In this document: positions 1 through 64,000 of the stretch, in pieces
Position numbering within the stretch: the stretch's first letter is position 1
Layout: every line of letters starts with the position of its first letter
Assembly: GCA_021775955.1 (NCBI GenBank)
Contig: JAJFGU010000011.1
Location: forward strand, 124,001 to 188,000
Length of the DNA: 64,000 nucleotides
Source: Alphaproteobacteria bacterium
GTDB lineage: Bacteria; Pseudomonadota; Alphaproteobacteria; Micavibrionales; Micavibrionaceae
Direction: 5' to 3'
Translations under genes and position numbers: made by a program
Notes under the pieces: model-generated
What the model was told of the DNA's origin: nothing
Databases searched by the model: none
What the model saw: the letters and a program-made list of their open reading frames with translations, nothing else

Positions 1-623
1 TCAAGCCAACTAAAATGCCCGTCAATAATCTCGCCGGAGATATCTTCCTCACCCGCTACCCCGGCAGAAAGCAAACCCTGAATGGCGTTCATAACTTCCT
101 TGGCCTGAGCTCTTATCGGCTTTTCATTCACCGTCCAGCCACCCGAAGCCTTGACGAGCATGTCCTTCCAGGCCTCATGCGGCATATAGGTCACGGCAAA
201 AAACGGCTCCAGATCGGGGGTCAGCAGCACATTATTCGGCCAGCCACCACGCCCGGTCATCATTTGCGTGGCCAACATATAAACCTCATCAAGGTCCGGG
301 CGCTCTTCGCGGTCAACCTTGATATTGATGAAATGCGCATTCATAATTTTGGCAACATCATCATGCTCGAACACTTCGCGCTCCATGACATGGCACCAGT
401 AACAGGTGGAATAACCGACGCTTAAAATGATTGGCTTGTTTTCTTCTTTGGCACGCTTTAACGCTTCCTCGCCCCAGGGATACCAGTCGACGGGGTTGTA
501 GACATGTTGCTGCAAATACGGGCTGGCGGAATCGGCCAGATGGTTTTTGGTTTCTTGCGCGTGAACAGGCTGTGTGCTCATGGTCATTAAGATAGCCCAA
601 ATGGCGAAAAGAAAAACCTGCAT
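1..623 (-). CDS. DUF255 thioredoxin-like protein, 3' end cut by window
   Basis: Reading the minus strand from an ATG at 623 gives an open frame that runs off the left edge. Residues 1-22 look like a signal peptide ending in VHA. The N-terminal signature of the DUF255/YyaL (spermatogenesis-associated protein 20-like) family follows: [27 protein letters not shown], then the thioredoxin-like [12 protein letters not shown] with the two cysteines at 74 and 77. A later DREERPDLD stretch and GGWPNN also fit. The family pairs a thioredoxin fold with a glycosidase-like toroid that lies outside this window. The in vivo substrate is not known. The signal peptide suggests a periplasmic location, which is unusual for the family. 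Confidence 0.85.
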
Positions 624-660
624 GAATTCACTTTCGGTTGTTTTGCTTTTTTTAAACGCT

Positions 661-1035
661 TCACGCAGCTTCGCTGCTTCGAAGCATGGGCCCCAGCGCC
701 TTACCGCCCAAAATATGGACATGGAAATGCGGCACTTCCTGCCCACCATTCACACCCGCATTGGCAATAGTGCGAAACCCGGAGTCTTTTAAGTCCTTTT
801 CCCGGGCAATCAAAGCAATCGCCTTGTGAAACGCCGCGACCTCTTCAACCGGGGCATTGGCGCCGAAATCAGCGATATCGGTATAGCTACCTTTGGGAAT
901 CACCAGCACATGCACCGGCGCCTGCGGCGATATGTCATTAAAGGCCAACACATGATCGTCTTCATAGACCTTGTCACAGGGGATCTCCCCACGCAGGATT
1001 TTCGCGAAAATATTGTCATTGTCATAGCTGCTCAT
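661..1035 (-). CDS. hinT: HIT family nucleotide-binding hydrolase (HinT-like)
   Basis: A 124-residue protein with the full histidine triad region, [12 protein letters not shown], near the C-terminus. The N-terminal [18 protein letters not shown] is typical of the HinT/protein kinase C inhibitor branch, whose members hydrolyse nucleoside phosphoramidates and acyl-adenylates in the cytoplasm. The ATG at 1035 is chosen because it follows an AAGGGGGAG ribosome site; the frame stays open to 1140 but only through an alternative start with no homology. It is transcribed toward the DUF255 gene, 37 bases away. In many alphaproteobacteria a HIT gene sits near hisE; here it is 6 kb away. Confidence 0.93.
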
Positions 1036-1115
1036 GGCTCTCCCCCTTGACTTAACGTGGCAATGAAGCCAGATTACACACGAATATAGATGCTTCGTAA
1101 AGGGATTCCCGGCTG

Positions 1116-1472
1116 ATGCTATTGACCATGTTAAAGGCAAAAATACACCGCGCCACCGTAACCGGATCGGATATGGATTACGAGGGTTCGATTACGATTG
1201 ACCGCGACCTTATGGATCGTTCGGAAATGTTGCCTTATGAGCAGGTGGACGTTCTGAACATCAGCAATGGCGCGCGCTTTACAACCTATGTCATAGAAGG
1301 CAAGCGCGGCAAAGGCGATATCGGCATTCATGGCGCCGCGGCGCGGCTGGTCCAGAAGGGCGACAGAGTTATTATCTGCGCCTATGGTCAGGTCGAAAAG
1401 GAAAAGGCCCGCAACTATAAACCCACCGTCCTTTTGATGAACGAAGACAACACCGTTAAATCAGAATACTAG
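1116..1472 (+). CDS. panD: Aspartate 1-decarboxylase precursor
   Basis: PanD makes beta-alanine from aspartate for pantothenate and CoA synthesis. The 118-residue length is normal for the pro-enzyme. The self-cleavage site is the Gly24-Ser25 pair in DYEGSITID; Ser25 becomes the pyruvoyl group of the alpha chain. Other matches are [12 protein letters not shown] at the start, [10 protein letters not shown] with the catalytic tyrosine region, and [15 protein letters not shown]. The gene starts 80 bases from the divergent HIT gene, so the two promoters must share 1036-1115. An in-frame ATG at 1128 is an alternative start. No other pantothenate gene is in the window. Confidence 0.95.
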
Positions 1473-1540
1473 GCATTAATTCCTTTACAGAAAAACATAA
1501 ATAGGCTATGATAATTCTAGTCACAGCCGCTTTGCGTTCT

Positions 1541-1704
1541 TATAGTCATTCCAATTCAGAATCCGGCATTTAAACCTTCGTCATTCCCCGAATTTTGCTT
1601 CTCAAAATTCTAGGGGAATCCATGGATGGCCTTAGAATTTTTATTTAAAAATTCAGGCCATGACATCATTGATGTGTATCAGATTCTGAATTGGAATGAC
1701 TATA
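1541..1704. mobile_element. MITE-like palindromic element, copy A
   Basis: A 164-base element bounded by perfect 23-base terminal inverted repeats at 1541-1563 and 1682-1704 (core GTCATTCCAATTCAGAATC). It has nested internal inverted repeats: CCCCGAATTTTG near 1586 pairs imperfectly with CAAAATTCTAGGGG near 1603, and GGCCTTAGAATTTTT at 1628 pairs with an AAAAATTCAGGCC arm near 1648. It encodes no protein. A second copy lies at 13909-14060. These features fit a non-autonomous miniature inverted-repeat element. It fills most of the 407-base gap between panD and the next gene (1473-1879); the rest of that gap is AT-rich with nothing I recognise. Confidence 0.8.
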
Positions 1705-1879
1705 AATTGCACCGGAATTTACAATTTATTTGCCATAGCTCATGATTCGTTCCCGCGTAAGTCATTGAAAAAACTGAACTATGAAGTTATGTAATAAAGT
1801 TATAAATACAAAAATTCCGTGATTCAAACTAAAGGACTACGTTTTTCTTTTTTAATTCAGCAAGTTACAGCGAAAAAGC

Positions 1880-4237
1880 CTAAGAATGAGCCAAATTCAA
1901 TTCGGCTGCTGCCTTTGCGCGGGCTTCTGTCAGTAAGTCCTTGACGGCCGCGCCACTGTCTCCAGCCACCACAGTACTTAAGACCTTATCCTTGGCACCA
2001 AGAAGCTGAAGCGTGTCGCCCTCCGCGACGACGTGATCGGGCAGCTTACTACATATAGGGTGTACCATTGTTCCGCTATCGGCCGCCGCCGAAAGTGGTG
2101 TGACCGCGTCTCCGGTAGCAAGGTCCGTCAACCAGCACTTTGCTGCGGTCTCGGTGAGGGTCGTCTCGTCAGCGGCAGTAGCAGCAGTAGGAAGAACTGC
2201 CGCAATATTTTTTTCATCAGTAGGAAGTGATTCGAAATCGTTAGCTGGAAGCTCCCCCCATAATTCCTGATCACTGCTCACCGCTTCGTTTACCAGTTGC
2301 TCGCCAAGGGCACGGTCGGTCTCTAACAGGGACAGCCCCAAATCAGCGCGCGCGGTGATATCGTCGTCCAACATTTTTTCGGCCAACGCTTTCTGCTCCG
2401 GCGAAAGGCTGTCTTTTTCTTCCATCAATGCTATCACTCTTTCATCACCGGTTGGTGGTGTGACGTCAGAGGCGAAGGGAGTATCATTGACACCGTCGAG
2501 AGAGCTAATAGAGCCGGGAATACCACCCTGACCTAAGCTGTTGTTGTTGGCAGCATCAGGAGTATCAAACACATCGTTAAACGGTGGTTCAATACGACCC
2601 AGTTGTTCTCCAATCGGTTCCAACGTTTCCTTATAAACGCGGACCCCGTCAACAATAACGCCGCCCTCACCAGCTGGCAGCGAAGGAGGCACGGGATGCG
2701 TTACATCAGCGAAATAATAATCGCCCTTGCTGAAATCGAGCGGTTTGCCCGATTCACAGTCCCAGCCTTCAAGAGCCGTAGAATCAGCCTCAATAACCTT
2801 ATGGATGGCGTTTATTTGCAGCTGATCAAGTGTGCCCGTAGCCTTTGCCGCTTCAAGCAAGGCAAGACGTGTTTCCTTGGAACTCCATTCCTCGCCATTA
2901 CAATCCTCAACGGTTGTCCACGGAACATCTTGAAGTTTCGTGGCGTCATATTGAAGTTCGGACGGTTTAGGATTTGGATGAGAAGGACCGGTATCTTCTA
3001 CCGGCACAAGCGAAGGAATATCAACGCTCTCTCCTACGCTTGGTACGACCAGTATGCCTTCAGTTATAACCTCTCCAAAAGGCGACGCAGTAGACGTGTC
3101 ACCGCCTACTACCACGACATCATTGGCCGCGGGCGAGGAATCCCAAAGGTCCTGAATACCAGCACCGACAAGACAACCACCAACAAAACCAAGACCGGCA
3201 CGGCGGCCTCTTTCTTTGGCGGCGGTCCAGGCCATACCGTTATAGTTTGCCTTTGTGAAAATCGCGCGTAATTTTCCACCTTCTGCTTTTGCAGTTTCCC
3301 ACGCTTCCTTATCAAAAAAGAAAATCGGTGCTGTTGGCATCGGCTCACCGCTGTCTAGACATTCATCACATTGCCTATTGTATTCCGCACGTTGTCTCTT
3401 GTATTCGTTAGTATATTCCCAGGCCCCCATTGCTCCGCCATAAAGAACGGCTGCTCCAAAGATAGGGGCTAGATTTGTTGTTGAGCTGGTTACACCAAAC
3501 AAAGCTTTGACGCCCATAGAGCCCACAAGACCCACCGCAGCGTGCTTAAAGAAGCTTAAGAACCACGCGCCCCAACCAAGCTTCTGCGGAGGTTCAACCT
3601 CTACTCTTTGGGCTGGATCGTTGTTCGGGGGTTGATTTGGTGGACCCCCGCCAATATCTGTTCTTTCCCACTCATCAAGGTTTGCGCCAGGTAGTGCCAT
3701 CAAACTCTTATCGCCTTCAACTGATGGTTCCTCGGTTACTTGTTCATCCTCGGTTTGCGATGTTTCTGTCGAAGGCGTCCTTTGTCCAAAAGATCTAAAA
3801 GGCATACCATTTGGTCTCTTCTGATCGGACTGGAAAAGTGGTTCAATCCTTACGCTATGGCCAAGGTTGGGCAGCCTGCGAACGACGTTCGAGGCCGCCG
3901 GTTGATTAGTGGAAAGATCGTCCACAACTGATGATGTTTGCGAGCTATCATCCGAAAGATGCTCGTTTATGATCGATTGCAGATCTGAGCTGATCCCAGC
4001 ACGCGTTACCTCTTCCGACGGCGGTTCTTCCGGCAGGTTCAGGGCCTCCTCGGCTGTTAAGTTCGGCACATCCTGATGAGGGGATACCTGGTTCGCTTCA
4101 GGTGTCCTGGTACTTTGCGCATTTGGTAATGAGTCCTCCTGATAGGATTCTTGCGTAGAACGCACAGGAGGACGCACGCCTGTACTTTCGTCAGAGCCTG
4201 GTGGTTGTGAACCGGGGGGGGTTGTACTCTCAGCCAT
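1880..4237 (-). CDS. Large unrecognised membrane-associated protein
   Basis: I do not recognise this 785-residue protein. Residues 1-215 are low-complexity, rich in P, S, T, E and Q and probably disordered. Hydrophobic stretches follow at about 225-272 (glycine-rich, starting near WGAWFLSFFKHAAVGLVG) and 346-362. The rest is acidic, soluble-looking sequence with scattered cysteines. There is no signal peptide. The ATG at 4237 opens a 254-base divergent region shared with the exported gene at 4492; this holds a possible TTGACA at 4427-4432 for the plus strand. Composition is unlike the neighbouring housekeeping genes, which suggests a lineage-specific gene. A type IV secretion substrate is one possibility, but no motif supports it. 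Confidence 0.7.
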   Translation of the reverse strand: MAESTTPPGSQPPGSDESTGVRPPVRSTQESYQEDSLPNAQSTRTPEANQVSPHQDVPNLTAEEALNLPEEPPSEEVTRAGISSDLQSIINEHLSDDSSQTSSVVDDLSTNQPAASNVVRRLPNLGHSVRIEPLFQSDQKRPNGMPFRSFGQRTPSTETSQTEDEQVTEEPSVEGDKSLMALPGANLDEWERTDIGGGPPNQPPNNDPAQRVEVEPPQKLGWGAWFLSFFKHAAVGLVGSMGVKALFGVTSSTTNLAPIFGAAVLYGGAMGAWEYTNEYKRQRAEYNRQCDECLDSGEPMPTAPIFFFDKEAWETAKAEGGKLRAIFTKANYNGMAWTAAKERGRRAGLGFVGGCLVGAGIQDLWDSSPAANDVVVVGGDTSTASPFGEVITEGILVVPSVGESVDIPSLVPVEDTGPSHPNPKPSELQYDATKLQDVPWTTVEDCNGEEWSSKETRLALLEAAKATGTLDQLQINAIHKVIEADSTALEGWDCESGKPLDFSKGDYYFADVTHPVPPSLPAGEGGVIVDGVRVYKETLEPIGEQLGRIEPPFNDVFDTPDAANNNSLGQGGIPGSISSLDGVNDTPFASDVTPPTGDERVIALMEEKDSLSPEQKALAEKMLDDDITARADLGLSLLETDRALGEQLVNEAVSSDQELWGELPANDFESLPTDEKNIAAVLPTAATAADETTLTETAAKCWLTDLATGDAVTPLSAAADSGTMVHPICSKLPDHVVAEGDTLQLLGAKDKVLSTVVAGDSGAAVKDLLTEARAKAAAELNLAHS

Positions 4238-4491
4238 TTGTTTAAACCTTTAAATAATAAAATTAAGTCCCACTTATAAAAATCTTTTATGGCAGCAAGG
4301 ATGCGGAGATAGCGCCGCTTTCTTGCCATAAAGAGAATCCATAATGGCTGCTAGATACATGTTTTTGAGGATTTATGCAAATAAAACTTTTGCTGCAGGG
4401 CAACAAGGATTATTTTACGAAATTTCTTGACATAAACGACCAATTTATGGAATACACATTCCCGTAATCAATTTTTAATAAGTTTTTTTAG

Positions 4492-5856
4492 ATGGGAATT
4501 TTAGATATGAATATGCGCACAGCATTTGGACACAAGACGTTTGCTTTGACAACTAGTGTAATCATGGGTGTTTCTACGTGGCTGAGCAGCGTGAACATTC
4601 CGGATTTAGCATACAAGGGCAATGTTGTTGGTATTGCGCACGCTGGTGATAAAAAAGGATGGGGGCAGCCTTCTCACCCCCCTCAACAACCGCAATACGG
4701 AGATCAAAATATTGAGGGACAATTTGGTGACCAGAATTTTAATCCAAAGTTTAAAGGCGATCAACGGTTTAAAGGGACACAATATCAGGACGCTTCACCT
4801 ACTGCAGAATCCGATGCCTCTATAAAAGACAGTGGAAACAGCCGTAGCCGTAGCGGTGTAAAGGACAGTGGAAATAGCCGTAGCCGCAGCGCCGGCGGTA
4901 ACAGTGGCGGCCAAAACACTAGTTATTCAAGCAACAGTGAATTTCTAGCGATTGATTTTCCGGACGCAGCCACCATTATCCTTCCCGGTTCAAATATTCC
5001 CTGTGCCGGTGAAGATGGTTGGAATTTGACCGTAACTGCTCTGGTTAATGGAAGCGGTGGAAGCGGAGGTGGCGGCCGTACAACAAGAGATATTCAGGGT
5101 GTCGCCCTGCCGCCGGAACTTCTTGGCCGCCCTATGATCGCCTACCAGATGGAACATTGGAACATGCTGATGGAGATATATGAGAATAATGATCTGGATA
5201 AAAAAGATTGGGAAAAGCTGGACTGTATGTTCCGCACCTTCTTTAAAGATTATATACGACTACAGGTCCAGCAAAGGCTTGTGCAAATGGGTGTGCAGGG
5301 CAATGTGGCGATTGCCCAGATTGTTGCCGCCGCCAATATCGTTATGAGAGATTTGAGAGAAAAAGGCATGAATATGCGTCTCGTGCTCAGACATGCCTGT
5401 GGTCTTGATGTAGAACATGCCGAACATGGTCCCAATGGTGAAAGAAGTAATCCGGTTCTCGCCACTATCCCATCACTTAAGAAAAATGGTGATCATGAGC
5501 TCTGCCTGCTTTATGGGCAGAAAATGATCACGTTTAGCTTTGGTGGCGATGATGGCGGAGAGCCAGGCTACGTTACAAACTTTAAAGACATGCTACCCAA
5601 CCTTGCCCCATTGGAGGCTATCGATGGATTGTCTGACTTCAATGTAGGCACCAGCGATCAGAATAACGATGGTAAACACCCGTTTGTATCTAGCCCCATG
5701 GGCGTTCGCCTTCCAAGAACGCGCGCACTATTCGGGAACCAAAGCACAGATGGAGCTGATAAAGCGGGAGCGGGAGCCACTAACGGTTCCACTGGTAGTG
5801 ACCATCAAGGAAAGGGCCAAGAAGACAATAGTGGCTGGACATTTTGGGGCCCTTAG
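4492..5856 (+). CDS. Unrecognised exported low-complexity protein
   Basis: A 454-residue protein of unknown function. A hydrophobic N-terminus ends in GIAHAG near residue 51, plausibly a long signal peptide. It is followed by Q/G-rich sequence with short repeats (YGDQN, FGDQN), a direct repeat of KDSGNSRSRS, and a GSGGSGGGG linker. Residues about 200-320 look like a folded, mostly helical domain (VALPPELLGRPM onward), followed by a glycine-rich tail ending WTFWGP. ATGs at 4507 and 4513 are alternative starts, and none has a strong ribosome site. A terminator at 5884 follows. It is divergent from the 785-residue gene and codirectional with the lipoprotein gene at 5944, which may be functionally linked. 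Confidence 0.7.
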   Translation: MGILDMNMRTAFGHKTFALTTSVIMGVSTWLSSVNIPDLAYKGNVVGIAHAGDKKGWGQPSHPPQQPQYGDQNIEGQFGDQNFNPKFKGDQRFKGTQYQDASPTAESDASIKDSGNSRSRSGVKDSGNSRSRSAGGNSGGQNTSYSSNSEFLAIDFPDAATIILPGSNIPCAGEDGWNLTVTALVNGSGGSGGGGRTTRDIQGVALPPELLGRPMIAYQMEHWNMLMEIYENNDLDKKDWEKLDCMFRTFFKDYIRLQVQQRLVQMGVQGNVAIAQIVAAANIVMRDLREKGMNMRLVLRHACGLDVEHAEHGPNGERSNPVLATIPSLKKNGDHELCLLYGQKMITFSFGGDDGGEPGYVTNFKDMLPNLAPLEAIDGLSDFNVGTSDQNNDGKHPFVSSPMGVRLPRTRALFGNQSTDGADKAGAGATNGSTGSDHQGKGQEDNSGWTFWGP

Positions 5857-5883
5857 TCTGCACCGGCAAATATTAAAGGGATA

Positions 5884-5920
5884 AAACTGCCGTCTGAGAC
5901 CATTCATGCGGCAGTTTTTT
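5884..5920 (+). terminator. Rho-independent terminator
   Basis: A 9-base stem, AAACTGCCG at 5884-5892 pairing with CGGCAGTTT at 5909-5917, runs directly into six T residues. It lies 28 bases past the stop of the exported protein ending at 5856 and is oriented to end that transcript. Confidence 0.85.
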
Positions 5921-5943
5921 AAACAAAAAAACAGGATTTTTAA

Positions 5944-6654
5944 ATGCGCTTTTTTCACCAGGCAGAAAATCAAACAACCGGCTGGGCCTTATGGAGCATA
6001 TGCACCCTTTCAACGATTTTTGGCGGTTGCAGTACTGTTCAGCCTTATGGGCAGCCTTTTATAGACACGGAAACATGTCACCGGTACACCCTTAGAGGGG
6101 TTGTAGACGAAAGTAATAACGTCTTTGTAGAAGATGAAGGCTCTATAAAGAGGGTCGCTGGAGTGGATGCTGTTTGTGCGCTTAAGAAAGTAAAGGAAAT
6201 GGAATATAAAATAAGGCACACGCGTATTGTAGAGGCCAGAAACCTTATGCAAGAGGCGCTTAGAGAGAAATTTGAGACGCTTTTTGTTTGGCTTCATGTG
6301 GTGGATCCCGCCACCAGGAAAGAGTTTTTAGAAACTTTCGCCGATGCACTTAATTCGGAGGTAGCAGAAGTGCAGGCGGCAGCAAAGGAAGCCCTTAAAG
6401 GGCGCAATATGACACTTGCCGAAATTGAGCAGAGATTGAATAAGCTTCGGGCCCAACTTAAAGGAACTGTTGCACCTACCGACGTCGAGCAAGACGAGCC
6501 GGAAGATGATCCTCTTGGTGATAGCGAAAGCAAGTGCGCAGGGACCGGAAAGACCACGACGTTGCCAGACGGACAACCGGGTTTTATTTTAGCTTGCGAG
6601 GCAATTCCTGAGCTCGATGGCCGCCGCGCCGCGCCCGTCACACCCGCCATGTAA
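5944..6654 (+). CDS. Putative lipoprotein of unknown function
   Basis: A 236-residue protein. The N-terminus has a weakly charged segment, a hydrophobic run and a lipobox-like IFGGC at about residues 25-29, so it is probably a lipoprotein. Residues 85-165 are predicted-helical and charged (EALREKFETLF, AAAKEALKGRN, IEQRLNKLRAQLKG), which could form a coiled coil. An acidic DEPEDDPLGD stretch and a C-terminal domain with two cysteines follow. I cannot name a family. It follows the 4492-5856 gene after a terminator and stops 4 bases from the convergent hisE stop. Confidence 0.65.
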   Translation: MRFFHQAENQTTGWALWSICTLSTIFGGCSTVQPYGQPFIDTETCHRYTLRGVVDESNNVFVEDEGSIKRVAGVDAVCALKKVKEMEYKIRHTRIVEARNLMQEALREKFETLFVWLHVVDPATRKEFLETFADALNSEVAEVQAAAKEALKGRNMTLAEIEQRLNKLRAQLKGTVAPTDVEQDEPEDDPLGDSESKCAGTGKTTTLPDGQPGFILACEAIPELDGRRAAPVTPAM

Positions 6655-6658
6655 ATAG

Positions 6659-7006
6659 CTAATCCTGCGATCGGGCTGCTTTTTCGGTATGGCCGGATTG
6701 GCCGAAACGCCCCTCTAGCACGTCAAACACCTCATCCGGTGGGACATCGTGATAGGCCAGCAAAACCATCAGATGAAACAGTAAATCCGCCGCCTCGGCC
6801 TTTAGCGCATCGCGAATTTGTACATCACCCGGACTTTTTTCCAGGCGCAGGGATTCGGCGTTGGTTTCTTCCGCTTCCTCAGCGACTTTTTCGGTGATTT
6901 TTGCTGCACCTTTGCTATACAAACTTGCAACATAAGACTCGTCCGCCGCGGCGCCTTTGCGCGTCAGCAAAACCTGGTACAGGGAATTTAAAATATGCTC
7001 ACTCAT
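6659..7006 (-). CDS. hisE: Phosphoribosyl-ATP pyrophosphatase
   Basis: HisE hydrolyses phosphoribosyl-ATP to phosphoribosyl-AMP, the second step of histidine synthesis. The 115-residue protein carries the all-alpha MazG-like metal site: KITEKVAEEAEET followed by EAADLLFHLMVLLAYHDV. It stands alone and is not fused to HisI; hisI is not in this window. The start ATG at 7006 lies 5 bases past the hisF stop, so it is the last gene of hisA-hisF-hisE. Its stop is 4 bases from the convergent lipoprotein gene, and no terminator is visible between them. Confidence 0.95.
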   Translation of the reverse strand: MSEHILNSLYQVLLTRKGAAADESYVASLYSKGAAKITEKVAEEAEETNAESLRLEKSPGDVQIRDALKAEAADLLFHLMVLLAYHDVPPDEVFDVLEGRFGQSGHTEKAARSQD

Positions 7007-7011
7007 AGTGT

Positions 7012-7767
7012 TTACGTCCTTACCGCAATGCCGGCGTCATGCATCGCCTGGCGCGCCTGCTCAATTGTATACTCACCAAAGTGAAAAATCGAGGCCGCAA
7101 GCACGGCAGAGGCGTGGCCCTCTTTCACCCCATCAACCAGATGATCCAGCGTGCCGACTCCGCCGGACGCTATCACGGGAACAGAAACGGCATCGGAAAT
7201 GCTGCGGGTTAAATCAAGATCAAAGCCGCTTTTTGTGCCGTCGCGATCCATCGAGGTCAGCAGGATTTCTCCGGCGCCAAATTCGGCCATTTGCTGCGCC
7301 CACTCCAGCGCATCAATACCAGTTTCCTTGCGGCCACCATGAGTGTAAACTTCCCAGTGATCCCCGGTTTTCTTGGCGTCAATTGCCACAACAATGCATT
7401 GATTGCCGCATTTATCGGCGGCTTCTTTGACAAAATCGGGATTGTTTACGGCGGCCGAATTGATAGCGATTTTATCGGCCCCGGCCTGCAGCAAATTGCG
7501 GATATCTTCCAGCGTTCTGACCCCGCCGCCAACGGTCAGCGGCATAAAAACTTCTTCCGCGGTATGGGATACGACATCCAGAATTGTATTTCTATTGTCT
7601 GAAGTTGCTGTGATATCGAGAAAGCAAAGCTCGTCCGCGCCCTGCTCACAATACAGCCTTGCCTGCTCCACCGGATCGCCGGCATCAATCAGATCGACGA
7701 AATTTACGCCTTTGACGACGCGGCCTTCACTGACGTCTAAACAAGGAATGATGCGGGTTTTGAGCAT
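7012..7767 (-). CDS. hisF: Imidazole glycerol phosphate synthase, cyclase subunit
   Basis: HisF uses ammonia delivered by HisH to close the imidazole ring, giving IGP and AICAR. The 251-residue TIM barrel has both catalytic aspartates: Asp11 in [15 protein letters not shown] and the second in [11 protein letters not shown]. Phosphate-binding glycine motifs are present ([12 protein letters not shown] and [13 protein letters not shown]). The ATG at 7767 follows hisA by 3 bases, with a GAGG ribosome site inside the hisA end, so translation is probably coupled. Its partner HisH is encoded upstream at 9162-9830 on the same strand. Confidence 0.97.
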
Positions 7768-7770
7768 TTC

Positions 7771-8520
7771 TTATGCCTCATTTGCTGCGGTGTAAGTTCC
7801 CGCCGCCACCGCCAGCGCATCCTTCGGCGTAATGGTTTCATCATACAGCGCCCGGCCGACAATCACGCCCTCGACGCCGTACTCGGCCGCCTCGCGTACC
7901 AGCTTGATATCTTCCAGCGAATGCGCGCCACCCGAAGCTATCACCGGGATCGACGTGCTTTGCGCCAGCGAAATGGTGGAAACAACGTTGACGCCCTTGC
8001 CGGTGCCGTCGCGCTCGATATCGGTATAAATAATCGTGGCCACCCCGGCATCTTCGAAATGCTGCGCCAGTTCGTTGGCTTGAATATTGGCGGCATCAAT
8101 CCAGCCATCGACCATAACCTCGCCGCCAAGCGCATCAATGCCAACAGCGATCTGGCCGGGAAACTCGCGGCAGGCTTGCCTCACAAGATCGGGGTCACGC
8201 ACCGCCGCGGTGCCCAGGATCACCCGGCTCACCCCTTCGGCCAGCCAGTGCTCGATTTGTGCATGGGTGCGGATGCCACCGCCCAACTGCACCGGAACAT
8301 CAACGGTTTTGATGATATCACGTACGGCGTGCTGGTTTTCCGGGCTGCCATGGACCGCGCCGTCAAGATCGACAATATGCAACCAGTTAAACCCCGCCCG
8401 CGCCCATTCATGGGCCTGGTCCGCCGGGTTTTCGTTATAGACAGTGTCGCGCGTCATATCGCCCTGTACCAGGCGTACGCATTTGCCGTCTTTGAGGTCT
8501 ATGGCCGGATAAATAATCAT
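7771..8520 (-). CDS. hisA: ProFAR isomerase (phosphoribosylformimino-AICAR-phosphate isomerase)
   Basis: HisA opens the ribose ring of ProFAR by an Amadori rearrangement, supplying PRFAR to HisF/HisH. The 249-residue TIM barrel starts MIIYPAIDLKDGKCVRL, with catalytic Asp8, and the second catalytic aspartate is in IYTDIERDGTGKG. The ATG at 8520 is chosen from family alignment; the longer frame begins with TTG at 8556 and has no homology. No strong ribosome site lies close to this ATG, but the GNAT gene ends 19 bases upstream, so coupling is likely. hisF follows 3 bases downstream. Confidence 0.96.
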   Translation of the reverse strand: MIIYPAIDLKDGKCVRLVQGDMTRDTVYNENPADQAHEWARAGFNWLHIVDLDGAVHGSPENQHAVRDIIKTVDVPVQLGGGIRTHAQIEHWLAEGVSRVILGTAAVRDPDLVRQACREFPGQIAVGIDALGGEVMVDGWIDAANIQANELAQHFEDAGVATIIYTDIERDGTGKGVNVVSTISLAQSTSIPVIASGGAHSLEDIKLVREAAEYGVEGVIVGRALYDETITPKDALAVAAGTYTAANEA

Positions 8521-8539
8521 GGGAAGAGGTATAAAGGAG

Positions 8540-9115
8540 CTACGGCTCCTGTTCAACCGCTTTGGGATCGATGACCTTGTAGTAGTAATAGCCCTTTACC
8601 ACCTCATTTTTGACGCGCGCGTAGTAAGGATGTTCACCGATACGGGTATAGCCAAGGTCTTCATAAAGCTTGATCGCGCCTTCCATGGTTTCGCGCACAT
8701 CGAGATTAATCACGGAAAAGCCCTCTTCCAGCGCCACTTCTTCCGCCTGTGTGATCAGCATATGCGCCAGATTATGGCCGCGCGCCCAGGGGGCGATAAA
8801 GCTCGTGGTCAGCTGCACGGCATGGGATTGTGCCTCGTTATTGACCGGGGGCATGATGAGCTGGCAGGTGCCGCAAATCACGCCATCGAGCCTTGCGACA
8901 AACAAAACCCGCGCCGGCATGGCGATAACGCCCTGCCAGAAGCGCTCCAAAAGATCGCGGGAGGGCAAGTCGACCCAGCCGAACCCGCCGCCGCCTTCTA
9001 CGGCTGCATCGGTGGCATCGCTCAAATCATTGATATCCGCCGGGGTAAGTTCCTGGATAACGCGCTCAACGGTTGCCACAGGGTCTGTAGGTTTCATTGG
9101 GTGTTGGTCGCTCAT
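8540..9115 (-). CDS. GNAT family N-acetyltransferase within the his cluster
   Basis: A 191-residue GNAT protein. The acetyl-CoA-binding strand and helix are visible as TTSFIAPWARGHNLAHMLI (RGHNLA standing for the Q/RxxGxG/A motif), and the C-terminal part GAIKLYEDLGYTRIG is the usual GNAT ending. The start at ATG 9115 follows a GGGGGAA ribosome site. The substrate is unknown. It sits between hisH (46-base gap) and hisA (19-base gap) on the same strand, so it is probably cotranscribed with them. In the usual alphaproteobacterial order hisH is followed directly by hisA, so this looks like an added gene. A histidine-related role is only a guess. Confidence 0.88.
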   Translation of the reverse strand: MSDQHPMKPTDPVATVERVIQELTPADINDLSDATDAAVEGGGGFGWVDLPSRDLLERFWQGVIAMPARVLFVARLDGVICGTCQLIMPPVNNEAQSHAVQLTTSFIAPWARGHNLAHMLITQAEEVALEEGFSVINLDVRETMEGAIKLYEDLGYTRIGEHPYYARVKNEVVKGYYYYKVIDPKAVEQEP

Positions 9116-9161
9116 TTTAATTTCCCCCACTTTTTAAATAGAGCCTCTTTCTAAATAGAGT

Positions 9162-9830
9162 CTAAGGCGTCCACTGTAAAAAATCTGCTATCAAACGCAA
9201 CCCCGCCTGCTGGCTTTTTTCCGGGTGGAATTGCATCCCCACCATGTTATCGCGCCCCACAATAGCGGGAACCGGGCCGCCGTAATCTGTATTCGCCAAA
9301 ACATGATGTGTATCTTTACATTGGACCATATAAGAATGAACAAAGTAGTAATTATCTGAAGAATCTATACTGCGCAGCACAAAATGCCCGTCTTTAGAGC
9401 CTTCTGAAACCGTTGGTATCAGCTCGTTCCAGCCCATGTGCGGAATTTTTAAGGCCTTGTCTTCGGGTTGAATTGGTACAACGTCACCGTCAATCCAGCC
9501 AAGCCCTTTATGGTCGCCATGTTCAAGCCCCTTGGTCGCCATAAGCTGCATACCGACGCATATGCCGAGGAACGGCCGCGCTTTTTGCAGGACCGATTCT
9601 TCCAGTGCCTCCACCATACCGTCAACGCTTGAAAGACCCTTCATACAATCGCCGAACGCCCCCTGACCCGGTAAAACAATGCGCGAGGCATTTAAAACGT
9701 CTTCGGCTTTGCCAGAAACAATGACGTCGATATCGAGCCCCTCATCAGCGCCCACGCGCTCAAACGCTTTGGCCGCCGAGCGTAAATTCCCGGAGCCGTA
9801 ATCGATAATAACGAGAGATTCCTTTGCCAT
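9162..9830 (-). CDS. hisH: Imidazole glycerol phosphate synthase, glutaminase subunit
   Basis: HisH is a class I glutamine amidotransferase that passes ammonia to HisF. The 222-residue protein has the nucleophile cysteine in PFLGICVGMQLM and the His-Glu pair in MQFHPEKSQQAG. The N-terminus IIDYGSGNLRSAAKAF is typical. The ATG at 9830 matches family starts; the frame upstream to 9866 overlaps the hisD leader. It is divergent from the hisD-like gene at 9891, with 60 bases between the two ATGs, so promoters for both must be packed there. A near-tandem TAAATAGAG repeat lies just past its stop (9135-9163). Confidence 0.96.
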   Translation of the reverse strand: MAKESLVIIDYGSGNLRSAAKAFERVGADEGLDIDVIVSGKAEDVLNASRIVLPGQGAFGDCMKGLSSVDGMVEALEESVLQKARPFLGICVGMQLMATKGLEHGDHKGLGWIDGDVVPIQPEDKALKIPHMGWNELIPTVSEGSKDGHFVLRSIDSSDNYYFVHSYMVQCKDTHHVLANTDYGGPVPAIVGRDNMVGMQFHPEKSQQAGLRLIADFLQWTP

Positions 9831-9890
9831 GATGTGCCTGTTTAGTGTATGTCCTTGCTTTGTCAAAGATTAAAGCAGATTGAGCGCATA

Positions 9891-11201
9891 ATGAACATCG
9901 CTGTTTACCACTGGAAAGACACCGACGAGGCCACCAAAGCGCGCATTATGCGGCGTTCACAGGCCGATATTGATGATGTTATCGGCACCGTCTTACCGAT
10001 CATGGCCGATGTCAAAGCGCGCGGCGATGCAGCGCTGATTGATTACGCCAAGAAATTTGAAAAGGCTGAGCTGAGCTCTATTAAGGTCAGCGAAGAGGAA
10101 TTCGAGCAAGCGTCCAAAACCCTCGATCCGGATGTCAAGGCTGCGATTGAAAAATGCGCCGGTAACGTGCGTATTTTCCACGAAGAACAGATGAAGCGCG
10201 TCGAAAGCCGCTGGATGGTAGAAATTGAACCCGGCGTACAGGCCGGTGAACAGGTCAGCGCCATTGAATCGGTCGGGCTGTACGTGCCGCGCGGCAAGGG
10301 CGCGTTTCCCTCGGCGCTTTATATGCTGACCATTCCCGCCGTGATTGCCGGGGTAGAGAATATCGCCATCGTCACCCCGCCAACGCCGGACGGTAGCGTT
10401 GATGATGCGAGCCTTTTTACGGCGCAGTTATGCGGCGTCAAAAACGTTTATAAATGCGGCGGCGCGCAGGCAATTGCCGCGCTGGCCTATGGCACGCAGA
10501 CAGTGCCGAAAATGCGCAAGGTTCTGGGGCCGGGCAGCCCGTATGTTGCCGCAGCCAAGCGCGTTCTGTCAGATATACTCGATCCCGGCATGCCCGCGGG
10601 GCCGTCCGAATCCATCGTACTCGCCGATGACAGCGCCGATCCGGATAATACGATTTTGGACATTCTGAATGAGGCCGAGCACGGCGAAGACAGCGCCGCT
10701 CTGCTGGTCACCCATCATCAGCCATTGCTCGATTACGTGCGCGATAACATGGGTGAAGTTATCAATGCCCTTCCCGAACCGCACCGCTCTATTTGTGAAA
10801 AAGTGATGGGGCCGGAAGGCTATGGCGGGCTAATCCTGACCGAAAGCCTTGAGGATTCCATCGCTTTTGCCAATGCATACGCACCAGAGCATTTGCATCT
10901 GAAAGTTACAAATGCCGATGAGGCGCTGGATCAAATCAAACATGCCGGGGAAATTTTAATCGGCGAATACACGCCCTCGAGCCTGGGCAATTACGGCATT
11001 GGCGTTAATCACGTCCTGCCGACCGGGGGCTGGGCGCATAGCTATTCCTGTACGTCTGTGTGGGATTTCCTCAAGCGTACGTCTATCTCAAAATGTGATG
11101 CGCAGGGCTTTGAATCTCTCAAAGGTCCCGTCACCACCCTGACCGATTACGAGAACTTCCCGGCACATGGGGATGTACTACGGAAGCGAAAACTTACTTA
11201 G
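9891..11201 (+). CDS. hisD: Histidinol dehydrogenase family protein with altered zinc ligands
   Basis: A 436-residue protein of the HisD family, which oxidises L-histidinol to L-histidine with two NAD+. The catalytic Glu-His pair is kept (Glu333-His334 in YAPEHLHL), as is PAGPSE. The zinc sphere differs from E. coli HisD (Gln259, His262, Asp360, His419): the matching residues here are Glu261, His264, Asn367 and His426. The spacings of 33 and 59 residues around the last sites are identical, so the match is sound. GSPYVAAAKR also replaces the usual GN-x-YV. It may be a true HisD of a divergent clade or a HisD-like dehydrogenase for another substrate. Its position among his genes favours histidine, but it runs on the opposite strand. 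Confidence 0.8.
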   Translation: MNIAVYHWKDTDEATKARIMRRSQADIDDVIGTVLPIMADVKARGDAALIDYAKKFEKAELSSIKVSEEEFEQASKTLDPDVKAAIEKCAGNVRIFHEEQMKRVESRWMVEIEPGVQAGEQVSAIESVGLYVPRGKGAFPSALYMLTIPAVIAGVENIAIVTPPTPDGSVDDASLFTAQLCGVKNVYKCGGAQAIAALAYGTQTVPKMRKVLGPGSPYVAAAKRVLSDILDPGMPAGPSESIVLADDSADPDNTILDILNEAEHGEDSAALLVTHHQPLLDYVRDNMGEVINALPEPHRSICEKVMGPEGYGGLILTESLEDSIAFANAYAPEHLHLKVTNADEALDQIKHAGEILIGEYTPSSLGNYGIGVNHVLPTGGWAHSYSCTSVWDFLKRTSISKCDAQGFESLKGPVTTLTDYENFPAHGDVLRKRKLT

Positions 11202-11209
11202 GTTAGGTG

Positions 11210-11665
11210 TCAATCTAAATATTTAGCGACGACAAACTTGCTTCGGTTCTTTCTTACGGGAGTCAAGACGGTGGAAGAGCTTCCATAAGCGCTACCATAA
11301 ACAGAATTTCCACTTAAATTGGCACTTCCATGAACTGCGCTATTAGTGTTTGAAATAAACCCTTCAATAGAAGATTGGCTTGACATCATAATGACCGCAT
11401 CTCCTCCAGCCTCTAGCGCTTTTCTGGCTACGGTGCCTTTAAGTGCAGCCATGGGCACAGGGCCGCCAGGACGAGAATCATCTATTACACCTAAAATCTG
11501 AAACTTCACAGATGGAGATCCGTTCTCCCAAAAATCTACACCCTCAACAGTTGTCATGGTGCCGCCACTACCCTTCACAACGCTATTATCGCCGTAATAA
11601 GCCTGATAATTTGTGCTGCATCCCGCCAATACTAAGCTAAATGCCAATAATACGATTTTTTTCAT
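11210..11665 (-). CDS. Small lipoprotein of unknown function
   Basis: A 151-residue protein starting MKKIVLLAFSLVLAGCS, a clear signal peptide and lipobox with the lipidated cysteine near residue 16. The ATG at 11665 is preferred over 11671 because the GGGAG ribosome site is then properly spaced. The mature part has DFWENGSPSVKFQILGVI and a glycine-, serine- and asparagine-rich region (SANLSGNSVYGSAYG). The family is not recognised. It lies between hisB and hisH on the same strand but convergent to hisD, whose stop is 8 bases away. Confidence 0.75.
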   Translation of the reverse strand: MKKIVLLAFSLVLAGCSTNYQAYYGDNSVVKGSGGTMTTVEGVDFWENGSPSVKFQILGVIDDSRPGGPVPMAALKGTVARKALEAGGDAVIMMSSQSSIEGFISNTNSAVHGSANLSGNSVYGSAYGSSSTVLTPVRKNRSKFVVAKYLD

Positions 11666-11720
11666 TTTCATCTCCCTTTGCTTTGCAGAACAGGCGGGAA
11701 CACAACAATCTATTGTATCC

Positions 11721-12344
11721 CTAAAGAGTACCCTTCGTGCTGGGCAATTGATCCGGCGCGCGCGGGTCGGTTTCTACCGCCATACGCAGGGCCTTGGCGC
11801 AGCCTTTAAACACGCTCTCGATGATGTGGTGGTTGTTCTCACCATATAAATTTTCGAGGTGCAGCGTCAGACCGGCACCTTGCGAGAGGGCCTGAAAGAA
11901 CTCCTGAAAGACTTCCGTATCGAGATCGCCAAGCTTCGGCTTGCTAAGCGCCACCTTCCAGATCAAATAGGGCCGACCGGAAAAATCGAGCGCTGCGGAA
12001 CTTTTGACCTCATCCATCACCAGATCAAAATGGCCGTAACGGCGGATGCCTTTTTTATCGCCGATCGCTTCTTTCAGCGCCGCGCCCAGCGCCCAGCCAC
12101 AATCTTCCACCGTGTGATGCGCATCAATGTGCAAATCACCATCGGCCTTAATGGTCATATCGATCAGCGAATGCTTGCACAGCTGTTCCAGCATATGATC
12201 GAAAAACCCAACCCCGGTGGCAATATCGTACGTACCCGTGCCGTCGATATTGATCGACACCGAAATATCGGTTTCTTTGGTTTTGCGGTTTACCACCGCG
12301 ATCCGCGCTTTTTTATTATCCCGGGGGCCTTTATCCTTGGGCAT
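11721..12344 (-). CDS. hisB: Imidazoleglycerol-phosphate dehydratase
   Basis: HisB dehydrates imidazole glycerol phosphate to imidazole acetol phosphate in a manganese-dependent step. The 207-residue, single-domain protein has both metal-binding histidine motifs: [10 protein letters not shown] and [12 protein letters not shown]. It lacks the phosphatase domain found fused in enterobacteria. The ATG at 12344 has AGGTGAGAAAAGGACC upstream. It is the first his gene on the minus strand; the lipoprotein and the opposed hisD separate it from hisH, so the cluster is interrupted compared with the usual hisB-hisH-hisA-hisF-hisE order. It is divergent from the protease gene at 12429. Confidence 0.96.
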
Positions 12345-12428
12345 GGTCCTTTTCTCACCTTGATTTATCGATTACAGTTGTAGTCAGGTTTTCCTGTTCA
12401 ACCAATCAGGAGTTTAGCATAAAAAGGC

Positions 12429-13889
12429 ATGCAGTTTCACTTCAAACTTACATTACTGATTGTTACAGCCTTTTTGCCTGTTCTTTTGACCGGATGCGGT
12501 GGCCTGAACGTAGAAAAAATACCCCTGGAGGCGGTCTCCTACCCGCCGGAAGATGCGCAACCCTCGCCTGTGGGCTTTAATAAAATCCGTTTTGCGGTTC
12601 CCACCGGCGCACCAACGGTTGCCAGCGCCCCGGGTAATTTTCTGGAATGGCTTCTGACCTGCGAAGGTCCTTACGGCCTGACATCACAGGGCAGCATTCG
12701 CGGGCGCTCCATGCCATCGGATTCATGGCGGGAAATTTTCTTCACCACATTAGAAGGACAGGGCTATGACGTGGCCGGCAATCCCGGTCGTCTATTTGAC
12801 GAAGAGGCCGATTTGCAGCGCGCCGTTTATTCCGTGGGCGGGCGGATTACTGATCTTAAAATCAACACATGCGAGCAGAGCAGCTGGTTCGGACGCATAC
12901 CACGCGGCAGCTCAGGCGAAGGTCATGTCGAAGTTGAATGGACGGTTTATGATCTGCTGAACCGCCGTAACGTCTATTTGACGACCACCAAAGGGTATGG
13001 CCGCACGCGCACGCCCAATCATGAGGGCCCGCTTTTGCTGTTTGAAGAAGCACTGGCCGCTTCCATTCATAATCTGGGCGCCGATGAGCAGTTTCACAAT
13101 CTGGTTTTCTTTGGGACCGCGCCGCAGGAACAACCAGACACTTACACCGACCCTTATGAAGACCCGATCAGCCGCTTCGAGCCCCATGAGGATGTCGTGA
13201 TTGCGCGGCGGCCGCTTTCACAAAGCCCGGCAGCCGGCAGACTGGAAGACATAGCCCGCGCTGCTGTGTTGATTCAGGCCGGAAGCGCCCATGGCTCGGG
13301 CTATTTTATCACGCAGCAGGGCCACATGCTGACCAACGCCCATGTCGTCGGCCATGCTTTGCGGGTGCGGGTGGTAACGTCGGGCAAAAAGGAAAAGCTG
13401 GTGGCCGAAGTGCTACGGGTTGATCGCAAGCGTGATGTCGCCCTGCTCAGGCTCGAGGAAATTCCGGATGATCTCAAAATCAAAACCCTGCCGGTGCGGC
13501 TGGATAAGCCGGATGTCGGTGAGGAGGTTTATGCGATCGGCAGCCCCAGCCTCACGCGCCTGCAGGACACCGTCACCAAGGGCATTATCAGCGCCCATCG
13601 TTACAACCGCCAGAGAAACCAGCCCGAAATCCAGGCCGATGTTTATACATTTGGCGGCAATAGCGGCGGGCCGCTGCTTGATATAAACGGCAATATTATC
13701 GGCATGAGCTTTGCCGGCTATGCGCGCGGGGAACAGGATTTGTCCGGCCTGAATCTTTTCATTCCGATCGGTGATGCGCTGGAAAAACTCGATATTTCTT
13801 TGGATGGCGCCGCGCCGCCCGCGCGAACTGAAACACCTGAAACTGACAATACCCCGGCCGAAAACGCCCCCGTCAAACTCACGCGGTGA
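12429..13889 (+). CDS. Lipoprotein with C-terminal trypsin-like serine protease domain
   Basis: A 486-residue protein with a lipobox LLTGC (Cys23), an N-terminal domain of about 230 residues that I do not recognise, and a DegP/HtrA-like protease domain from about 275. The catalytic triad is complete: His305 in LTNAHVV, Asp336 in RDVALLR and Ser412 in GGNSGGPL. No PDZ domain follows, so it is not a standard DegP/DegS. It is predicted to be membrane-anchored in the periplasm. The N-terminal domain (FLEWLLTCEGPYGL onward, with several cysteines) may be a substrate or partner module. A MITE copy begins 19 bases past its stop. Confidence 0.88.
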   Translation: MQFHFKLTLLIVTAFLPVLLTGCGGLNVEKIPLEAVSYPPEDAQPSPVGFNKIRFAVPTGAPTVASAPGNFLEWLLTCEGPYGLTSQGSIRGRSMPSDSWREIFFTTLEGQGYDVAGNPGRLFDEEADLQRAVYSVGGRITDLKINTCEQSSWFGRIPRGSSGEGHVEVEWTVYDLLNRRNVYLTTTKGYGRTRTPNHEGPLLLFEEALAASIHNLGADEQFHNLVFFGTAPQEQPDTYTDPYEDPISRFEPHEDVVIARRPLSQSPAAGRLEDIARAAVLIQAGSAHGSGYFITQQGHMLTNAHVVGHALRVRVVTSGKKEKLVAEVLRVDRKRDVALLRLEEIPDDLKIKTLPVRLDKPDVGEEVYAIGSPSLTRLQDTVTKGIISAHRYNRQRNQPEIQADVYTFGGNSGGPLLDINGNIIGMSFAGYARGEQDLSGLNLFIPIGDALEKLDISLDGAAPPARTETPETDNTPAENAPVKLTR

Positions 13890-13908
13890 TTAATGGCGAA
13901 GGAGCATA

Positions 13909-14060
13909 CATAGTCATTCCAATTTAGAATCCGGCATTTCAACCTTCGTCATTCCCCGAATTTTGCTTCACAAAATTCTAGGGGAACCCATGGATGGCCT
14001 TAGAATTTTTATCCAAAAATTCAGACCATGGCATCATTGGGTGTGTCTAATTCTTAATGC
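13909..14060. mobile_element. MITE-like palindromic element, decayed copy B
   Basis: This is a second copy of the element at 1541-1704, in the same orientation and collinear through most of its length. The left terminal repeat at 13909-13931 differs at two positions. The right terminus is degraded (GTGTGTCTAATTCTTAATG in place of the intact inverted repeat), so this copy has probably lost mobility. The rest of the 459-base gap, 14061-14348, is AT-rich and shows no clear gene, RNA or strong promoter. Confidence 0.75.
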
Positions 14061-14348
14061 AAAAAACTGAATATCTCCGTAGGCAGGCCCGGAATTCAAA
14101 CCGGCGTTTACACCCGAATCCACAAGCAAAAATCATAAAAAATGACTCCTGGACTCGCTTTGCGGGCGGTCAAGCTATTTATTTGGTATTTTATGCTATA
14201 AATTACGTATTTGTGGGTTGACTATTCAGACTTTTTTGAAACTTGCGCGAAACCCCGAAAAGTGCTAATAATACACTAATTTTATGGCCAATACTGCGCC
14301 CTTCCCAAGGAAGATGAGCGCGAGCGTAACGAAAGGTTTGGGCCAAAA

Positions 14349-14933
14349 ATGAGATCAACTTTTGCAAGAACCGCAGCAATCCCTCTGGCCATGGCAATGA
14401 CATGGGCCGGGTTTACTGGCGGTGCATTGGCGCAGGATAGAAAGCCGATTACAGACCCACAGCAGGGTACAGAAAATTCACAGTCACTGGCGAGAGGCGA
14501 GCTGCATGCACAGAGCGCTACACCTATCAGCATTCCTGAACAAGGGGTATTTGAAACCGTTAACATTAGGACTTGGTCGGAGGACGATGTTATAGGTGCA
14601 CCCATTAGGGCCTCCAATGATAGGATGGCCCTTATTGTTTATGGTGACGGTGTGAACGCAAGAGCAGCCGCGACGAAATCAGGCCAAGACTTTGCAAAAT
14701 ATATGAAGAAAGATGTTACCTATCTCTGGGCCGAGGATAATGACGCCAACCCAAATAACACCCGTATAGGCGTGTATGCAAACGGCAGGCACAAATTCGA
14801 TATTGATGTTGGTACAGCCCGAACCCCTAGAGAAATATACAAGGATATTGTTGGAAAAATGAAAGCTGCTTACGCAGCAGAATTCAACCCTTCTATTGCT
14901 TTGAATCCAAGGAAAAATGATGGCCCCGGGTAA
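14349..14933 (+). CDS. Exported protein of unknown function
   Basis: A 194-residue protein with a standard signal peptide: MRSTFARTAAIPLAMAMTW, then GFTGGALA with cleavage predicted after residue 28. The mature part has a folded region around YGDGVNARAAATKSGQDFAK and RIGVYANGRHKFDIDVGTA. I cannot assign a family. It is convergent with the coiled-coil gene at 14941, the stops being 7 bases apart. The base composition resembles the other unknown genes (1880-6654) more than the GC-richer housekeeping genes. Confidence 0.68.
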   Translation: MRSTFARTAAIPLAMAMTWAGFTGGALAQDRKPITDPQQGTENSQSLARGELHAQSATPISIPEQGVFETVNIRTWSEDDVIGAPIRASNDRMALIVYGDGVNARAAATKSGQDFAKYMKKDVTYLWAEDNDANPNNTRIGVYANGRHKFDIDVGTARTPREIYKDIVGKMKAAYAAEFNPSIALNPRKNDGPG

Positions 14934-14940
14934 TTATGGC

Positions 14941-15918
14941 CTAGCCATTCGTCAGAACTTGTTGAGTGGTTATACCAGCCACCAGTGTTTGGGATTGTTG
15001 GGCCGGCCCCTGTTGATGATCATGTGCCTTAGCAAAAGTTTCACTTAGATTTTCTGTATCTTGAAAAGGCGGAACAGCTCCAAAAAGCCCATCTACTTCA
15101 AGATTGCTATCATAATCAGCAGCTTGAACGTCTTTGTTTAGTGCATCGTGCTGCTTAACATCTAGGGCTGCGAACCTTTGTACAGCCTCATCATCCTTAC
15201 CTAGCGCAGCCGTGGCCATATTTTTTTGAGCTTGGCTTTCTAAGTCGCCAATGGCAGTTTGGCTATATTTGGTGGAATATCCCTCTAATAGCTGTTTTGC
15301 CTCTTCTGGGCTTGTAGCATTATCAAGGTTGCGTGAAAGCTCGGCAGTATCTTCCCTTAAAATTGTCTTGGTGTCGAATTGATGCTGCTCGTACTCACGT
15401 TGCTGCTGCGTAATAAGAAGAAGCTGGTCAGTATTGGTACGATCAACCGTTTGCCCCGTGCGCTTTTCAAATTCCTGAATAAGCCGTTCCCGTTCCTTAT
15501 TTTTTAAGCTGCCGTCGTCATCAAGCTCTGGTATTTTTCCATCCTTCAAATCAGCTATAAATTCGTCAGCTACTGCGATATTGCGTTTATGTTGCGCGAT
15601 CTCTTGATCCAGACCTTCGATCATGTCCTTGAGCGCCAGCTTCAAAGCAAAACGTAGGTCTTTTTCTTTTTTCTCTTTTTGCTTGAGAAGCTGAATGAAT
15701 TTTCCTGCGCTCTGATTCAGGGCGCGATAACCGGAACCGACTGTGCCGTCATTTTCATCGCGGGAGCGATTGAGGATTCTTTCCAAAATTTCAGCGGCCT
15801 TCTCATAGACCTTCAAAACCGCAGAGTCCATACCGTTGGATTCGCTGAAATGCGCCATCATAACGGGAACGTTTGAAGCCCCGCCCGGGTCATATTGCTT
15901 TGGTATAGTAACCGCCAT
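14941..15918 (-). CDS. Unrecognised coiled-coil cytoplasmic protein
   Basis: A 325-residue charged protein without a signal peptide or membrane segment. Residues about 30-135 and 165-215 are rich in E, K, Q and L with heptad-like spacing (IQLLKQKEKKEKDLRF, LIQEFEKRTGQTVD), predicting coiled coils. The C-terminus is Q- and T-rich. I do not recognise it. The preceding gap (15919-16264) is AT-rich, so the gene has room for its own promoter. As with the other orphan proteins here, a lineage-specific or secreted role is possible but unsupported. Confidence 0.68.
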   Translation of the reverse strand: MAVTIPKQYDPGGASNVPVMMAHFSESNGMDSAVLKVYEKAAEILERILNRSRDENDGTVGSGYRALNQSAGKFIQLLKQKEKKEKDLRFALKLALKDMIEGLDQEIAQHKRNIAVADEFIADLKDGKIPELDDDGSLKNKERERLIQEFEKRTGQTVDRTNTDQLLLITQQQREYEQHQFDTKTILREDTAELSRNLDNATSPEEAKQLLEGYSTKYSQTAIGDLESQAQKNMATAALGKDDEAVQRFAALDVKQHDALNKDVQAADYDSNLEVDGLFGAVPPFQDTENLSETFAKAHDHQQGPAQQSQTLVAGITTQQVLTNG

Positions 15919-16135
15919 TTTTGCCTCTTTAAAATCCCCAATGCGCTGTGTTTTTTTTGCTGTTTTTTTGCGCTTATGCTATTGATTTTAAAGAGAACTA
16001 GTAAATATTATGTAAATATATAAAATTTGAATAAAATTGTATGTTTTATTCTATACTTTAGGTTGTATTATGTATAATTATGGTTGAATTTTTCTCTGTA
16101 TGGTGGCAATTTTTTTTCTTCTACACGCACCAACT

Positions 16136-16225
16136 TGTCATCTCGCTGGCGCGTCTGAAAGACGCTTGCACGAACGGGGCCCTTGCCCTAAAAGCACAAG
16201 ATCCCGGCCTACGCCGGGATGACGG
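16136..16225. repeat. REP-like palindromic repeat before hslV
   Basis: The segment begins TGTCATCTCG and ends CGGGATGACGGG, with internal hairpins: GCGTCTGAAAGACGC at 16150-16164 and ATCCCGGCCTACGCCGGGAT at 16201-16220. It belongs to the GTCATCCC-bounded repeats seen at 39083, 45311 and 54341 and inside rsmG. The remainder of the gap 15919-16264 is very AT-rich and otherwise featureless. Confidence 0.7.
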
Positions 16226-16264
16226 GTGGTCAGATAGACGAAGGCCTTGACTTTGCGACGGTAA

Positions 16265-16846
16265 ATGCCACATATCCTACCCATGAACGAACACACAGAT
16301 TACGCAAGAGCGCAGGACTGGCGCGGGACGACGATCATATCTATCCGCAAAGGCAAGGATGTCGTTGTTGCCGGGGACGGCCAGGTTTCCATGGGCGCAA
16401 CGGTTTTGAAATCCAACGCACGCAAAGTGCGCCGCCTGGGCAAGGATGAAAATATTATTGCCGGGTTTGCCGGCGCGACGGCGGATGCCTTTACGTTGTT
16501 TGAACGGCTGGAGGCGAAATTAGAGGCCCATCCCGGGCAGCTTACCCGCGCCTGTGTCGAACTGGCCAAAGACTGGCGCACCGATAAATATTTGCGCAGG
16601 CTCGAAGCTCTTATGGCGGTGTGTGATAAGGACACCTCGCTCATCCTGACCGGGACCGGCGATGTGGTCGAGCCCGAAGACGGGATTATCGGCATTGGCT
16701 CGGGCGGGAATTACGCGCTGGCCGCGGCGCGGGCGCTGAGTGATCAAAAAGGTTTGAGCGCCGAGGAAATCGCCACCAAGGCGATGAAGATTGCCGCCGA
16801 TATCTGCGTTTACACCAATGACAATGTCACGATTGAGAAGCTTTAA
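16265..16846 (+). CDS. hslV: ATP-dependent protease HslVU, peptidase subunit
   Basis: HslV (ClpQ) is the proteasome-like peptidase that forms a dodecamer capped by HslU hexamers. The 193-residue precursor has the nucleophile threonines at 22-23 in [13 protein letters not shown], followed by [12 protein letters not shown]; a propeptide of about 21 residues would be removed, as usual in alphaproteobacteria. The start is uncertain: ATG 16265 has a weak GACGG, while ATG 16283 lacks any site. hslU follows 5 bases after the stop. The pair lies upstream of the his genes, a common alphaproteobacterial association. Confidence 0.96.
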
Positions 16847-16851
16847 ACAAA

Positions 16852-18186
16852 ATGGTAGCAGAAAAAAGCATCGCAGAAATTCCTGCCTTTTCCCCACGCG
16901 AAATTGTCTCCGAGCTGGACCGCTTTATTATCGGCCAGGGCGATGCAAAAAAGGCCGTGGCCATCGCCCTGCGCAATCGCTGGCGGCGAATGCAGCTCGA
17001 GCCGGATCTACAGGAAGAGGTCTACCCGAAAAATATCCTGATGATCGGACCGACCGGGGTCGGCAAGACCGAAATCGCGCGGCGTCTGGCGAAGCTTGCG
17101 GGCGCGCCGTTTATCAAGGTCGAGGCGACCAAATTCACCGAAGTCGGCTATGTCGGCAAGGATGTGGAATCGATTATTCGTGACCTGACCGAATCCGCCA
17201 TTCATATGACGCGCGAACGTCTGCGCAAAACCGTGATGGCGCAGGCAGAAGTATATGCCGAGGAACGCGTGCTGGATGCGCTGGTCGGTGATACCGCCGG
17301 GGAGGGCACACGCAATAACTTCCGCGACAAGCTGCGCAGCGGCGAGCTCAATGATCGCGAGATCGAAATTGAGATCACCGACAAAAGCGACGTCATGCCG
17401 AGCATGGATATTCCCGGTATGCCCGGCGCCTCGATGAGCATGATCAATATGAACGATATTTTCGGCAAGGCCTTTGGCGAGCGCACCAAAAAGCGCAAAA
17501 TGAGCGTTGTGGAAAGCCATGAAGTTCTGATGGCCGAAGAGGCCGACAAGCTTCTGGATGAGGATAAAATCGTCACCGCGGCGCTCGATCTGGTGCAGCA
17601 AAACGGCATTGTTTTTATCGACGAAATGGACAAAATTGCGGCGCGCCAGGATGTGCGTGGCGGCGATGTGTCACGCGAAGGCGTGCAGCGTGATTTGCTC
17701 CCCTTAATCGAGGGCACAACCGTGTCGACCAAATACGGCACCGTCAAAACCGATCATATGCTGTTTATCGCCTCGGGCGCGTTTCATTACGCCAAGCCCT
17801 CGGATTTGCTGGCCGAGCTGCAGGGCCGCCTGCCGATCCGGGTTGAGCTGCGCGCGCTGACCCAGGATGATTTCAAACGCATTTTGACAGAGACAGAGGC
17901 GAGTTTAATCAAGCAATATGTTGCACTGATCGGCACGGAAGAGGTGACGCTACAATTCGAAGACGGGGCGATTGACGAGATCGCGCGGCTGGCGTTTGAG
18001 GTCAATGAGAATGTCGAAAATATCGGCGCCCGGCGCTTGCTCACCGTCATGGAAAAGCTGCTGGAGGAAATCTCTTTCACCGCATCAGACCGCGGCGGCG
18101 AGGAGGTTATTATCACCGCGCAGATCGTGCGCGATAATGTCGAGGAACTGGTGAAATCCGCGGATCTGAGTAAGTTTATTCTTTAG
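16852..18186 (+). CDS. hslU: ATP-dependent protease HslVU, ATPase subunit
   Basis: HslU (ClpY) is the AAA+ unfoldase that feeds substrates into HslV. The 444-residue protein contains [23 protein letters not shown] at the start (given here in part), Walker [10 protein letters not shown], the pore motif GYVGKDVES, an intermediate I-domain of about 110-245 with a methionine-rich loop, Walker [11 protein letters not shown] and sensor [14 protein letters not shown]. The C-terminal LSKFIL is the tail that inserts into HslV. It is cotranscribed with hslV. Its stop overlaps the convergent 18183 gene by 4 bases. Confidence 0.98.
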
Positions 18187-19049
18187 AACAAATCCAATTG
18201 TTTCTTTTCTACTCCTGTACTGCTTCCAACCCCAACAAGAGCGGGTTGATGATCAGCGCTTGAACTTGCTTGCTTCAATATCTTGCGTTCTGGTTTTAAA
18301 CATGCCGCAATTCTTATAGGAGCATCTTCTAACTGATGATCATTGGTAACAGTCCAAAAAATAGTGTGGTCGTTCTTTTGTCCTTGAGGTGTAGTTAAAA
18401 TGTAAACAGCCTGGCTCTGTCCAGGTATTTGTCTGGATAAGTTTGCGCCTTCTTGAATTTTTAAAACATTAATGGCGTAATCATTATGTCCACCGGAAGA
18501 CTTTGTTCCTTCAAAAGGCGCGCCACCTCTTTTTAAAGTGCCGTCTGTGTAAATAAAATGAAGCATCATAGGAAAACCCGGCAGAAATTCATCGTTTAAG
18601 TTTCTCCAGCCACCTGAAGAAAAAAAGTTTTTCAGCCTGATATTTTGTTCAGGGTTATTGGCAGGGACAAAAAACTGACTGATCGGTTGCACGCGTCCCT
18701 CATACCCTATTTGGGCATTCCATTGAGGGACTGCCAAATCATGTTGGAGTGTGTACAAAACACCAAAAATCTGCGGGATACTGTCAATCGTAACGATGTG
18801 ATGCGAACCGGATTGTTGCCTAAAGGCTTTCAGGACAGGAACATTGCCAGGGTTAGGCTGCCCAACCAAATCAGGAGCTAATGCGAGTAGAAATTTTCGA
18901 TCCGGTTTTTGTGCTTCTTCCTGAATTCTTCCCGAGAGAATATCATCATGCGTTCCTAACGTTTTTTGAAAAACAGGAACCCCGTAAATAAGAGTGCTTG
19001 GACATGTGGCTTCTCTTTGCGCGGCACGCCATTCACTTTCATCACTCAT
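18183..19049 (-). CDS. Unrecognised 288-residue protein
   Basis: No signal peptide or transmembrane segment is evident. Sequence features include [39 protein letters not shown] and a [19 protein letters not shown] stretch, which reads like a mixed alpha/beta globular protein. The C-terminal 30 residues are S/G-rich. I cannot assign a function. Its ATG at 19049 is about 100 bases from the divergent M23-like gene (start 19153). The lower GC than hslU suggests an accessory gene. Confidence 0.65.
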
Positions 19050-19152
19050 AAAGCATACTCCTTACAGTACACTGCCGTTTTACCCCAATTATTACCTTAT
19101 GTCAAACAAACGGGGCTGGATTTCCGGTCGTTTTTCTTGCTTATATACAGCC

Positions 19153-20148
19153 ATGTTTAAAGCTTTTTACCTTTTCGCTATTTTTATAGCGTTTTTTGCC
19201 TTATCCGCAAGAGCCGCCGAGTCACCACAGTTCATCTTTCCCGTGGCTTGTACGCTTGGCACGGATTGCTGGGCCGTAAATTATGTCGACACCGACCCGG
19301 CGGAGGGAATCTACCGCGATTTCAGCTGCGGTGCAAAGTCCTATGATGGCAATAAAGGCACAGCTTTTGCCCTGCGCTCGGTGGCAGAGATGAACGAAGG
19401 CGTTGATGTCCTGGCTGCCGCCGCGGGTAAAACGATCCGTGTGCGGAACGGAGAGATGGACGGGCCGAAAACACCCGAAGCGCTGGAGGCTATCAAAACC
19501 GGGCAAAAAGATTGCGGCAATGCGGTTCTGCTCGATCATGGCAGTGGTTTGCTCACCTTATATTGCCATCTTAAAAAAGGCAGCATTGCCGTTAAGCCCG
19601 GCCAAAGCGTGAAGGCGGGCGAAAAAATCGCGCAAATTGGTTATTCCGGCATTGCCGAATATCCGCATCTGCATTTCGGCGTGGTCTGGGAGGGTGGCGT
19701 GGTCGACCCCTATACCGGGCTTTTGAACACAGATGGATGCGGGAAGATGAAAAAAAGCCTGTGGGCGCTTGGCCTGCCGATGGAATACGAACCGGTGGCG
19801 CTGTATGATGCCGGATTCGATATGAAAGTGCCGGATTTTGAGGCCATTAAAAACGGTGAGCCAACGCCGCAGTCTCTGGAGGCCACAAGCCCGGCGCTGG
19901 TTTTCTGGGTTGGCATTTTCGCAAGCGTACAGGACGATCTGGTTACGCTCGAGATTACCGGGCCGGACGGAAAGGTTTTTTCCCGGCGCGAGATTAAACA
20001 AAGCGCAACCCGCGCACGCCAGTTCTACTATACCGGCCGTAATCTTGAGCACCGCGATTTACAGCCCGGCACGTACACAGGCACGGCGCGTCTCAAACGC
20101 GAGGGGCTGGAGGAAAGAACAATCCAAAAAACCATAGTGGTGAATTAA
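19153..20148 (+). CDS. M23/LytM-like protein with missing zinc ligands
   Basis: A 331-residue protein with a signal peptide (MFKAFYLFAIFIAFFALSARA). The LytM/M23 fold is recognisable: SCGAKSYDGNKGTAFALRSV, VLLDHGSGLLTLYCHLKKG, VKPGQSVKAGEKIAQIG and HLHFGVVWEGG (His172, His174). M23 peptidases need H-x-x-x-D in the first motif (normally DGHKGTDF); here those positions are Asn67 and Ala71. Two of three zinc ligands are therefore absent, and it is probably a catalytically inactive peptidoglycan-binding or amidase-activating protein. A C-terminal domain of about 110 residues follows. The start at 19153 matches the signal peptide; the frame is open further upstream without homology. Confidence 0.8.
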   Translation: MFKAFYLFAIFIAFFALSARAAESPQFIFPVACTLGTDCWAVNYVDTDPAEGIYRDFSCGAKSYDGNKGTAFALRSVAEMNEGVDVLAAAAGKTIRVRNGEMDGPKTPEALEAIKTGQKDCGNAVLLDHGSGLLTLYCHLKKGSIAVKPGQSVKAGEKIAQIGYSGIAEYPHLHFGVVWEGGVVDPYTGLLNTDGCGKMKKSLWALGLPMEYEPVALYDAGFDMKVPDFEAIKNGEPTPQSLEATSPALVFWVGIFASVQDDLVTLEITGPDGKVFSRREIKQSATRARQFYYTGRNLEHRDLQPGTYTGTARLKREGLEERTIQKTIVVN

Positions 20149-20675
20149 TCCCGCTGCCGACGCAGATACACGTACAGCGCACCTGCACCGCCATCTTTGG
20201 GTTTTGCGGGATAGGTCTTTAAAATAGCCGGCTGTAAATCCGTATCTGTCAGCCATTCCGGCACGCGTTTTTTTAGAATACCGGGTCCGGTCTTGCCCTT
20301 TCCGGTAATGACAAGGACACAGCGCTTGCCTTGCTCATAGCTGCACAAAATAAACGGGCCAAGAGCCGCGTACGCTTCGTCCTGGGTCATGCCATGCAAA
20401 TCAAGCTGTGCCTCAATCGGCATTTGACCACGGCGCAGCCGCTCATCCGTACGTTTATCAAGATCCGTACCTGTTCTTGCTTTTTTGGGCCTTGATGTCT
20501 GTGGTTGTGCCGGCTCGGATGATTTTCTTGGTTTAGCCCGTATGTCTTCTTTTTGCCGCTTTGGCCGCTCATGCGGTGGCATTTTCATGCTTTTTCCCTC
20601 CAAAGGCTTCACATCTTTGGTCATTTCCTGCCAAAGGCTTGCGTCATCCTCGCTGTACTTGTCTTCATCTGTCAT
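20145..20675 (-). CDS. Smr domain protein
   Basis: A 176-residue protein. Residues 1-85 are charged and disordered. The C-terminal Smr (small MutS-related) domain has the motifs LDLHGMTQDEAYAAL and VLVITGKGKTGPGILKK. Stand-alone Smr proteins are nucleic acid nucleases or binding proteins. In many alphaproteobacteria the gene follows mltA; here mltA is at 58750, so this locus is separate. The stop overlaps the stop of the convergent M23-like gene by 4 bases. Confidence 0.92.
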   Translation of the reverse strand: MTDEDKYSEDDASLWQEMTKDVKPLEGKSMKMPPHERPKRQKEDIRAKPRKSSEPAQPQTSRPKKARTGTDLDKRTDERLRRGQMPIEAQLDLHGMTQDEAYAALGPFILCSYEQGKRCVLVITGKGKTGPGILKKRVPEWLTDTDLQPAILKTYPAKPKDGGAGALYVYLRRQRD

Positions 20676-20794
20676 ATGTAATCTTTATAAATCTATATAT
20701 ATCAATATCTTCTGCTGTTTTCTTAAAGCTGGCAACAAATTTGCATGCTTATCACTTTAGGTACTAAGATATGTTCTACTTTGGGAAATTGAAA

Positions 20795-21358
20795 ATGTTT
20801 TCGAACGCTGTTGGCAATATATTTAAGCCGCGTGAGGCTGAGACGACCGATACAAAGCTCGGCATCCGTCGGCACGACCCGGATCAGGAAGGTCGCAAGA
20901 AGAAAAAGAGCGAGGAAGACGAGCCTACACTTTTTTCTGAAGAGGACGACGCAACCGTGTCGATTGAGGCGCTGCGGGTTTTTCTCGATAATTTCCTGCG
21001 CTCGCTGGATGAGGCAGCCGGCGAAGCCAAAACAGGCGGCGGGGAACAACAAGCGGCCCATAATCAAAATGTGGAAACAACCGGGCCACAAGCCCATGGC
21101 GGGGAAGCCGCGCAGGCCGCATCGGCCTATCAGGCAACAGCCCAGGCCACCAGCCAGGGCAGCCATTTTGATTCTGCCCCGACGCCCGGCGCAGATACGG
21201 CCCTGGAATCCCACGAAATGCGGACCATTCATACGTTGCTGGCTGATTTGAAAGCCTTATCAGAGCGGGGTGTCCAGAATTTAAGAATTGAGCGCGGCGA
21301 AAGCTTCCTGCAAAGCCTTTCCGCTGCCACCGAAAAAGCCAAACAGCACTATTTGTAA
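20795..21358 (+). CDS. Unrecognised low-complexity protein
   Basis: A 187-residue protein with no signal peptide. The N-terminus MFSNAVGNIFKPREAE is followed by a basic cluster (GRKKKKSEEDE), a predicted amphipathic helix (VSIEALRVFLDNFLRSLDE), then an A/Q/G/T-rich linker of about 70 residues and a helical C-terminus (IHTLLADLKALSERGVQNL). An upstream in-frame ATG at 20771 would add eight residues. The function is unknown; the layout of two short helical ends joined by a linker suggests an adaptor or structural protein. Confidence 0.6.
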   Translation: MFSNAVGNIFKPREAETTDTKLGIRRHDPDQEGRKKKKSEEDEPTLFSEEDDATVSIEALRVFLDNFLRSLDEAAGEAKTGGGEQQAAHNQNVETTGPQAHGGEAAQAASAYQATAQATSQGSHFDSAPTPGADTALESHEMRTIHTLLADLKALSERGVQNLRIERGESFLQSLSAATEKAKQHYL

Positions 21359-21373
21359 GTTTTGAATTTCTTA

Positions 21374-21724
21374 CTAAACAGCAGGATCTACTGGCGTTTC
21401 AATTAAATTTCCCCGAGCATCAAATTTATGCTCGATAATTTTATCTTCTCCCCCTGTTATAGAGGCAGGTAGAAGCTCTTTCCCTTCGGCACACCAGTAA
21501 TTTGTAACTCTTGTGGCATCAGCATTATCGTACCCACTTCTCTTAATTACCTTTTGCCCTTTGAGTGTAAGTTCAAAATCAGTTTGATTTGGAAATATAC
21601 CCACATCCCCAACTTTTGCGCTTCTTTGATTTCCTGAATTGCAACCAACGTCCGAACAACCGGCAACCATTAATCCAAATAAGCCACACAGCCCTATTTT
21701 TGCTACTATTCCTAATTTACGCAT
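21374..21724 (-). CDS. Small lipoprotein of unknown function
   Basis: A 116-residue protein with a signal peptide and lipobox (GLCGLFGLMVAGCS, lipidated cysteine near 23). The mature part contains DFELTLKGQKVIKRSGYDN and ends in IEHKFDARGNLIETPVDPA. I do not recognise the family. It stops 15 bases from the convergent low-complexity gene. Its start is about 60 bases from the response regulator stop on the same strand, so cotranscription is possible. Confidence 0.68.
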   Translation of the reverse strand: MRKLGIVAKIGLCGLFGLMVAGCSDVGCNSGNQRSAKVGDVGIFPNQTDFELTLKGQKVIKRSGYDNADATRVTNYWCAEGKELLPASITGGEDKIIEHKFDARGNLIETPVDPAV

Positions 21725-21788
21725 GTTAATTTTCCTGTACCTGACACTAGTGATTTAAAAAAGCTTTTACCACCTCTTTAACGTAACA

Positions 21789-22367
21789 TCAACCCTCAAG
21801 CCGATAGCCGCTTTCCTCGGTGAGTAGTATCTTCGGTTCTCCGGCGTCGTCCTCGATTTTCTGGCGCAGGCGGTAGATATGCGTCTCCAGCGTATGAGTT
21901 TCGACATTTTTGGCGTAACCCCAGACCTCATCCAGCAGCTTTTGTCGGGCCAGGGTTTGGCCTTTATGGTCGTGGAGAAGCCTGAGAATCGCCGTTTCCT
22001 TTTCCGTCAGGCGAATTGTATCGTCTTCGCCTCTCAGCAGCAGATTGTTAAGTGGGTCCAGTTCGTAAGCCCCGACTTTCAAAAAGGCTTCTTTATGGCC
22101 TGGAGCCTGCCCCGCATGAAGTTGCTTAATTCGGTCTATAAGCCGTCCCATCCGCAGAGGTTTTACAAATACATTGCCCGCCGCTATTTCAGTATCGCCG
22201 GATATGGCACTTTCATCATCACACAGATAAACAAGCGCGCCGCTTTGTTGATAATCGGCCATATCACCAATAAAACAGGTATCTTCCAGCCCGGCATCGG
22301 TCAGAGATTCCCCAATAATCAGGCGGATTTTTTCGTCTTTTTCAAAAATTGTGATTTTTCCGTTCAT
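21789..22367 (-). CDS. OmpR-like winged-helix response regulator
   Basis: A 192-residue protein. Residues 1-95 are receiver-like: an acidic pair in FEKDEKIRLI, a candidate acceptor aspartate in VYLCDDES and the conserved lysine in GNVFVKPLRMG. The C-terminal OmpR/PhoB DNA-binding domain is clear: LTEKETAILRLLHDHKGQTL, then HTLETHIYRLRQKIED and GYRLEG. The receiver is short and divergent, so phosphorylation may be weak or absent. The start at 22367 is chosen because the upstream extension uses a non-ATG start. No histidine kinase is nearby, so it is an orphan here. Confidence 0.88.
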   Translation of the reverse strand: MNGKITIFEKDEKIRLIIGESLTDAGLEDTCFIGDMADYQQSGALVYLCDDESAISGDTEIAAGNVFVKPLRMGRLIDRIKQLHAGQAPGHKEAFLKVGAYELDPLNNLLLRGEDDTIRLTEKETAILRLLHDHKGQTLARQKLLDEVWGYAKNVETHTLETHIYRLRQKIEDDAGEPKILLTEESGYRLEG

Positions 22368-22477
22368 CGGGCCAGTATAAAGGGGCAATAATCACCACGC
22401 CAACAAAAGAACGAATAATTCCAGGATATTGATTTCACTATCTTTTCCTCTGGCATAGTCTTTGCAACTCTTTTCCC

Positions 22478-23269
22478 ATGATTGATATCACCGCCGGAAT
22501 CGAAGGCCAGAGCGGCAGCGCGCAAGCGGATGCAAATATGCGCAGCGGCAAAGTGCTGCGCATGGTCAGGCATGAGCGCATGGGCGGTTCCGTTCCGGTC
22601 TGGGAAAAAGCAGCCAACGCCAAGGAATCCGTCGAAAACACCCTGGGCGAGGCGTCCCTGGACAAAACATCCCAAAACTTCAAAACCACGCTGGCCTATC
22701 AAGGCACACAAGAGTCGAAGGCAGAAAACGAGGATGGAGAATTTACCTTTGGTGATCTCGTCGACATGGTGAACCCGCTACATCATATTCCGGTCGTCGG
22801 GCATCTTTACCGTCATTTTACCGGCGATGAGATTAAGCCGATTTCGACGATTATCGGCGGCGCCGTCTTTGGCGGCCCGGTGGGCGCAGCCAGCAGTCTG
22901 GTCAACACTATCATCGAAAAAGAAACCGGCAAGAATATCGCAGGCAATGCACTGGCGCTTGTTTTGGATGGCGAGGCACCAACCCTTATTGCCAGTCGTA
23001 ATAGACCGGAACAGCAGCTCACCGCCAGTATTGAAAATATTGGTAGTGGCAGCATTTCAGAGCTTCCCGGCTCTGTGCTTTCTTTTGCGGATTTGGGCGG
23101 AGGGAAAAGAGCGGTTTATGAGAGGGTAAGGGTCGCCGGTGGACGCACAGCCGGAAGCATGGTGAGCAAGCATATAGAAATGATTCAGGATCTTTCCACC
23201 CGCGATACCATTAGTCAGGTTATGATGGAGCCCTTATCGCTGCTGCCCAAAGACAAAGAGAACAATTAA
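22478..23269 (+). CDS. Conserved alphaproteobacterial protein of unknown function
   Basis: A 263-residue protein. Its centre, FGDLVDMVNPLHHIPVVGHL followed by YRHFTGDEIKPISTIIGGA, is a motif I associate with an uncharacterised alphaproteobacterial family. A glycine-rich, possibly membrane-active segment follows (GGAVFGGPVGAASSLVNTI). No signal peptide is present. It is divergent from the response regulator (110 bases between starts) and overlaps the stop of the convergent yggS gene by 4 bases. No function can be given. Confidence 0.72.
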   Translation: MIDITAGIEGQSGSAQADANMRSGKVLRMVRHERMGGSVPVWEKAANAKESVENTLGEASLDKTSQNFKTTLAYQGTQESKAENEDGEFTFGDLVDMVNPLHHIPVVGHLYRHFTGDEIKPISTIIGGAVFGGPVGAASSLVNTIIEKETGKNIAGNALALVLDGEAPTLIASRNRPEQQLTASIENIGSGSISELPGSVLSFADLGGGKRAVYERVRVAGGRTAGSMVSKHIEMIQDLSTRDTISQVMMEPLSLLPKDKENN

Positions 23270-23928
23270 TCTCTGGCGCCGAAAACGCCCGTTCCAACAC
23301 GAATGTAAGTTGCACCAAGGGCGATGGCCTTTTCGAAATCAGCGCTCATCCCCATGCTCAAATGTTTTAAACCCAACTCACCCGCAAATTTTGCCAGCAG
23401 AGCAAAATGCAGCGCCGGGGGGTCGTCGGCAGGTGGAATACACATCAGACCCTGTATATCCAGGGCGCATTCATCCGCGCAAAAATTATAAAAATCATTT
23501 AACTCCGCAGGAATAATACCCGCCTTCTGTTCTTCCTCACCTGTATTGACCTGAATAAAACAAGGCAGGGGACGATCCTGTTTTTTCATTTCATCGGCCA
23601 AAGCGCGCGCCAGTTTTTTGCGATCAAGCGTTTCAATGACATCAAAGAGGGCAACCGCTTCCTTGACCTTGTTGGTTTGCAGCGGACCAATCAAGTGCAG
23701 TTGCAAGTCAGGATATTGCGACTTTAAATCGCTCCAATGCTCCTGCGCTTCCTGCACCCTGTTTTCACCGAAAAGGCGATGGCCAGCATCCAAAGCGGCT
23801 TTGATATGCTCGATGGATTGTTTTTTGCTTACCGCCACAAGATGAATATCTTTTGACTGCCGCGCGGCATCTTGCGCAGATTTTTCGATCTGGTTTTGAA
23901 TTTGAATAAGGTTATTTGTTACGGACAT
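23266..23928 (-). CDS. YggS family PLP homeostasis protein
   Basis: A 220-residue single-domain PLP-binding TIM-barrel protein (PLPBP/YggS). The lysine that forms the internal aldimine is in HLVAVSKKQSIEHI. Other family motifs are FGENRVQEAQEHW, LHLIGPLQTNKVKEAV, VNTGEEEQKAGI and LSMGMSADFEKAI ahead of RVGTGVFG. It controls pyridoxal phosphate balance and is not a racemase in vivo. The ATG at 23928 matches family starts. A repeat-filled gap lies upstream. Confidence 0.95.
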   Translation of the reverse strand: MSVTNNLIQIQNQIEKSAQDAARQSKDIHLVAVSKKQSIEHIKAALDAGHRLFGENRVQEAQEHWSDLKSQYPDLQLHLIGPLQTNKVKEAVALFDVIETLDRKKLARALADEMKKQDRPLPCFIQVNTGEEEQKAGIIPAELNDFYNFCADECALDIQGLMCIPPADDPPALHFALLAKFAGELGLKHLSMGMSADFEKAIALGATYIRVGTGVFGARD

Positions 23929-23959
23929 ATTAATATTAAAACCACGAATGAAAAAAAAT

Positions 23960-24158
23960 TTAAACTACAGAGATAAACAGAGAGCGCAGAGGAAAGATTT
24001 TTACCACCAAGGACACTAAAGGGTTATTTGTTGTCACCCCCGCGAAGGCGGGGGTCTGGCAAGATTAAAAGACCGGATGCCCGCCTAAAACGGGCATGAC
24101 AATATAAGCTAATCTTATAATATAAACTCTGTCTATCTCTGCGTGCTCTGTAGTTTAA
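23960..24158. repeat. Composite inverted-repeat element with internal REP hairpins
   Basis: The outer ends are a perfect 13-base inverted repeat, TTAAACTACAGAG at 23960-23972 and its complement at 24146-24158. Both flank sequence rich in CAGAGA-type words. Inside, at 24032-24101, are two hairpins bounded by TGTCA and TGACA: CCCCCGCGAAGGCGGGGG and GCCCGCCTAAAACGGGC. It fills most of the gap 23929-24226 between yggS and the porin terminator. Similar ACCACGAAG-type words recur near 41266 and 45908. This is probably a non-coding dispersed element. Confidence 0.65.
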
Positions 24159-24167
24159 AAAATATAG

Positions 24168-24201
24168 TAAAAAAGAAAAGGGCGCCGGTTAAGGCGCCCT
24201 T
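24168..24201 (-). terminator. Terminator after the porin gene
   Basis: On the minus strand AAGGGCGCC (24201-24193) pairs with GGCGCCCTT (24186-24178), with a 6-base loop, and the following sequence is TTTTCTTTTTT. It ends the strong porin transcript 25 bases past its stop. Confidence 0.85.
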
Positions 24202-24226
24202 CTCGAAATTTTAAATCACAACGTGA

Positions 24227-25420
24227 CTAGAAGTCTACATGTGTTCCGAAGAGAACGGCTGTGCCATCCACTTTGTCGCCTTCAGTAGCAGGAAGGCCGG
24301 TAACTTTATCATGCTCAACATGCGTGATAGAACCGCGGAAGCTCATGCCAGGACCGTAAGTGTACTCGACACCGCCAGTGTAGCGTGTGCTTTCGAGCAT
24401 TTCGATACCAAAGCTGTTATCCGAGTCAAGATATGACGCACCGAACTTGAATGGACCGGTTGTGTAGTCCGCACCAATGACAAGAATCTCTTCTTCACCG
24501 ATAGAACCGTCATCAAGGGCGTTACGAACATCACCATGGTCATCTTCGCTATAAGAAACACCAAAACCAAACGGACCGATATCAAGATCAATACCACCAT
24601 TCCAGACAGTACGATCATCGCTTACGAGACCAGGTGTGATAACAGCAGCAACACGCTCACGCTCCAGGTGTGTGTAACCACCACCGAGGATAACGCCAAT
24701 GTTGTTGAACATGCCTTCATAGCGTGCGCCAAATTCATACAAAGAGCCGAAGCTAAGTGTATTGTCTGTACGAACACCATCCAGATCAAAGGCACTACCG
24801 CCATTGTCTGAGAAGTCAGGCACATAGGTAACACCAAGCTGGAAGCCGTTAAAGACAGGTGACAAATATGTCAGATTGTCTGTTCCGACCGCAAGATCCT
24901 GGTCATAGTCAAGACCATCGGCTTCTGTCATACCTGCAAAAGGTGCAGTTAAGCCTGTGGCAGCGCCAGCCATTACAGCATAGTTGAACGGCTGAACATA
25001 TTGACGAAGACCGTCATAGTTGCTGTCGGCTGAAGGCGTAGCAACCTGTAACAGGTAAACTGCACCGTCTTCCGTACCAGCATTGATGCGGCCCCATTCA
25101 CCGGAGAAGAACAGGTAACTTTCCTGAACACCGGCACCATCTTCACCGTCAGCTTCCAATTCAATATGGGCACCAACTGTTATGCCGTTGTCCAAAGTGG
25201 TTTCGCCAGAGGCCTGAATTTCCGTTTCACGAAGCATGTCGAATTCACGGGCTTCAGTACCATCAACAGCAATAGCGGCGGCTGAACTTTCATCCTGGTC
25301 TACATAGACACCATAGATGTTGGCATAACCACCAAGATTAAGTGACAACTGCGCTTGTGCTGTGGCCGGAACCAAAGCAAGACCGCAAACAGCTGCACTG
25401 CTTAGTAGTAGTTTTTTCAT
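24227..25420 (-). CDS. Outer membrane porin
   Basis: A 397-residue beta-barrel protein with a signal peptide (MKKLLLSSAAVCGLALVPATAQA) and the C-terminal aromatic needed for BAM recognition (FGTHVDF). Alternating hydrophobic strands, Gram-negative porin phrases (LNLGGYANIYGVYVDQDE, TTLDNGITVGAHIELEADG, GEWGRINAGTEDGAVYLL) and acidic loops (DNDGGS-like, D/E rich) are evident. It belongs to the general diffusion porin superfamily. The ATG at 25420 follows a GGAGGAA ribosome site. It has an isolated promoter region upstream and a strong terminator, consistent with a highly expressed single-gene unit. Confidence 0.92.
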   Translation of the reverse strand: MKKLLLSSAAVCGLALVPATAQAQLSLNLGGYANIYGVYVDQDESSAAAIAVDGTEAREFDMLRETEIQASGETTLDNGITVGAHIELEADGEDGAGVQESYLFFSGEWGRINAGTEDGAVYLLQVATPSADSNYDGLRQYVQPFNYAVMAGAATGLTAPFAGMTEADGLDYDQDLAVGTDNLTYLSPVFNGFQLGVTYVPDFSDNGGSAFDLDGVRTDNTLSFGSLYEFGARYEGMFNNIGVILGGGYTHLERERVAAVITPGLVSDDRTVWNGGIDLDIGPFGFGVSYSEDDHGDVRNALDDGSIGEEEILVIGADYTTGPFKFGASYLDSDNSFGIEMLESTRYTGGVEYTYGPGMSFRGSITHVEHDKVTGLPATEGDKVDGTAVLFGTHVDF

Positions 25421-25743
25421 TTTATTTCCTCCAATCAAGCTTAAAAACATTAGGCTTAATTAAGTTTAGGTTGAACAAGACGATCCAAATATGGATCGGT
25501 AGAATTCCACCGTTTCCAGTGAACAATCCCAGTAAGCCTCGCTTTTCCACAGGGGTCAACGCGGTTTTGAGCAAATATGCCACTATTTTTTGGATACGTT
25601 GTATTTTTGCAACACTAGCCTTGCAGGCTCGCACAGGGTTTTCTTTGGTGACAGGGTGAAAACCAAGCTTGAGGCAATATCCATACCATGCTAATGAACT
25701 CTCTTGGAATGGTTTCACCAGGTAATTTTTATAGGGTAAGAAA
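25421..25743. other. Porin and DUF3576 divergent upstream region
   Basis: This 323-base gap separates two divergent genes. It holds a small hairpin, CGATCCA at 25481-25487 with TGGATCG at 25492-25498, and AT-rich stretches. A TTTTCCACAG word near 25544 is only loosely DnaA-box-like. The promoters of both genes must lie here, but I cannot fix them. No RNA gene was recognised. Confidence 0.5.
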
Positions 25744-26304
25744 ATGCTCGATCTCTCAAGAATAAAAGGCTTTTTTACGGTTGTTTTGGCGCTGAGCTGT
25801 ATTTTTCTACTAGCGGCCTGTGAATCCGTGGAAAGTGAAGCAAAATATCCCACCGGCTATGATCGCAACAGAACGGGGGATGATAACATTTATGGCGAGG
25901 CGAACAGCATTTTTGGCGAGGGCGGCCTGTCTATTCTCGGCGGTGACAGGGATGATAACGAAGATGGCTCTTCCGGTATCGGCGTTAACAGCTTCCTGTG
26001 GCGCGCCTCGCTGGATACGGTTTCCTTTATGCCTCTGGCCAGCGCCGACCCCTTTGGCGGCGTGATTTTAACCGACTGGTACTCTCCACCGGAAAAGCAG
26101 GATGAGCGCTTTAAGCTCAATGTCTTTATTTTAGGGCGTCAGCTGCGCTCTGACGGCGTGCGCGTGCGCGTCTTTAGCCAGGTTCTGAAAAACGGTGCCT
26201 GGCGCGATACTAATGTCTCTGGTGATATGGGCACGCAGCTTGAAGACACCATCCTAACCCGCGCCCGTCAGCTCCGCGTCGCCCAAATCGGCGAAACTGA
26301 ATAA
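25744..26304 (+). CDS. DUF3576 lipoprotein
   Basis: A 186-residue alphaproteobacterial lipoprotein. The signal peptide ends in the lipobox LLAACES (Cys near 27). The conserved core is [35 protein letters not shown] and [20 protein letters not shown]. Its function is not established. It precedes leuS by 7 bases, the standard order DUF3576-leuS-lptE in this class, which suggests a link to envelope assembly through lptE. Confidence 0.92.
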
Positions 26305-26311
26305 GTGCGCC

Positions 26312-28879
26312 ATGTCTTCGCGATATAATATTAAAGAAACCGAGGATAAATGGCGTAAAGTCTGGGAAGAACGTGAAAGCTTTAAAGTCACGGAAAACTC
26401 CGACAAGCCGAAATATTACGTCCTTGAAATGTTTCCCTACCCATCGGGCCACATCCATGTCGGCCATGCCCGCAATTACGTGATGGGCGATATTGTTGCC
26501 CGTTACCGCAAAGCCAAAGGCTTTAACGTCCTGCACCCGATGGGCTGGGATGCCTTTGGTCTGCCGGCAGAAAACGCAGCCATCGAGCGCGGTGAGCACC
26601 CGGATAAGTGGACCCATGAAAATATTGACACCATGCGGGTTCAGCTTCAATCCATGGGGCTGTCGATTGACTGGAGCCGGGAATTCGCCACCTGCGATGC
26701 CGATTACTACCGCCATGAACAAAAAATGTTTCTGAATTTCTATCGTAAAGGCATCGCCTACCGTAAAGAATCAATCGTCAACTGGGACCCGGTCGATCAT
26801 ACGGTTCTGGCCAATGAGCAAGTCATAGACGGCAAAGGCTGGCGCACCGGAGCCGCTGTCGAGCGCCGCAAACTCAATCAATGGTTCCTTAAAATCACCG
26901 ATTACGCGGAAGAACTGCTTGCCGGACTGGATCATCTGCCCGGCTGGCCGGAAAAAGTTCGCATCATGCAGGAAAACTGGATCGGCAAATCAAAAGGCGT
27001 TAATTTTCATCTCAAAATTGATGGCTCCGATGAAACGCTGGAAGTTTATACGACGCGGCCCGATACAATTTTCGGCGTGAGCTTCGCCGTCATGGCACCG
27101 GATCATCCTTTGTCTAAAAAACTGGGATGCGACAAAGACGGTTTTGATGACTTCATTCAGCAATGCCAAAGCACAGGCACATCAGAGGCGGCCATTGAGC
27201 AAGCCGAAAAAATCGGCTTTGATACGGGCTATCAAATTATCAATCCTTTTGATCCCTCCATAAAAATGCCGCTTTATATTGCCAACTACGTTTTGATGGA
27301 CTACGGAACCGGGGCCGTGATGGGCGTTCCCGGGCACGACCAGCGTGATTATGAATTCGCTACCAAATACGATCTCGATATCCCGCTTGTCATTCATCCG
27401 AAAGATTCATCGCCGGAAAAATTCACATTACAGGGCGAAGCCTATAACGGTGACGGTACCTTGATGAACTCACAATTTTTGGACGGCATGAATGTCACCG
27501 AGGCCATAGCCGCCACGATCCAAAAAATTGAAAAGCAAAAGATTGGACAGGGCACAACACAATTCCGCCTGCGTGACTGGGGCGTGTCTCGCCAGCGTTA
27601 CTGGGGCTGCCCGATTCCGTTTGTTCATTGCGAGGATTGCGGCATTGTGCCAATCCCTGAAGATCAGCTGCCCGTGACTTTACCGCAGGATGTTAATTTT
27701 GATGAGCCCGGCAATCCTTTGGAGCGCCACCCCACATGGAAAAATATCACATGCCCGGAATGCGGCAAAGACGCAGCGCGCGAAACCGACACCTTCGATA
27801 CATTTTTTGAATCCAGCTGGTATCAATTTCGTTATTGCGATCCGCATAACGAAAAACTTCCCGTTGCCAAGGACAAGGCCGCGTACTGGATGCCACCAAA
27901 AGGGGGGGTAGATCAGTATATAGGCGGCGTTGAGCATGCCGTGCTGCATTTGCTTTATGCCCGCTTTTTTACCAAAGCCATGCGCGATTGCGGCTATGTC
28001 GATTGTGATGAGCCTTTTACCGGCCTGTTCACACAAGGCATGGTCACGCACGCCACCTATAAAAATCAGGATGGAAAATTCCTTCTCCCCTCTGAAATAA
28101 TTATAGAAAATAATTCTGTGAAGGATAAGGATGGAAACCCTGTCACAATTGGCCGCATTGAAAAAATGTCCAAATCAAAAAAGAATGTCGTAGCACCGGA
28201 GGGAATCTCTGAAGCCTACGGCATCGATTCCGCACGATTATTCATGGTTTCCGATTCCCCTCCCGAGCGTGACGTTGAATGGACTGAGGGCGGAATCGAA
28301 GGCGCGTGGCGCTATGTGAACAAGCTGCACAGGCTTTTCTCTGAAAATCTGGAATCTCTGCCCTCGGCAGATGAAAAGGAGCCATCTGAATTTGATGAAG
28401 CGGCCTTGGGCCTTAGAAGAGCCACCCATAAAACCATTGCCGGAGTTGGTGAGGACATTGAAAACTTCCATATGAACAAGGCGGTAGCCCGCATACGCGA
28501 GCTATCCAACGCAATTGCTGATTTCAAAGGTGAGGGCTGGGCTCTCAAAGAAGCACTGGAAGCCCTCGCCAAACTTATCAATCCAATGATGCCGCATCTG
28601 GCCGAAGAGCTCTGGAACATGCTTGGTCATGACACGCTTCTCGTTGATGAGCCATGGCCAAATCTTCGTAAGAAATTACTTACGGAAGATAATGTGACGA
28701 TTGGCGTTCAGGTCAACGGCAAAATCCGCGCCTCGATCACTCTGCCGGTTGATGCCGATGATAAAGCCTTTGAAGATGAGGCTTTGGCACAGGATAATGT
28801 CAAAAAAGCTATCGAGGGCAAGCAGGTCCGCAAAGTCATTGTCGTGCCCGGTAAAATCGTTAATGTGGTGGTGGGATGA
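26312..28879 (+). CDS. leuS: Leucyl-tRNA synthetase
   Basis: A class Ia aminoacyl-tRNA synthetase that charges tRNA-Leu. The 855-residue protein has the HIGH-type motif HVGH at residues 49-52 ([15 protein letters not shown]), the CP1 editing domain with [12 protein letters not shown]-type sequence ([10 protein letters not shown]), a zinc-type insert ([15 protein letters not shown] and CPECGKDA), and KMSKS at 618-622. The C-terminal domain ends [15 protein letters not shown]. The length is normal. The stop overlaps the lptE start by 4 bases (ATGA), indicating translational coupling. Confidence 0.99.
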
Positions 28880-29382
28880 GAAAGCCAATCGCCATTTTTT
28901 CTGTTTTATTGCTGACGGCCTGCGGGTTTGAGCCGGTTTACGGCACGCTGGGGCAGGATGAATCTGCCGCGCAGGAAACTGTTGAATCAACACTGGCGCA
29001 GATTTCCATCGGCACTATTCCCGACCGTGAGGGGCAATATTTACGCAATGCGCTTATAGACCGTTTCTACCGTCATGGCCGACCAGCGGAAACCATCTAT
29101 GCGCTTGCGCTTGCGCCGATAGAGGAAAGACTGACCGATCTCGATATTACCAAAAGCTCGGACGCCACACGCGGGCAGCTGCGTTTGGAAACAGAGATTA
29201 AGCTGATCGATAAAAAAACCGGGGTCACTGTGATGGAGCGTGAGCTACGCTCCATCACCAGTTACAACATTTTAGGCAGTGAATTCACCAACCGCGTTTC
29301 CGAAGACAATGCCCGCCTTAATGCTCTTGACGATCTCGCCCGGCAAATTGAATTGCAGGTCAGTTTATATTTCAAGCGTTAA
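28876..29382 (+). CDS. lptE: LPS assembly lipoprotein LptE
   Basis: LptE plugs the LptD barrel and helps place LPS in the outer leaflet. The 168-residue protein starts with a lipoprotein signal, [15 protein letters not shown], and the CGF-PVYG sequence after the lipidated cysteine (about residue 16) is typical of alphaproteobacterial Lpt[16 protein letters not shown] and a C-terminal helix ([19 protein letters not shown]) also fit. It is coupled to leuS by ATGA overlap. In relatives holA follows directly; here a four-gene cassette separates them. Confidence 0.93.
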
Positions 29383-29460
29383 ACCCCGGTTTTCCGCCTG
29401 ATTTTACTTTGGCAAAAATATCCCTATATTGCTTTTCTAACAAAAGAACAGGAAACAAAT

Positions 29461-30909
29461 ATGTCTGAAATCAATGCCCGCGACCTGAAGGAAATCAAGA
29501 GCGAAGACGATGTTTTCGAGCTGTATCTTGGCGCGGGTACGGACTCCAAAGCCGGAATAGAGGTTGAAATTACCTTTTTCGATCCGGAGACGATGAACCA
29601 GATGAGCCTAGCCCAAAACAAAGTCCTGAAAAACGCGGCCCAGGCCCGTTTACCCGGTAGCGACTGGCTGCATAACGAGCCAACAGGCGAAATACTGGAA
29701 ATTGTTTCCAAAGCCGGATACCCGCATGAAATAAGGGATGTCCTGCGCGACACCAATGACAAAATCAAAATTGTGACGGATAAAGCCGCAGATATCGGCC
29801 TCAAACGATCCTACTTCCAGGAACTTCCCGACAAAACAGGGAAGGAACTTCTGGCTCATATCGTTGAAGGAGGAGACCGCTATCAGGTTATGTACTGGCC
29901 TTACCGCGAGGACATGACCGATATCGTCACCTATTTCGCTGTCTGCAAATCCAACCAGTTTTCCGTGAGCCATAAAGACCCACAGCATTTGATGGATAAT
30001 GTCCGCCGTCTTTATTTTATGGCGCCGTTTTTGTTCCTGCTTACCGACAATTCTTCCGGCTTTAATCAGGGAAAACCCTTTACCGGTCATCAGGGTATGA
30101 TGCACCGGACATCATTGGGGGATAGAGGCGGCGTATTGCCGTATATTTTTACAGCCGGCAGCGGAGAAGATTTCATTCGTGCCCATATTGATACCGTCAT
30201 GAACAATCCGCTTTTTATGCATTATGATGAAAACGCGACCCTGACCCGCATCCCATCGGGCACCTGGCACAGTTTTAACGATTTACGCGACAGAGGTCTA
30301 AACACGGCCAATAATTATTTTCTTGCGCAAAGCCTGCTCTGGCCTGACGTACAAATCGCACAGCTCAAAGACAGTGATGGAAATATCACCGGCCACCGTT
30401 ACGAGCCGCGTATGTTCGGCGTTGGTATCCACCAGCACCAAACCGGCTTTTTGATCACCACCGCGCTTGCTTTCAAACCCGCTTTTGCAGGTGCCGTTGA
30501 CGCGCTGCTGGAAGAATACGGCTTTGATACGGGTGACCTTGAAACTGCGCGCGAAAATCTGGAGGCCGCCTATAGCGCCGCCCAAAACCACAATGGAAAA
30601 TTCTTTGATATCATTTTTGGCACTGGCACCATGGCAGAATTCGCCAAAGACTTTGCTAATTTAATGGAGACAGCCCATATCGGCGACGGGCTGGATGACG
30701 AACTTGAGCCCCTCCTGTCTATCTGCCGCACAGGCTGCACCGATGGAAAGGTTAACCGAGTTTTATTCCCGACATTGGAAGAGACTTTGGAATTCCAAAA
30801 ATCCTACGATTCGGACATTTTCGAAGACCCCAATTCCTGCGCGCATATGATTTTTGAAAAACAGGTCGAAAGAAAATCAGGCCGCGCATGCTCCAATCTG
30901 GCGGCATAA
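29461..30909 (+). CDS. Glutamate-cysteine ligase-like protein
   Basis: A 482-residue soluble protein. GIEVEITFFDPETM at about 32-45 resembles the ExE strand of the glutamate-cysteine ligase (GCS2/carboxylate-amine ligase) fold, which joins glutamate to an amine using ATP. NQFSVSHKDPQHLMDNVRRL and a following NSSGFNQGKPFTGHQGMMHR match the order of conserved blocks in that superfamily, but overall similarity is low and the substrate cannot be read from sequence. The C-terminus has CRTGC and a terminal RACSNLAA. The context supports a peptide-ligase role: a GshB-like ATP-grasp gene lies 700 bases away and a GFA-family gene follows. Its stop is one base from the convergent methyltransferase stop. 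Confidence 0.55.
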   Translation: MSEINARDLKEIKSEDDVFELYLGAGTDSKAGIEVEITFFDPETMNQMSLAQNKVLKNAAQARLPGSDWLHNEPTGEILEIVSKAGYPHEIRDVLRDTNDKIKIVTDKAADIGLKRSYFQELPDKTGKELLAHIVEGGDRYQVMYWPYREDMTDIVTYFAVCKSNQFSVSHKDPQHLMDNVRRLYFMAPFLFLLTDNSSGFNQGKPFTGHQGMMHRTSLGDRGGVLPYIFTAGSGEDFIRAHIDTVMNNPLFMHYDENATLTRIPSGTWHSFNDLRDRGLNTANNYFLAQSLLWPDVQIAQLKDSDGNITGHRYEPRMFGVGIHQHQTGFLITTALAFKPAFAGAVDALLEEYGFDTGDLETARENLEAAYSAAQNHNGKFFDIIFGTGTMAEFAKDFANLMETAHIGDGLDDELEPLLSICRTGCTDGKVNRVLFPTLEETLEFQKSYDSDIFEDPNSCAHMIFEKQVERKSGRACSNLAA

Positions 30910-30910
30910 T

Positions 30911-31621
30911 TTAAGAAATACTTGATATCTTCACTATCGTTGAAAAGTGATGATCAAAAAAAACAATCTCCGCATGTGGTAAAACTTCTTTTACAAACTC
31001 AGAGAGCCAGTCCTGCGTAAAAATTGCCGAGCGAAAAACGACATCATCTTGTCTTTTTACTACAATCTCTTTTAACCCTGTTTCCTGCTCTTCTTCCACC
31101 GAAGCTGTTTTGTTTTCAGTTTGCGTATATGTTTTTAAACGAAGATCCGTTATATCGTTGTCGTCATTCCAGACACTGATAAGAATTTCACCGCGCTCGG
31201 ACAGACAGGAAACAATAGAATTCAAAGCTTTTTTTCTGTCTGTAAAAAAACTCAGGCTGTTGAACAATATAGCGACGAGATCAATTTTTTCTTCAATCTG
31301 CATGGTTTCAACAAAGTCCTGGATAATTCTTACGGATGGCAGATCAGGAAATAAGGGTATCGTTTCTTGCATATAATCTACGAATTTTTGTTCAGGCTCC
31401 AGACCAATCACTTCCCGCGTTGTTACTTTTCTTAGAGTATCAAGCTCACGAAACAGGCCACAACCCACGCTTAAAGACCTATCAACCTTGCTCTCCTGAT
31501 ATTCGGCCTTTATCCAGCCCTCTTCTTCCTTCCAGTACTTTTCTCCGGCAAATCCATGCCCCCAGGTCATTGTATTGATGTAAGCAGAAAAATCGTCGCT
31601 CCAATGGTATTCTTTTTTCAT
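30911..31621 (-). CDS. SAM-dependent methyltransferase, coupled to gshB
   Basis: A 236-residue class I methyltransferase. Motif I is RSLSVGCGLFRELDTL (VGCG binding SAM), the acidic strand-2 residue is in REVIGLEPEQKFVDYM, and motif IV/V candidates are KIDLVAILFNSLSFF and GEILISVWNDD. The substrate is unknown. Its ATG at 31621 overlaps the gshB TGA (ATGA), so it is translated with gshB as one unit; the frame upstream of this ATG is open but inside gshB. This tight coupling suggests that the methyl acceptor is the peptide product or an intermediate of the ligases. It is not a match to EgtD that I can see. Confidence 0.82.
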   Translation of the reverse strand: MKKEYHWSDDFSAYINTMTWGHGFAGEKYWKEEEGWIKAEYQESKVDRSLSVGCGLFRELDTLRKVTTREVIGLEPEQKFVDYMQETIPLFPDLPSVRIIQDFVETMQIEEKIDLVAILFNSLSFFTDRKKALNSIVSCLSERGEILISVWNDDNDITDLRLKTYTQTENKTASVEEEQETGLKEIVVKRQDDVVFRSAIFTQDWLSEFVKEVLPHAEIVFFDHHFSTIVKISSIS

Positions 31622-32547
31622 TCTGCGCCCGCAATTCTTTTCTCGAGGACATCCCACAAAAGAGATTCAAATTTCTTATCATAGATTTTGTTGAGTCTCG
31701 CCAGAGAGCCAATACTTCCGACATTTATTTCCATCAGATGCGATCCAATCAAATCAACGCCGACAAAGTGCAAGCCGCGTTCTTTCATCACCGCGCCAAT
31801 CTCTTCACACAAAGTGCACTCTTGCGCCGAAGGCTCATAAGCCTCATCCATGCTATCACGAAAGATACGAAATTCTTCACCTGACGGGATAGTATTCAGC
31901 GCACCGACAATCTCTCCATCAAAGAGAATAATCCGCTTATTGCCGTCTTTCACTTCTTTTAAAAACGGCTGAAACATCAAAGGCTCACCGTGTTTTTCAA
32001 GCGCCTTAGCTGCGTCGTTAACATCAGAGCTGCGCGTGATACCGTGACCATGAAAGCTATAGAGCGGCTTAATCACCACATCTTTATGTACCGCAAAGAA
32101 CGTTTTAATTGCCATCATATCGCTGCTAACCAGTGTCGGTGGCATGTGCTCTTTAAAATTAAAATTAAAAAGCTTGTCCGGCGTGTTGAGAATCCAGAAC
32201 GGATCATTGGTCACAAACACGCCCTGGCTTTTAAGCCGTTCCAGAATATAGGTCGTGGTTACAAAACCCATGTCAAAAGGCGGGTCCTGACGAAAAAACA
32301 CGGCGCCAAACCCAGACAGATCAACCGGAGCATAACTCCCTAACTCATAATACTGATCCTTTGATAAATCGATATGAGCCGGCGCGGCATACGCCGTGAT
32401 AACCCCCTTGTCATCAAGGCTCAGGTGCTCCGGTAGATAATGAAAAACTTCATAACCCCGGTTGCAGGCTTCCTGCATCAGTAAAAGAGAAGCGCTGTAG
32501 TGTCTATCCGCCTCCGCGAGCGATTCCATCTGAAAGGCAATTTTCAT
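31618..32547 (-). CDS. gshB: Glutathione synthetase-like ATP-grasp ligase (divergent)
   Basis: A 309-residue ATP-grasp protein clearly related to bacterial GshB, which adds glycine to gamma-glutamylcysteine. Shared blocks are FFRQDPPFDMGFVTTTYILE, VIKPLYSFHGHGI, VKDGNKRIILFDGE and FVGVDLIGSHLMEINV. It differs where E. coli GshB has its Gly-rich and substrate loops: the GMGGASIF loop becomes SFHGHGIT, the ETRGNLAAGG loop becomes EEFRIFRDSMDEAY, and EINVTSPT becomes EINVGSIG. These changes could alter the accepted amino acid. The ATG at 32547 is divergent from the GFA gene; the methyltransferase is coupled downstream. Confidence 0.82.
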   Translation of the reverse strand: MKIAFQMESLAEADRHYSASLLLMQEACNRGYEVFHYLPEHLSLDDKGVITAYAAPAHIDLSKDQYYELGSYAPVDLSGFGAVFFRQDPPFDMGFVTTTYILERLKSQGVFVTNDPFWILNTPDKLFNFNFKEHMPPTLVSSDMMAIKTFFAVHKDVVIKPLYSFHGHGITRSSDVNDAAKALEKHGEPLMFQPFLKEVKDGNKRIILFDGEIVGALNTIPSGEEFRIFRDSMDEAYEPSAQECTLCEEIGAVMKERGLHFVGVDLIGSHLMEINVGSIGSLARLNKIYDKKFESLLWDVLEKRIAGAE

Positions 32548-32572
32548 GCTGGCTAAGTAGCACGGCTTTGTT

Positions 32573-32590
32573 TTACCATCAAGGAATCAT
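32573..32590. repeat. 18-base direct repeat, left copy
   Basis: TTACCATCAAGGAATCAT occurs here and again, exactly, at 33021-33038, where it contains the holA ribosome site and the AT of its start codon. The two copies flank the GFA gene. After a 7-base difference, AACCTG also follows in both. This looks like a duplicated holA leader made when the GFA gene was inserted. Confidence 0.8.
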
Positions 32591-32605
32591 AACCTGAGGT
32601 TTTAG

Positions 32606-33040
32606 ATGAGTTATAAAAATACCCTTAAAGGAGGCTGTCACTGCGGTAACGTGACATTCGAATTATATACCAATAAGGATGAAACAGAGCTTGCGCCCCG
32701 AACATGTCAATGCGGTTTATGCAGAAAGCATGATGCGAGCTGGATTTCTGATCCGGAAGGCGAGGCCCAAGTTAAGTATGAGAATGTGGAGGAAGTTAGT
32801 AAATACCGTTTTGGCCACTCCACATCTGATTTTATTATCTGCAAGAAATGTGGTGTTTTAACAGTAGCTTTGTGTGAATTAGAGGGAGTTACAAAAGCTG
32901 TCCTTAATATCAAATCCATGTTGGATCATAAATTTACCAGCGAACCCATCATGACCAATTTTGATGCAGAAAATGTTGAAGAGCGTCTTGCGCGCCGTAC
33001 TCAAAACTGGACAGGAAAGGTTACCATCAAGGAATCATGA
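32606..33040 (+). CDS. GFA family (glutathione-dependent formaldehyde-activating-like) protein
   Basis: A 144-residue zinc protein of the GFA/CENP-V family. Both zinc sites are present: GGCHCGNVTFEL, CQCGLCRKHDASW and ICKKCG. Family members such as Paracoccus Gfa bind glutathione, though most have no proven reaction. The ATG at 32606 has a GAGG ribosome site. The stop overlaps the holA start by 4 bases (ATGA). The last codons (VTIKES) lie in an 18-base sequence that is repeated just upstream of the gene, so its 3' end was built from holA leader sequence. Its neighbours suggest that it uses the thiol made by the cassette. Confidence 0.9.
   Translation: MSYKNTLKGGCHCGNVTFELYTNKDETELAPRTCQCGLCRKHDASWISDPEGEAQVKYENVEEVSKYRFGHSTSDFIICKKCGVLTVALCELEGVTKAVLNIKSMLDHKFTSEPIMTNFDAENVEERLARRTQNWTGKVTIKES
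33021..33038. repeat. 18-base direct repeat, right copy
   Basis: Exact copy of 32573-32590. It encodes the C-terminal residues of the GFA protein and holds the holA ribosome site AAGGAA, so it is probably the original copy. Confidence 0.8.
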
Positions 33041-34056
33041 AACTAACCTGGAAGCAGATAGAACCCTTCGTTAAATCTCCCGACCCCAAGGCGCGGGTGG
33101 TTTTGGTATACGGCCCGGATAACGGTTTGATGCGCGAGCGCGCCAAAACCATCGGCCTGTCGGTTGTTGAAGATTATACCGATCCGTTCAATGTCGCCGC
33201 CCTCAGTGCCGAGCAGCTGGGTGACGACCCGGCGCGGTTATCGGACGAAGCGCATGCGATTTCGATGATGGGTGGCGGGCGGCTAATCCGCATTGAAAAT
33301 GCCGGCGACAAGCTGACCACCCTGATTAAGGACTATCTTGAAAGCCCGTCCGAGCAAAATCTTGTTATTTTGGAGGCCGGGGAACTTGGCCCGCGTTCAT
33401 CTTTGCGCAAAGCCTGTGAGTCGGCTAAAAATGCCGCCGCCCTGCCCTGCTATGTCGAGGATGAGCGTGATTTATCGCGTTTAATCAGGGAGATGCTGCA
33501 AGATGCTCATCTACAAGCCGAACCCGACGCCGTGAGTTGGCTGGCCGCCAATCTGGCTGGAAATCGGGCGCGGGCCAGAAACGAACTTTTGAAACTTATT
33601 ACTTACAAAGGTGAGGAGGCCGGCGCGATAACACTGGACGATGCGCGGGCTGCCTGCGGTGAGGCCGGCGCGGATTCCCTGGATACCCTGATCTACAGCG
33701 CCGGAGGCGGAAATTCCAAAGCCGCGCTGCAAGCTTATGACCGGCTGCTTGCCGAGGGCGTACCGTTTATGGCGATTTTACGCAGCCTGCAGAATCACTT
33801 CCGCCGCCTGCATGTCACCAAAACACGGATGCAAAGTGGCGACAGCGTCGAATCGGCGATGAAAAAGCTCGCTCCACCGATATTTTTTAAGCAAGAACAA
33901 GTGTTTAGAGCCCAGTTGCAACGCTGGTCCCTGCCTGTGCTTGAGCAAATCGCCGCGAAACTGATGGCGCTCGAGGCCCAGTGCAAAAAAACCGGCGCCA
34001 TGCCGGAAACCCTTTGTTCTCAGGCGCTTTTATCGATTAGCAAAGCGGCGCGCTAA
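33037..34056 (+). CDS. holA: DNA polymerase III delta subunit
   Basis: HolA opens the beta clamp within the clamp loader. The 339-residue protein has the delta fold signature: KARVVLVYGPDNGLMRERAK at the start, SMMGGGRLIRIENAGDKLT, and a C-terminal domain with FMAILRSLQNHFRRLHVTK. It follows lptE in the usual alphaproteobacterial order; here the GFA gene overlaps its ATG by 4 bases. The length is normal. No terminator is obvious before the next open frame at 34127. Confidence 0.94.
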   Translation: MKLTWKQIEPFVKSPDPKARVVLVYGPDNGLMRERAKTIGLSVVEDYTDPFNVAALSAEQLGDDPARLSDEAHAISMMGGGRLIRIENAGDKLTTLIKDYLESPSEQNLVILEAGELGPRSSLRKACESAKNAAALPCYVEDERDLSRLIREMLQDAHLQAEPDAVSWLAANLAGNRARARNELLKLITYKGEEAGAITLDDARAACGEAGADSLDTLIYSAGGGNSKAALQAYDRLLAEGVPFMAILRSLQNHFRRLHVTKTRMQSGDSVESAMKKLAPPIFFKQEQVFRAQLQRWSLPVLEQIAAKLMALEAQCKKTGAMPETLCSQALLSISKAAR

Positions 34057-34126
34057 ATTAGCGCTTGACGATATGCGTAGGAATCGTGCTACGTAAAGTA
34101 TAGTTTCTTTTATACGGTGGTATGTT

Positions 34127-34594
34127 ATGGAGTCCCTTCTCGTTCACGAAGACACGGGTGAGCATATTGCGCTTTCACTTGATAGTCCTTTAGGAAAATT
34201 GCGCAGGGCATGGAAAGGTGGCGACTATAAAGTACCCGAAAATATAAATCTATTTGCCAGTGATCCTAATTTTGCAAAGTTTCTTTCTAATAATGTTAGG
34301 ACGATAGCTGAGAAAACCAAGAATAGCACCTATGCCCTTCATATTGCATTTCAGTTTTTAGAGAAAATAGGTCCCGGCAAGGCAGCATCGGAGGCTTTAT
34401 TAAGCGAAATTTTGTATTTAGCAGGAGAAATGAACACGGAAGACGCAAACCTAGCTTCCGTCCAGGAAGCTACAGATATTATTATTCAAGCTTATTTTTA
34501 TCCATCCTCAGATAATAAACCTACCCGCTCAAGCGGCTCCCCGGGAAATGAGACAGGCGGTGGAGCAATTCATCCAGTTGATCCAATGATTTAA
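34127..34594 (+). CDS. Unrecognised 155-residue protein overlapping parB 3' end
   Basis: An AT-richer open frame with no signal peptide or membrane segment. It is mostly helical (TYALHIAFQFLEKIG, ASEALLSEILYLAGEM, EATDIIIQAYFYP) with a disordered, S/G-rich tail. Its last 74 bases overlap the convergent 3' end of parB, which is unusual and leaves some doubt over the true stop. I do not recognise a family. Its composition suggests recent acquisition or a lineage-specific gene. Confidence 0.5.
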   Translation: MESLLVHEDTGEHIALSLDSPLGKLRRAWKGGDYKVPENINLFASDPNFAKFLSNNVRTIAEKTKNSTYALHIAFQFLEKIGPGKAASEALLSEILYLAGEMNTEDANLASVQEATDIIIQAYFYPSSDNKPTRSSGSPGNETGGGAIHPVDPMI

Positions 34595-35507
34595 ACTGAA
34601 TCTTTAAAGTTCCGCTTGCACCGTTGGTATCAATAATCACCTTCATCCCCAGCGCATTCGACACCTCTTCCTCCAGGGCCAGCGTATCGACATCTTTGGA
34701 TGGTTTGCTTTTGGCGCGCGGGCCGGAGGATTTTTTGGGTCCCAGAATATTGTCCTGCGCGGCCAGCCGCTCTGTCTGGCGCACACTAAGGCCGCGGGAC
34801 ACAATCTTTTTGACCAGCTCATCGGGGTCATTTGTCTTCAGCAACGCACGCGCATGACCAACTGTGATGGTCCCGTCGCTTAAATGAGCCTGCGCCAAAA
34901 CGGTTAGACCAGTCAAACGAATCATATTGGCGATATGTGAGCGGCTTTTGCCGATTTTCTGCGCCAGATCCTCCTGGGTATAGTTGTATTCTTCCAGCAT
35001 TTTCCGGTAGCCGTCCGCTTCATCTATCGGGTTGAGGTCCTCGCGCTGCAGGTTTTCGATCAGCGCAATCTCATAAGCCTGCGCATCGTCGAGATCAAGA
35101 ATAATGACCGGCACGTCGTGGCACTGCGCCCTTTGCGCCGCCCGCCACCGGCGCTCTCCTGCTATGATTTCATAAAATTTCTCGCTTTTTGGCGAAACCC
35201 GCACCAACAAAGGCTGCAATACGCCGTGTATCTTGATCGATTCGGCGAGTTCTTCAATCTTGTGCATATCCAGAACCCGGCGCGGCTGATGTGGATTGGC
35301 CAGGATTTTATCGATACCGACCATGCGCCGGTTGCTTTGGGGCGCCGCATCGCCGGAAGGCTCGGGCACCGCAGATGCAGGCGGAGCACTGGTTTGCGCG
35401 GCTTCATCCTCGCCATCTTCGAACAAAGCATTCAAGCCACGGCCCAAACCACGTTTTTTGGGGTTTAAATCTTGTTCTTCATCTTCAGAAATATGTGCGT
35501 CTGCCAT
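34521..35507 (-). CDS. parB: Chromosome-partitioning protein ParB
   Basis: ParB is a CTP-dependent clamp that loads at parS and spreads along DNA. The 328-residue protein has the usual N-terminus KRGLGRGLNALFED, the ParB/Srx box GVLQPLLVRVSPKSEKFYEI followed by AGERRWRAAQ (CTP site), the helix-turn-helix TQEDLAQKIGKSRSHIANMI, and a C-terminal dimerisation domain (GTLKIQFKSLDQLDELLHRL). parA lies 35 bases upstream on the same strand. Four matching parS sites lie between 36.7 and 40.4 kb. Confidence 0.98.
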   Translation of the reverse strand: MADAHISEDEEQDLNPKKRGLGRGLNALFEDGEDEAAQTSAPPASAVPEPSGDAAPQSNRRMVGIDKILANPHQPRRVLDMHKIEELAESIKIHGVLQPLLVRVSPKSEKFYEIIAGERRWRAAQRAQCHDVPVIILDLDDAQAYEIALIENLQREDLNPIDEADGYRKMLEEYNYTQEDLAQKIGKSRSHIANMIRLTGLTVLAQAHLSDGTITVGHARALLKTNDPDELVKKIVSRGLSVRQTERLAAQDNILGPKKSSGPRAKSKPSKDVDTLALEEEVSNALGMKVIIDTNGASGTLKIQFKSLDQLDELLHRLSHFPGSRLSG

Positions 35508-35542
35508 GGGTGTCTCCTATAATTATGTAAATATATACTGTG

Positions 35543-36379
35543 TCAGGCCGCGGCGGCTTCTTTCAATAACTTGCGCTCGCGGCGGATAACTTCACTGGCC
35601 AGGTGAATATAGGCCTGGGCCCCCGGACATTTCATATCATAGACAATCGCCGGAAGGCCATACGACGGTGCCTCGGACAGGCGCACATTGCGCGGAATAA
35701 CGGTTTTATAAACCTTATCGCCGAAATACTTGCGTACATCCGCCGCCACCGCGCCGGACAAATTGTTACGTTTGTCAAACATGGTCAGGACAACGCCGTG
35801 AATATCCAGCTCGGAATTAAAGCTTCTTTTCACCCGCTCAATGGTCTTGATGAGGTGGCTGAGCCCCTCCAGCGCAAAAAATTCGCATTGCAGCGGCACG
35901 ACGATCGAATCGACCGCAACAAAGGCATTAAGCGTTAAAAGACTGAGCGAGGGCGGACAATCGACAATCACATAGTCGTATGGCAAAGGTTTGCGCAGCG
36001 CTTTTTTCAGTTTGTATTCGCGCTCATCGACACTCACCAGCTCAATCTCCGCACCAGCCAGATGGACGGAAGACGGCACAACAAAAAGCCCCGGAACCTT
36101 TGTTTTTACTGAAATTTCCTCGATATCGGCATCGTCGAACAGCACATCATAGGTGCTTTTTTCTACGTCCGCGCGCCTGATCCCAAGCCCGGTGCTGGCG
36201 TTTCCCTGCGCATCAAGATCGACCAGCAAAACCCGCTGCCCCACCGCACAAAGTGCCGTCGCCAGATTAACCGCTGTGGTGGTCTTGCCAACGCCGCCTT
36301 TTTGATTGGCAACAGCCAGAAGGCGGGGACGTTTGCCGACGGTCAAATCTCTATTTGAAACAGGATTACTCTGCATCAT
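35543..36379 (-). CDS. parA: Chromosome-partitioning ATPase ParA
   Basis: A 278-residue deviant Walker A ATPase (ParA/Soj) that positions ParB-parS complexes. The signature AVANQKGGVGKTTTAVNLA carries both lysines; LLVDLDAQGNAS and VIVDCPPSLSLLTLNAFVA are the A' and B motifs. The ATG at 36379 starts MMQSNPVSN; Met2 is an alternative. It is cotranscribed with parB downstream, and rsmG lies 88 bases upstream. Confidence 0.98.
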   Translation of the reverse strand: MMQSNPVSNRDLTVGKRPRLLAVANQKGGVGKTTTAVNLATALCAVGQRVLLVDLDAQGNASTGLGIRRADVEKSTYDVLFDDADIEEISVKTKVPGLFVVPSSVHLAGAEIELVSVDEREYKLKKALRKPLPYDYVIVDCPPSLSLLTLNAFVAVDSIVVPLQCEFFALEGLSHLIKTIERVKRSFNSELDIHGVVLTMFDKRNNLSGAVAADVRKYFGDKVYKTVIPRNVRLSEAPSYGLPAIVYDMKCPGAQAYIHLASEVIRRERKLLKEAAAA

Positions 36380-36467
36380 AACGCGCTTGCTTTCATACTT
36401 AAGTTGGATGCCTCACCATAGGACCATCATGCCCTTCAGGTCAAGGGTTTCCGGGTAGCTGCGGCGA

Positions 36468-37139
36468 TTATTCACAGATTCGGTGTAAGCTCGAGATACG
36501 CAAAATCATGCCTTTTGGGTCTGTTTCGCTCGGAAATTGTGCAAGATCAAAACTGAATTTTTGCTGGGCCCGCTCTATTTCTTCTTGTGCTTTTTCACCC
36601 TTCAGAAACAAAAGGACCAGCTCCGGATTTTCCTCGGCAAACGGCAAATTATACTCACAAAGCGCCTCCAGGCTTGCCAGCGCCCGTGCTGTCATGACAT
36701 CAGGTCGGATCTTCCCTGCCATATCCTCAATTCGCTGATTATGAATGGTGACCGGCGTATCTGTTTCACGTGAAACGGTGCGCAAAAACTCGCATTTTTT
36801 GCCATCGGATTCGACGAGATGAACATCCAGCTCCGACCTCAATATGCTCAGCACCAACCCTGGAAATCCGGCGCCGCTACCCATATCCATTAAAACCAAC
36901 TTGCCTTTCCCGCGAAAGCGGGAATCTTCTTTTGACGCTGCAGATCCCTGCTTTCGCAGGGATGACAGATTTTCTTTAGGGAGAAAATCCGCCAGCTGTA
37001 TCGAATCGTTAAAATGCCGCTCCCTGGCATTTTCGATGGCCTGATTGCTAACCAGATTAATGGCCTTTTGCCATTTGAGCAGGAGCGCATGGTAAACCTC
37101 AAGCTTCTCCTGAGCTTCACGTGAAACATCAGGCGGCAT
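36468..37139 (-). CDS. rsmG: 16S rRNA (guanine-527-N7)-methyltransferase with inserted repeat
   Basis: RsmG (GidB) methylates G527 of 16S rRNA with SAM. The 223-residue protein has [34 protein letters not shown] and the expected [16 protein letters not shown]. Between the N-terminal helices and the first strand is an extra stretch, about residues 57-78 ([20 protein letters not shown]), encoded by a palindromic repeat in frame. The ATG at 37139 overlaps the mnmG stop by 11 bases and fits the family N-terminus. Two parS sites lie inside the gene, each read as V-S-R-E. Confidence 0.95.
36762..36777. promoter_or_regulatory. parS site 1, within rsmG
   Basis: TGTTTCACGTGAAACG differs from the canonical 16-base parS palindrome only at the last base. 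It is about 0.4 kb from parA. Confidence 0.93.
36907..36966. repeat. Palindromic repeat inserted in frame in rsmG
   Basis: Two hairpins, TTCCCGCGAAAGCGGGAA at 36907-36924 and ATCCCTGCTTTCGCAGGGAT at 36944-36963, followed by GAC. The same family is found in intergenic DNA at 54341-54395 and elsewhere. Here it is translated as part of RsmG without breaking the frame, much like the palindromic elements described in Rickettsia genes. Confidence 0.82.
37113..37128. promoter_or_regulatory. parS site 2, at rsmG 5' end (variant)
   Basis: AGCTTCACGTGAAACA keeps the central CACGTG and the right arm but differs from the consensus at two positions of the left arm. It lies just inside the rsmG start, next to the mnmG stop. 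It may be a weaker site. Confidence 0.8.
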
Positions 37140-39048
37140 GAGCCCCCCGCTGCTTTTTAGGCGGGCCTTTTTTGACATGGCGCAGCAGGGTAATTACAGC
37201 CGCCGGAGTGACGCCGGGAATACGTGACGCTGCTCCTAAAGTGACGGGCCGCGCCTGCTCCAGCTTTTGCCGCACTTCGTTGGACAGGCTCCCGATTTGC
37301 GCGTAATCAAGGCTTTTGGGCAGTTCCAGCGCTTCATCCTTACGAAAGGCGCGAATATCGGCGTCGTGGCGCTCCATATAGCCGGCATAAAGCGCATCGA
37401 TTTCAATCTGCTCACGAATTTCGGCCTCAACACCGCCAAGCTCCGGCCAGACGGACTGCAGCTGCTCCCAATCAATATCAGGATAAGCCAGCAGCGCCGC
37501 CACATCGCGGCGGATTCCGTCTTTGTTGACACCAATGCCATAGGCCTCAAGCTCATTTGGCGTGGCCTGCAGGGATTTCACCAGATCACGGGCCTGCCCT
37601 AATTTCTTTGACTTTTCGGTCCAGACCTTCTCGCGCTGCGAACCGACACAACCAAGCGCAAGCCCCCTGCCCGTCAGGCGCTGATCGGCATTATCGGCGC
37701 GGAGTCTTAAACGATATTCTGCCCGGCTGGTAAACATGCGGTAAGGCTCGGGCGCACCTCTTGTGGTAAGATCATCGATCAAAACCCCAATATAGGCTTC
37801 GGCTCGATCCAGTGTGAAAACTTTATTAGAACCTTGGGCTGTTTCACGTGAAACGCTCGATTCTCCATTGGCGGCCTGCAGCGCGGCATTAATCCCCGCC
37901 ATCAGCCCCTGCGCCGCCGCCTCTTCGTACCCCGTTGTGCCGTTGATCTGACCGGCGAGAAACAGGCCGGGAATACGCTTGGTTTCTAAGGTATTTTTCA
38001 AATCCCGCGGATCAACATAGTCATACTCGATGGCATAACCCCATTCCAGAACCTCTACATTTTCAAGGCCTTTGATGGAACGAATATAGGCGTCCTGAAC
38101 CTCTACAGGGAGCGAGGTTGAAATCCCGTTGGGATAGACCGTATGATCGTCCAGCCCCTCCGGCTCGAGGAAAATCTGATGACGGGCCTTATCGGCAAAG
38201 CGCGTAACTTTATCTTCGATCGAGGGGCAATAGCGCGGCCCGGTGCCAGAAATATTGCCCGCATACATGGCCGAGCGATGGATATTTTCCTGGATGATTT
38301 GATGGGTTTTTTCATTGGTATAGGTGATATGGCAGGGAATCTGTGGCACTGTGATTTTCTCGTTCAGATAGGAAAACGGGACCTGCGGATCATCTCCCGG
38401 CTGCTCGTCCAAAACGTCCCAGTTGATCGTCCGGCCATCAAGCCGGGCAGGGGTGCCGGTCTTGAGACGACCCAGCGGGAATTTCATGCGCTCGAGCGTC
38501 TCTGCCAGACCAATGGTTGGCGCTTCTCCGACGCGGCCGGCCGGTATTTGCTCCTCACCACGATGTATCATACCGCGCAAAAATGTGCCAGTGGTCAGCA
38601 CCACAGCGCGGCAGGGAACGGTCTCCCCGGCTAGTGTTGTCAGGCCTTTAATACTGCCGTCTTTATCAAGAACCAGATCATCCGCAGCGCCTTCAACAAG
38701 CGTCAAGTTGGGGTAGTCCGAGAGTTCTGCCTGCATCGCCTCGCGGTAGAGCTTACGATCCGCCTGCGCCCGTGGCCCGCGCACAGCGGGACCTTTGGAG
38801 GCATTGAGCATCCGGAACTGGATCCCGGCCTGGTCGATGATACGGCCCATCAGCCCGTCCAGCGCGTCGATCTCGCGTACTAGATGGCCCTTGCCCAGCC
38901 CGCCAATCGCCGGGTTGCACGACATAGCACCAATGGTGTCAAGCTTATGGGTGAGCAGGGCGGTATTGGCGCCCATACGCGCAGCGGCAGCGGCGGCTTC
39001 ACAGCCCGCATGACCCCCGCCAACAACTATGACATCAAAGTTTTTCAT
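37129..39048 (-). CDS. mnmG: tRNA U34 carboxymethylaminomethyl synthesis protein MnmG
   Basis: MnmG (GidA) is the FAD protein that works with MnmE to modify wobble uridine 34. The 639-residue protein starts [19 protein letters not shown] (dinucleotide-binding GxGxxG). Family motifs include [40 protein letters not shown] and [19 protein letters not shown]. The ATG at 39048 matches the family. mnmE is upstream at 39236-40648 and rsmG overlaps downstream. A parS site lies inside. Confidence 0.98.
37840..37855. promoter_or_regulatory. parS site 3, within mnmG
   Basis: TGTTTCACGTGAAACG, one base from consensus. In mnmG it encodes part of [10 protein letters not shown], a poorly conserved loop, so it could be kept for ParB binding without harming the enzyme. 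Confidence 0.93.
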
Positions 39049-39082
39049 GTGGGGGTTATATACTGAAAATGGTGAATGAGAC

Positions 39083-39198
39083 AAGATCCTTCGGCTCCGC
39101 TTCCGCCGTCGCTCTACAGGCTATGGCGGACAGGCAGGATGACATCGTCTAAAGGCATTTCTTGTATTTAATAGATCCCGGCTTTCGCCGGGATGACG
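39083..39198. repeat. REP-like repeat between mnmG and mnmE
   Basis: Contains GATGACATCG after a GCGGACAGGCA stretch, then a clean hairpin ATCCCGGCTTTCGCCGGGAT at 39175-39194 followed by GACGA. It belongs to the GTCATCCC-type family of this genome and fills most of the 187-base space between the two genes. Confidence 0.65.
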
Positions 39199-39235
39199 AT
39201 TTACTAAATTCGCTTCGCTCATATAAGAAAATCTG

Positions 39236-40648
39236 TCATTTCCCGATGCAAAAATCCCTGAAGATCACGTCGAGCAGATCCTCGACATCGACGCGGCCGG
39301 TGATGCGGCCCAGAGCGCGGATGGCCAGACGCATATCTTCTGCCATAAGTTCAGGCAATTCTGCCTTAAGCGCCCGGCCCAAAGTCTCGTGACATTCTTC
39401 AAGGGCTTTTCTGTGGCGCTGGCGGGTAAGGGCAGGGGCTTCACTTTTGCCGATGAGGTCTGCGGCTTTTTTAACAAGACCTTCGATTAAACCTTCCAGC
39501 CCTTCTCCGGTTTTTACAGAAATTTTAATATGAGGGTCGGGGTACTTCGCATTGTTTTTCTGATCAGATTTATTGACGATGACAATCGAATTTTTATCGA
39601 TCAGGCCCAGCGTATGCGCATCGGCTTCTTGCGTTCCGTCAAATAAAAGCAGGCGAATATCGGCTTCCTGCGCCCGTTTGAGGGCACGGCGAATCCCTTC
39701 GGATTCAATAGAATCTTGGCCCTGCTCTCCAATCTGATCCGGGCGCAAACCCGCTGTATCCGCCAGAATCACAGGATAACCCCCCAAATCCAGATGAACC
39801 TCAACCACATCGCGGGTGGTCCCGGCCAGCTCTGAAACAATCGCAACATCGCGCTGCGCCAACGCATTGACCAGGCTCGATTTGCCGGCATTGGGCGCAC
39901 CAATTACGGCGACCTGAACACCGCCGCGCAGGATTTCACCGCGCCGGTTGTCATTTAAATGCCCATTCAGCTCTGCAATCATTTTTGAAATCACAGGCTG
40001 CATTTTTGAAATCACGTCCTCGGGCAAGTCCTCGTCAGGGAATTCGATATCGGCTTCGGTATAAGCGAGGGCCTTTGTGAGCTCCTCGCGCCAGCGATCA
40101 TAAAGCCGGGACAGCGATCCTTCCATCTGCGCCAGGGCCTGGGATTTTTGCGCCTGGGTTTCGGCATCGATCAGATCGGCAATCGCCTCGGCTTCGGTTA
40201 AATCCATTTTGCCGTTTTCAAAAGCGCGGCGGGTGAATTCTCCGGGCTCGGCAAGGCGGTGGTCAGGCTGCTCCGAGAGCACTTCCAACAATTCCTGAAT
40301 CACCGCAGGACCGCCATGAATATGATACTCAACCACATCCTCGCCGGTATAGCTGGCCGGTGCTTTAAAATAAGCGACCAGCCCGGTATCAATAATGGTG
40401 GAATTTTCTACAGCCGTTTCACGTGAAACATCGTTGCTGCCTTGCCTTGTAATTTTACGTAATTCTAATCTGTGGGAAGGGGGGATAGCTCTGGTCGTTC
40501 CAATTGCGTCTTCCCTTGCCCCTGCGTCGGTGAGGGCGGTAAGGCTGCTCACCGCCTGTGGTCCGGAAACTCTAACTATGGCTACTCCTGCGCGGCCCGG
40601 CGCACTGGCGAGGGCATAAATCGTCTCACTTTCAGCTGTCTTTTCCAT
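39236..40648 (-). CDS. mnmE: tRNA modification GTPase MnmE
   Basis: MnmE (TrmE) is the GTPase partner of MnmG. The 470-residue protein has the N-terminal tetrahydrofolate-binding domain (IYALASAPGRAGVAIVRVSG), a helical domain, the G domain with P-loop GAPNAGKSSLVNAL, ELAGTTRDVVE, DTAGLR and NKSD, and the C-terminal CIGK box with its catalytic cysteine. The ATG at 40648 is the family start. A parS site lies in the N-terminal coding region. Confidence 0.98.
   Translation of the reverse strand: MEKTAESETIYALASAPGRAGVAIVRVSGPQAVSSLTALTDAGAREDAIGTTRAIPPSHRLELRKITRQGSNDVSRETAVENSTIIDTGLVAYFKAPASYTGEDVVEYHIHGGPAVIQELLEVLSEQPDHRLAEPGEFTRRAFENGKMDLTEAEAIADLIDAETQAQKSQALAQMEGSLSRLYDRWREELTKALAYTEADIEFPDEDLPEDVISKMQPVISKMIAELNGHLNDNRRGEILRGGVQVAVIGAPNAGKSSLVNALAQRDVAIVSELAGTTRDVVEVHLDLGGYPVILADTAGLRPDQIGEQGQDSIESEGIRRALKRAQEADIRLLLFDGTQEADAHTLGLIDKNSIVIVNKSDQKNNAKYPDPHIKISVKTGEGLEGLIEGLVKKAADLIGKSEAPALTRQRHRKALEECHETLGRALKAELPELMAEDMRLAIRALGRITGRVDVEDLLDVIFRDFCIGK
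40415..40430. promoter_or_regulatory. parS site 4, within mnmE
   Basis: CGTTTCACGTGAAACA, one base from the consensus. It is translated as part of NDVSRETAVE, in the same V-S-R-E frame as the other three sites. Confidence 0.92.
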
Positions 40649-40743
40649 GCATGAGCTTTTACACCGCCTTGATGCCTTTTTCTACATTCATGTTTAAACG
40701 TTTAAAAACTTTACATATTTTAAAATTTCTGTGACACTAGATT

Positions 40744-40959
40744 ATGGCCCGATATCTTTCTTATTCCTGTACCCCCATTGAAATGATCGTCGAAATGAGA
40801 TCACGGCAGTTTCCTGATCTTGTACGGGAATTTGAAAAAATATGCGGTGCACCTGATCTAACCCACGAAGAGATGCATTTGCAAATTAAGCAGACTATAG
40901 AGCTTTATCATATGCGCCTGGATGCCGGATTAATACAACGCGGTGCCATGCGCTGTTAA
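40744..40959 (+). CDS. Small protein of unknown function
   Basis: A 71-residue open frame, MARYLSYSCTPIEMIVEM at the start, with a mostly helical, charged sequence (PDLVREFEKICGAPDL, IKQTIELYHMRLDAG). No strong ribosome site precedes it. It stops 3 bases from the convergent DUF6489 gene. It is divergent from mnmE (95 bases). The helical pattern and the regular amino-acid composition favour a real small gene, but this is uncertain. Confidence 0.45.
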   Translation: MARYLSYSCTPIEMIVEMRSRQFPDLVREFEKICGAPDLTHEEMHLQIKQTIELYHMRLDAGLIQRGAMRC

Positions 40960-40962
40960 TTT

Positions 40963-41235
40963 CTACTTCTTCGCCTTTTCTGGCGCTGCGGCAGGAGCTT
41001 CCGGTGATTTAAGGCCCATCTGGCCCCAAAAAATCTTCTGCATCTCGCTCCAGCCCTGAATCGATGGCGTCATCCAGGTCTGCATCATGGTTTCGGGGTC
41101 AAGACCCTTGATGTTATCCATCATCTGCTTTTGCATTTCCTTCATCATCGCCTCCTGCATCGGGGCGACATCGGGCAGACCGATAAATGTACGGGCCTCT
41201 TCGGGGGTGCATTCGACATCAACTTTAAATTTCAT
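40963..41235 (-). CDS. DUF6489-like small protein
   Basis: A 90-residue protein, MKFKVDVECTPEEARTFIG, PDVAPMQEAMMKEMQKQMMD and MMQTWMTPSIQGWSEMQKIF, ending in an A/P/K-rich tail. I recall this pattern as an uncharacterised alphaproteobacterial family (DUF6489). The start at 41235 follows AAAAAGGAG, much better than upstream alternatives. The methionine-rich amphipathic helices and phasin-like WGQM tail suggest surface or protein binding, which is inference only. Confidence 0.82.
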   Translation of the reverse strand: MKFKVDVECTPEEARTFIGLPDVAPMQEAMMKEMQKQMMDNIKGLDPETMMQTWMTPSIQGWSEMQKIFWGQMGLKSPEAPAAAPEKAKK

Positions 41236-41385
41236 GGCGCGGCTCCTTTTTGCTGATAAAGGTTTTACCACGAAGAAGGCCAAGATTCACGAAAAAACAC
41301 CCCAAACGTGATGGTCGTCCTACAGTCCGTGTGGGGGACCATAGAACGACCAGCGACGCGAGGGACACTTTTTAGTCAAGCAGAT

Positions 41386-41901
41386 CTAGCGCTTCCAACG
41401 AAAGTCAGAAAGAGCCTTTAATGCCTTTTCCTTCTGGCAACTACGGTAATCGGAAACCGCAAGGGCATGACGGTCATCAACGATATTACCGGTGGTCTGC
41501 CAGACATCAAGACGGGCTTTTCTATTACGATTGGATTTGGCGATTTCCTTAGGGCCGAGGGCAAAACGAACCCCAACGAAAATACCTAGAGCCGCCACTT
41601 TTCCAGCCGAGCGCTGGTTCCTGTCCATAGCAGAAGCTGAGTGGATTTGATGGATGGATTTGAGCAGGGGAAGGCACGAATCCGCCATGGAAGGGGAGAG
41701 AGGGTCTGAGGCAAGAGATATGTTCTCCGCCTCAAATACGTTCGCAGGATCCTGGGCTTCAAACGCCCAGGCCGACTCTGGAGCCGAGCCTGCGGAAATA
41801 ATGAAAGCTGAAAGAGCGACGGTAAAATACCGGCCGCTTCTATGAATGTATTTCTTTAATAAGCTATGCATGGCATAGCGATACGCAATCTGGTTACTCA
41901 T
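41386..41901 (-). CDS. Exported protein of unknown function
   Basis: A 171-residue protein with a signal-like segment (YFTVALSAFIISAGSAPES, then AWAFEAQ, cleavage near residue 46). The mature part has two cysteines and a basic C-terminal half (KEIAKSNRNRKARLDVWQTT). The start is not certain: ATG at 41901 is used, with GTG 41910 and ATG 41871 possible. The family is not recognised. The gap 41902-42252 upstream is strongly AT-rich; it holds a GTCAC-N14-GTGAC pair near 42018 but no gene that I can support. Confidence 0.6.
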   Translation of the reverse strand: MSNQIAYRYAMHSLLKKYIHRSGRYFTVALSAFIISAGSAPESAWAFEAQDPANVFEAENISLASDPLSPSMADSCLPLLKSIHQIHSASAMDRNQRSAGKVAALGIFVGVRFALGPKEIAKSNRNRKARLDVWQTTGNIVDDRHALAVSDYRSCQKEKALKALSDFRWKR

Positions 41902-42252
41902 TTTCCCCACCCTGGGATTTTTTGGTTATTATTTTTACTTTTTTTGAGTGACCAAACAAAGCTGCGGATTTGTCTTATTTTTTATTTTATCTTTATGCCC
42001 GACCTATCCTTCAGGTTAGTCACCTTACAATTTCATTGTGACCATAAAAGTGATGTTATGGCAAATACTTTCGTTTCGGATTTTGGCGTTTTTTCGCTCT
42101 AATTTTAGGTAAAAATGAAGCGTACGGTTTTTTAGCCCGCCTGAATTTGCACAGAGTTATGCTACATACAACCACCTAAACCCTTGCAAAGGTTTTCAAT
42201 TCGCGCAATTATGGCGGTACTTTCATCACTGTTTCCCAAAGGAGGCCCGGCG

Positions 42253-42789
42253 ATGCGTATTGTTGATATGCCTGAGTTTAAAGACAAAAATCAGGTCTTA
42301 AGTTTCGACCAGAATACGCCCGTTTGCGATGCGGTGGATGAGATGTCCAAGCAAAATTACGGCGCCGTGCTGGTGACCAAGGGCAAGAAACTGGCTGGCA
42401 TTTTTACCGAGCGTGATTTGCTGCGCCGGGTTGCCGCCTGCCGTCTGGACCTTAAAAAGATTAAACTTAAAGACGTCATGTCCACGCATATTAAGACCGC
42501 AAAAAAGAATGACAAAATCGCTGATACGCTCCGCCGCATGAATCAGGGGCGTTTTCGTCATATGCCGGTGATAGACGATAATGGTGATGTGATCGGCCTT
42601 TTGAGCCAGGGGGACTTTATCGCCCTGACTTTGAGTGATGCCCTGCATATCGCTGGAATCACCGCCCGCGCTGAAGTTGAAAAAGGCAATTCCACACCGT
42701 TTTCGATGATTTTTGCGATTATTATCTACACGCTGGGCCTGCTGTTTGTGGTTTCCGCTATCGGTTTCTGGGGCACCGGCGGTCCTTAA
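42253..42789 (+). CDS. CBS-domain protein with C-terminal membrane segment
   Basis: A 178-residue protein with two CBS motifs: one ending KKLAGIFTERDLLRRVA and one with RFRHMPVIDDNGDVIGLLSQ. CBS pairs bind adenosine nucleotides or act as sensors. A C-terminal hydrophobic helix (FSMIFAIIIYTLGLLFVVSA) anchors it in the membrane. The ATG at 42253 has a perfect AAAGGAGG site 8 bases upstream, so the longer TTG frame is rejected. The partner is unknown; it stands alone. Confidence 0.88.
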   Translation: MRIVDMPEFKDKNQVLSFDQNTPVCDAVDEMSKQNYGAVLVTKGKKLAGIFTERDLLRRVAACRLDLKKIKLKDVMSTHIKTAKKNDKIADTLRRMNQGRFRHMPVIDDNGDVIGLLSQGDFIALTLSDALHIAGITARAEVEKGNSTPFSMIFAIIIYTLGLLFVVSAIGFWGTGGP

Positions 42790-42956
42790 ATCTTCTTTTT
42801 CCGAAGCAGAAATCGGGCACAAAAGGATTCTATTTACATTTACCCACCATACCTATATTACCGTGAGCAAGCTATACACAGAACAGGTGAGAACATTTTA
42901 AGAACATTCTTGCAATTTGTCTTACGATTCCGTAAACTGGATACGGGAGAAGAGCT

Positions 42957-43403
42957 ATGCATAGTGCAGTAAAAATCGCCAAGAAGTTTATCGACAAATC
43001 CTCAAGTGCGCCTGACATGACGCCTATGAAGCTTTTAAAGCTGGTTTACATGGCGCATGGATGGACGCTCGGATTGTACAACAAATCTTTAATCTCAGAG
43101 GACGTAGAAGCTTGGAAGTACGGGCCGGTTATCCCAGAACTTTACAGGGAAATAAAGGGATTTGGAAAAACCCCCGTTCCCTCTTTGCCCGATAGTTATA
43201 CTGTTCAGCTAGATGCAGAAGAGCAAAATATAGTTGATCAAGTGTATGAAAAATACAACAAGTTTACGGGCGTACAACTTTCCTCAATGACACACGCAGA
43301 AGGTACTCCATGGCATCAAGTATGGAATACCGTTGGGTGTGATGTTATCCCTGATGAAATGATAAGAGAGTATTACAGGGACTTATCTGGGCATGGCAGA
43401 TAA
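42957..43403 (+). CDS. Panacea (DUF4065/SocA-like) domain protein, candidate antitoxin
   Basis: A 148-residue single-domain protein. The Panacea signature is TPMKLLKLVYMAHGWTLGLY, EDVEAWKYGPVIPELYREIK and QLSSMTHAEGTPWHQVW. Panacea domains are antitoxins in PanAT systems and include Caulobacter SocA. The ATG at 42957 has GGGAGAAGAG upstream. It overlaps the following membrane-protein gene by 11 bases. By the known PanAT layout it would be the antitoxin and the next gene the toxin. The pair is AT-richer than rho and sits between housekeeping genes, as expected of an accessory module. Confidence 0.85.
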   Translation: MHSAVKIAKKFIDKSSSAPDMTPMKLLKLVYMAHGWTLGLYNKSLISEDVEAWKYGPVIPELYREIKGFGKTPVPSLPDSYTVQLDAEEQNIVDQVYEKYNKFTGVQLSSMTHAEGTPWHQVWNTVGCDVIPDEMIREYYRDLSGHGR

Positions 43404-43827
43404 AAAAGAAAATGAAAAGATTTCTATTCCAGATTCTGCTGTCGATAAAGAGTCGGCGGTAAGTGAGAAAAGCCCTAATAAAGACCTCGCTAAAAATGAA
43501 GACGCCCTTATTGAAAGCGCCCAATATGGAGAAAAGCTAAAAAATAGCTTTGACCTTACGCAACTTCTGCACCTTTGTTTATATCGTTATGGGGTAACCC
43601 TTATCTTCACACTGGCCTGTATAACAGTAATATTCATTTTTTGGGTATTTGGTTCCATGATATACGAATATTCCAAATACGTGATGGCAGAGCCAACTAG
43701 GCTCGAAGAGTTCTTAGGAGAGGTATGGAAAATTTTAACAGGAGCATCTGTTATTATCTTTGTTCAATTGCTTGGATGGACGATTAAGAGAAAAGCGGAC
43801 GAACTTAAAGACAGCAAGAGGCGGTAG
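43393..43827 (+). CDS. Small two-helix membrane protein, candidate toxin of Panacea pair
   Basis: A 144-residue protein. Residues 1-55 are charged and disordered, followed by transmembrane helices at about 67-92 (TLIFTLACITVIFIFWVFG) and 115-131 (TGASVIIFVQLLGW), with a basic C-terminus. It starts 11 bases inside the Panacea gene, so the two are translationally coupled. Known PanAT systems include membrane-acting toxins, so toxin activity is plausible but inferred only from position. Its stop is 2 bases from the rho stop, with no terminator. Confidence 0.75.
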   Translation: MADKKENEKISIPDSAVDKESAVSEKSPNKDLAKNEDALIESAQYGEKLKNSFDLTQLLHLCLYRYGVTLIFTLACITVIFIFWVFGSMIYEYSKYVMAEPTRLEEFLGEVWKILTGASVIIFVQLLGWTIKRKADELKDSKRR

Positions 43828-43829
43828 TT

Positions 43830-45086
43830 TTATTGATTCATGCTCGTGAAGAATTCGTCGTTGGTTTTGGTGTCTTTCATCTTGCCCAAAAGGAATTCAA
43901 CCGCATCGACGGTGCCCATCGGGTTAAGAATACGGCGCAGCACCCACATTTTCTGCAAGGTGGCCTGATCGACAAGCAGTTCTTCTTTCCGCGTGCCGGA
44001 TTTTTGAATATCAATCGCCGGGAAGACGCGTTTATCGGCAATTTTGCGATCCAGCACAATTTCGGAATTACCCGTGCCTTTAAATTCTTCGAAGATCACC
44101 TCATCCATGCGCGAGCCTGTATCGATCAACGCGGTGGCAATAATCGTCAGCGATCCGCCCTGTTCGATATTACGTGCGGCACCAAAAAATCTTTTCGGGC
44201 GTTGCAGGGCATTGGCGTCCACACCACCGGTCAGGACCTTACCCGAGCTTGGCACCACCGTGTTATAGGCACGGGCAAGACGCGTGATAGAATCGAGCAG
44301 GATAATAACATCGCGCTTGTGTTCGACCAGACGCTTGGCTTTTTCCATCACCATTTCAGCCACTTGTACGTGGCGTGAGGCCGGCTCATCAAAGGTCGAG
44401 GAAATCACCTCGCCACGCACGCTGCGCGCCATATCGGTGACCTCTTCTGGCCGTTCATCAATCAGAAGAACAATCAAATATGCATCCGGATGGCTGGCGG
44501 CGATAGAATGCGCAATTTCCTGCAGCATCACGGTTTTACCGGTTCTTGGCGGCGCAACAATCAAGGCGCGCTGGCCAAAACCAAGCGGCGAAGTAAGCTC
44601 AATCACGCGCTGTACCGACGCTTTTTTGGTCGGGTCGTCAAATTCGAGTTTGATTTTGCGGTCCGGATAAAGCGGGGTCAGATTATCGAAATTAATACGG
44701 TGGCGTGTTTTGTCCGGAGATTCATTATTGATCGAACCAACCCGAAGCAGCGCAAAATAACGCTCTGAATCCTTGGGGGCGCGGATTTCACCCTCGATAA
44801 TATCGCCGGTGCGTAAACCGAAGCGGCGGACCTGGCTGGGCGAGACATAAATGTCATCCGGACCGGGCAGGTAGTTTTCCTCGGGGCTGCGCAGGAAGCC
44901 AAAGCCGTCCTGTAGCACCTCAAGCACGCCAACGCCGGAAATCGGCACGTTTTGCTCTGCCAATTGCTTCAAAATCGCAAACATCATGTCCTGTTTGCGC
45001 ATGGAGTTGCAGTTTTCGATCTCCAACTCTTCAGCAAATGCCAATAGCTCTGCGGGCGAGCGTGTTTTTAATTCTGTAAGATTCAT
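43830..45086 (-). CDS. rho: Transcription termination factor Rho
   Basis: Rho is a hexameric RNA helicase that ends transcription. The 418-residue protein has the N-terminal helical domain ([20 protein letters not shown]), the cold-shock-like RNA-binding domain ([22 protein letters not shown] in part), Walker [15 protein letters not shown], Walker [18 protein letters not shown] and the Q/R-loop region [14 protein letters not shown]. The length is normal. The ATG at 45086 is the family start. It is followed on the same side by hemJ, hemH and hemE. Confidence 0.99.
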
Positions 45087-45310
45087 GAAATTTTCTTCAT
45101 TGTCTCGTTTGAAACAGGAAAAAGCAATAAATCACAAGCTTTCCTGACCATCGGCCGGACTTCCCGGCACAAAATAAATAACCCTAATTTTTGTGGATTT
45201 CTTTATAAGACAGCTCGTTTATACCGACGGCCCCAAAGTAAGTCAAGCACTTATGTTATTTTATTATATCTGTATGAGAAGCGCCAGTGGTTTTTCATAT
45301 ATTACCCTTC

Positions 45311-45443
45311 CGTCATCCCGTTGGCATCCCGAGCCCTCGCGAGGGATTTGCACAAACGGGATCCATCTGTCAGCAGCTTTGCTGCTGTCTTTTCTGGATC
45401 CCCGCTGTTTAAGCAAGGCTTTGCCTTGCCGCGGGGATGACAG
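45311..45443. repeat. GTCATCCC-bounded compound repeat after hemJ
   Basis: Starts CGTCATCCCG and ends CGGGGATGACAG, an outer inverted repeat. Internal hairpins are AGCAGCTTTGCTGCT at 45372-45386, CCCTCGCGAGGG at 45334-45345 and GGCAAGGCTTTGCCTTGCC at about 45412-45430. It lies 10 bases past the hemJ stop, where it could also act as a transcript end structure. It resembles the repeats at 16136 and 54341. Confidence 0.72.
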
Positions 45444-45453
45444 AGAAGGTGGG

Positions 45454-45900
45454 CTAAAACGGCTCTGCAACCGCCATAATGACGATAATCACCATGATTG
45501 CTGCCGGCACTTCATTCATGATGCGGTAAAATTTGGCATCGCGAGTGTTTTCATCGGCGGCGAAAACCTTGACCCATTTGGCAAAAGCCATATGCAGGCC
45601 GGTCATAGCCACCACAGCCAGCATTTTGACGTGCATCCAGCCACCATCAAACAACGCCGGATTGGCAATGATCATAAGGATCCCAAACACCCAGGCCGCC
45701 ATCATCGCCGGGTTCATAATGACTTTCAGCAGGCGCTTTTCCATGATTTTAAAGGTTTCAGATGCCTCGGAACCCGTTTTCGCTTCGGCGTGATAGGCCA
45801 AAAGCCGTGGCAAATAAAGCATTCCCGCCATCCAGGCAATAATGCTGATGATATGCAGGGCGCGGAGCCAGTCGTAATGTTGGGAGAGAATCTCGCTCAT
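45454..45900 (-). CDS. hemJ: Protoporphyrinogen oxidase HemJ
   Basis: HemJ oxidises protoporphyrinogen IX to protoporphyrin IX in the inner membrane. The 148-residue protein has four hydrophobic helices and the conserved histidine and lysine regions: YDWLRALHIISIIAWMAG, MLYLPRLLAYHAEA and WMHVKMLAVVAMTGLHMAFA. The length is normal. It lies beside rho and is separated from hemH by a small gene on the other strand. The plus-strand frame over it is a shadow. Confidence 0.95.
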   Translation of the reverse strand: MSEILSQHYDWLRALHIISIIAWMAGMLYLPRLLAYHAEAKTGSEASETFKIMEKRLLKVIMNPAMMAAWVFGILMIIANPALFDGGWMHVKMLAVVAMTGLHMAFAKWVKVFAADENTRDAKFYRIMNEVPAAIMVIIVIMAVAEPF

Positions 45901-45998
45901 GGGTTTGTTTTAACGCGAAGGCACGAAGAAACGAAGGGGTTTTTTGTTGACGTAATCACTGGATTGTGCTTTATAGCATTTTCTATATGGAGTAAAAA

Positions 45999-46310
45999 AT
46001 GAGTGCGAGCACTAAAGTTGTAGGTGGAATTGTTGGTGGGCTTGGCGGGGGTTTCGCCGGGGTGGCCTTGGATTCCTCAGATGGGGGGCTTACCGGTGCC
46101 TTGGCATTTCTTGGCCTCCTTGGTGGTGCTAGTCTTGCTGAATATTTTGAAAGAAGAGCGTCCCGTAAGAAACGTGATGATCGCGAACCGGTAAGACGAC
46201 AAGAAGAAACCTTTGATGATTTTTCTGATGATCTCTCTTTGCACAGGAACCCGTTCAGCAGAAACGTTCAGGAAGAATCCTCTCCTGACAAGCTTGATTT
46301 CGACAACTAA
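45999..46310 (+). CDS. Glycine-zipper small protein
   Basis: A 103-residue protein. The first half is a glycine-rich hydrophobic region (KVVGGIVGGLGGGFAGVALD, GALAFLGLLGGASLAEYF), like a glycine-zipper membrane segment. The second half is charged and probably disordered. A GGAG site is 6 bases before the ATG. It overlaps the convergent hemH stop by 4 bases. I do not recognise it. Confidence 0.6.
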   Translation: MSASTKVVGGIVGGLGGGFAGVALDSSDGGLTGALAFLGLLGGASLAEYFERRASRKKRDDREPVRRQEETFDDFSDDLSLHRNPFSRNVQEESSPDKLDFDN

Positions 46311-47365
46311 GCCGCCTTTTCCTGGCAAGCGCTCGATTCTTTTATAAGACATTCCTGGAATGAGTGCGGGCAGAGGCGGGTGTTGCCTTCGGGCTGTGTG
46401 CCCTCTTGATCCAGATGACCCTCAACGATTTTGGCTAACCCCTCGATAAAAGACGGGTGGGCTCCCACAGTCCCGGCGCGGTAATAGCCCGGTAGCCCTA
46501 GCTTTTCAGCCATGTGTTTATATTCAATATCCAGCTCGACCAGCGTTTCAACGTGCTCCTGGGTAAAGGCGTGGGGGTAGATGATGACGGCTTTGTTATC
46601 GTGCGCAGCTTTTTCCAGCGCCTCATCCAACGACGGGGTAATCCATTTCAAACGCCCAACACGACTTTGGTAACAAATTTGCCAGTCGATACTTTCAATG
46701 CCGGTGGCGGCCGCAATCTTTTCAGCCGCTTGTTCGCACTGCCATTGATAGGGATCACCATCGCGCACAATTTTTTCCGGCAGACCGTGAGCGGAAAATA
46801 AAATTCGCGGGTGGTCGTGTCCGTCTTTTTGTGCGCTCTCATAAACCGCTTTGATGTTTTGCGCCGAGGCTTCGACAAAGCCCTGATTAAACGGATAACA
46901 ACAAAGCGCGCTTTGCTGCACATTTAGATCAGCCTCTTGCGCAGCTATTTCCCAGGCCTGAAAGGACGAACGCGTCGTCGTCGTTGAAAATTGCGGGTAG
47001 AGCGGCAGCAAAACAATCTTTTCCGGACCGTATTCTTTAACCTCCCGCGCTACCTCTCCCGCCATGGGGTGCCAGTATCGCATGCAAACAAATACTTTGA
47101 AGCTCTCTCCTAACTTCTCTTCCAGCGCCTTGGCTTGCGCCCGCGTGTTGTCAAGCAGCGGCGATTTAAAGCCGAGCTCTTTGTAGCTGTCATTCGCCTC
47201 CCTGCGCGAACGGCTGGAGCTGATTTTTTTTGCCAACATGTAGCGAAAGGGCTGCGGCAAACGCACAATATTTTTATCCATGAAGAAATTAAACAAAAAC
47301 GGCTCTATGGATTCCTTTGAATCCGGCCCGCCGAGATTAAATAAAATGACAGCTGTTTTTTTCAT
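46307..47365 (-). CDS. hemH: Ferrochelatase
   Basis: HemH inserts ferrous iron into protoporphyrin IX. The 352-residue protein starts KKTAVILFNLGGPDS. It has YWHPMAGEVAREVKEYGPEK, the active-site histidine in RILFSAHGLPEKIV, and the C-terminal acidic motif AFTQEHVETLVELDIEY. Its ATG overlaps the hemE stop (ATGA), so hemE and hemH form one unit. Confidence 0.97.
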   Translation of the reverse strand: MKKTAVILFNLGGPDSKESIEPFLFNFFMDKNIVRLPQPFRYMLAKKISSSRSRREANDSYKELGFKSPLLDNTRAQAKALEEKLGESFKVFVCMRYWHPMAGEVAREVKEYGPEKIVLLPLYPQFSTTTTRSSFQAWEIAAQEADLNVQQSALCCYPFNQGFVEASAQNIKAVYESAQKDGHDHPRILFSAHGLPEKIVRDGDPYQWQCEQAAEKIAAATGIESIDWQICYQSRVGRLKWITPSLDEALEKAAHDNKAVIIYPHAFTQEHVETLVELDIEYKHMAEKLGLPGYYRAGTVGAHPSFIEGLAKIVEGHLDQEGTQPEGNTRLCPHSFQECLIKESSACQEKAA

Positions 47366-48426
47366 GGTCTTAATAATTTAATCAGTGCTTCAACATTTTC
47401 CAGCGGCGTATCCTTATGGATGCCATGGCCGAGATTGAATATAAACGGCCCGCCGGATAATTCCTCCATAATTTTTTCAACCGCGATCTTCATCGTATCC
47501 CCGCCGGTGAGCAAACAAATCGGATCGAGATTACCCTGCACCGGCATCAGAGGCTGCAAGCTGCGCGCCGCCCATTTTACCGGAACCTGACTATCCAGCC
47601 CCAGTGCGCTTACGCCCGTTTCTTCGGCGTAGCTCATGTAATTATACCCGGCGCCTTTGGGAAAGCCGATGATCGGAATATCGGGGTGGGAATCACGCAC
47701 CAGATCAATAATTTTCTTTGTCGGTCCTATCACCCATTTTTTAAATTCATCCGCATCCAGCGCACCTGCCCAGCTATCGAAAAGCTGTAACGCTTCCACA
47801 CCGGAATCAGCTTGTTTAATCAGGTAATGCGCGGTGGCTTCAACCAACATATCAATCAGCTTGGAGAACAATTCTGGATCGCCATAGGCCATTTTTTTGA
47901 CGTTGATGAAATCCCTGCTGCTGCTGCCCTCGACCATGTACGTCGCCACCGTCCAGGGTGAGCCGGCAAAACCAATCAGGGCCGTTTGATCATCCAGCTG
48001 CGCCGTGACATTTGAAATGGTTTCATAAACGGGGGAGAGCTTTGATTCGAGCCCCGAAAAACTCAGCTTCGACAACGCTGCTCCATCGCGAATGGGGTCG
48101 AGCTTTGGTCCTTCACCTTCAACAAAATCCAGCGCCTGGCTCAACGCATGGGGAATCACCAGAATATCAGAAAACAAAATTGCAGCATCCATGCCAAAAC
48201 GCCTGATGGGCTGCAGCGTGATCTCACTGGCGGCTTTGGGGTCAAAGGCCATGTCAAGAAAACCATTTCTCGATGCTCTGAGCTTGCGATACTCCGGCAA
48301 ATACCGCCCGGCCTGACGCATAAACCAAAATGGTATATAATCACTTTCGTTTCCGTTGGGCCGTCCATTCAAAACATCCAGAAATGGTTTTGACGACACG
48401 TGGGTTTTTGTTGCGACCTGATTCAT
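47362..48426 (-). CDS. hemE: Uroporphyrinogen decarboxylase
   Basis: HemE decarboxylates uroporphyrinogen III to coproporphyrinogen III. The 354-residue protein has the N-terminal PFWFMRQAGRYLPEYRKLR motif with catalytic arginines, AILFSDILVIPHAL and FAGSPWTVATYMVEG. The ATG at 48426 is preferred to the GTG at 48435. In Caulobacter and Rickettsia the replication origin is next to hemE, which makes the gap upstream of this gene notable. Confidence 0.97.
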   Translation of the reverse strand: MNQVATKTHVSSKPFLDVLNGRPNGNESDYIPFWFMRQAGRYLPEYRKLRASRNGFLDMAFDPKAASEITLQPIRRFGMDAAILFSDILVIPHALSQALDFVEGEGPKLDPIRDGAALSKLSFSGLESKLSPVYETISNVTAQLDDQTALIGFAGSPWTVATYMVEGSSSRDFINVKKMAYGDPELFSKLIDMLVEATAHYLIKQADSGVEALQLFDSWAGALDADEFKKWVIGPTKKIIDLVRDSHPDIPIIGFPKGAGYNYMSYAEETGVSALGLDSQVPVKWAARSLQPLMPVQGNLDPICLLTGGDTMKIAVEKIMEELSGGPFIFNLGHGIHKDTPLENVEALIKLLRP

Positions 48427-48803
48427 TTTTCTCACTTTCGTTTCCCGCTTTCGAAGACGACCATAGCCTTTCTATCTAAATATAAATATATTTTAAAAAA
48501 GGTTTTGGATAGTAGTAGGGGCTGTGAGAGATGGGGATGAATTTTATGCGGAGATTCGTACACAGATGTATGAAGCTTGTTTTTTTAAGCGTTCTCACGA
48601 TTCGATAAGATTTGTCCCAAGCCTTCTCAAAAATCATTCTTTCTGTTTCGGCTCGTGAATAAGCGCTCATGAAAAAACTTCGGTTTTTGGGGGTATTTTC
48701 ATCCCAAATTTTATACCGCGATACTTCATGATTCTTTCACAGAGCTATCACATGTGATAATAGTGGTGGGTTGGCTTAACTAGCAGATTATAGAGAATCA
48801 TCG
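48427..48803. other. Gap upstream of hemE, possible origin-adjacent region
   Basis: This 377-base gap is AT-rich, has a TATAAATATATTTTAAAAAA tract at 48481-48500, a UUCG-loop hairpin (AAAAACTTCGGTTTTT near 48672) and a 14-base palindrome at 48746. I found no exact DnaA box (TTATCCACA). A 64-residue minus-strand frame at 48476-48670 has no ribosome site or homology and is not called. hemE and the gene at 48804 diverge from here. Confidence 0.45.
48746..48759. promoter_or_regulatory. 14-base palindrome upstream of the 48804 gene
   Basis: TATCACATGTGATA is a perfect palindrome 44 bases before the ATG at 48804, suitable as an operator for a dimeric regulator. The regulator is not identified. Confidence 0.45.
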
Positions 48804-49418
48804 ATGTTTCAGGAAGCTTTTACAAAATTGGAACTGGCCGAAGCCGCTACGGTGTTGGATCAGGTTAACCCGTTACTCGAAGGCACGCCATTTGATCCGG
48901 TTGAAACCACGGTGATGGCGCATGATATGGCATTTTATCCAGGCTATCGCTTTCTGGATATTGCCGATCATTCGATCAGCCCGCCAATGCAGCGCTTCGT
49001 GATTTATAATCCAGAAGACGTTGTCGTTTTAGATTGGAGCAATGAGCCGATATACGAGCTGAACAACAAGTTGCCCATTCAGATTACAGATGAAAATATC
49101 GGCGATTATGTGCGGTTTTTCTTCACTTATGTGCGCGGTCGCCATGGACGCTTTATGGTCACGGAAAACGTCGATGATATCAATTGGAAGGAAGAGCCGC
49201 CGCCAGCTGCGCGCAAAGCGATCAGCAAGATGCTCGCACCTATCGAGATCAAGGAAAAATCCGATACCGGCATTTACCGCCTTGAAGCGCGGGTTATGTT
49301 CAAGGATTCGCTATTCAAGACCGATATATACGTTAAGCCTGATGGCGCGATTAGTCTGACGGAAGAGGAGTTGCTGATCGAGGACATGCCGGTCCTTGAT
49401 GACGTCTTCGGACAATAG
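48804..49418 (+). CDS. Conserved protein of unknown function
   Basis: A 204-residue soluble protein. Motifs include PFDPVETTVMAHDMAFYPGY, RFVIYNPEDVVVLDWSNEPI and YVRFFFTYVRGRHGRFMVTE. A C-terminal TDIYVKPDGAISLTEEELL reads like a small beta domain. There is no signal peptide. I believe that it belongs to an uncharacterised alphaproteobacterial family, but I cannot name it. A terminator at 49509 follows. It is divergent from hemE. Confidence 0.72.
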   Translation: MFQEAFTKLELAEAATVLDQVNPLLEGTPFDPVETTVMAHDMAFYPGYRFLDIADHSISPPMQRFVIYNPEDVVVLDWSNEPIYELNNKLPIQITDENIGDYVRFFFTYVRGRHGRFMVTENVDDINWKEEPPPAARKAISKMLAPIEIKEKSDTGIYRLEARVMFKDSLFKTDIYVKPDGAISLTEEELLIEDMPVLDDVFGQ

Positions 49419-49472
49419 AGCTTCTAAAGAGATCCAAAGGTTAACGAAACCTCACCAAACCCCCCTTATATG

Positions 49473-49487
49473 TTAAAGCACTGTTAA
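49473..49487. promoter_or_regulatory. CtrA-type box
   Basis: TTAA at 49473-49476, seven bases, then TTAA at 49484-49487: the full TTAA-N7-TTAA CtrA consensus. It lies 142 bases before the DUF6782-like gene. A related TTAACG word is at 49441. Chance occurrence in AT-rich DNA cannot be excluded. Confidence 0.5.
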
Positions 49488-49508
49488 AAAACGCAATTTC
49501 TTTTCTAT

Positions 49509-49531
49509 AAAGCAGTGTTTTTCTGCTTTTT
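49509..49531 (+). terminator. Terminator after the 48804 gene
   Basis: AAAGCAG at 49509-49515 pairs with CTGCTTT at 49523-49529 and runs into T residues. It is 90 bases past the stop at 49418, and past the CtrA-type box. Confidence 0.65.
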
Positions 49532-49628
49532 GGCAATAAAGCGTTAAGACTTAGCCCCGCATAATAAACAATAAGCGGGCAAACCGCGGTAATTGTCAGG
49601 GGATACTAAAAGAAACGGTTCGGGTTCA

Positions 49629-50966
49629 ATGAGTGATCTATTTGGAAAAACATACGGTGAGGATGGTAAAACACGGCCAGGATGTCGCGTTGCCTATACG
49701 CTAAACAACACACAGCCCGTTTCCTGTACCATCATCGATGATCAGCCTTTATTTTATATGGATTTTGATAGCGCCTATGATGAAGAGGAAGCCTTCTTTG
49801 ATGCAACCGAAATGGATATGGGAGTTCTTGAAAATGAGCTTCGCATGCTGGAGCAGGAAATCGCGGCCTATGATAAATTCTCGATGGGTTCGAGCGTTTC
49901 CACAGAGCAAAGGGTCAATGAATTTCTGGATAGCATCGATTCGATTACAACACCGGCGCCCAAACAAACAAAAGAAAACCTGCTGGACGAACTGACAGAT
50001 ATTTTGGCACAAAGTCGTATTGTCAAAGCACATCTGGATTTTGCGCGCGAGCATAATGTTAAAATTTTGCTGAGCACGCAGATTGAAGATGGGTTTTATG
50101 ATCGCCGCGCGGGCTTAATTCTTATCAATCCCAATATCGACATGCCGGAGCAGATTCTTTTATGCGCGCGTGAATTGCGCAGGCATTGGCAACATCGCCA
50201 GGGCGCGTTGATTCATCCGCTGACATTCCAGCCGGATAACGCTGTTCTTGTGAACCGTGCACAGATTGCAGATTTAAGTGTCTTCATGGTACGGGCTGCC
50301 TGGGAGCTTCAGCTGTCAGGCAACAAACAAGCCTGGGATCGTATTGAGGCATCATCGATGGCGGATATAGGTCGGGCTTTTGCCAGAGAAGCCTTCCTTG
50401 ATTTCCGCACCATCAATAACGGTCTGGCCAGTGCCGCCGCGTTTGAATCTTGGTTCTTGTCCGAGCGTTGCCGGGCGCAGGATAAAGTTTTAATCCAGCA
50501 AATGCTGGCTGATTATCAGGGCTATGTATTCGATACGGATATGGAGATGCAGGGCATCACACCCAATCTGATTTCCGCGCTGGGCTCTATGCCATACGGC
50601 AAAAATTACCTCTCTGCGCATGTAAATATCATTATGAACGATCCGATTTTTACCGATGTCCGCGATCGTTCAAACGCTAATTTCCTTTGGTTTATTAAGT
50701 TTGAGCGCTCTTTCAAAGAAACGGAACAAGAGTTGCAAACTGGTTCTGCTCCTACCGGTCATGAATTCTTTCATGATGCAAACCCCCATCAAGAGCAGGA
50801 TCGGAACCATGAACAACAACAAAGCGCAGAAATCGTCACCTTATTCGAAGGTAAACCTGAAAAAACCACTAAGCCTGATAAAGGCAGCGCCCGAAAGGGA
50901 CCCCTTGGAAAAGGAAAAAGTGCCGACATCATCTATCTACGCCGAATTCCCGGCGACTTATACTAA
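49629..50966 (+). CDS. DUF6782-like protein, first paralogue
   Basis: A 445-residue protein starting MSDLFGKTYGEDGKTRPG. The N-terminal 130 residues are acidic and probably disordered. The core has ILLSTQIEDGFYDRRAGLIL, QILLCARELRRHWQHRQGAL, FMVRAAWELQLSGNKQAWDR and AFESWFLSERCRAQDK. It resembles an alphaproteobacterial family annotated as DUF6782, a putative metallopeptidase-like domain, though no HExxH is seen. The tail is K/G-rich and ends LRRIPGDLY. The next gene is a clear paralogue. The start is an inference: ATG at 49629 with only a weak site. Confidence 0.72.
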   Translation: MSDLFGKTYGEDGKTRPGCRVAYTLNNTQPVSCTIIDDQPLFYMDFDSAYDEEEAFFDATEMDMGVLENELRMLEQEIAAYDKFSMGSSVSTEQRVNEFLDSIDSITTPAPKQTKENLLDELTDILAQSRIVKAHLDFAREHNVKILLSTQIEDGFYDRRAGLILINPNIDMPEQILLCARELRRHWQHRQGALIHPLTFQPDNAVLVNRAQIADLSVFMVRAAWELQLSGNKQAWDRIEASSMADIGRAFAREAFLDFRTINNGLASAAAFESWFLSERCRAQDKVLIQQMLADYQGYVFDTDMEMQGITPNLISALGSMPYGKNYLSAHVNIIMNDPIFTDVRDRSNANFLWFIKFERSFKETEQELQTGSAPTGHEFFHDANPHQEQDRNHEQQQSAEIVTLFEGKPEKTTKPDKGSARKGPLGKGKSADIIYLRRIPGDLY

Positions 50967-52044
50967 TACCAATGACAACAGGGCCGATCCCGTGAAAATC
51001 GAGAGACGAAACAACAGCGCACTTCACATCAGTGCTTTTCGCCGTAAAGAATTTGAGTTTGCGAACGAACAGGATGGTGAAGATCAGAATTTTTCCGAAA
51101 GTCATGAAAACTGGCTTTTGGCTGATCTGTATATCGAGCAATGCGGCGAAGATTCTGATATGCGGGACGTTCATGATTACCGCGATGTCATCATTCACAC
51201 GCTTGATGTTATTTCTGCCAGCCCGGCCGGCCGGCTGATGATCCGCGAAGCGGTAATGCAAAACTGGTCTATCGGTTTTTGCGCGCTTCAGGGCGAAGAT
51301 TTTTATATCGATGTGCAGCAAAAACAAATTATTTTGGATCACAACGAATTAACGCCAGATGCGCTGGATCGCTCAGCCTATTTTGCCAATATGATTATTT
51401 TGAATATTATCCGTGCGCTGCGCTGCGTGTGGCAGGAAACAAGGCACGGTGCCTTTGATAGCGAATTTGGACCGGAAGCGGTTTTGATGCTCGAGCGTGT
51501 GCGTGCCGCCGATTGCGATGTACTGGCTGTTATGGTGGCGTGGGAGCTGCGCAGCGAAGGCCATAGTGATATCTGGCGTCATCTGATTGGCTCGGAACAG
51601 GGCGATATGGCGATGGCGTTTTCAAAACATCTTGAAAAGGACCCCTCGGCTTTGTTCAGTGGCAAGGCTTTGGCGGCCGCATTTCATGAGTGGTATCTTT
51701 GCGCGGAGCGCGTCAATGGCTGCGATCATGACACGCTGGAATATCTCGATGATGTTTTGCAGGGCGCGGAAGAACAAAACCCATTTGGGCGCAAAACGCT
51801 CACCAATATCAATGTTGAAATTCTCTCCTGCCTGCCGGATAAAACCGCTTATCTGCAGGGGTTGGGCGATAATATCCTGCGTGATCCGCATTATGCGGGC
51901 CTCAGCGATCCGATCAACCAGACGCATTTGTATCACCTCATACGTGACCTCGAGGTCGTGATGGTCGAAGGTGTACCGTTCCGCGATGCGGCGCTGGCGG
52001 CGAAGATGTTCCCGGAAGAAATAGAAACCTTTCCGGTCACTTGA
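50809..52044 (+). CDS. DUF6782-like protein, second paralogue
   Basis: A 411-residue protein from the ATG at 50809 (AGGATCGGAACC upstream), overlapping the previous gene by 158 bases in another frame; a GTG at 50992 would remove the overlap. Paralogy with the previous gene is seen in VMVAWELRSEGHSDIWRHLI against VRAAWELQLSGNKQAWDRIE, and AAAFHEWYLCAERVN against AAAFESWFLSERCR. The C-terminus ends IRDLEVVMVEGVPFRDAA. Its function is unknown. The pair suggests tandem duplication with divergence. Confidence 0.7.
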   Translation: MNNNKAQKSSPYSKVNLKKPLSLIKAAPERDPLEKEKVPTSSIYAEFPATYTNTNDNRADPVKIERRNNSALHISAFRRKEFEFANEQDGEDQNFSESHENWLLADLYIEQCGEDSDMRDVHDYRDVIIHTLDVISASPAGRLMIREAVMQNWSIGFCALQGEDFYIDVQQKQIILDHNELTPDALDRSAYFANMIILNIIRALRCVWQETRHGAFDSEFGPEAVLMLERVRAADCDVLAVMVAWELRSEGHSDIWRHLIGSEQGDMAMAFSKHLEKDPSALFSGKALAAAFHEWYLCAERVNGCDHDTLEYLDDVLQGAEEQNPFGRKTLTNINVEILSCLPDKTAYLQGLGDNILRDPHYAGLSDPINQTHLYHLIRDLEVVMVEGVPFRDAALAAKMFPEEIETFPVT

Positions 52045-52105
52045 CAAATTCACATAAATCCAATAGTAGGTATTCCATAATTTTATACTTGCTGCGTGGA
52101 AGATA

Positions 52106-52651
52106 ATGGAATCTACAAACGAAGACCCTATAACCGTCATAGCGGAAATACCGAAAAATCTTACCAAAAAAGCTTTTGGCGATCTTTTTTTGCAAGCACG
52201 CCTGAATAAATCTGCGGTACAGGGAACAGCAATTATACAACAAGATGTTGCTGACCACCTTATTGTATCACAGGAATATATTTGCCGGATAGAGGCAGGA
52301 ACTGCTATTCCCTCGAATAAAAGGCTGGAGCAACTCGCAAAGTTCTTCGAAGGTCACATAGTTTCTGCAGAAGCCCTTATATATCAGGCGATGTGCTTCA
52401 AGAAGCCAGGCTATGAACCTGATTATCCAAGACCAAGTAAGATCATAAAAGGGCGCTATGAGCATTTGCCCGATATAGAGACATTTGTAGCCCTCATGGA
52501 GGCTTTTGAAGATGCCCTGGAAAGAAAGATTATAAGGCCGGAGCTAGCTAAGGATATGGCTCGCGTGTTGCTAAACCAGTTCCGTATTTGTGTTCGAGCC
52601 CTGGAAGAGGGCAAAGCTGAAGACCCCACTTGCGAGGTGACGCGACAATAA
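52106..52651 (+). CDS. XRE-family DNA-binding protein
   Basis: A 181-residue protein. Residues 23-80 form an XRE/Cro-type helix-turn-helix: KAFGDLFLQARLNKSAVQGT, IIQQDVADHLIVSQEYICRI and EAGTAIPSNKRLEQLAKFF. The C-terminal 100 residues are helical and may dimerise or bind a ligand. The ATG at 52106 has GGAAGA upstream. The regulated genes are unknown; it lies between the DUF6782-like pair and ppsR and may control itself. Confidence 0.82.
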   Translation: MESTNEDPITVIAEIPKNLTKKAFGDLFLQARLNKSAVQGTAIIQQDVADHLIVSQEYICRIEAGTAIPSNKRLEQLAKFFEGHIVSAEALIYQAMCFKKPGYEPDYPRPSKIIKGRYEHLPDIETFVALMEAFEDALERKIIRPELAKDMARVLLNQFRICVRALEEGKAEDPTCEVTRQ

Positions 52652-52692
52652 TAAGTTGCTACGATAAGCCCTAATTCAACGGGCTTAAACGC

Positions 52693-53559
52693 ATGAACAG
52701 CGCAAAAAACAACGAGAGCAAGCAATTCCACCTGCATCTGATATCCGATGCCACCGGCACGACGCTGCTGGGGCTGACGCGCGCCTGTATCGCGCAGTTT
52801 GAGGGCATTGAGCCGGTGCAAAAATTCTGGCCGCTGATTCGCACGCAAAAGCAGCTTGAGCGCGTCATCACCCGCATCGAAGCCAGCCCCGGTCCGGTGA
52901 TCATGACGCTGGTTGATAAAAAGATGCGCGCGCGGCTGCAGGAGCGCTGCGAGCAGCTCGGCATTCCCTGTATTCCCGTGCTTGATCCGATTATGCGCGG
53001 GCTGTCGTCTTATCTTGGCGTGGTGCCGATTGGTGTGCCGGGACTGCAGCATACGATGGATGATGCGTATTTTCGCCGTATCTCGGCGCTCGATTACGCC
53101 ATGCGCCATGATGACGGACAAAATTATGAGGGTCTGGAAGACGCCGATGTTATTCTGGTCGGTGTATCGCGCACGTCAAAAACCCCAACCTCGATCTTTC
53201 TCGCAAGGCGCGGGATCAAGGCGGCGAATATTCCGCTGGTGCCCAATGTCGATATTCCCGGTGATGTGTTTGAACATGAAAGCCCGCTTTATGTCGGTAT
53301 GACGGAATCGGCCAAGCGTTTGCTGCAGATCAGGCGCAGCCGTCTGAAGGCAGATGACGAAAACGAAGGGCAGAATTTCCACGAAAACGAATATCTTGAT
53401 GAAGAAAAAATCGAAGAGGAAGTGCGCAAGGCCCGCCGTCTTTTCTCCAAACATTGCTGGCCGGTGATTGATGTCACCAAACGCTCGGTTGAGGAAACGG
53501 CGGCGGAAATCATGGCCTTGCTGCAGGCTCACCAGGAACGGCTCAATGGCAAGGAATGA
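52693..53559 (+). CDS. ppsR: PEP synthase/PPDK regulatory protein
   Basis: A 288-residue bifunctional serine/threonine kinase and pyrophosphorylase (DUF299) that controls PEP synthetase or pyruvate phosphate dikinase. The N-terminus FHLHLISDATGTTLLGLTRA is the family hallmark. The P-loop is VILVGVSRTSKTPTSIFLA, and YFRRISALDYAMRHDDGQ and RRSRLKADDENEGQ also fit. It overlaps maf by 14 bases. The order ppsR-maf-aroE-coaE-dnaQ is standard in alphaproteobacteria. Confidence 0.97.
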   Translation: MNSAKNNESKQFHLHLISDATGTTLLGLTRACIAQFEGIEPVQKFWPLIRTQKQLERVITRIEASPGPVIMTLVDKKMRARLQERCEQLGIPCIPVLDPIMRGLSSYLGVVPIGVPGLQHTMDDAYFRRISALDYAMRHDDGQNYEGLEDADVILVGVSRTSKTPTSIFLARRGIKAANIPLVPNVDIPGDVFEHESPLYVGMTESAKRLLQIRRSRLKADDENEGQNFHENEYLDEEKIEEEVRKARRLFSKHCWPVIDVTKRSVEETAAEIMALLQAHQERLNGKE

Positions 53560-54151
53560 CACTGTGATATTGGCTTCATGCAGCAAGGCGCGGCAGGAAA
53601 TGCTGCAATCCGCCGGGCTGAATTTTGACTCCGTTCCGGCTGACATTGATGAAGAGGCGATCACGCAAACAATGTTGCAAGATGGAAAAGGCGCAGAGGA
53701 AATTGCAGCGGAGCTGGCGCGGCAAAAAGCGCAGCAAATTTCGGGAAGTCATCCGGGCGCTTTGGTGATTGGTTCGGACCAAGTTTTGGATCTGGACGGA
53801 GAGTTGTTTTCCAAGGCGGCATCGGAAGAAGAGGCAAAAGAAAAATTAAAAAAGCTGCGCGGCAAAACCCATCAGTTAATCTCTGCTGTTTGTGTCTGCC
53901 GCGATAATAAAATTTTGTGGCAGGAAACGGGTAGCGCCGCGCTCACCATGAAAGATTTCGACGATGATTTTTTGGAAGAGTATTGCAGCAAAGCGGGTGA
54001 AGCCCTGACCAATTGCGTCGGAGCCTATGAAATTGAAAATGAAGGCGCGGCTCTTTTTTCCGATGTCAACGGCGATACAGATACTATAATGGGCCTGCCG
54101 CTCTCTAAATTGCTGGCCTATTTAAACAACGAACACGAGGCCGGGCCATGA
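53546..54151 (+). CDS. maf: Maf-like nucleoside triphosphate pyrophosphatase
   Basis: A 201-residue Maf protein, a house-cleaning pyrophosphatase for modified or canonical NTPs. The N-terminus VILASCSKARQEMLQSAGLN has SKAR in place of the usual SPRR. GSDQVLDLDGELFSKA holds the catalytic aspartate, and GAYEIENEGAALFSDVNGD is the C-terminal block. The start at 53546 overlaps the ppsR end. Its TGA overlaps an ATG at 54148 (ATGA), as though coupled to a following gene that has been displaced. Confidence 0.92.
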   Translation: MARNDTVILASCSKARQEMLQSAGLNFDSVPADIDEEAITQTMLQDGKGAEEIAAELARQKAQQISGSHPGALVIGSDQVLDLDGELFSKAASEEEAKEKLKKLRGKTHQLISAVCVCRDNKILWQETGSAALTMKDFDDDFLEEYCSKAGEALTNCVGAYEIENEGAALFSDVNGDTDTIMGLPLSKLLAYLNNEHEAGP

Positions 54152-54488
54152 TAAGAACAAACGCCACCGTAAACGCCCTCTCAAACGCTACCGCAAATTA
54201 TTTGCAACCAAAACTGATTGCCTCCTCTCCCTCACAATTTTACATAACCCCACCCTCTAAGGGGAGCGTTCTTTGCTCTGGCTATATAGCCTGTACCGCA
54301 CAAAATGATTTAAAAAGGGCCGCATACCCCTTTTCTGCTTTCCCCGCGCAGGCGGGGATCTTTACCGGTTTCAAGACTCCCGCTTTCGCGGGAGAAGCAA
54401 AAATTATGATCATTTTATTTCAGACAGACTATAGTTCTGGCTATGACCATGTTACAGCCGGGCGTGTTCGCACGCAGGGGGGTGGGCC
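54152..54488. other. Insert between maf and aroE, with repeat and a doubtful frame
   Basis: Relatives have maf directly coupled to aroE. Here 337 bases intervene, crossed by one open frame (54148-54492, 114 codons) that shares ATGA overlaps with both neighbours. The frame includes a repeat-encoded stretch (AFPAQAGIFTGFKTPAFAGE) and has no recognisable domain, so I do not call it a gene. The bases at its two ends are similar (GGGCCATGATAAG and GGGCCATGACAGG), suggesting a duplicated junction. Confidence 0.55.
54341..54395. repeat. GTCATCCC/AKAGI-type palindromic repeat between maf and aroE
   Basis: Hairpins TCCCCGCGCAGGCGGGGA at 54341-54358 and CTCCCGCTTTCGCGGGAG at 54377-54394. It is the same family as the element inside rsmG. 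Confidence 0.75.
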
Positions 54489-55322
54489 ATGACAGGAAAC
54501 AAAATCCGCACCGGCGTTATCGGCCATCCGGTGTCACACAGCAAATCGCCGCTGATCCACGGCTACTGGCTCAAAGCGCATGGCCTGGACGGCTCGTTTG
54601 AAGCTGTCGATATCCCGTGTGAAAATCTCGAAGCGGGGATCAAAGATTTGGTAGAGCAGGGCTATCGGGGTTTTAACGTCACCATTCCGCATAAGGAATC
54701 GATCATGGCCTTATGCGATGAAATCGATGAAACCGCGCAGCAAATCGGCGCGGTCAATACGGTAACAATTGATGACGGCACGCTCAAAGGCTCGAATGTC
54801 GATGCCTTTGGTTTCACTGAAAATATTCGCAGTCAACAACCGGATTTTAGTTTTGCATCTGGCGCCGTTGTTGTTTTGGGTGCGGGTGGTGCCGCCAAAG
54901 CGGTGGTGCATGGTTTGCTCGAGCATGGCACACCGGAAATTTTCCTGGTCAATCGCACCAAAGAAAGGGCGCTCATCCTCGCCAATTCTTCTATTGCGCC
55001 CGATAAGATCAACATTATCGACTGGGAAAAGCGCAGCAAAATTCTCGAAGGTGCCTCGATGCTGGTCAACACCACATCGCTCGGAATGAAGGGGCAGGAC
55101 GAATTAGAGATTGATTTATCGCTGCTGCCGCGCGATGCGCTGGTCAATGATATTGTTTACCACCCGCTTCATACCGATTTGCTGGTTAGCGCCGAAAAGG
55201 GTGGTCACCGGGTCATTACCGGCATCGGCATGTTGCTGCATCAGGCACGGTTGGCGTTTAAAACCTGGCATGGCGTTATGCCGGATATCACGCCGGAGCT
55301 GGAAGACATGGTGCAGAAATGA
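54489..55322 (+). CDS. aroE: Shikimate dehydrogenase
   Basis: AroE reduces 3-dehydroshikimate with NADPH in aromatic amino acid synthesis. The 277-residue protein has GHPVSHSKSPLIHGYWLKAH, GFNVTIPHKESIMAL with the catalytic lysine, GAVNTV, and VVLGAGGAAKAVVHGL as the nucleotide loop. ITGIGMLLHQARLAFKTW completes the family pattern. The ATG overlaps the stop of the doubtful upstream frame; its own stop overlaps coaE by 4 bases. Confidence 0.97.
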   Translation: MTGNKIRTGVIGHPVSHSKSPLIHGYWLKAHGLDGSFEAVDIPCENLEAGIKDLVEQGYRGFNVTIPHKESIMALCDEIDETAQQIGAVNTVTIDDGTLKGSNVDAFGFTENIRSQQPDFSFASGAVVVLGAGGAAKAVVHGLLEHGTPEIFLVNRTKERALILANSSIAPDKINIIDWEKRSKILEGASMLVNTTSLGMKGQDELEIDLSLLPRDALVNDIVYHPLHTDLLVSAEKGGHRVITGIGMLLHQARLAFKTWHGVMPDITPELEDMVQK

Positions 55323-55939
55323 TCGTGATCGGCCTCACCGGCTCTATCGGCATGGGCAAAACGACGGTGGCAACGATGCTGCAACAGCTCGGCGTGAAGG
55401 TACATGATGCCGATGCGGCGGCGCATGATTTGCAACAGCCCGGCAGCCCGGCCATGGCGTCTATTGCGGCGGCCTTTCCCTATTTTGAATATCCAAATCT
55501 CTACGGTAAAAAAATTAAAGGCGTTCGCAGTATAAAGCGCGGGGAAATGGTTAAAATCGTTTTGGCGGATATGGAGAAGCTTGATGTGCTGGAAAATATT
55601 TTGCATCCGCTGGTGCGCGAAGCGCAGAATAAATTTATACGTGATGCCAAAAAAATGGGCCAGGAGATCGTTGCGCTCGATATCCCGTTGTTGTTTGAAA
55701 CCGGTGGCGATGAATTCGTTGATGTGACGATTGCAGTCAGCGCGCCTTATCTGGTGCAAAGAAAACGCGTTCTGGAGCGCGCCACTATGAACCAAGAAAA
55801 ATTCGAAGCAATCTTAAACCGCCAAATGCCGGACGTTGAAAAATGCGAGCGCGCCGATTTTGTCATTCATTCCGGGCTGGGCCGTGCTCATACGATGAAA
55901 GAGGTGAAAACTGTTTTAAATGAGATTAGGCAAGGGTAG
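55319..55939 (+). CDS. coaE: Dephospho-CoA kinase
   Basis: CoaE phosphorylates dephospho-CoA in the last step of CoA synthesis. The 206-residue protein has the P-loop VIGLTGSIGMGKTTVATML, HDADAAAHDL, and IVALDIPLLFETGGDEFVD with the lid region AQNKFI. The ATG at 55319 overlaps the aroE stop (ATGA), so they are coupled. dnaQ follows 8 bases later. Confidence 0.97.
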   Translation: MIVIGLTGSIGMGKTTVATMLQQLGVKVHDADAAAHDLQQPGSPAMASIAAAFPYFEYPNLYGKKIKGVRSIKRGEMVKIVLADMEKLDVLENILHPLVREAQNKFIRDAKKMGQEIVALDIPLLFETGGDEFVDVTIAVSAPYLVQRKRVLERATMNQEKFEAILNRQMPDVEKCERADFVIHSGLGRAHTMKEVKTVLNEIRQG

Positions 55940-55947
55940 GATAAGTG

Positions 55948-56646
55948 ATGCGTGAAATTGTACTGGATACTGAAACCACCGGGATGGACCCGGAAGACGG
56001 TCACAAGATCATCGAGATTGGCTGTGTCGCGCTGGAAAATCATTTGCCGTCGGGAAAAACGCTCCAGCTTTACATTAACCCGGAGCGCAAAATTCCGCCC
56101 GAAGCCACCGCTGTGCACGGCATTACCGATGATTTCGTTAAGGACAAGCCGGTATTTTCGCAAGTCTTTGCCGAGTTCCTCGAATTTATCGGCGATGCCA
56201 AGCTGGTTATTCACAATGCCGAGTTCGATATGAAATTTATCAATGCTGAGCTGTCCCAGGTCGGACATCAGCCTATTCCCTGGACGCATGTCATTGATAC
56301 GCTGGGCATGGCGCGCAAAAAATTCCCCGGCTCACCCGCCAATCTCGATGCGCTGTGCCGGCGCTTTGACATCGATAATACAGAGCGCACTTATCACGGC
56401 GCGCTGCTGGATTCGGAATTACTGGCAGAAGTGTATCTTGAGCTTCTCGGCGGTCGCCAACGGGGTTTAACTTTTGCCAATGATAAAAAAGGTGGAGAAG
56501 AAGAGGGAGAAAGCGGCCAGGTGGTAAAACGGACTTTCCGCGAGCCGCGTGAGCATAAAGCCGATGCCGAGGAACTCGCCGCGCATAAAGATATGGTAGA
56601 CAAGCTTGATGATGCGCTTTGGGCAAAAGAAAAGAAGGCACATTAA
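55948..56646 (+). CDS. dnaQ: DNA polymerase III epsilon subunit (proofreading exonuclease)
   Basis: DnaQ is the 3'-5' proofreading exonuclease of the replicase. The 232-residue protein has Exo I (LDTETTGMDPEDGHKIIEIG), Exo II (VIHNAEFDMKFINAEL) and Exo III (HGALLDSELLAEVYLELLGG) with all catalytic acids and the histidine. The ATG at 55948 is used; a GTG three bases earlier is possible. The stop codon lies inside a long palindrome at 56631-56663 that ends transcription. Confidence 0.96.
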   Translation: MREIVLDTETTGMDPEDGHKIIEIGCVALENHLPSGKTLQLYINPERKIPPEATAVHGITDDFVKDKPVFSQVFAEFLEFIGDAKLVIHNAEFDMKFINAELSQVGHQPIPWTHVIDTLGMARKKFPGSPANLDALCRRFDIDNTERTYHGALLDSELLAEVYLELLGGRQRGLTFANDKKGGEEEGESGQVVKRTFREPREHKADAEELAAHKDMVDKLDDALWAKEKKAH

Positions 56647-56663
56647 TTTAATGTGCCTTCTTT
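56631..56663. terminator. Bidirectional terminator between dnaQ and secB
   Basis: A perfect 16-base inverted repeat, 56631-56646 and 56648-56663, with one central base. The arms end in AAAG/CTTT, so a short U-tract is made in either direction. It ends both dnaQ (its stop is inside) and the convergent secB. Confidence 0.85.
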
Positions 56664-56678
56664 AATGAAATTAGAAAT

Positions 56679-57329
56679 TTAAGCCTGGTTGCTTTGCTGC
56701 GCGGCCAGTTCGTTTTTGAACCTTTCAACATAAAGCTGCTGGAAGTTCACCGGGTTCAGCAGGAGTGGCGGGAAGCCGCCTTGTATAGCGACATCACATA
56801 GAACCTGACGCACAAACGGAAAGGCCAGGCGCGGCACCTCGATCAGCAGTAAGGGGTGAATTTGCTCCTGTGGTACAGACTCGCCAACGGAAACGGTCAC
56901 GCCGTACATTACTTCTGCAATAAAGACGACTTTGTCATCACGTTTTGCTTCGACATTGACGGTCAAAAGAACCTCATACATATTCTCCAGACCTTGCTCG
57001 TCCAACGTGCGGGCATCCATACCAAAATTAACATTCATGATCGGTGTGGGTTGTCCGGCGCGCAAAGATTGTGGCGCACTTGGGTTTTCAAAAGAAATAT
57101 CACGTACATATTGGCCGTGAATATTAAGCGGCAGGCTGGTTATTTCACCACCGATAGGCTGCTGGGCAGTTTGCGTTTGTGGAGCGGCCTTGGGCGCAGC
57201 TGTTTTCTTTGCCTCTACTTTGGCCTTTTTCGGGGCTGCCTTCGCTTTAATTTTGGTAGCGGCTTTGGTTGTCTTTGTTTTAGGCGTGGCTTTAGGGGCC
57301 TTTTTCGCCTTTTCTTTCTTCTTGGTCAT
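56679..57329 (-). CDS. secB: SecB chaperone with long basic N-terminal extension
   Basis: SecB keeps pre-proteins unfolded and passes them to SecA. The C-terminal 155 residues are a normal SecB: LNIHGQYVRDISFENPSAPQ, FIAEVMYGVTVSVGE, LLLIEVPRLAFPFVRQVL and GGFPPLLLNPVNFQQLY. The first 60 residues are an unusual K/A/P/T-rich extension (KKKEKAKKAPKATPKTKTTK onward), making 216 residues in all. The ATG at 57329 has GATAGGAGAAG upstream, so the extension is probably made. Confidence 0.95.
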   Translation of the reverse strand: MTKKKEKAKKAPKATPKTKTTKAATKIKAKAAPKKAKVEAKKTAAPKAAPQTQTAQQPIGGEITSLPLNIHGQYVRDISFENPSAPQSLRAGQPTPIMNVNFGMDARTLDEQGLENMYEVLLTVNVEAKRDDKVVFIAEVMYGVTVSVGESVPQEQIHPLLLIEVPRLAFPFVRQVLCDVAIQGGFPPLLLNPVNFQQLYVERFKNELAAQQSNQA

Positions 57330-57396
57330 GTATCTTCTCCTATCAATATTTAGATTGTCATAACACAGTAATTCGGGGAAAGCAAGCTTTTTACGG

Positions 57397-57840
57397 CTAT
57401 TTTCCACGCTCATCGTCGATTTTCTCGTATTCGGCCTCGATAATATCGGGGTCCTGACGCCTGTGAGATTCATACTGGCCCATGCCAACATGGATATCAG
57501 TGCGCTTCTTAATAGCATCACGAATAAGCGTTCTCACGGGCGGTACGAGTAGTAAAAACCCAATGGTATCAGTAACAAAGCCCGGCGTAATCAGGGTGGC
57601 CCCGGCGGCAATAAGGCAGAATCCATCGAAAATCTCATTCACCGGCATGCGGCCATGCTCTGAGGACTCACGCATGGCTGAAATCGTGTGCAATCCCTGA
57701 TATTTAATGATCATTCCACCGATAATCGCTGTCAAAAAGGCAAAAAGCAGGGTTTTTCCCATGCCGATATACTCGCCCACGCTCATGAAGACAGAGATTT
57801 CAATTAAGGGAATAACAACGAATATAATCAAAAATGGCAT
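57397..57840 (-). CDS. fxsA: FxsA family membrane protein
   Basis: A 147-residue protein of the FxsA family. In E. coli FxsA alleviates exclusion of phage T7 by the F plasmid; the normal role is unknown. Hydrophobic segments are FLIIFVVIPLIEISVFMSVG, TLLFAFLTAIIGGMIIKYQG and AAGATLITPGFVTDTIGFLL, the last being the family hallmark. The tail is charged. It precedes secB on the same strand in the common alphaproteobacterial order tim44-like/fxsA/secB. Confidence 0.93.
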   Translation of the reverse strand: MPFLIIFVVIPLIEISVFMSVGEYIGMGKTLLFAFLTAIIGGMIIKYQGLHTISAMRESSEHGRMPVNEIFDGFCLIAAGATLITPGFVTDTIGFLLLVPPVRTLIRDAIKKRTDIHVGMGQYESHRRQDPDIIEAEYEKIDDERGK

Positions 57841-57965
57841 TTAGGGGCTTATCCTTTTCTAAGAGGGGGTTTAATCTATATAGTGGATGGTGTAAAGAAA
57901 AGCGGCGTTTTAAGGCTGTCTGTGCTAAAATTAAGGATACGCATTATAGAGATTGGAAATTCCAC

Positions 57966-58700
57966 GTGCCTGCAGATTTAATCATTTATGCTCTGGTGGC
58001 GGCCGGCCTTGTGTTCTGGCTGCGCTCGATTTTGGGCACGCGCGATGAGGACGAGGCTGATCGTCCCAACCCCTATGTCCAGACGGAAAAAGCGACAAAT
58101 CATATGCCTGAGCATTCGTTTATAGAAGAGCAGACAAGCAAAACGTCGGAAGAGCGCATTAGCGATCTTGCCGCCAACCCGACGAAAAATTTGTCGGTTG
58201 AAAACAAGACGGCGGAAAACGGTCTGCTGGATATTTCAAAAGCCGATAAAAATTTCGATATTGGGCATTTCCTGGACGGGGCGCAGGACGCCTTTGCTTT
58301 CATCGTTGAAAGTTTTGCCGGGGGCGATAAAGAAACGCTGAAGAATCTGCTTACCGAGCCGGTTTACGAAGCGTTTGAAGGTGCCATTGATGAACGCGAA
58401 AAACGCGAAGAGACGATGGTTACTGAAATTCATTCGATTAAAAAAGCTGAAGTGATTGAAGCGCGGACGGAAGGCAAAAAGGCGTTTGTTACCATTCTCT
58501 TCACCGCCGATGAAACCAGCGTGACCAGAGATTCCGAAAATGAAATTATCGCCGGCCATCCCGATAAAATTACCCAGATGCGCGATATCTGGACGTTTGG
58601 GCGGGATATTAATTCCAAAGACCCGCGCTGGCTGGTCTATGAGACGCGCGATGACCTCGAAGACGATAATACGACCATCCCGAATAAGACGATGGATTGA
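57966..58700 (+). CDS. Tim44-like domain protein
   Basis: A 244-residue protein with an N-terminal membrane helix (DLIIYALVAAGLVFWLRSILG) and a C-terminal Tim44-like domain (GHFLDGAQDAFAFIVESFAG, LKNLLTEPVYEAFEGAIDE, MRDIWTFGRDINSKDPRWLV). Relatives in Caulobacter (TimA) are membrane-anchored. A GTG at 57966 is used as the start because the membrane helix normally begins about there; the frame is open to 57834 but overlaps fxsA. It is divergent from fxsA and lies upstream of mltA. Confidence 0.9.
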   Translation: MPADLIIYALVAAGLVFWLRSILGTRDEDEADRPNPYVQTEKATNHMPEHSFIEEQTSKTSEERISDLAANPTKNLSVENKTAENGLLDISKADKNFDIGHFLDGAQDAFAFIVESFAGGDKETLKNLLTEPVYEAFEGAIDEREKREETMVTEIHSIKKAEVIEARTEGKKAFVTILFTADETSVTRDSENEIIAGHPDKITQMRDIWTFGRDINSKDPRWLVYETRDDLEDDNTTIPNKTMD

Positions 58701-58749
58701 TCTTACGATCTCCCTGTTTTTCATTTCAAAAATAATGTAAAACACTTTT

Positions 58750-59898
58750 ATGCAGTTTATTTTTCTTATCTTTATTTTGCTTCTTTCTGCCTGTGCCGGG
58801 ACACCGGGAAAGGATGCGCCGCTGGTGCTCAAACAGGCACGGTTTTCGGATTTACCCGGTTGGCAACATGATGATTTAACGCGCGCGCTTCCGGCGCTGC
58901 AAAAATCCTGCGCACGTATTAAGAAAACCTCACCCGGCAAAGCGTTCGGCCCGCTGGTTGAGGCGGGTTCCACCGTCAACTGGCAGGGGATCTGTATTGA
59001 TATGATGGCGCTGGACGGGGCGGATACAAACGCGGTGCGCGGCTTTATGGAGCGCCATTTTACTCCTTATCAGGTCCGTGCAGGCAGCAACCCGCAGGGC
59101 CTGTTCACCGGCTATTACGAGGCGTCGTTAAAAGGCTCGAAAACGCGGCACGGGCCTTATCAATACCCGCTGCACAGCCGCCCGGATGATCTGGTGATGG
59201 TGCAGCTTGGCAATTTTCGTGAGGAGCTAAAAGGCCAGCGCATTGCCGGCCGCGTGATCGGCGGAAATCTCAAACCCTATGAAGACCGCCCGGCGATTGT
59301 CAGCGGTGCCTGGCCTCATAATGATAAGGTTCTGGTCTGGGTTGATAACCCAGTCGATGCATTTTTTGTGCAGATTCAGGGCTCGGGTGTTGTTGAGCTG
59401 GCGGATGGCGCGACCATGAGGATTGGCTATGCCGGTCAAAACGGTCATGTCTATTATGCTATCGGGCGCGAGCTGATTGCGCGCGGGGCTCTCACCAAAG
59501 ACAATGTATCGATGCAGTCCATCCGTGACTGGCTCGAGGCCAACCCGGTGGCGGCCGTAGAAGTGATGAACACCAACAAATCTTATGTGTTTTTCCGGGA
59601 GCTTGATGGTGAAGGTCCGATGGGCGGTGAAGGCGTGGCGCTGACGGCGGGTCGTTCGCTGGCGGTGGATCGCTCTCTTATTTCCTACGGAATTCCGGTG
59701 TGGGTTGATATTGAAGAGCCAATGGAGGGTGCTGGCGATCTGCGGCGACTGATGGTGGCGCAGGATACAGGTGGCGCCATTCGTGGTCCGGTGCGCGGTG
59801 ATGTCTTCTGGGGCTTTGGTGCGCGCGCCGAGGCTCTGGCCGGGCCGATGAAGTCCGAAGGTCGCTATTGGTTGCTGCTGCCGAAAACAAATAAGTAG
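58750..59898 (+). CDS. mltA: Membrane-bound lytic murein transglycosylase A
   Basis: MltA cleaves peptidoglycan between MurNAc and GlcNAc. The 382-residue lipoprotein has a lipobox LLLSACAG (Cys15). The MltA domain has FTGYYEASLKGSKTRHGPYQ, DAFFVQIQGSGVVELADGAT and GYAGQNGHVYYAIGRELI. The 3D-domain follows: GVALTAGRSLAVDRSLISYG, MVAQDTGGAIRG and DVFWGFG, with the aspartates of the active site. The length is normal. Confidence 0.97.
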   Translation: MQFIFLIFILLLSACAGTPGKDAPLVLKQARFSDLPGWQHDDLTRALPALQKSCARIKKTSPGKAFGPLVEAGSTVNWQGICIDMMALDGADTNAVRGFMERHFTPYQVRAGSNPQGLFTGYYEASLKGSKTRHGPYQYPLHSRPDDLVMVQLGNFREELKGQRIAGRVIGGNLKPYEDRPAIVSGAWPHNDKVLVWVDNPVDAFFVQIQGSGVVELADGATMRIGYAGQNGHVYYAIGRELIARGALTKDNVSMQSIRDWLEANPVAAVEVMNTNKSYVFFRELDGEGPMGGEGVALTAGRSLAVDRSLISYGIPVWVDIEEPMEGAGDLRRLMVAQDTGGAIRGPVRGDVFWGFGARAEALAGPMKSEGRYWLLLPKTNK

Positions 59899-59901
59899 AC
59901 C

Positions 59902-60438
59902 CTAAATAATCGGCCTTCTGTATTTGCTCAAATCAATCTGCATGTCTTTGAGACTATCGGGAATAGGGCTGGGCAGGGTTAGGTCCGGCGGGTTGGCGAC
60001 GATGCTGACGATGGATGTATTAAAACGCTCGACGATATCCTGATCAATTTCCCGGCGGTTGACTGTTACCTTGTCGACAACAAAGCTGGTAGGGCCGTAT
60101 TTCACCATATCCTCTTCGGTGGTGTGGCGGTAAAAGCACTGAATCGGCTCCAGTCTGTATTCGCCAAAGGAATCCACCTGGGTGTACCAGATACGCACGG
60201 AATTGCCGAAATCATCGACTGTGCTGATACGCAGCAAATGCGGGTAGCGGACCTGACTTTCAAGAAAGACCTTGCACACGCCGTATGTGATACCGCCCTC
60301 ATAGGGGATCAGAAGATAATAAACCAGAAGAACAAAGGCTGTGAACGAGCCGCCGATAATGCTGCGTTTGCGCGTTTTTTTCTTTTTAAGTTCGCGCTCC
60401 TTAGTGACGGATTCTATGGTCTTTGTCTTGGTGTTCAT
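59902..60438 (-). CDS. Single-pass membrane protein beside icmB, function unknown
   Basis: A 178-residue protein: a short lysine-rich N-terminus, one transmembrane helix at about 27-44 (IIGGSFTAFVLLVYYLLI), then a periplasmic domain with two cysteines (GVCKVFLESQVRYPHLLRIS, YRLEPIQCFYRHTTEED). The layout resembles VirB8/IcmL inner-membrane components, but I cannot show homology. It starts 5 bases after the icmB stop on the same strand, so it is almost surely translated with it and is likely part of the secretion system. Confidence 0.72.
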   Translation of the reverse strand: MNTKTKTIESVTKERELKKKKTRKRSIIGGSFTAFVLLVYYLLIPYEGGITYGVCKVFLESQVRYPHLLRISTVDDFGNSVRIWYTQVDSFGEYRLEPIQCFYRHTTEEDMVKYGPTSFVVDKVTVNRREIDQDIVERFNTSIVSIVANPPDLTLPSPIPDSLKDMQIDLSKYRRPII

Positions 60439-60443
60439 TACTT

Positions 60444-63400
60444 CTAAACGGGTGTTTTAACACGTTGCACCGTTTCTTCCTTTTGTGCTTTTTTACTGGC
60501 TTCAACAATTTCATCGACAATCTCTTCAACGATAGCGCTAATCATAGCCTGCCGGGAATCGCCGTCATCTGCCTTGGCAAGAACGCGTCTTCGGATTTCC
60601 CCGCGTGCACTGCCGCCTGGGTATTGCGCGGACAGCATTTGCCGGGCGCGCCCGGCGCCGAGACGGGAATAGAGCCTGTTGCGAATGGCCACATCTTCCG
60701 CGGATGTTGATAGCGCCCATAATTCAATCGGGCCAAGTGTGTTGTATAAGTGTTGCTCATAACGGCCATCCGTCGTTCCCAAAACAAGCAGACATGGAGC
60801 ACCGATGGATTTTGGACCGGTCAGTTTATAACGAATAACCTGCCGCGCCGTATCCGATAAGCCAAAGCGTTCCTGCACATCGTCAACGGCCTTATCGGAA
60901 ATGGCGGTACCCAGAACCCATACGCCTGTGGCAAGATCGACCATATCCTTGTCGAAATCATGGAGAAGCTGCGAGGTCAGGACGATCTGCACGCCCCGTT
61001 TTCGCCCTTCACGCACATCACGAATAACCTGCGCGCGTACGGACGGGGATTTGCTGGTTCTGTGGAATTCGTCATAGCAAAGCCTTTTTGGCGTTTCACC
61101 GATTTCCTGAAGTTTCATCTCGTGAAACTCCCGGTATTTTTCAGGCACGTTTTGAATGGTATCCAGGCTCATCCACCAGTTGCGCACCAAAGCATGACGC
61201 GCCAGCATATACATGATCGCTGTTTGCCGGTCTGCGGATTCATCGCCCTGCGGCGCGACATCCATCAAATCAATGGAACAAATCCGGGTATCGGCGATTT
61301 CAAATTGTGTGACAGAGGACAAGATGGGGTATTCGCGGATCGCCGAAGTAATCATGCGCTCGAAAGCGCTGATGACGGTTTCAGCGCTGAAACCAACGGA
61401 GGTTTCCTCCAGCAAGGTCCTGATTTGTGGTCGCCTTGATGCTGTAATGGAATCATTTAATGTGGGTGCGGCGTGACGTTGGGCCACATGGGCAATGTGG
61501 TGCTGCTCCAGCTCAAACATTTTATCGACCACATCCCACCAATAAGGATCAGCAGGCAGATGAACGTTAAATTTTTGCAAGGCTTCATCAACATCGGATT
61601 CAAGGCGCGGCAAATAGGGGCGTGCTTCCGCGTTGGCCATTTTGTCGTCGCGCCAGCGATACATTTCATCGACAACAAGGCCGCAAAGCTGCTGGATTCC
61701 ATCATAGGGTTTTTCGTAGCCCGGCGGCGTACATAACAGCGTCATTAATTCGACTAGATAGCTGCGCTCATCGGGAAGAGGGTAGCGGCAGCCAAGCTGC
61801 GTATCAAACGGGTTGATAGCGTATTGGTGCGACATCTGAAGCCGGAAATAAGCCGCTTCGTGTTGCCGGTTTAAAGGAAGAGCCTCTTTGATCAAAGATA
61901 TTAATCCGGAAGAAGACGGTCCGATATCGATCACGGCAATATAGGGAAGCCTGCTTAAGCCCGGTGATAAAATCGTGGCAAGATTGAGCGTATTCAAAAG
62001 AACGGATTTACCGGCGCCGGGCTGGGCAAAGATAAGATCAAACCAGGTGGTGGTCATATTGGTTCCGGTCTGATATGGCCAGGCTTTGCCGTCCGGGGTT
62101 CGAAACAGCATCGAACCCTGTTCAAAGGGGCTGGAGGGTCTTTGCCAGGGAAGCAGGCGCATCACCTCCGCCATGGGTGCCACGGCCGTTGGTGCGGAGC
62201 CGGCGCAGTGTATACCCATCGCTGAAGACATCACACAATCCAGCGGGTCGCCGGAAAATTCACTGACCTGGCAATAACCCCAGCTTTCAAAGGCCTGAAG
62301 AAGAACCGACAAACGATCATGGATAACGTCTTTTTCGCTAACATGACACCAGGTGGCAAATGAAATACGAAGGCGGACCACAGGCTCGCTGCGAGCCATA
62401 GCCTGCAATCCTTCCAGAGAATATTTGATTTGCTTGTTGGCAGCGTTGGTTGGTCCCATCATTGTCGCGACGAAGGCTCTCATTTGAGTGGCATAGGACC
62501 CGCCGCCCTCTATTAGAAAAGAAATTCTAAAAGGGATATCCGCTTCGACGAGACGGTTCAAAAGCACAGGAAACGGCGTTGAATCCATCGGACCCAAAGT
62601 CATATCCGCACCGGCCCAAAGTAAGTTACCAATACGGACAACGGATTTTCCCATAGTTTTGGCATCACCGGCTGTAATTTGCTCGGCAAGGTTTGGCCAC
62701 AGCAAGTCAGACATATCAACCCGGCTTCTCGGAGCCCTTGGCGGTATGGGGTCGCCGGGAAGACAGGCGCGCCAGTTTTCATTGGCATGGTCAGGAAATA
62801 GATTGGAGCGAACGGCTGTCATGGCATCATGCACTTCAAGCAAATCACCTCTGATGCCAAGCTCATCCATGGCCGATAATACGGCTGAAACATAACTTTT
62901 ATGACGTGTCCTTAAAGGTTCCAGCGCACCGAAAGGGTATTGAGAAAATCCGGCGGGAAGCCAGCTCTTGGCTTGCTCTCTTGCCTCTTTTCCGGCGCGT
63001 TGCACCTCGTTTTTGGTTAAAATGGAGGGCCGCGTCCACAAAATAAAATACGCCTCCTCATAGGTCAGGAAACGCTCCAGATGTTTGATCCGCTCATTAA
63101 AAAGATCGTCTATCTCAAGACCTGTGTTTTCAGCGGTTTGCCTGCTTGGCCTGACATAGTTCTCAAGCTCTTTTTTTATTCTGTCGGGATCTCTGGCGAA
63201 ATAGACCTGTAATGCATGACCCTGACGGTCAAATCGTGCGCCTATTTTAATTGTGGAGGCTTCAACAATATGCTCGTATTCCTCATCACCGATGATTTGC
63301 CGGCTTCCTTCAACTTTAATATAGGAAATAAGGGAGCCATCGGAGCCTGCGATGGTCGTTTCATTATCGGCGGTTTCAAGCCGGATAAAGGACGATACAG

Positions 63401-63452
63401 ACTGCTTTAAAGCCTTTTGAAAGGGGGTTGCTATTCTGTCTAAGAAATTCAT
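60444..63452 (-). CDS. icmB: Dot/Icm type IV secretion ATPase IcmB/DotO
   Basis: A 1002-residue VirB4-like ATPase of the Dot/Icm (type IVB) family. It begins with a long N-terminal domain (RIATPFQKALKQSVSSFIRL). Walker A is IFAQPGAGKSVLLNTLNLA with GAGKS at 479-483, and Walker B is KRLCYDEFHRTSKSPSVRAQ with Tyr-Asp-Glu at 793-795. The arginine-rich REGRKRGVQIVLTSQLLHDF and IWVLGTAI-like blocks are typical. In Legionella the order is icmJ-icmB; the same order occurs here (icmJ-like at 63580). It energises DNA or protein transfer at the inner membrane. Confidence 0.9.
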   Translation of the reverse strand: MNFLDRIATPFQKALKQSVSSFIRLETADNETTIAGSDGSLISYIKVEGSRQIIGDEEYEHIVEASTIKIGARFDRQGHALQVYFARDPDRIKKELENYVRPSRQTAENTGLEIDDLFNERIKHLERFLTYEEAYFILWTRPSILTKNEVQRAGKEAREQAKSWLPAGFSQYPFGALEPLRTRHKSYVSAVLSAMDELGIRGDLLEVHDAMTAVRSNLFPDHANENWRACLPGDPIPPRAPRSRVDMSDLLWPNLAEQITAGDAKTMGKSVVRIGNLLWAGADMTLGPMDSTPFPVLLNRLVEADIPFRISFLIEGGGSYATQMRAFVATMMGPTNAANKQIKYSLEGLQAMARSEPVVRLRISFATWCHVSEKDVIHDRLSVLLQAFESWGYCQVSEFSGDPLDCVMSSAMGIHCAGSAPTAVAPMAEVMRLLPWQRPSSPFEQGSMLFRTPDGKAWPYQTGTNMTTTWFDLIFAQPGAGKSVLLNTLNLATILSPGLSRLPYIAVIDIGPSSSGLISLIKEALPLNRQHEAAYFRLQMSHQYAINPFDTQLGCRYPLPDERSYLVELMTLLCTPPGYEKPYDGIQQLCGLVVDEMYRWRDDKMANAEARPYLPRLESDVDEALQKFNVHLPADPYWWDVVDKMFELEQHHIAHVAQRHAAPTLNDSITASRRPQIRTLLEETSVGFSAETVISAFERMITSAIREYPILSSVTQFEIADTRICSIDLMDVAPQGDESADRQTAIMYMLARHALVRNWWMSLDTIQNVPEKYREFHEMKLQEIGETPKRLCYDEFHRTSKSPSVRAQVIRDVREGRKRGVQIVLTSQLLHDFDKDMVDLATGVWVLGTAISDKAVDDVQERFGLSDTARQVIRYKLTGPKSIGAPCLLVLGTTDGRYEQHLYNTLGPIELWALSTSAEDVAIRNRLYSRLGAGRARQMLSAQYPGGSARGEIRRRVLAKADDGDSRQAMISAIVEEIVDEIVEASKKAQKEETVQRVKTPV

Positions 63453-63579
63453 GGAAAGTCTATATTCCTCAGTTTTACCGAGCTCTTAAATGGGCATAAG
63501 CCCCAATATACAAAACTTGCCTTCCAAGGCATAGACAGCATATAGAAAAACTAACTTTTTATAAGGGAAAAAGCAGGGT

Positions 63580-64000
63580 TTACGAGGCTTTTGCCATATC
63601 CTGATAAATAGAAAGCCATGTAGGCGGCGCTTTCCCACCAAAAGGCCCGTCTTTGGAGCGCCAATAAGCCAAAATTTGTGGAAACTGGTTAAATTCGAGG
63701 TCGGCTTCCTTGATAATGCGCCGGTCCAGAGGAAAAAGGCGGACACCGTTTAGTTTCTTTTCGCGGTGCTGATAGTGCTTATAACCGAGATAATCCTTTA
63801 AGACCATGGAAAGAATATAAGGATCATCTGTCCCGATACGTGTTCGCACCTCTTCCCTGCGCTCCATGATGGCATCCAGCGAACGCCTGGCAGCATCGGC
63901 GACGGGCCCCTGCGAAATACGCGCGACATAAATGGCTCTTGCGATATTATGGAGCTCACCTTGTGAAATTTCCGGCAGCCAGATGAGAACGCCGGAGCGC
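63580..64000 (-). CDS. icmJ: IcmJ/DotN-like protein, N-terminus cut by window
   Basis: The minus-strand frame is open from the right edge; the ATG at 63867 is internal. The visible part reads RSGVLIWLPEISQGELHNIA, ARISQGPVADAARRSLDAIM, GTDDPYILSMVLKDYLGY and LEFNQFPQILAYWRSKDGPF. These blocks, and the position just upstream of icmB, match IcmJ/DotN, a coupling-complex component of Dot/Icm systems. The N-terminal zinc region is outside the window. The 127-base space to icmB holds only a small TGCCTTCCAAGGCA palindrome. Confidence 0.82.
   Translation of the reverse strand, partial: RSGVLIWLPEISQGELHNIARAIYVARISQGPVADAARRSLDAIMERREEVRTRIGTDDPYILSMVLKDYLGYKHYQHREKKLNGVRLFPLDRRIIKEADLEFNQFPQILAYWRSKDGPFGGKAPPTWLSIYQDMAKAS

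Follow-up and report, generated by a model that had tools for sequence, protein, structure and literature searches.

The interval between lptE and holA was analysed in a window of 64,000 nucleotides, by which the whole stretch of DNA under study is meant, from a genome of 2.32 Mb that is 99.96% complete. The genes leuS, lptE and a ligase gene, here designated GCLx, are read on the plus strand and are followed by a methyltransferase (MT) and a GshB on the minus strand, facing GCLx, and by a GFA-family protein and holA on the plus strand, with the following features:

28876–29382, plus strand: lptE, PF04390 above the cut-off, the left conserved flank
29461–30909, plus strand: GCLx, a ligase of 482 aa and the gene at the conserved core of the locus
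30911–31621, minus strand: MT, a class I SAM methyltransferase of 236 aa, PF08241 at 26 bits, above the cut-off
31618–32547, minus strand: GshB, PF02951 at 101.6 bits and PF02955 at 129.8 bits
32573–32590, plus strand: left copy of an exact 18-bp direct repeat, TTACCATCAAGGAATCAT, flanking the GFA gene
32606–33040, plus strand: GFA-family protein, PF04828 at 31.6 bits against a cut-off of 24.3
33021–33038, plus strand: right copy of that 18-bp repeat, sharing bases with the start of holA
33037–34056, plus strand: holA, TIGR01128 at 198 bits against a cut-off of 80, the right conserved flank

An ATGA overlap joins leuS to lptE, and another one, read as GCA GAA TGA / ATG AAA with MT counted from that ATG, joins GshB to MT and implies their co-translation in the window genome; the overlap of GFA and holA is also ATGA, so that GFA is coupled to holA and not to GshB. 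GCLx is convergent with the GshB-MT pair, the stops of GCLx and MT lying 1 bp apart. The earlier note, made from this DNA alone, had taken the four genes between lptE and holA for one cassette; it was correct in all open reading frames, strands and coordinates and in the ATGA coupling of MT to GshB, but the conserved content of the locus in relatives is only GCLx and, in some genera, also GshB. Thus, the order leuS-lptE-GCLx-holA is kept in relatives, and among the fetched GCLx loci 24 have both lptE and holA as flanks and 6 more have one of them, usually at a contig end, while GCLx converges on gshB in the genus of the window and in three others. The extra genes between lptE and holA differ in other genera, which suggests that the interval is a site of gene turnover. 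No Rfam match was found in the window, and a 15-bp repeat (D3, at 31000 and 31702) was judged a chance match.

The MT and GFA genes are probably two separate, recent single-gene insertions into an older locus, no relative examined, congeners among them, having either gene at the lptE-holA locus. For GFA, an insertion is indicated by the 18-bp direct repeats that flank it (for which chance would give 0.08 when up to 3 mismatches are allowed) and by the empty site in the congener G102, where a single repeat copy precedes holA and GFA is lacking; the last codons and the stop of the gene derive from the repeat and the holA start, and its GC content is 41.4%, against 49.8% for the window. The product shares with the GFA family (PF04828) the zinc-type CxC motifs besides the above-cut-off Pfam match, and is set apart from it as a single-gene insertion coupled to holA. 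Its suggested role as a user of the thiol, coupled to GshB, was rejected, as far as a conserved link to GshB is concerned, in view of the holA overlap and the empty site. For MT, the GC content is 39.5% (GC3 38.8%) against the same 49.8%, and the stops of GCLx and GshB abut in G101 and G102, which constitutes the empty site for this gene. Homologues of MT were found neither in three congeners nor in a sample of 384 further genomes of the class nor on plasmids, the order gave only noise, and the PDB contained no significant relative. MT is an orphan by these searches and probably a recent insertion, most likely acting on something other than the pathway thiol, and it was rejected as a pathway member on these grounds.

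The GCLx sequence alone gave no Pfam match, reached 13.7 bits (E = 0.016) against TIGR01436, whose curated cut-off is 463, and matched nothing in the PDB, where an alignment profile was required. The profile of 27 relatives matched the plant glutamate-cysteine ligase (GCL; 2gwc/6gmo) at E~1e-15 and YbdK at 1e-4, with its individual members matching PF04107 in 12, TIGR01436 in 9 and TIGR02050 in 10 of the 27 cases. A fold search of the PDB with the AlphaFold model (pLDDT 93.9) placed 2gwc first (TM 0.68/0.74, E 9e-13), a match that assigns the GCL fold to GCLx and extends over about the full length, followed by YbdK (1r8g) and then by the E. coli GCS (2d32/1va6). The residues G32, E34, E36, E73, E80, R140, S168, N285, R313 and E315 are invariant in GCLx and the 27 divergent relatives; E34, E36, E73 and E80 align to the acidic motifs of the plant GCL (GxExE and E..(5-6)..E), and E315/R317 were paired by motif with the ExR that canonical GCLs carry. 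Because of this profile, fold and catalytic-residue evidence, GCLx belongs, as judged from its sequence and model, to the GCL superfamily as a divergent member and falls short of the curated thresholds for membership. This bears out the GCL-like character ascribed to the 482-aa protein in advance, and with it the gamma-glutamyl ligase side of the earlier note is upheld.

The closest known system is the plant/alphaproteobacterial type of GCL (PF04107 GCS2, TIGR01436), with which GCLx has in common the metal-site motifs GxExE and E-P..E, as well as RY, Q-x-[SN] and ExR, and like which it is predicted to act ahead of GshB. Unlike that type, GCLx lacks a Pfam match and has a clade and a conserved lptE-holA site of its own: in a profile-profile comparison with canonical GCLs from its own order it gave E = 8e-11 at 15% identity, and the tree branch between the two measures 2.94 substitutions per site. 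The YbdK carboxylate-amine ligases (TIGR02050, 1r8g) have the superfamily fold in common with GCLx and a weak profile match, but the structural match to them is weaker than that to GCL. GCLx is under purifying selection. Published surveys distinguish three GshA groups (summary PMC7278568), and no report on glutathione synthesis in Micavibrio or on a GCL family of the GCLx type was found in the literature.

Distant members counted, GCLx is present in 56 of the 142 genomes of the order, and the close-to-intermediate set (E below 1e-50) comprises 34 genomes of one family; GshB (PF02951) was found in 47 of the 142, and canonical GCS2 in about 34. Among the 47 genomes with GshB, GCLx alone is found in 30, canonical GCS2 alone in 14, both in one and neither in two, and 31 of the 34 GCLx genomes have GshB (Fisher p 3e-16), these statistics not being phylogenetically independent since the GshB tree splits by GCL type through a single change, essentially one split. 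Most of the canonical genomes carry gshA next to gshB in divergent orientation. The alternation of GCLx and canonical GCS2 among GshB genomes, with the same phylogenetic dependence, is what chiefly indicates that GCLx does the job of GshA, and by it GCLx most likely replaces GshA in the Micavibrio-lineage genomes. A canonical gshA hidden elsewhere in the window genome was sought and rejected, as PF04107 and PF04262 were not found there with working positive controls, and neither was PF08886, for which no control genome gave a signal; a second GshB was likewise rejected, both of the other PF02955 matches being without PF02951. A scan of genome contigs with the close GCLx profile, a method that reaches close relatives only, returned only the Micavibrio lineage, the close orthologues lying under record names that read Micavibrio sp. 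or unclassified Alphaproteobacteria; the order is probably the Micavibrionales. In the family f6, distant relatives of GCLx have multiplied to 2–4 matching places per genome in most cases, some of them in tandem, and PF02951 was not found there, which suggests that some members of the wider family do other jobs.

The window GshB is, by its domains and fold (1gsa, TM 0.92), a true GshB, having in common with the prokaryotic enzyme both Pfam domains, the ATP-grasp lysines and the E/N metal residues. It differs from 1gsa in that the loop 225–241, the P-loop and TSPT are replaced, and it stays below both NCBIfam equivalog cut-offs (PRK05246, 268.6 against 272; TIGR01380, 250.7 against 299). Specifically, the loop R..P..GE.R.N...GG and TSPT are gone in this protein and its lineage: RIPQGGETRGNLAAGG of the E. 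coli loop 225–241 is changed to TIPSGEEFR--IFRDS, the P-loop GMGG to SFHGHG, with loss of the GxGG form, and TSPT to GS[IV]G. Every other GshB sampled from the order retains the loop, the GxGG form and TSPT, and GshBs of the class at ~40% identity also have the canonical loop. The divergence of GshB, already suspected from its sequence, thus proves to be that of a lineage on a branch of 1.67 substitutions (support 100), which sits at lptE-holA in the genera g1, g11, g15 and g36 and elsewhere in g12. In G102 the GshB is split into two frames, through sequencing error or decay.

Taken together, these comparisons make it likely that the locus encodes a two-enzyme glutathione-type pathway with GCLx in the place of GshA, to which MT and GFA probably do not belong. 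By inference from the families, GCLx would activate the gamma-carboxyl of glutamate with ATP and join it to cysteine, giving gamma-Glu-Cys, to which the ATP-grasp enzyme GshB would add the third residue, normally glycine, so that glycine or a near relative is expected at this position. Several observations were counted on the other side of the two-enzyme reading, namely the YbdK fold kinship, the genome G058 without GshB, the broken GshB of G102 and the MT-GshB overlap. G058 is 100% complete and carries both GCLx and glutathione reductase.

The YbdK kinship leads to the reading that GCLx acts on another substrate as a carboxylate-amine ligase of the YbdK kind, gamma-Glu-Cys for GshB coming from import or another enzyme. 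It would agree with 1r8g/1tt4 as the next fold and profile matches of GCLx and with the expansion of the wider family in most f6 genomes without GshB, but it is improbable, since the GCLx clade at lptE-holA is found together with GshB and in alternation with canonical GCL, its best structural match is a true GCL, and the window genome yielded no further candidate for a GCL. Less probable still is the scheme of the earlier note, in which all four genes form a pathway to a methylated product used by GFA. The translational coupling of MT to GshB and the company of the four genes at one locus speak for it, but the absence of MT and GFA from that locus in all relatives examined, the lack of MT homologues in the 384 class genomes, the empty site of GFA and its coupling to holA, and the AT-rich composition of both genes argue against it. 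Of the predicted co-occurrence of the four families, only the recurrence of GCLx with GshB was borne out, and a methylated thiol loses the support of MT, a modified product being possible on other grounds, namely the altered GshB and the absent glutathione reductase.

Within the two-enzyme pathway, the identity of the last residue is the point at which a further alternative diverges: the divergent GshB may add a residue other than glycine or have another acceptor, so that the genus would make a glutathione analogue with identical enzymes and a different last residue. The loop of the E. coli GshB closes over the substrates during catalysis, which makes a change of acceptor a reasonable inference. 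Strong matches to glutathione reductase were found in none of the 8 genomes of the window GshB lineage, against 18 of the 23 other GCLx genomes (absent in 8/8 versus 5/23; Fisher p = 1.6e-4). The loss of the loop and TSPT together with the missing reductase makes an altered final amino acid possible in this lineage, and the long branch and the replacement of a P-loop that is canonical elsewhere in the order point the same way. The analogue is nevertheless somewhat unlikely, considering the retained ATP-grasp core residues and overall fold, the PRK05246 score little below its cut-off, glyoxalase II (TIGR03413), which is above the cut-off in G000, and the canonical GshB genomes of the family f2, from which glutathione reductase is also often absent. 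The more elaborate proposal, that a lineage of predatory bacteria combined a new GCL family with a re-tooled GshB, made with them a new analogue of glutathione that differs in its third residue, and gave up glutathione reductase, is to be regarded as slightly more doubtful.

What makes the locus interesting is the GCL clade that annotation does not recognise, together with the altered GshB, and not MT. As the GCLx clade matches no profile searched, annotation would miss it and mistakenly deny such organisms the capacity for glutathione synthesis. The pattern of gain and loss among relatives of Micavibrio allows a test of whether predators or epibionts subsist on host thiols, and the window GshB lineage supplies naturally occurring acceptor-loop variants that can be studied. 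In comparison with G101, the dN/dS of GshB is ~0.07, with dS saturated, which indicates purifying selection on this enzyme.

The single-gene insertion of 430 bp that carries the GFA gene (PF04828) in the window is flanked by an exact direct repeat, and the following features were located there and at the gshB-holA locus of the congeners G101 and G102:

window 32573-33038, exact 18-bp direct repeat with the enclosed insertion
L034:9415-10419 (G101), unrelated 335-aa ORF between gshB and holA, at the position of the window's GFA gene
L035:8447-9369 (G102), split gshB in two frames, of the same lineage as the window's GshB

The congener G102 presents the empty site for the insertion (L035, about 9394). 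For a target duplication left by a transposon, 18 bp would be a long repeat. The two frames of the G102 gshB reflect either a sequencing error or decay. Within rsmG (gidB; window 36468-37178, minus strand), 21 residues are encoded by a palindromic repeat inserted in frame, which is absent from both congeners and resembles an insertion of the Rickettsia-palindromic-element type in a housekeeping gene.

Elsewhere in the order, ligases resembling GCLx, the divergent glutamate-cysteine-ligase-superfamily protein, occur as tandem pairs in family f6 (L067, L068, L069, L086 and L087), and the f6 genomes with such pairs also contain a third GCLx-like ligase and canonical GCS2 copies; no PF02951 GshB was found in them. 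In G086, the following protein is encoded near GCLx:

L042:5650-6510 (G086), metallo-beta-lactamase-fold protein, by its sequence persulfide dioxygenase-like in appearance

Glutathione reductase was present and GshB absent in 29 genomes across the order (G009-G021, G041, G044, G089-G099 and G114-G121, among others), which suggests that their glutathione is acquired from prey or the environment.
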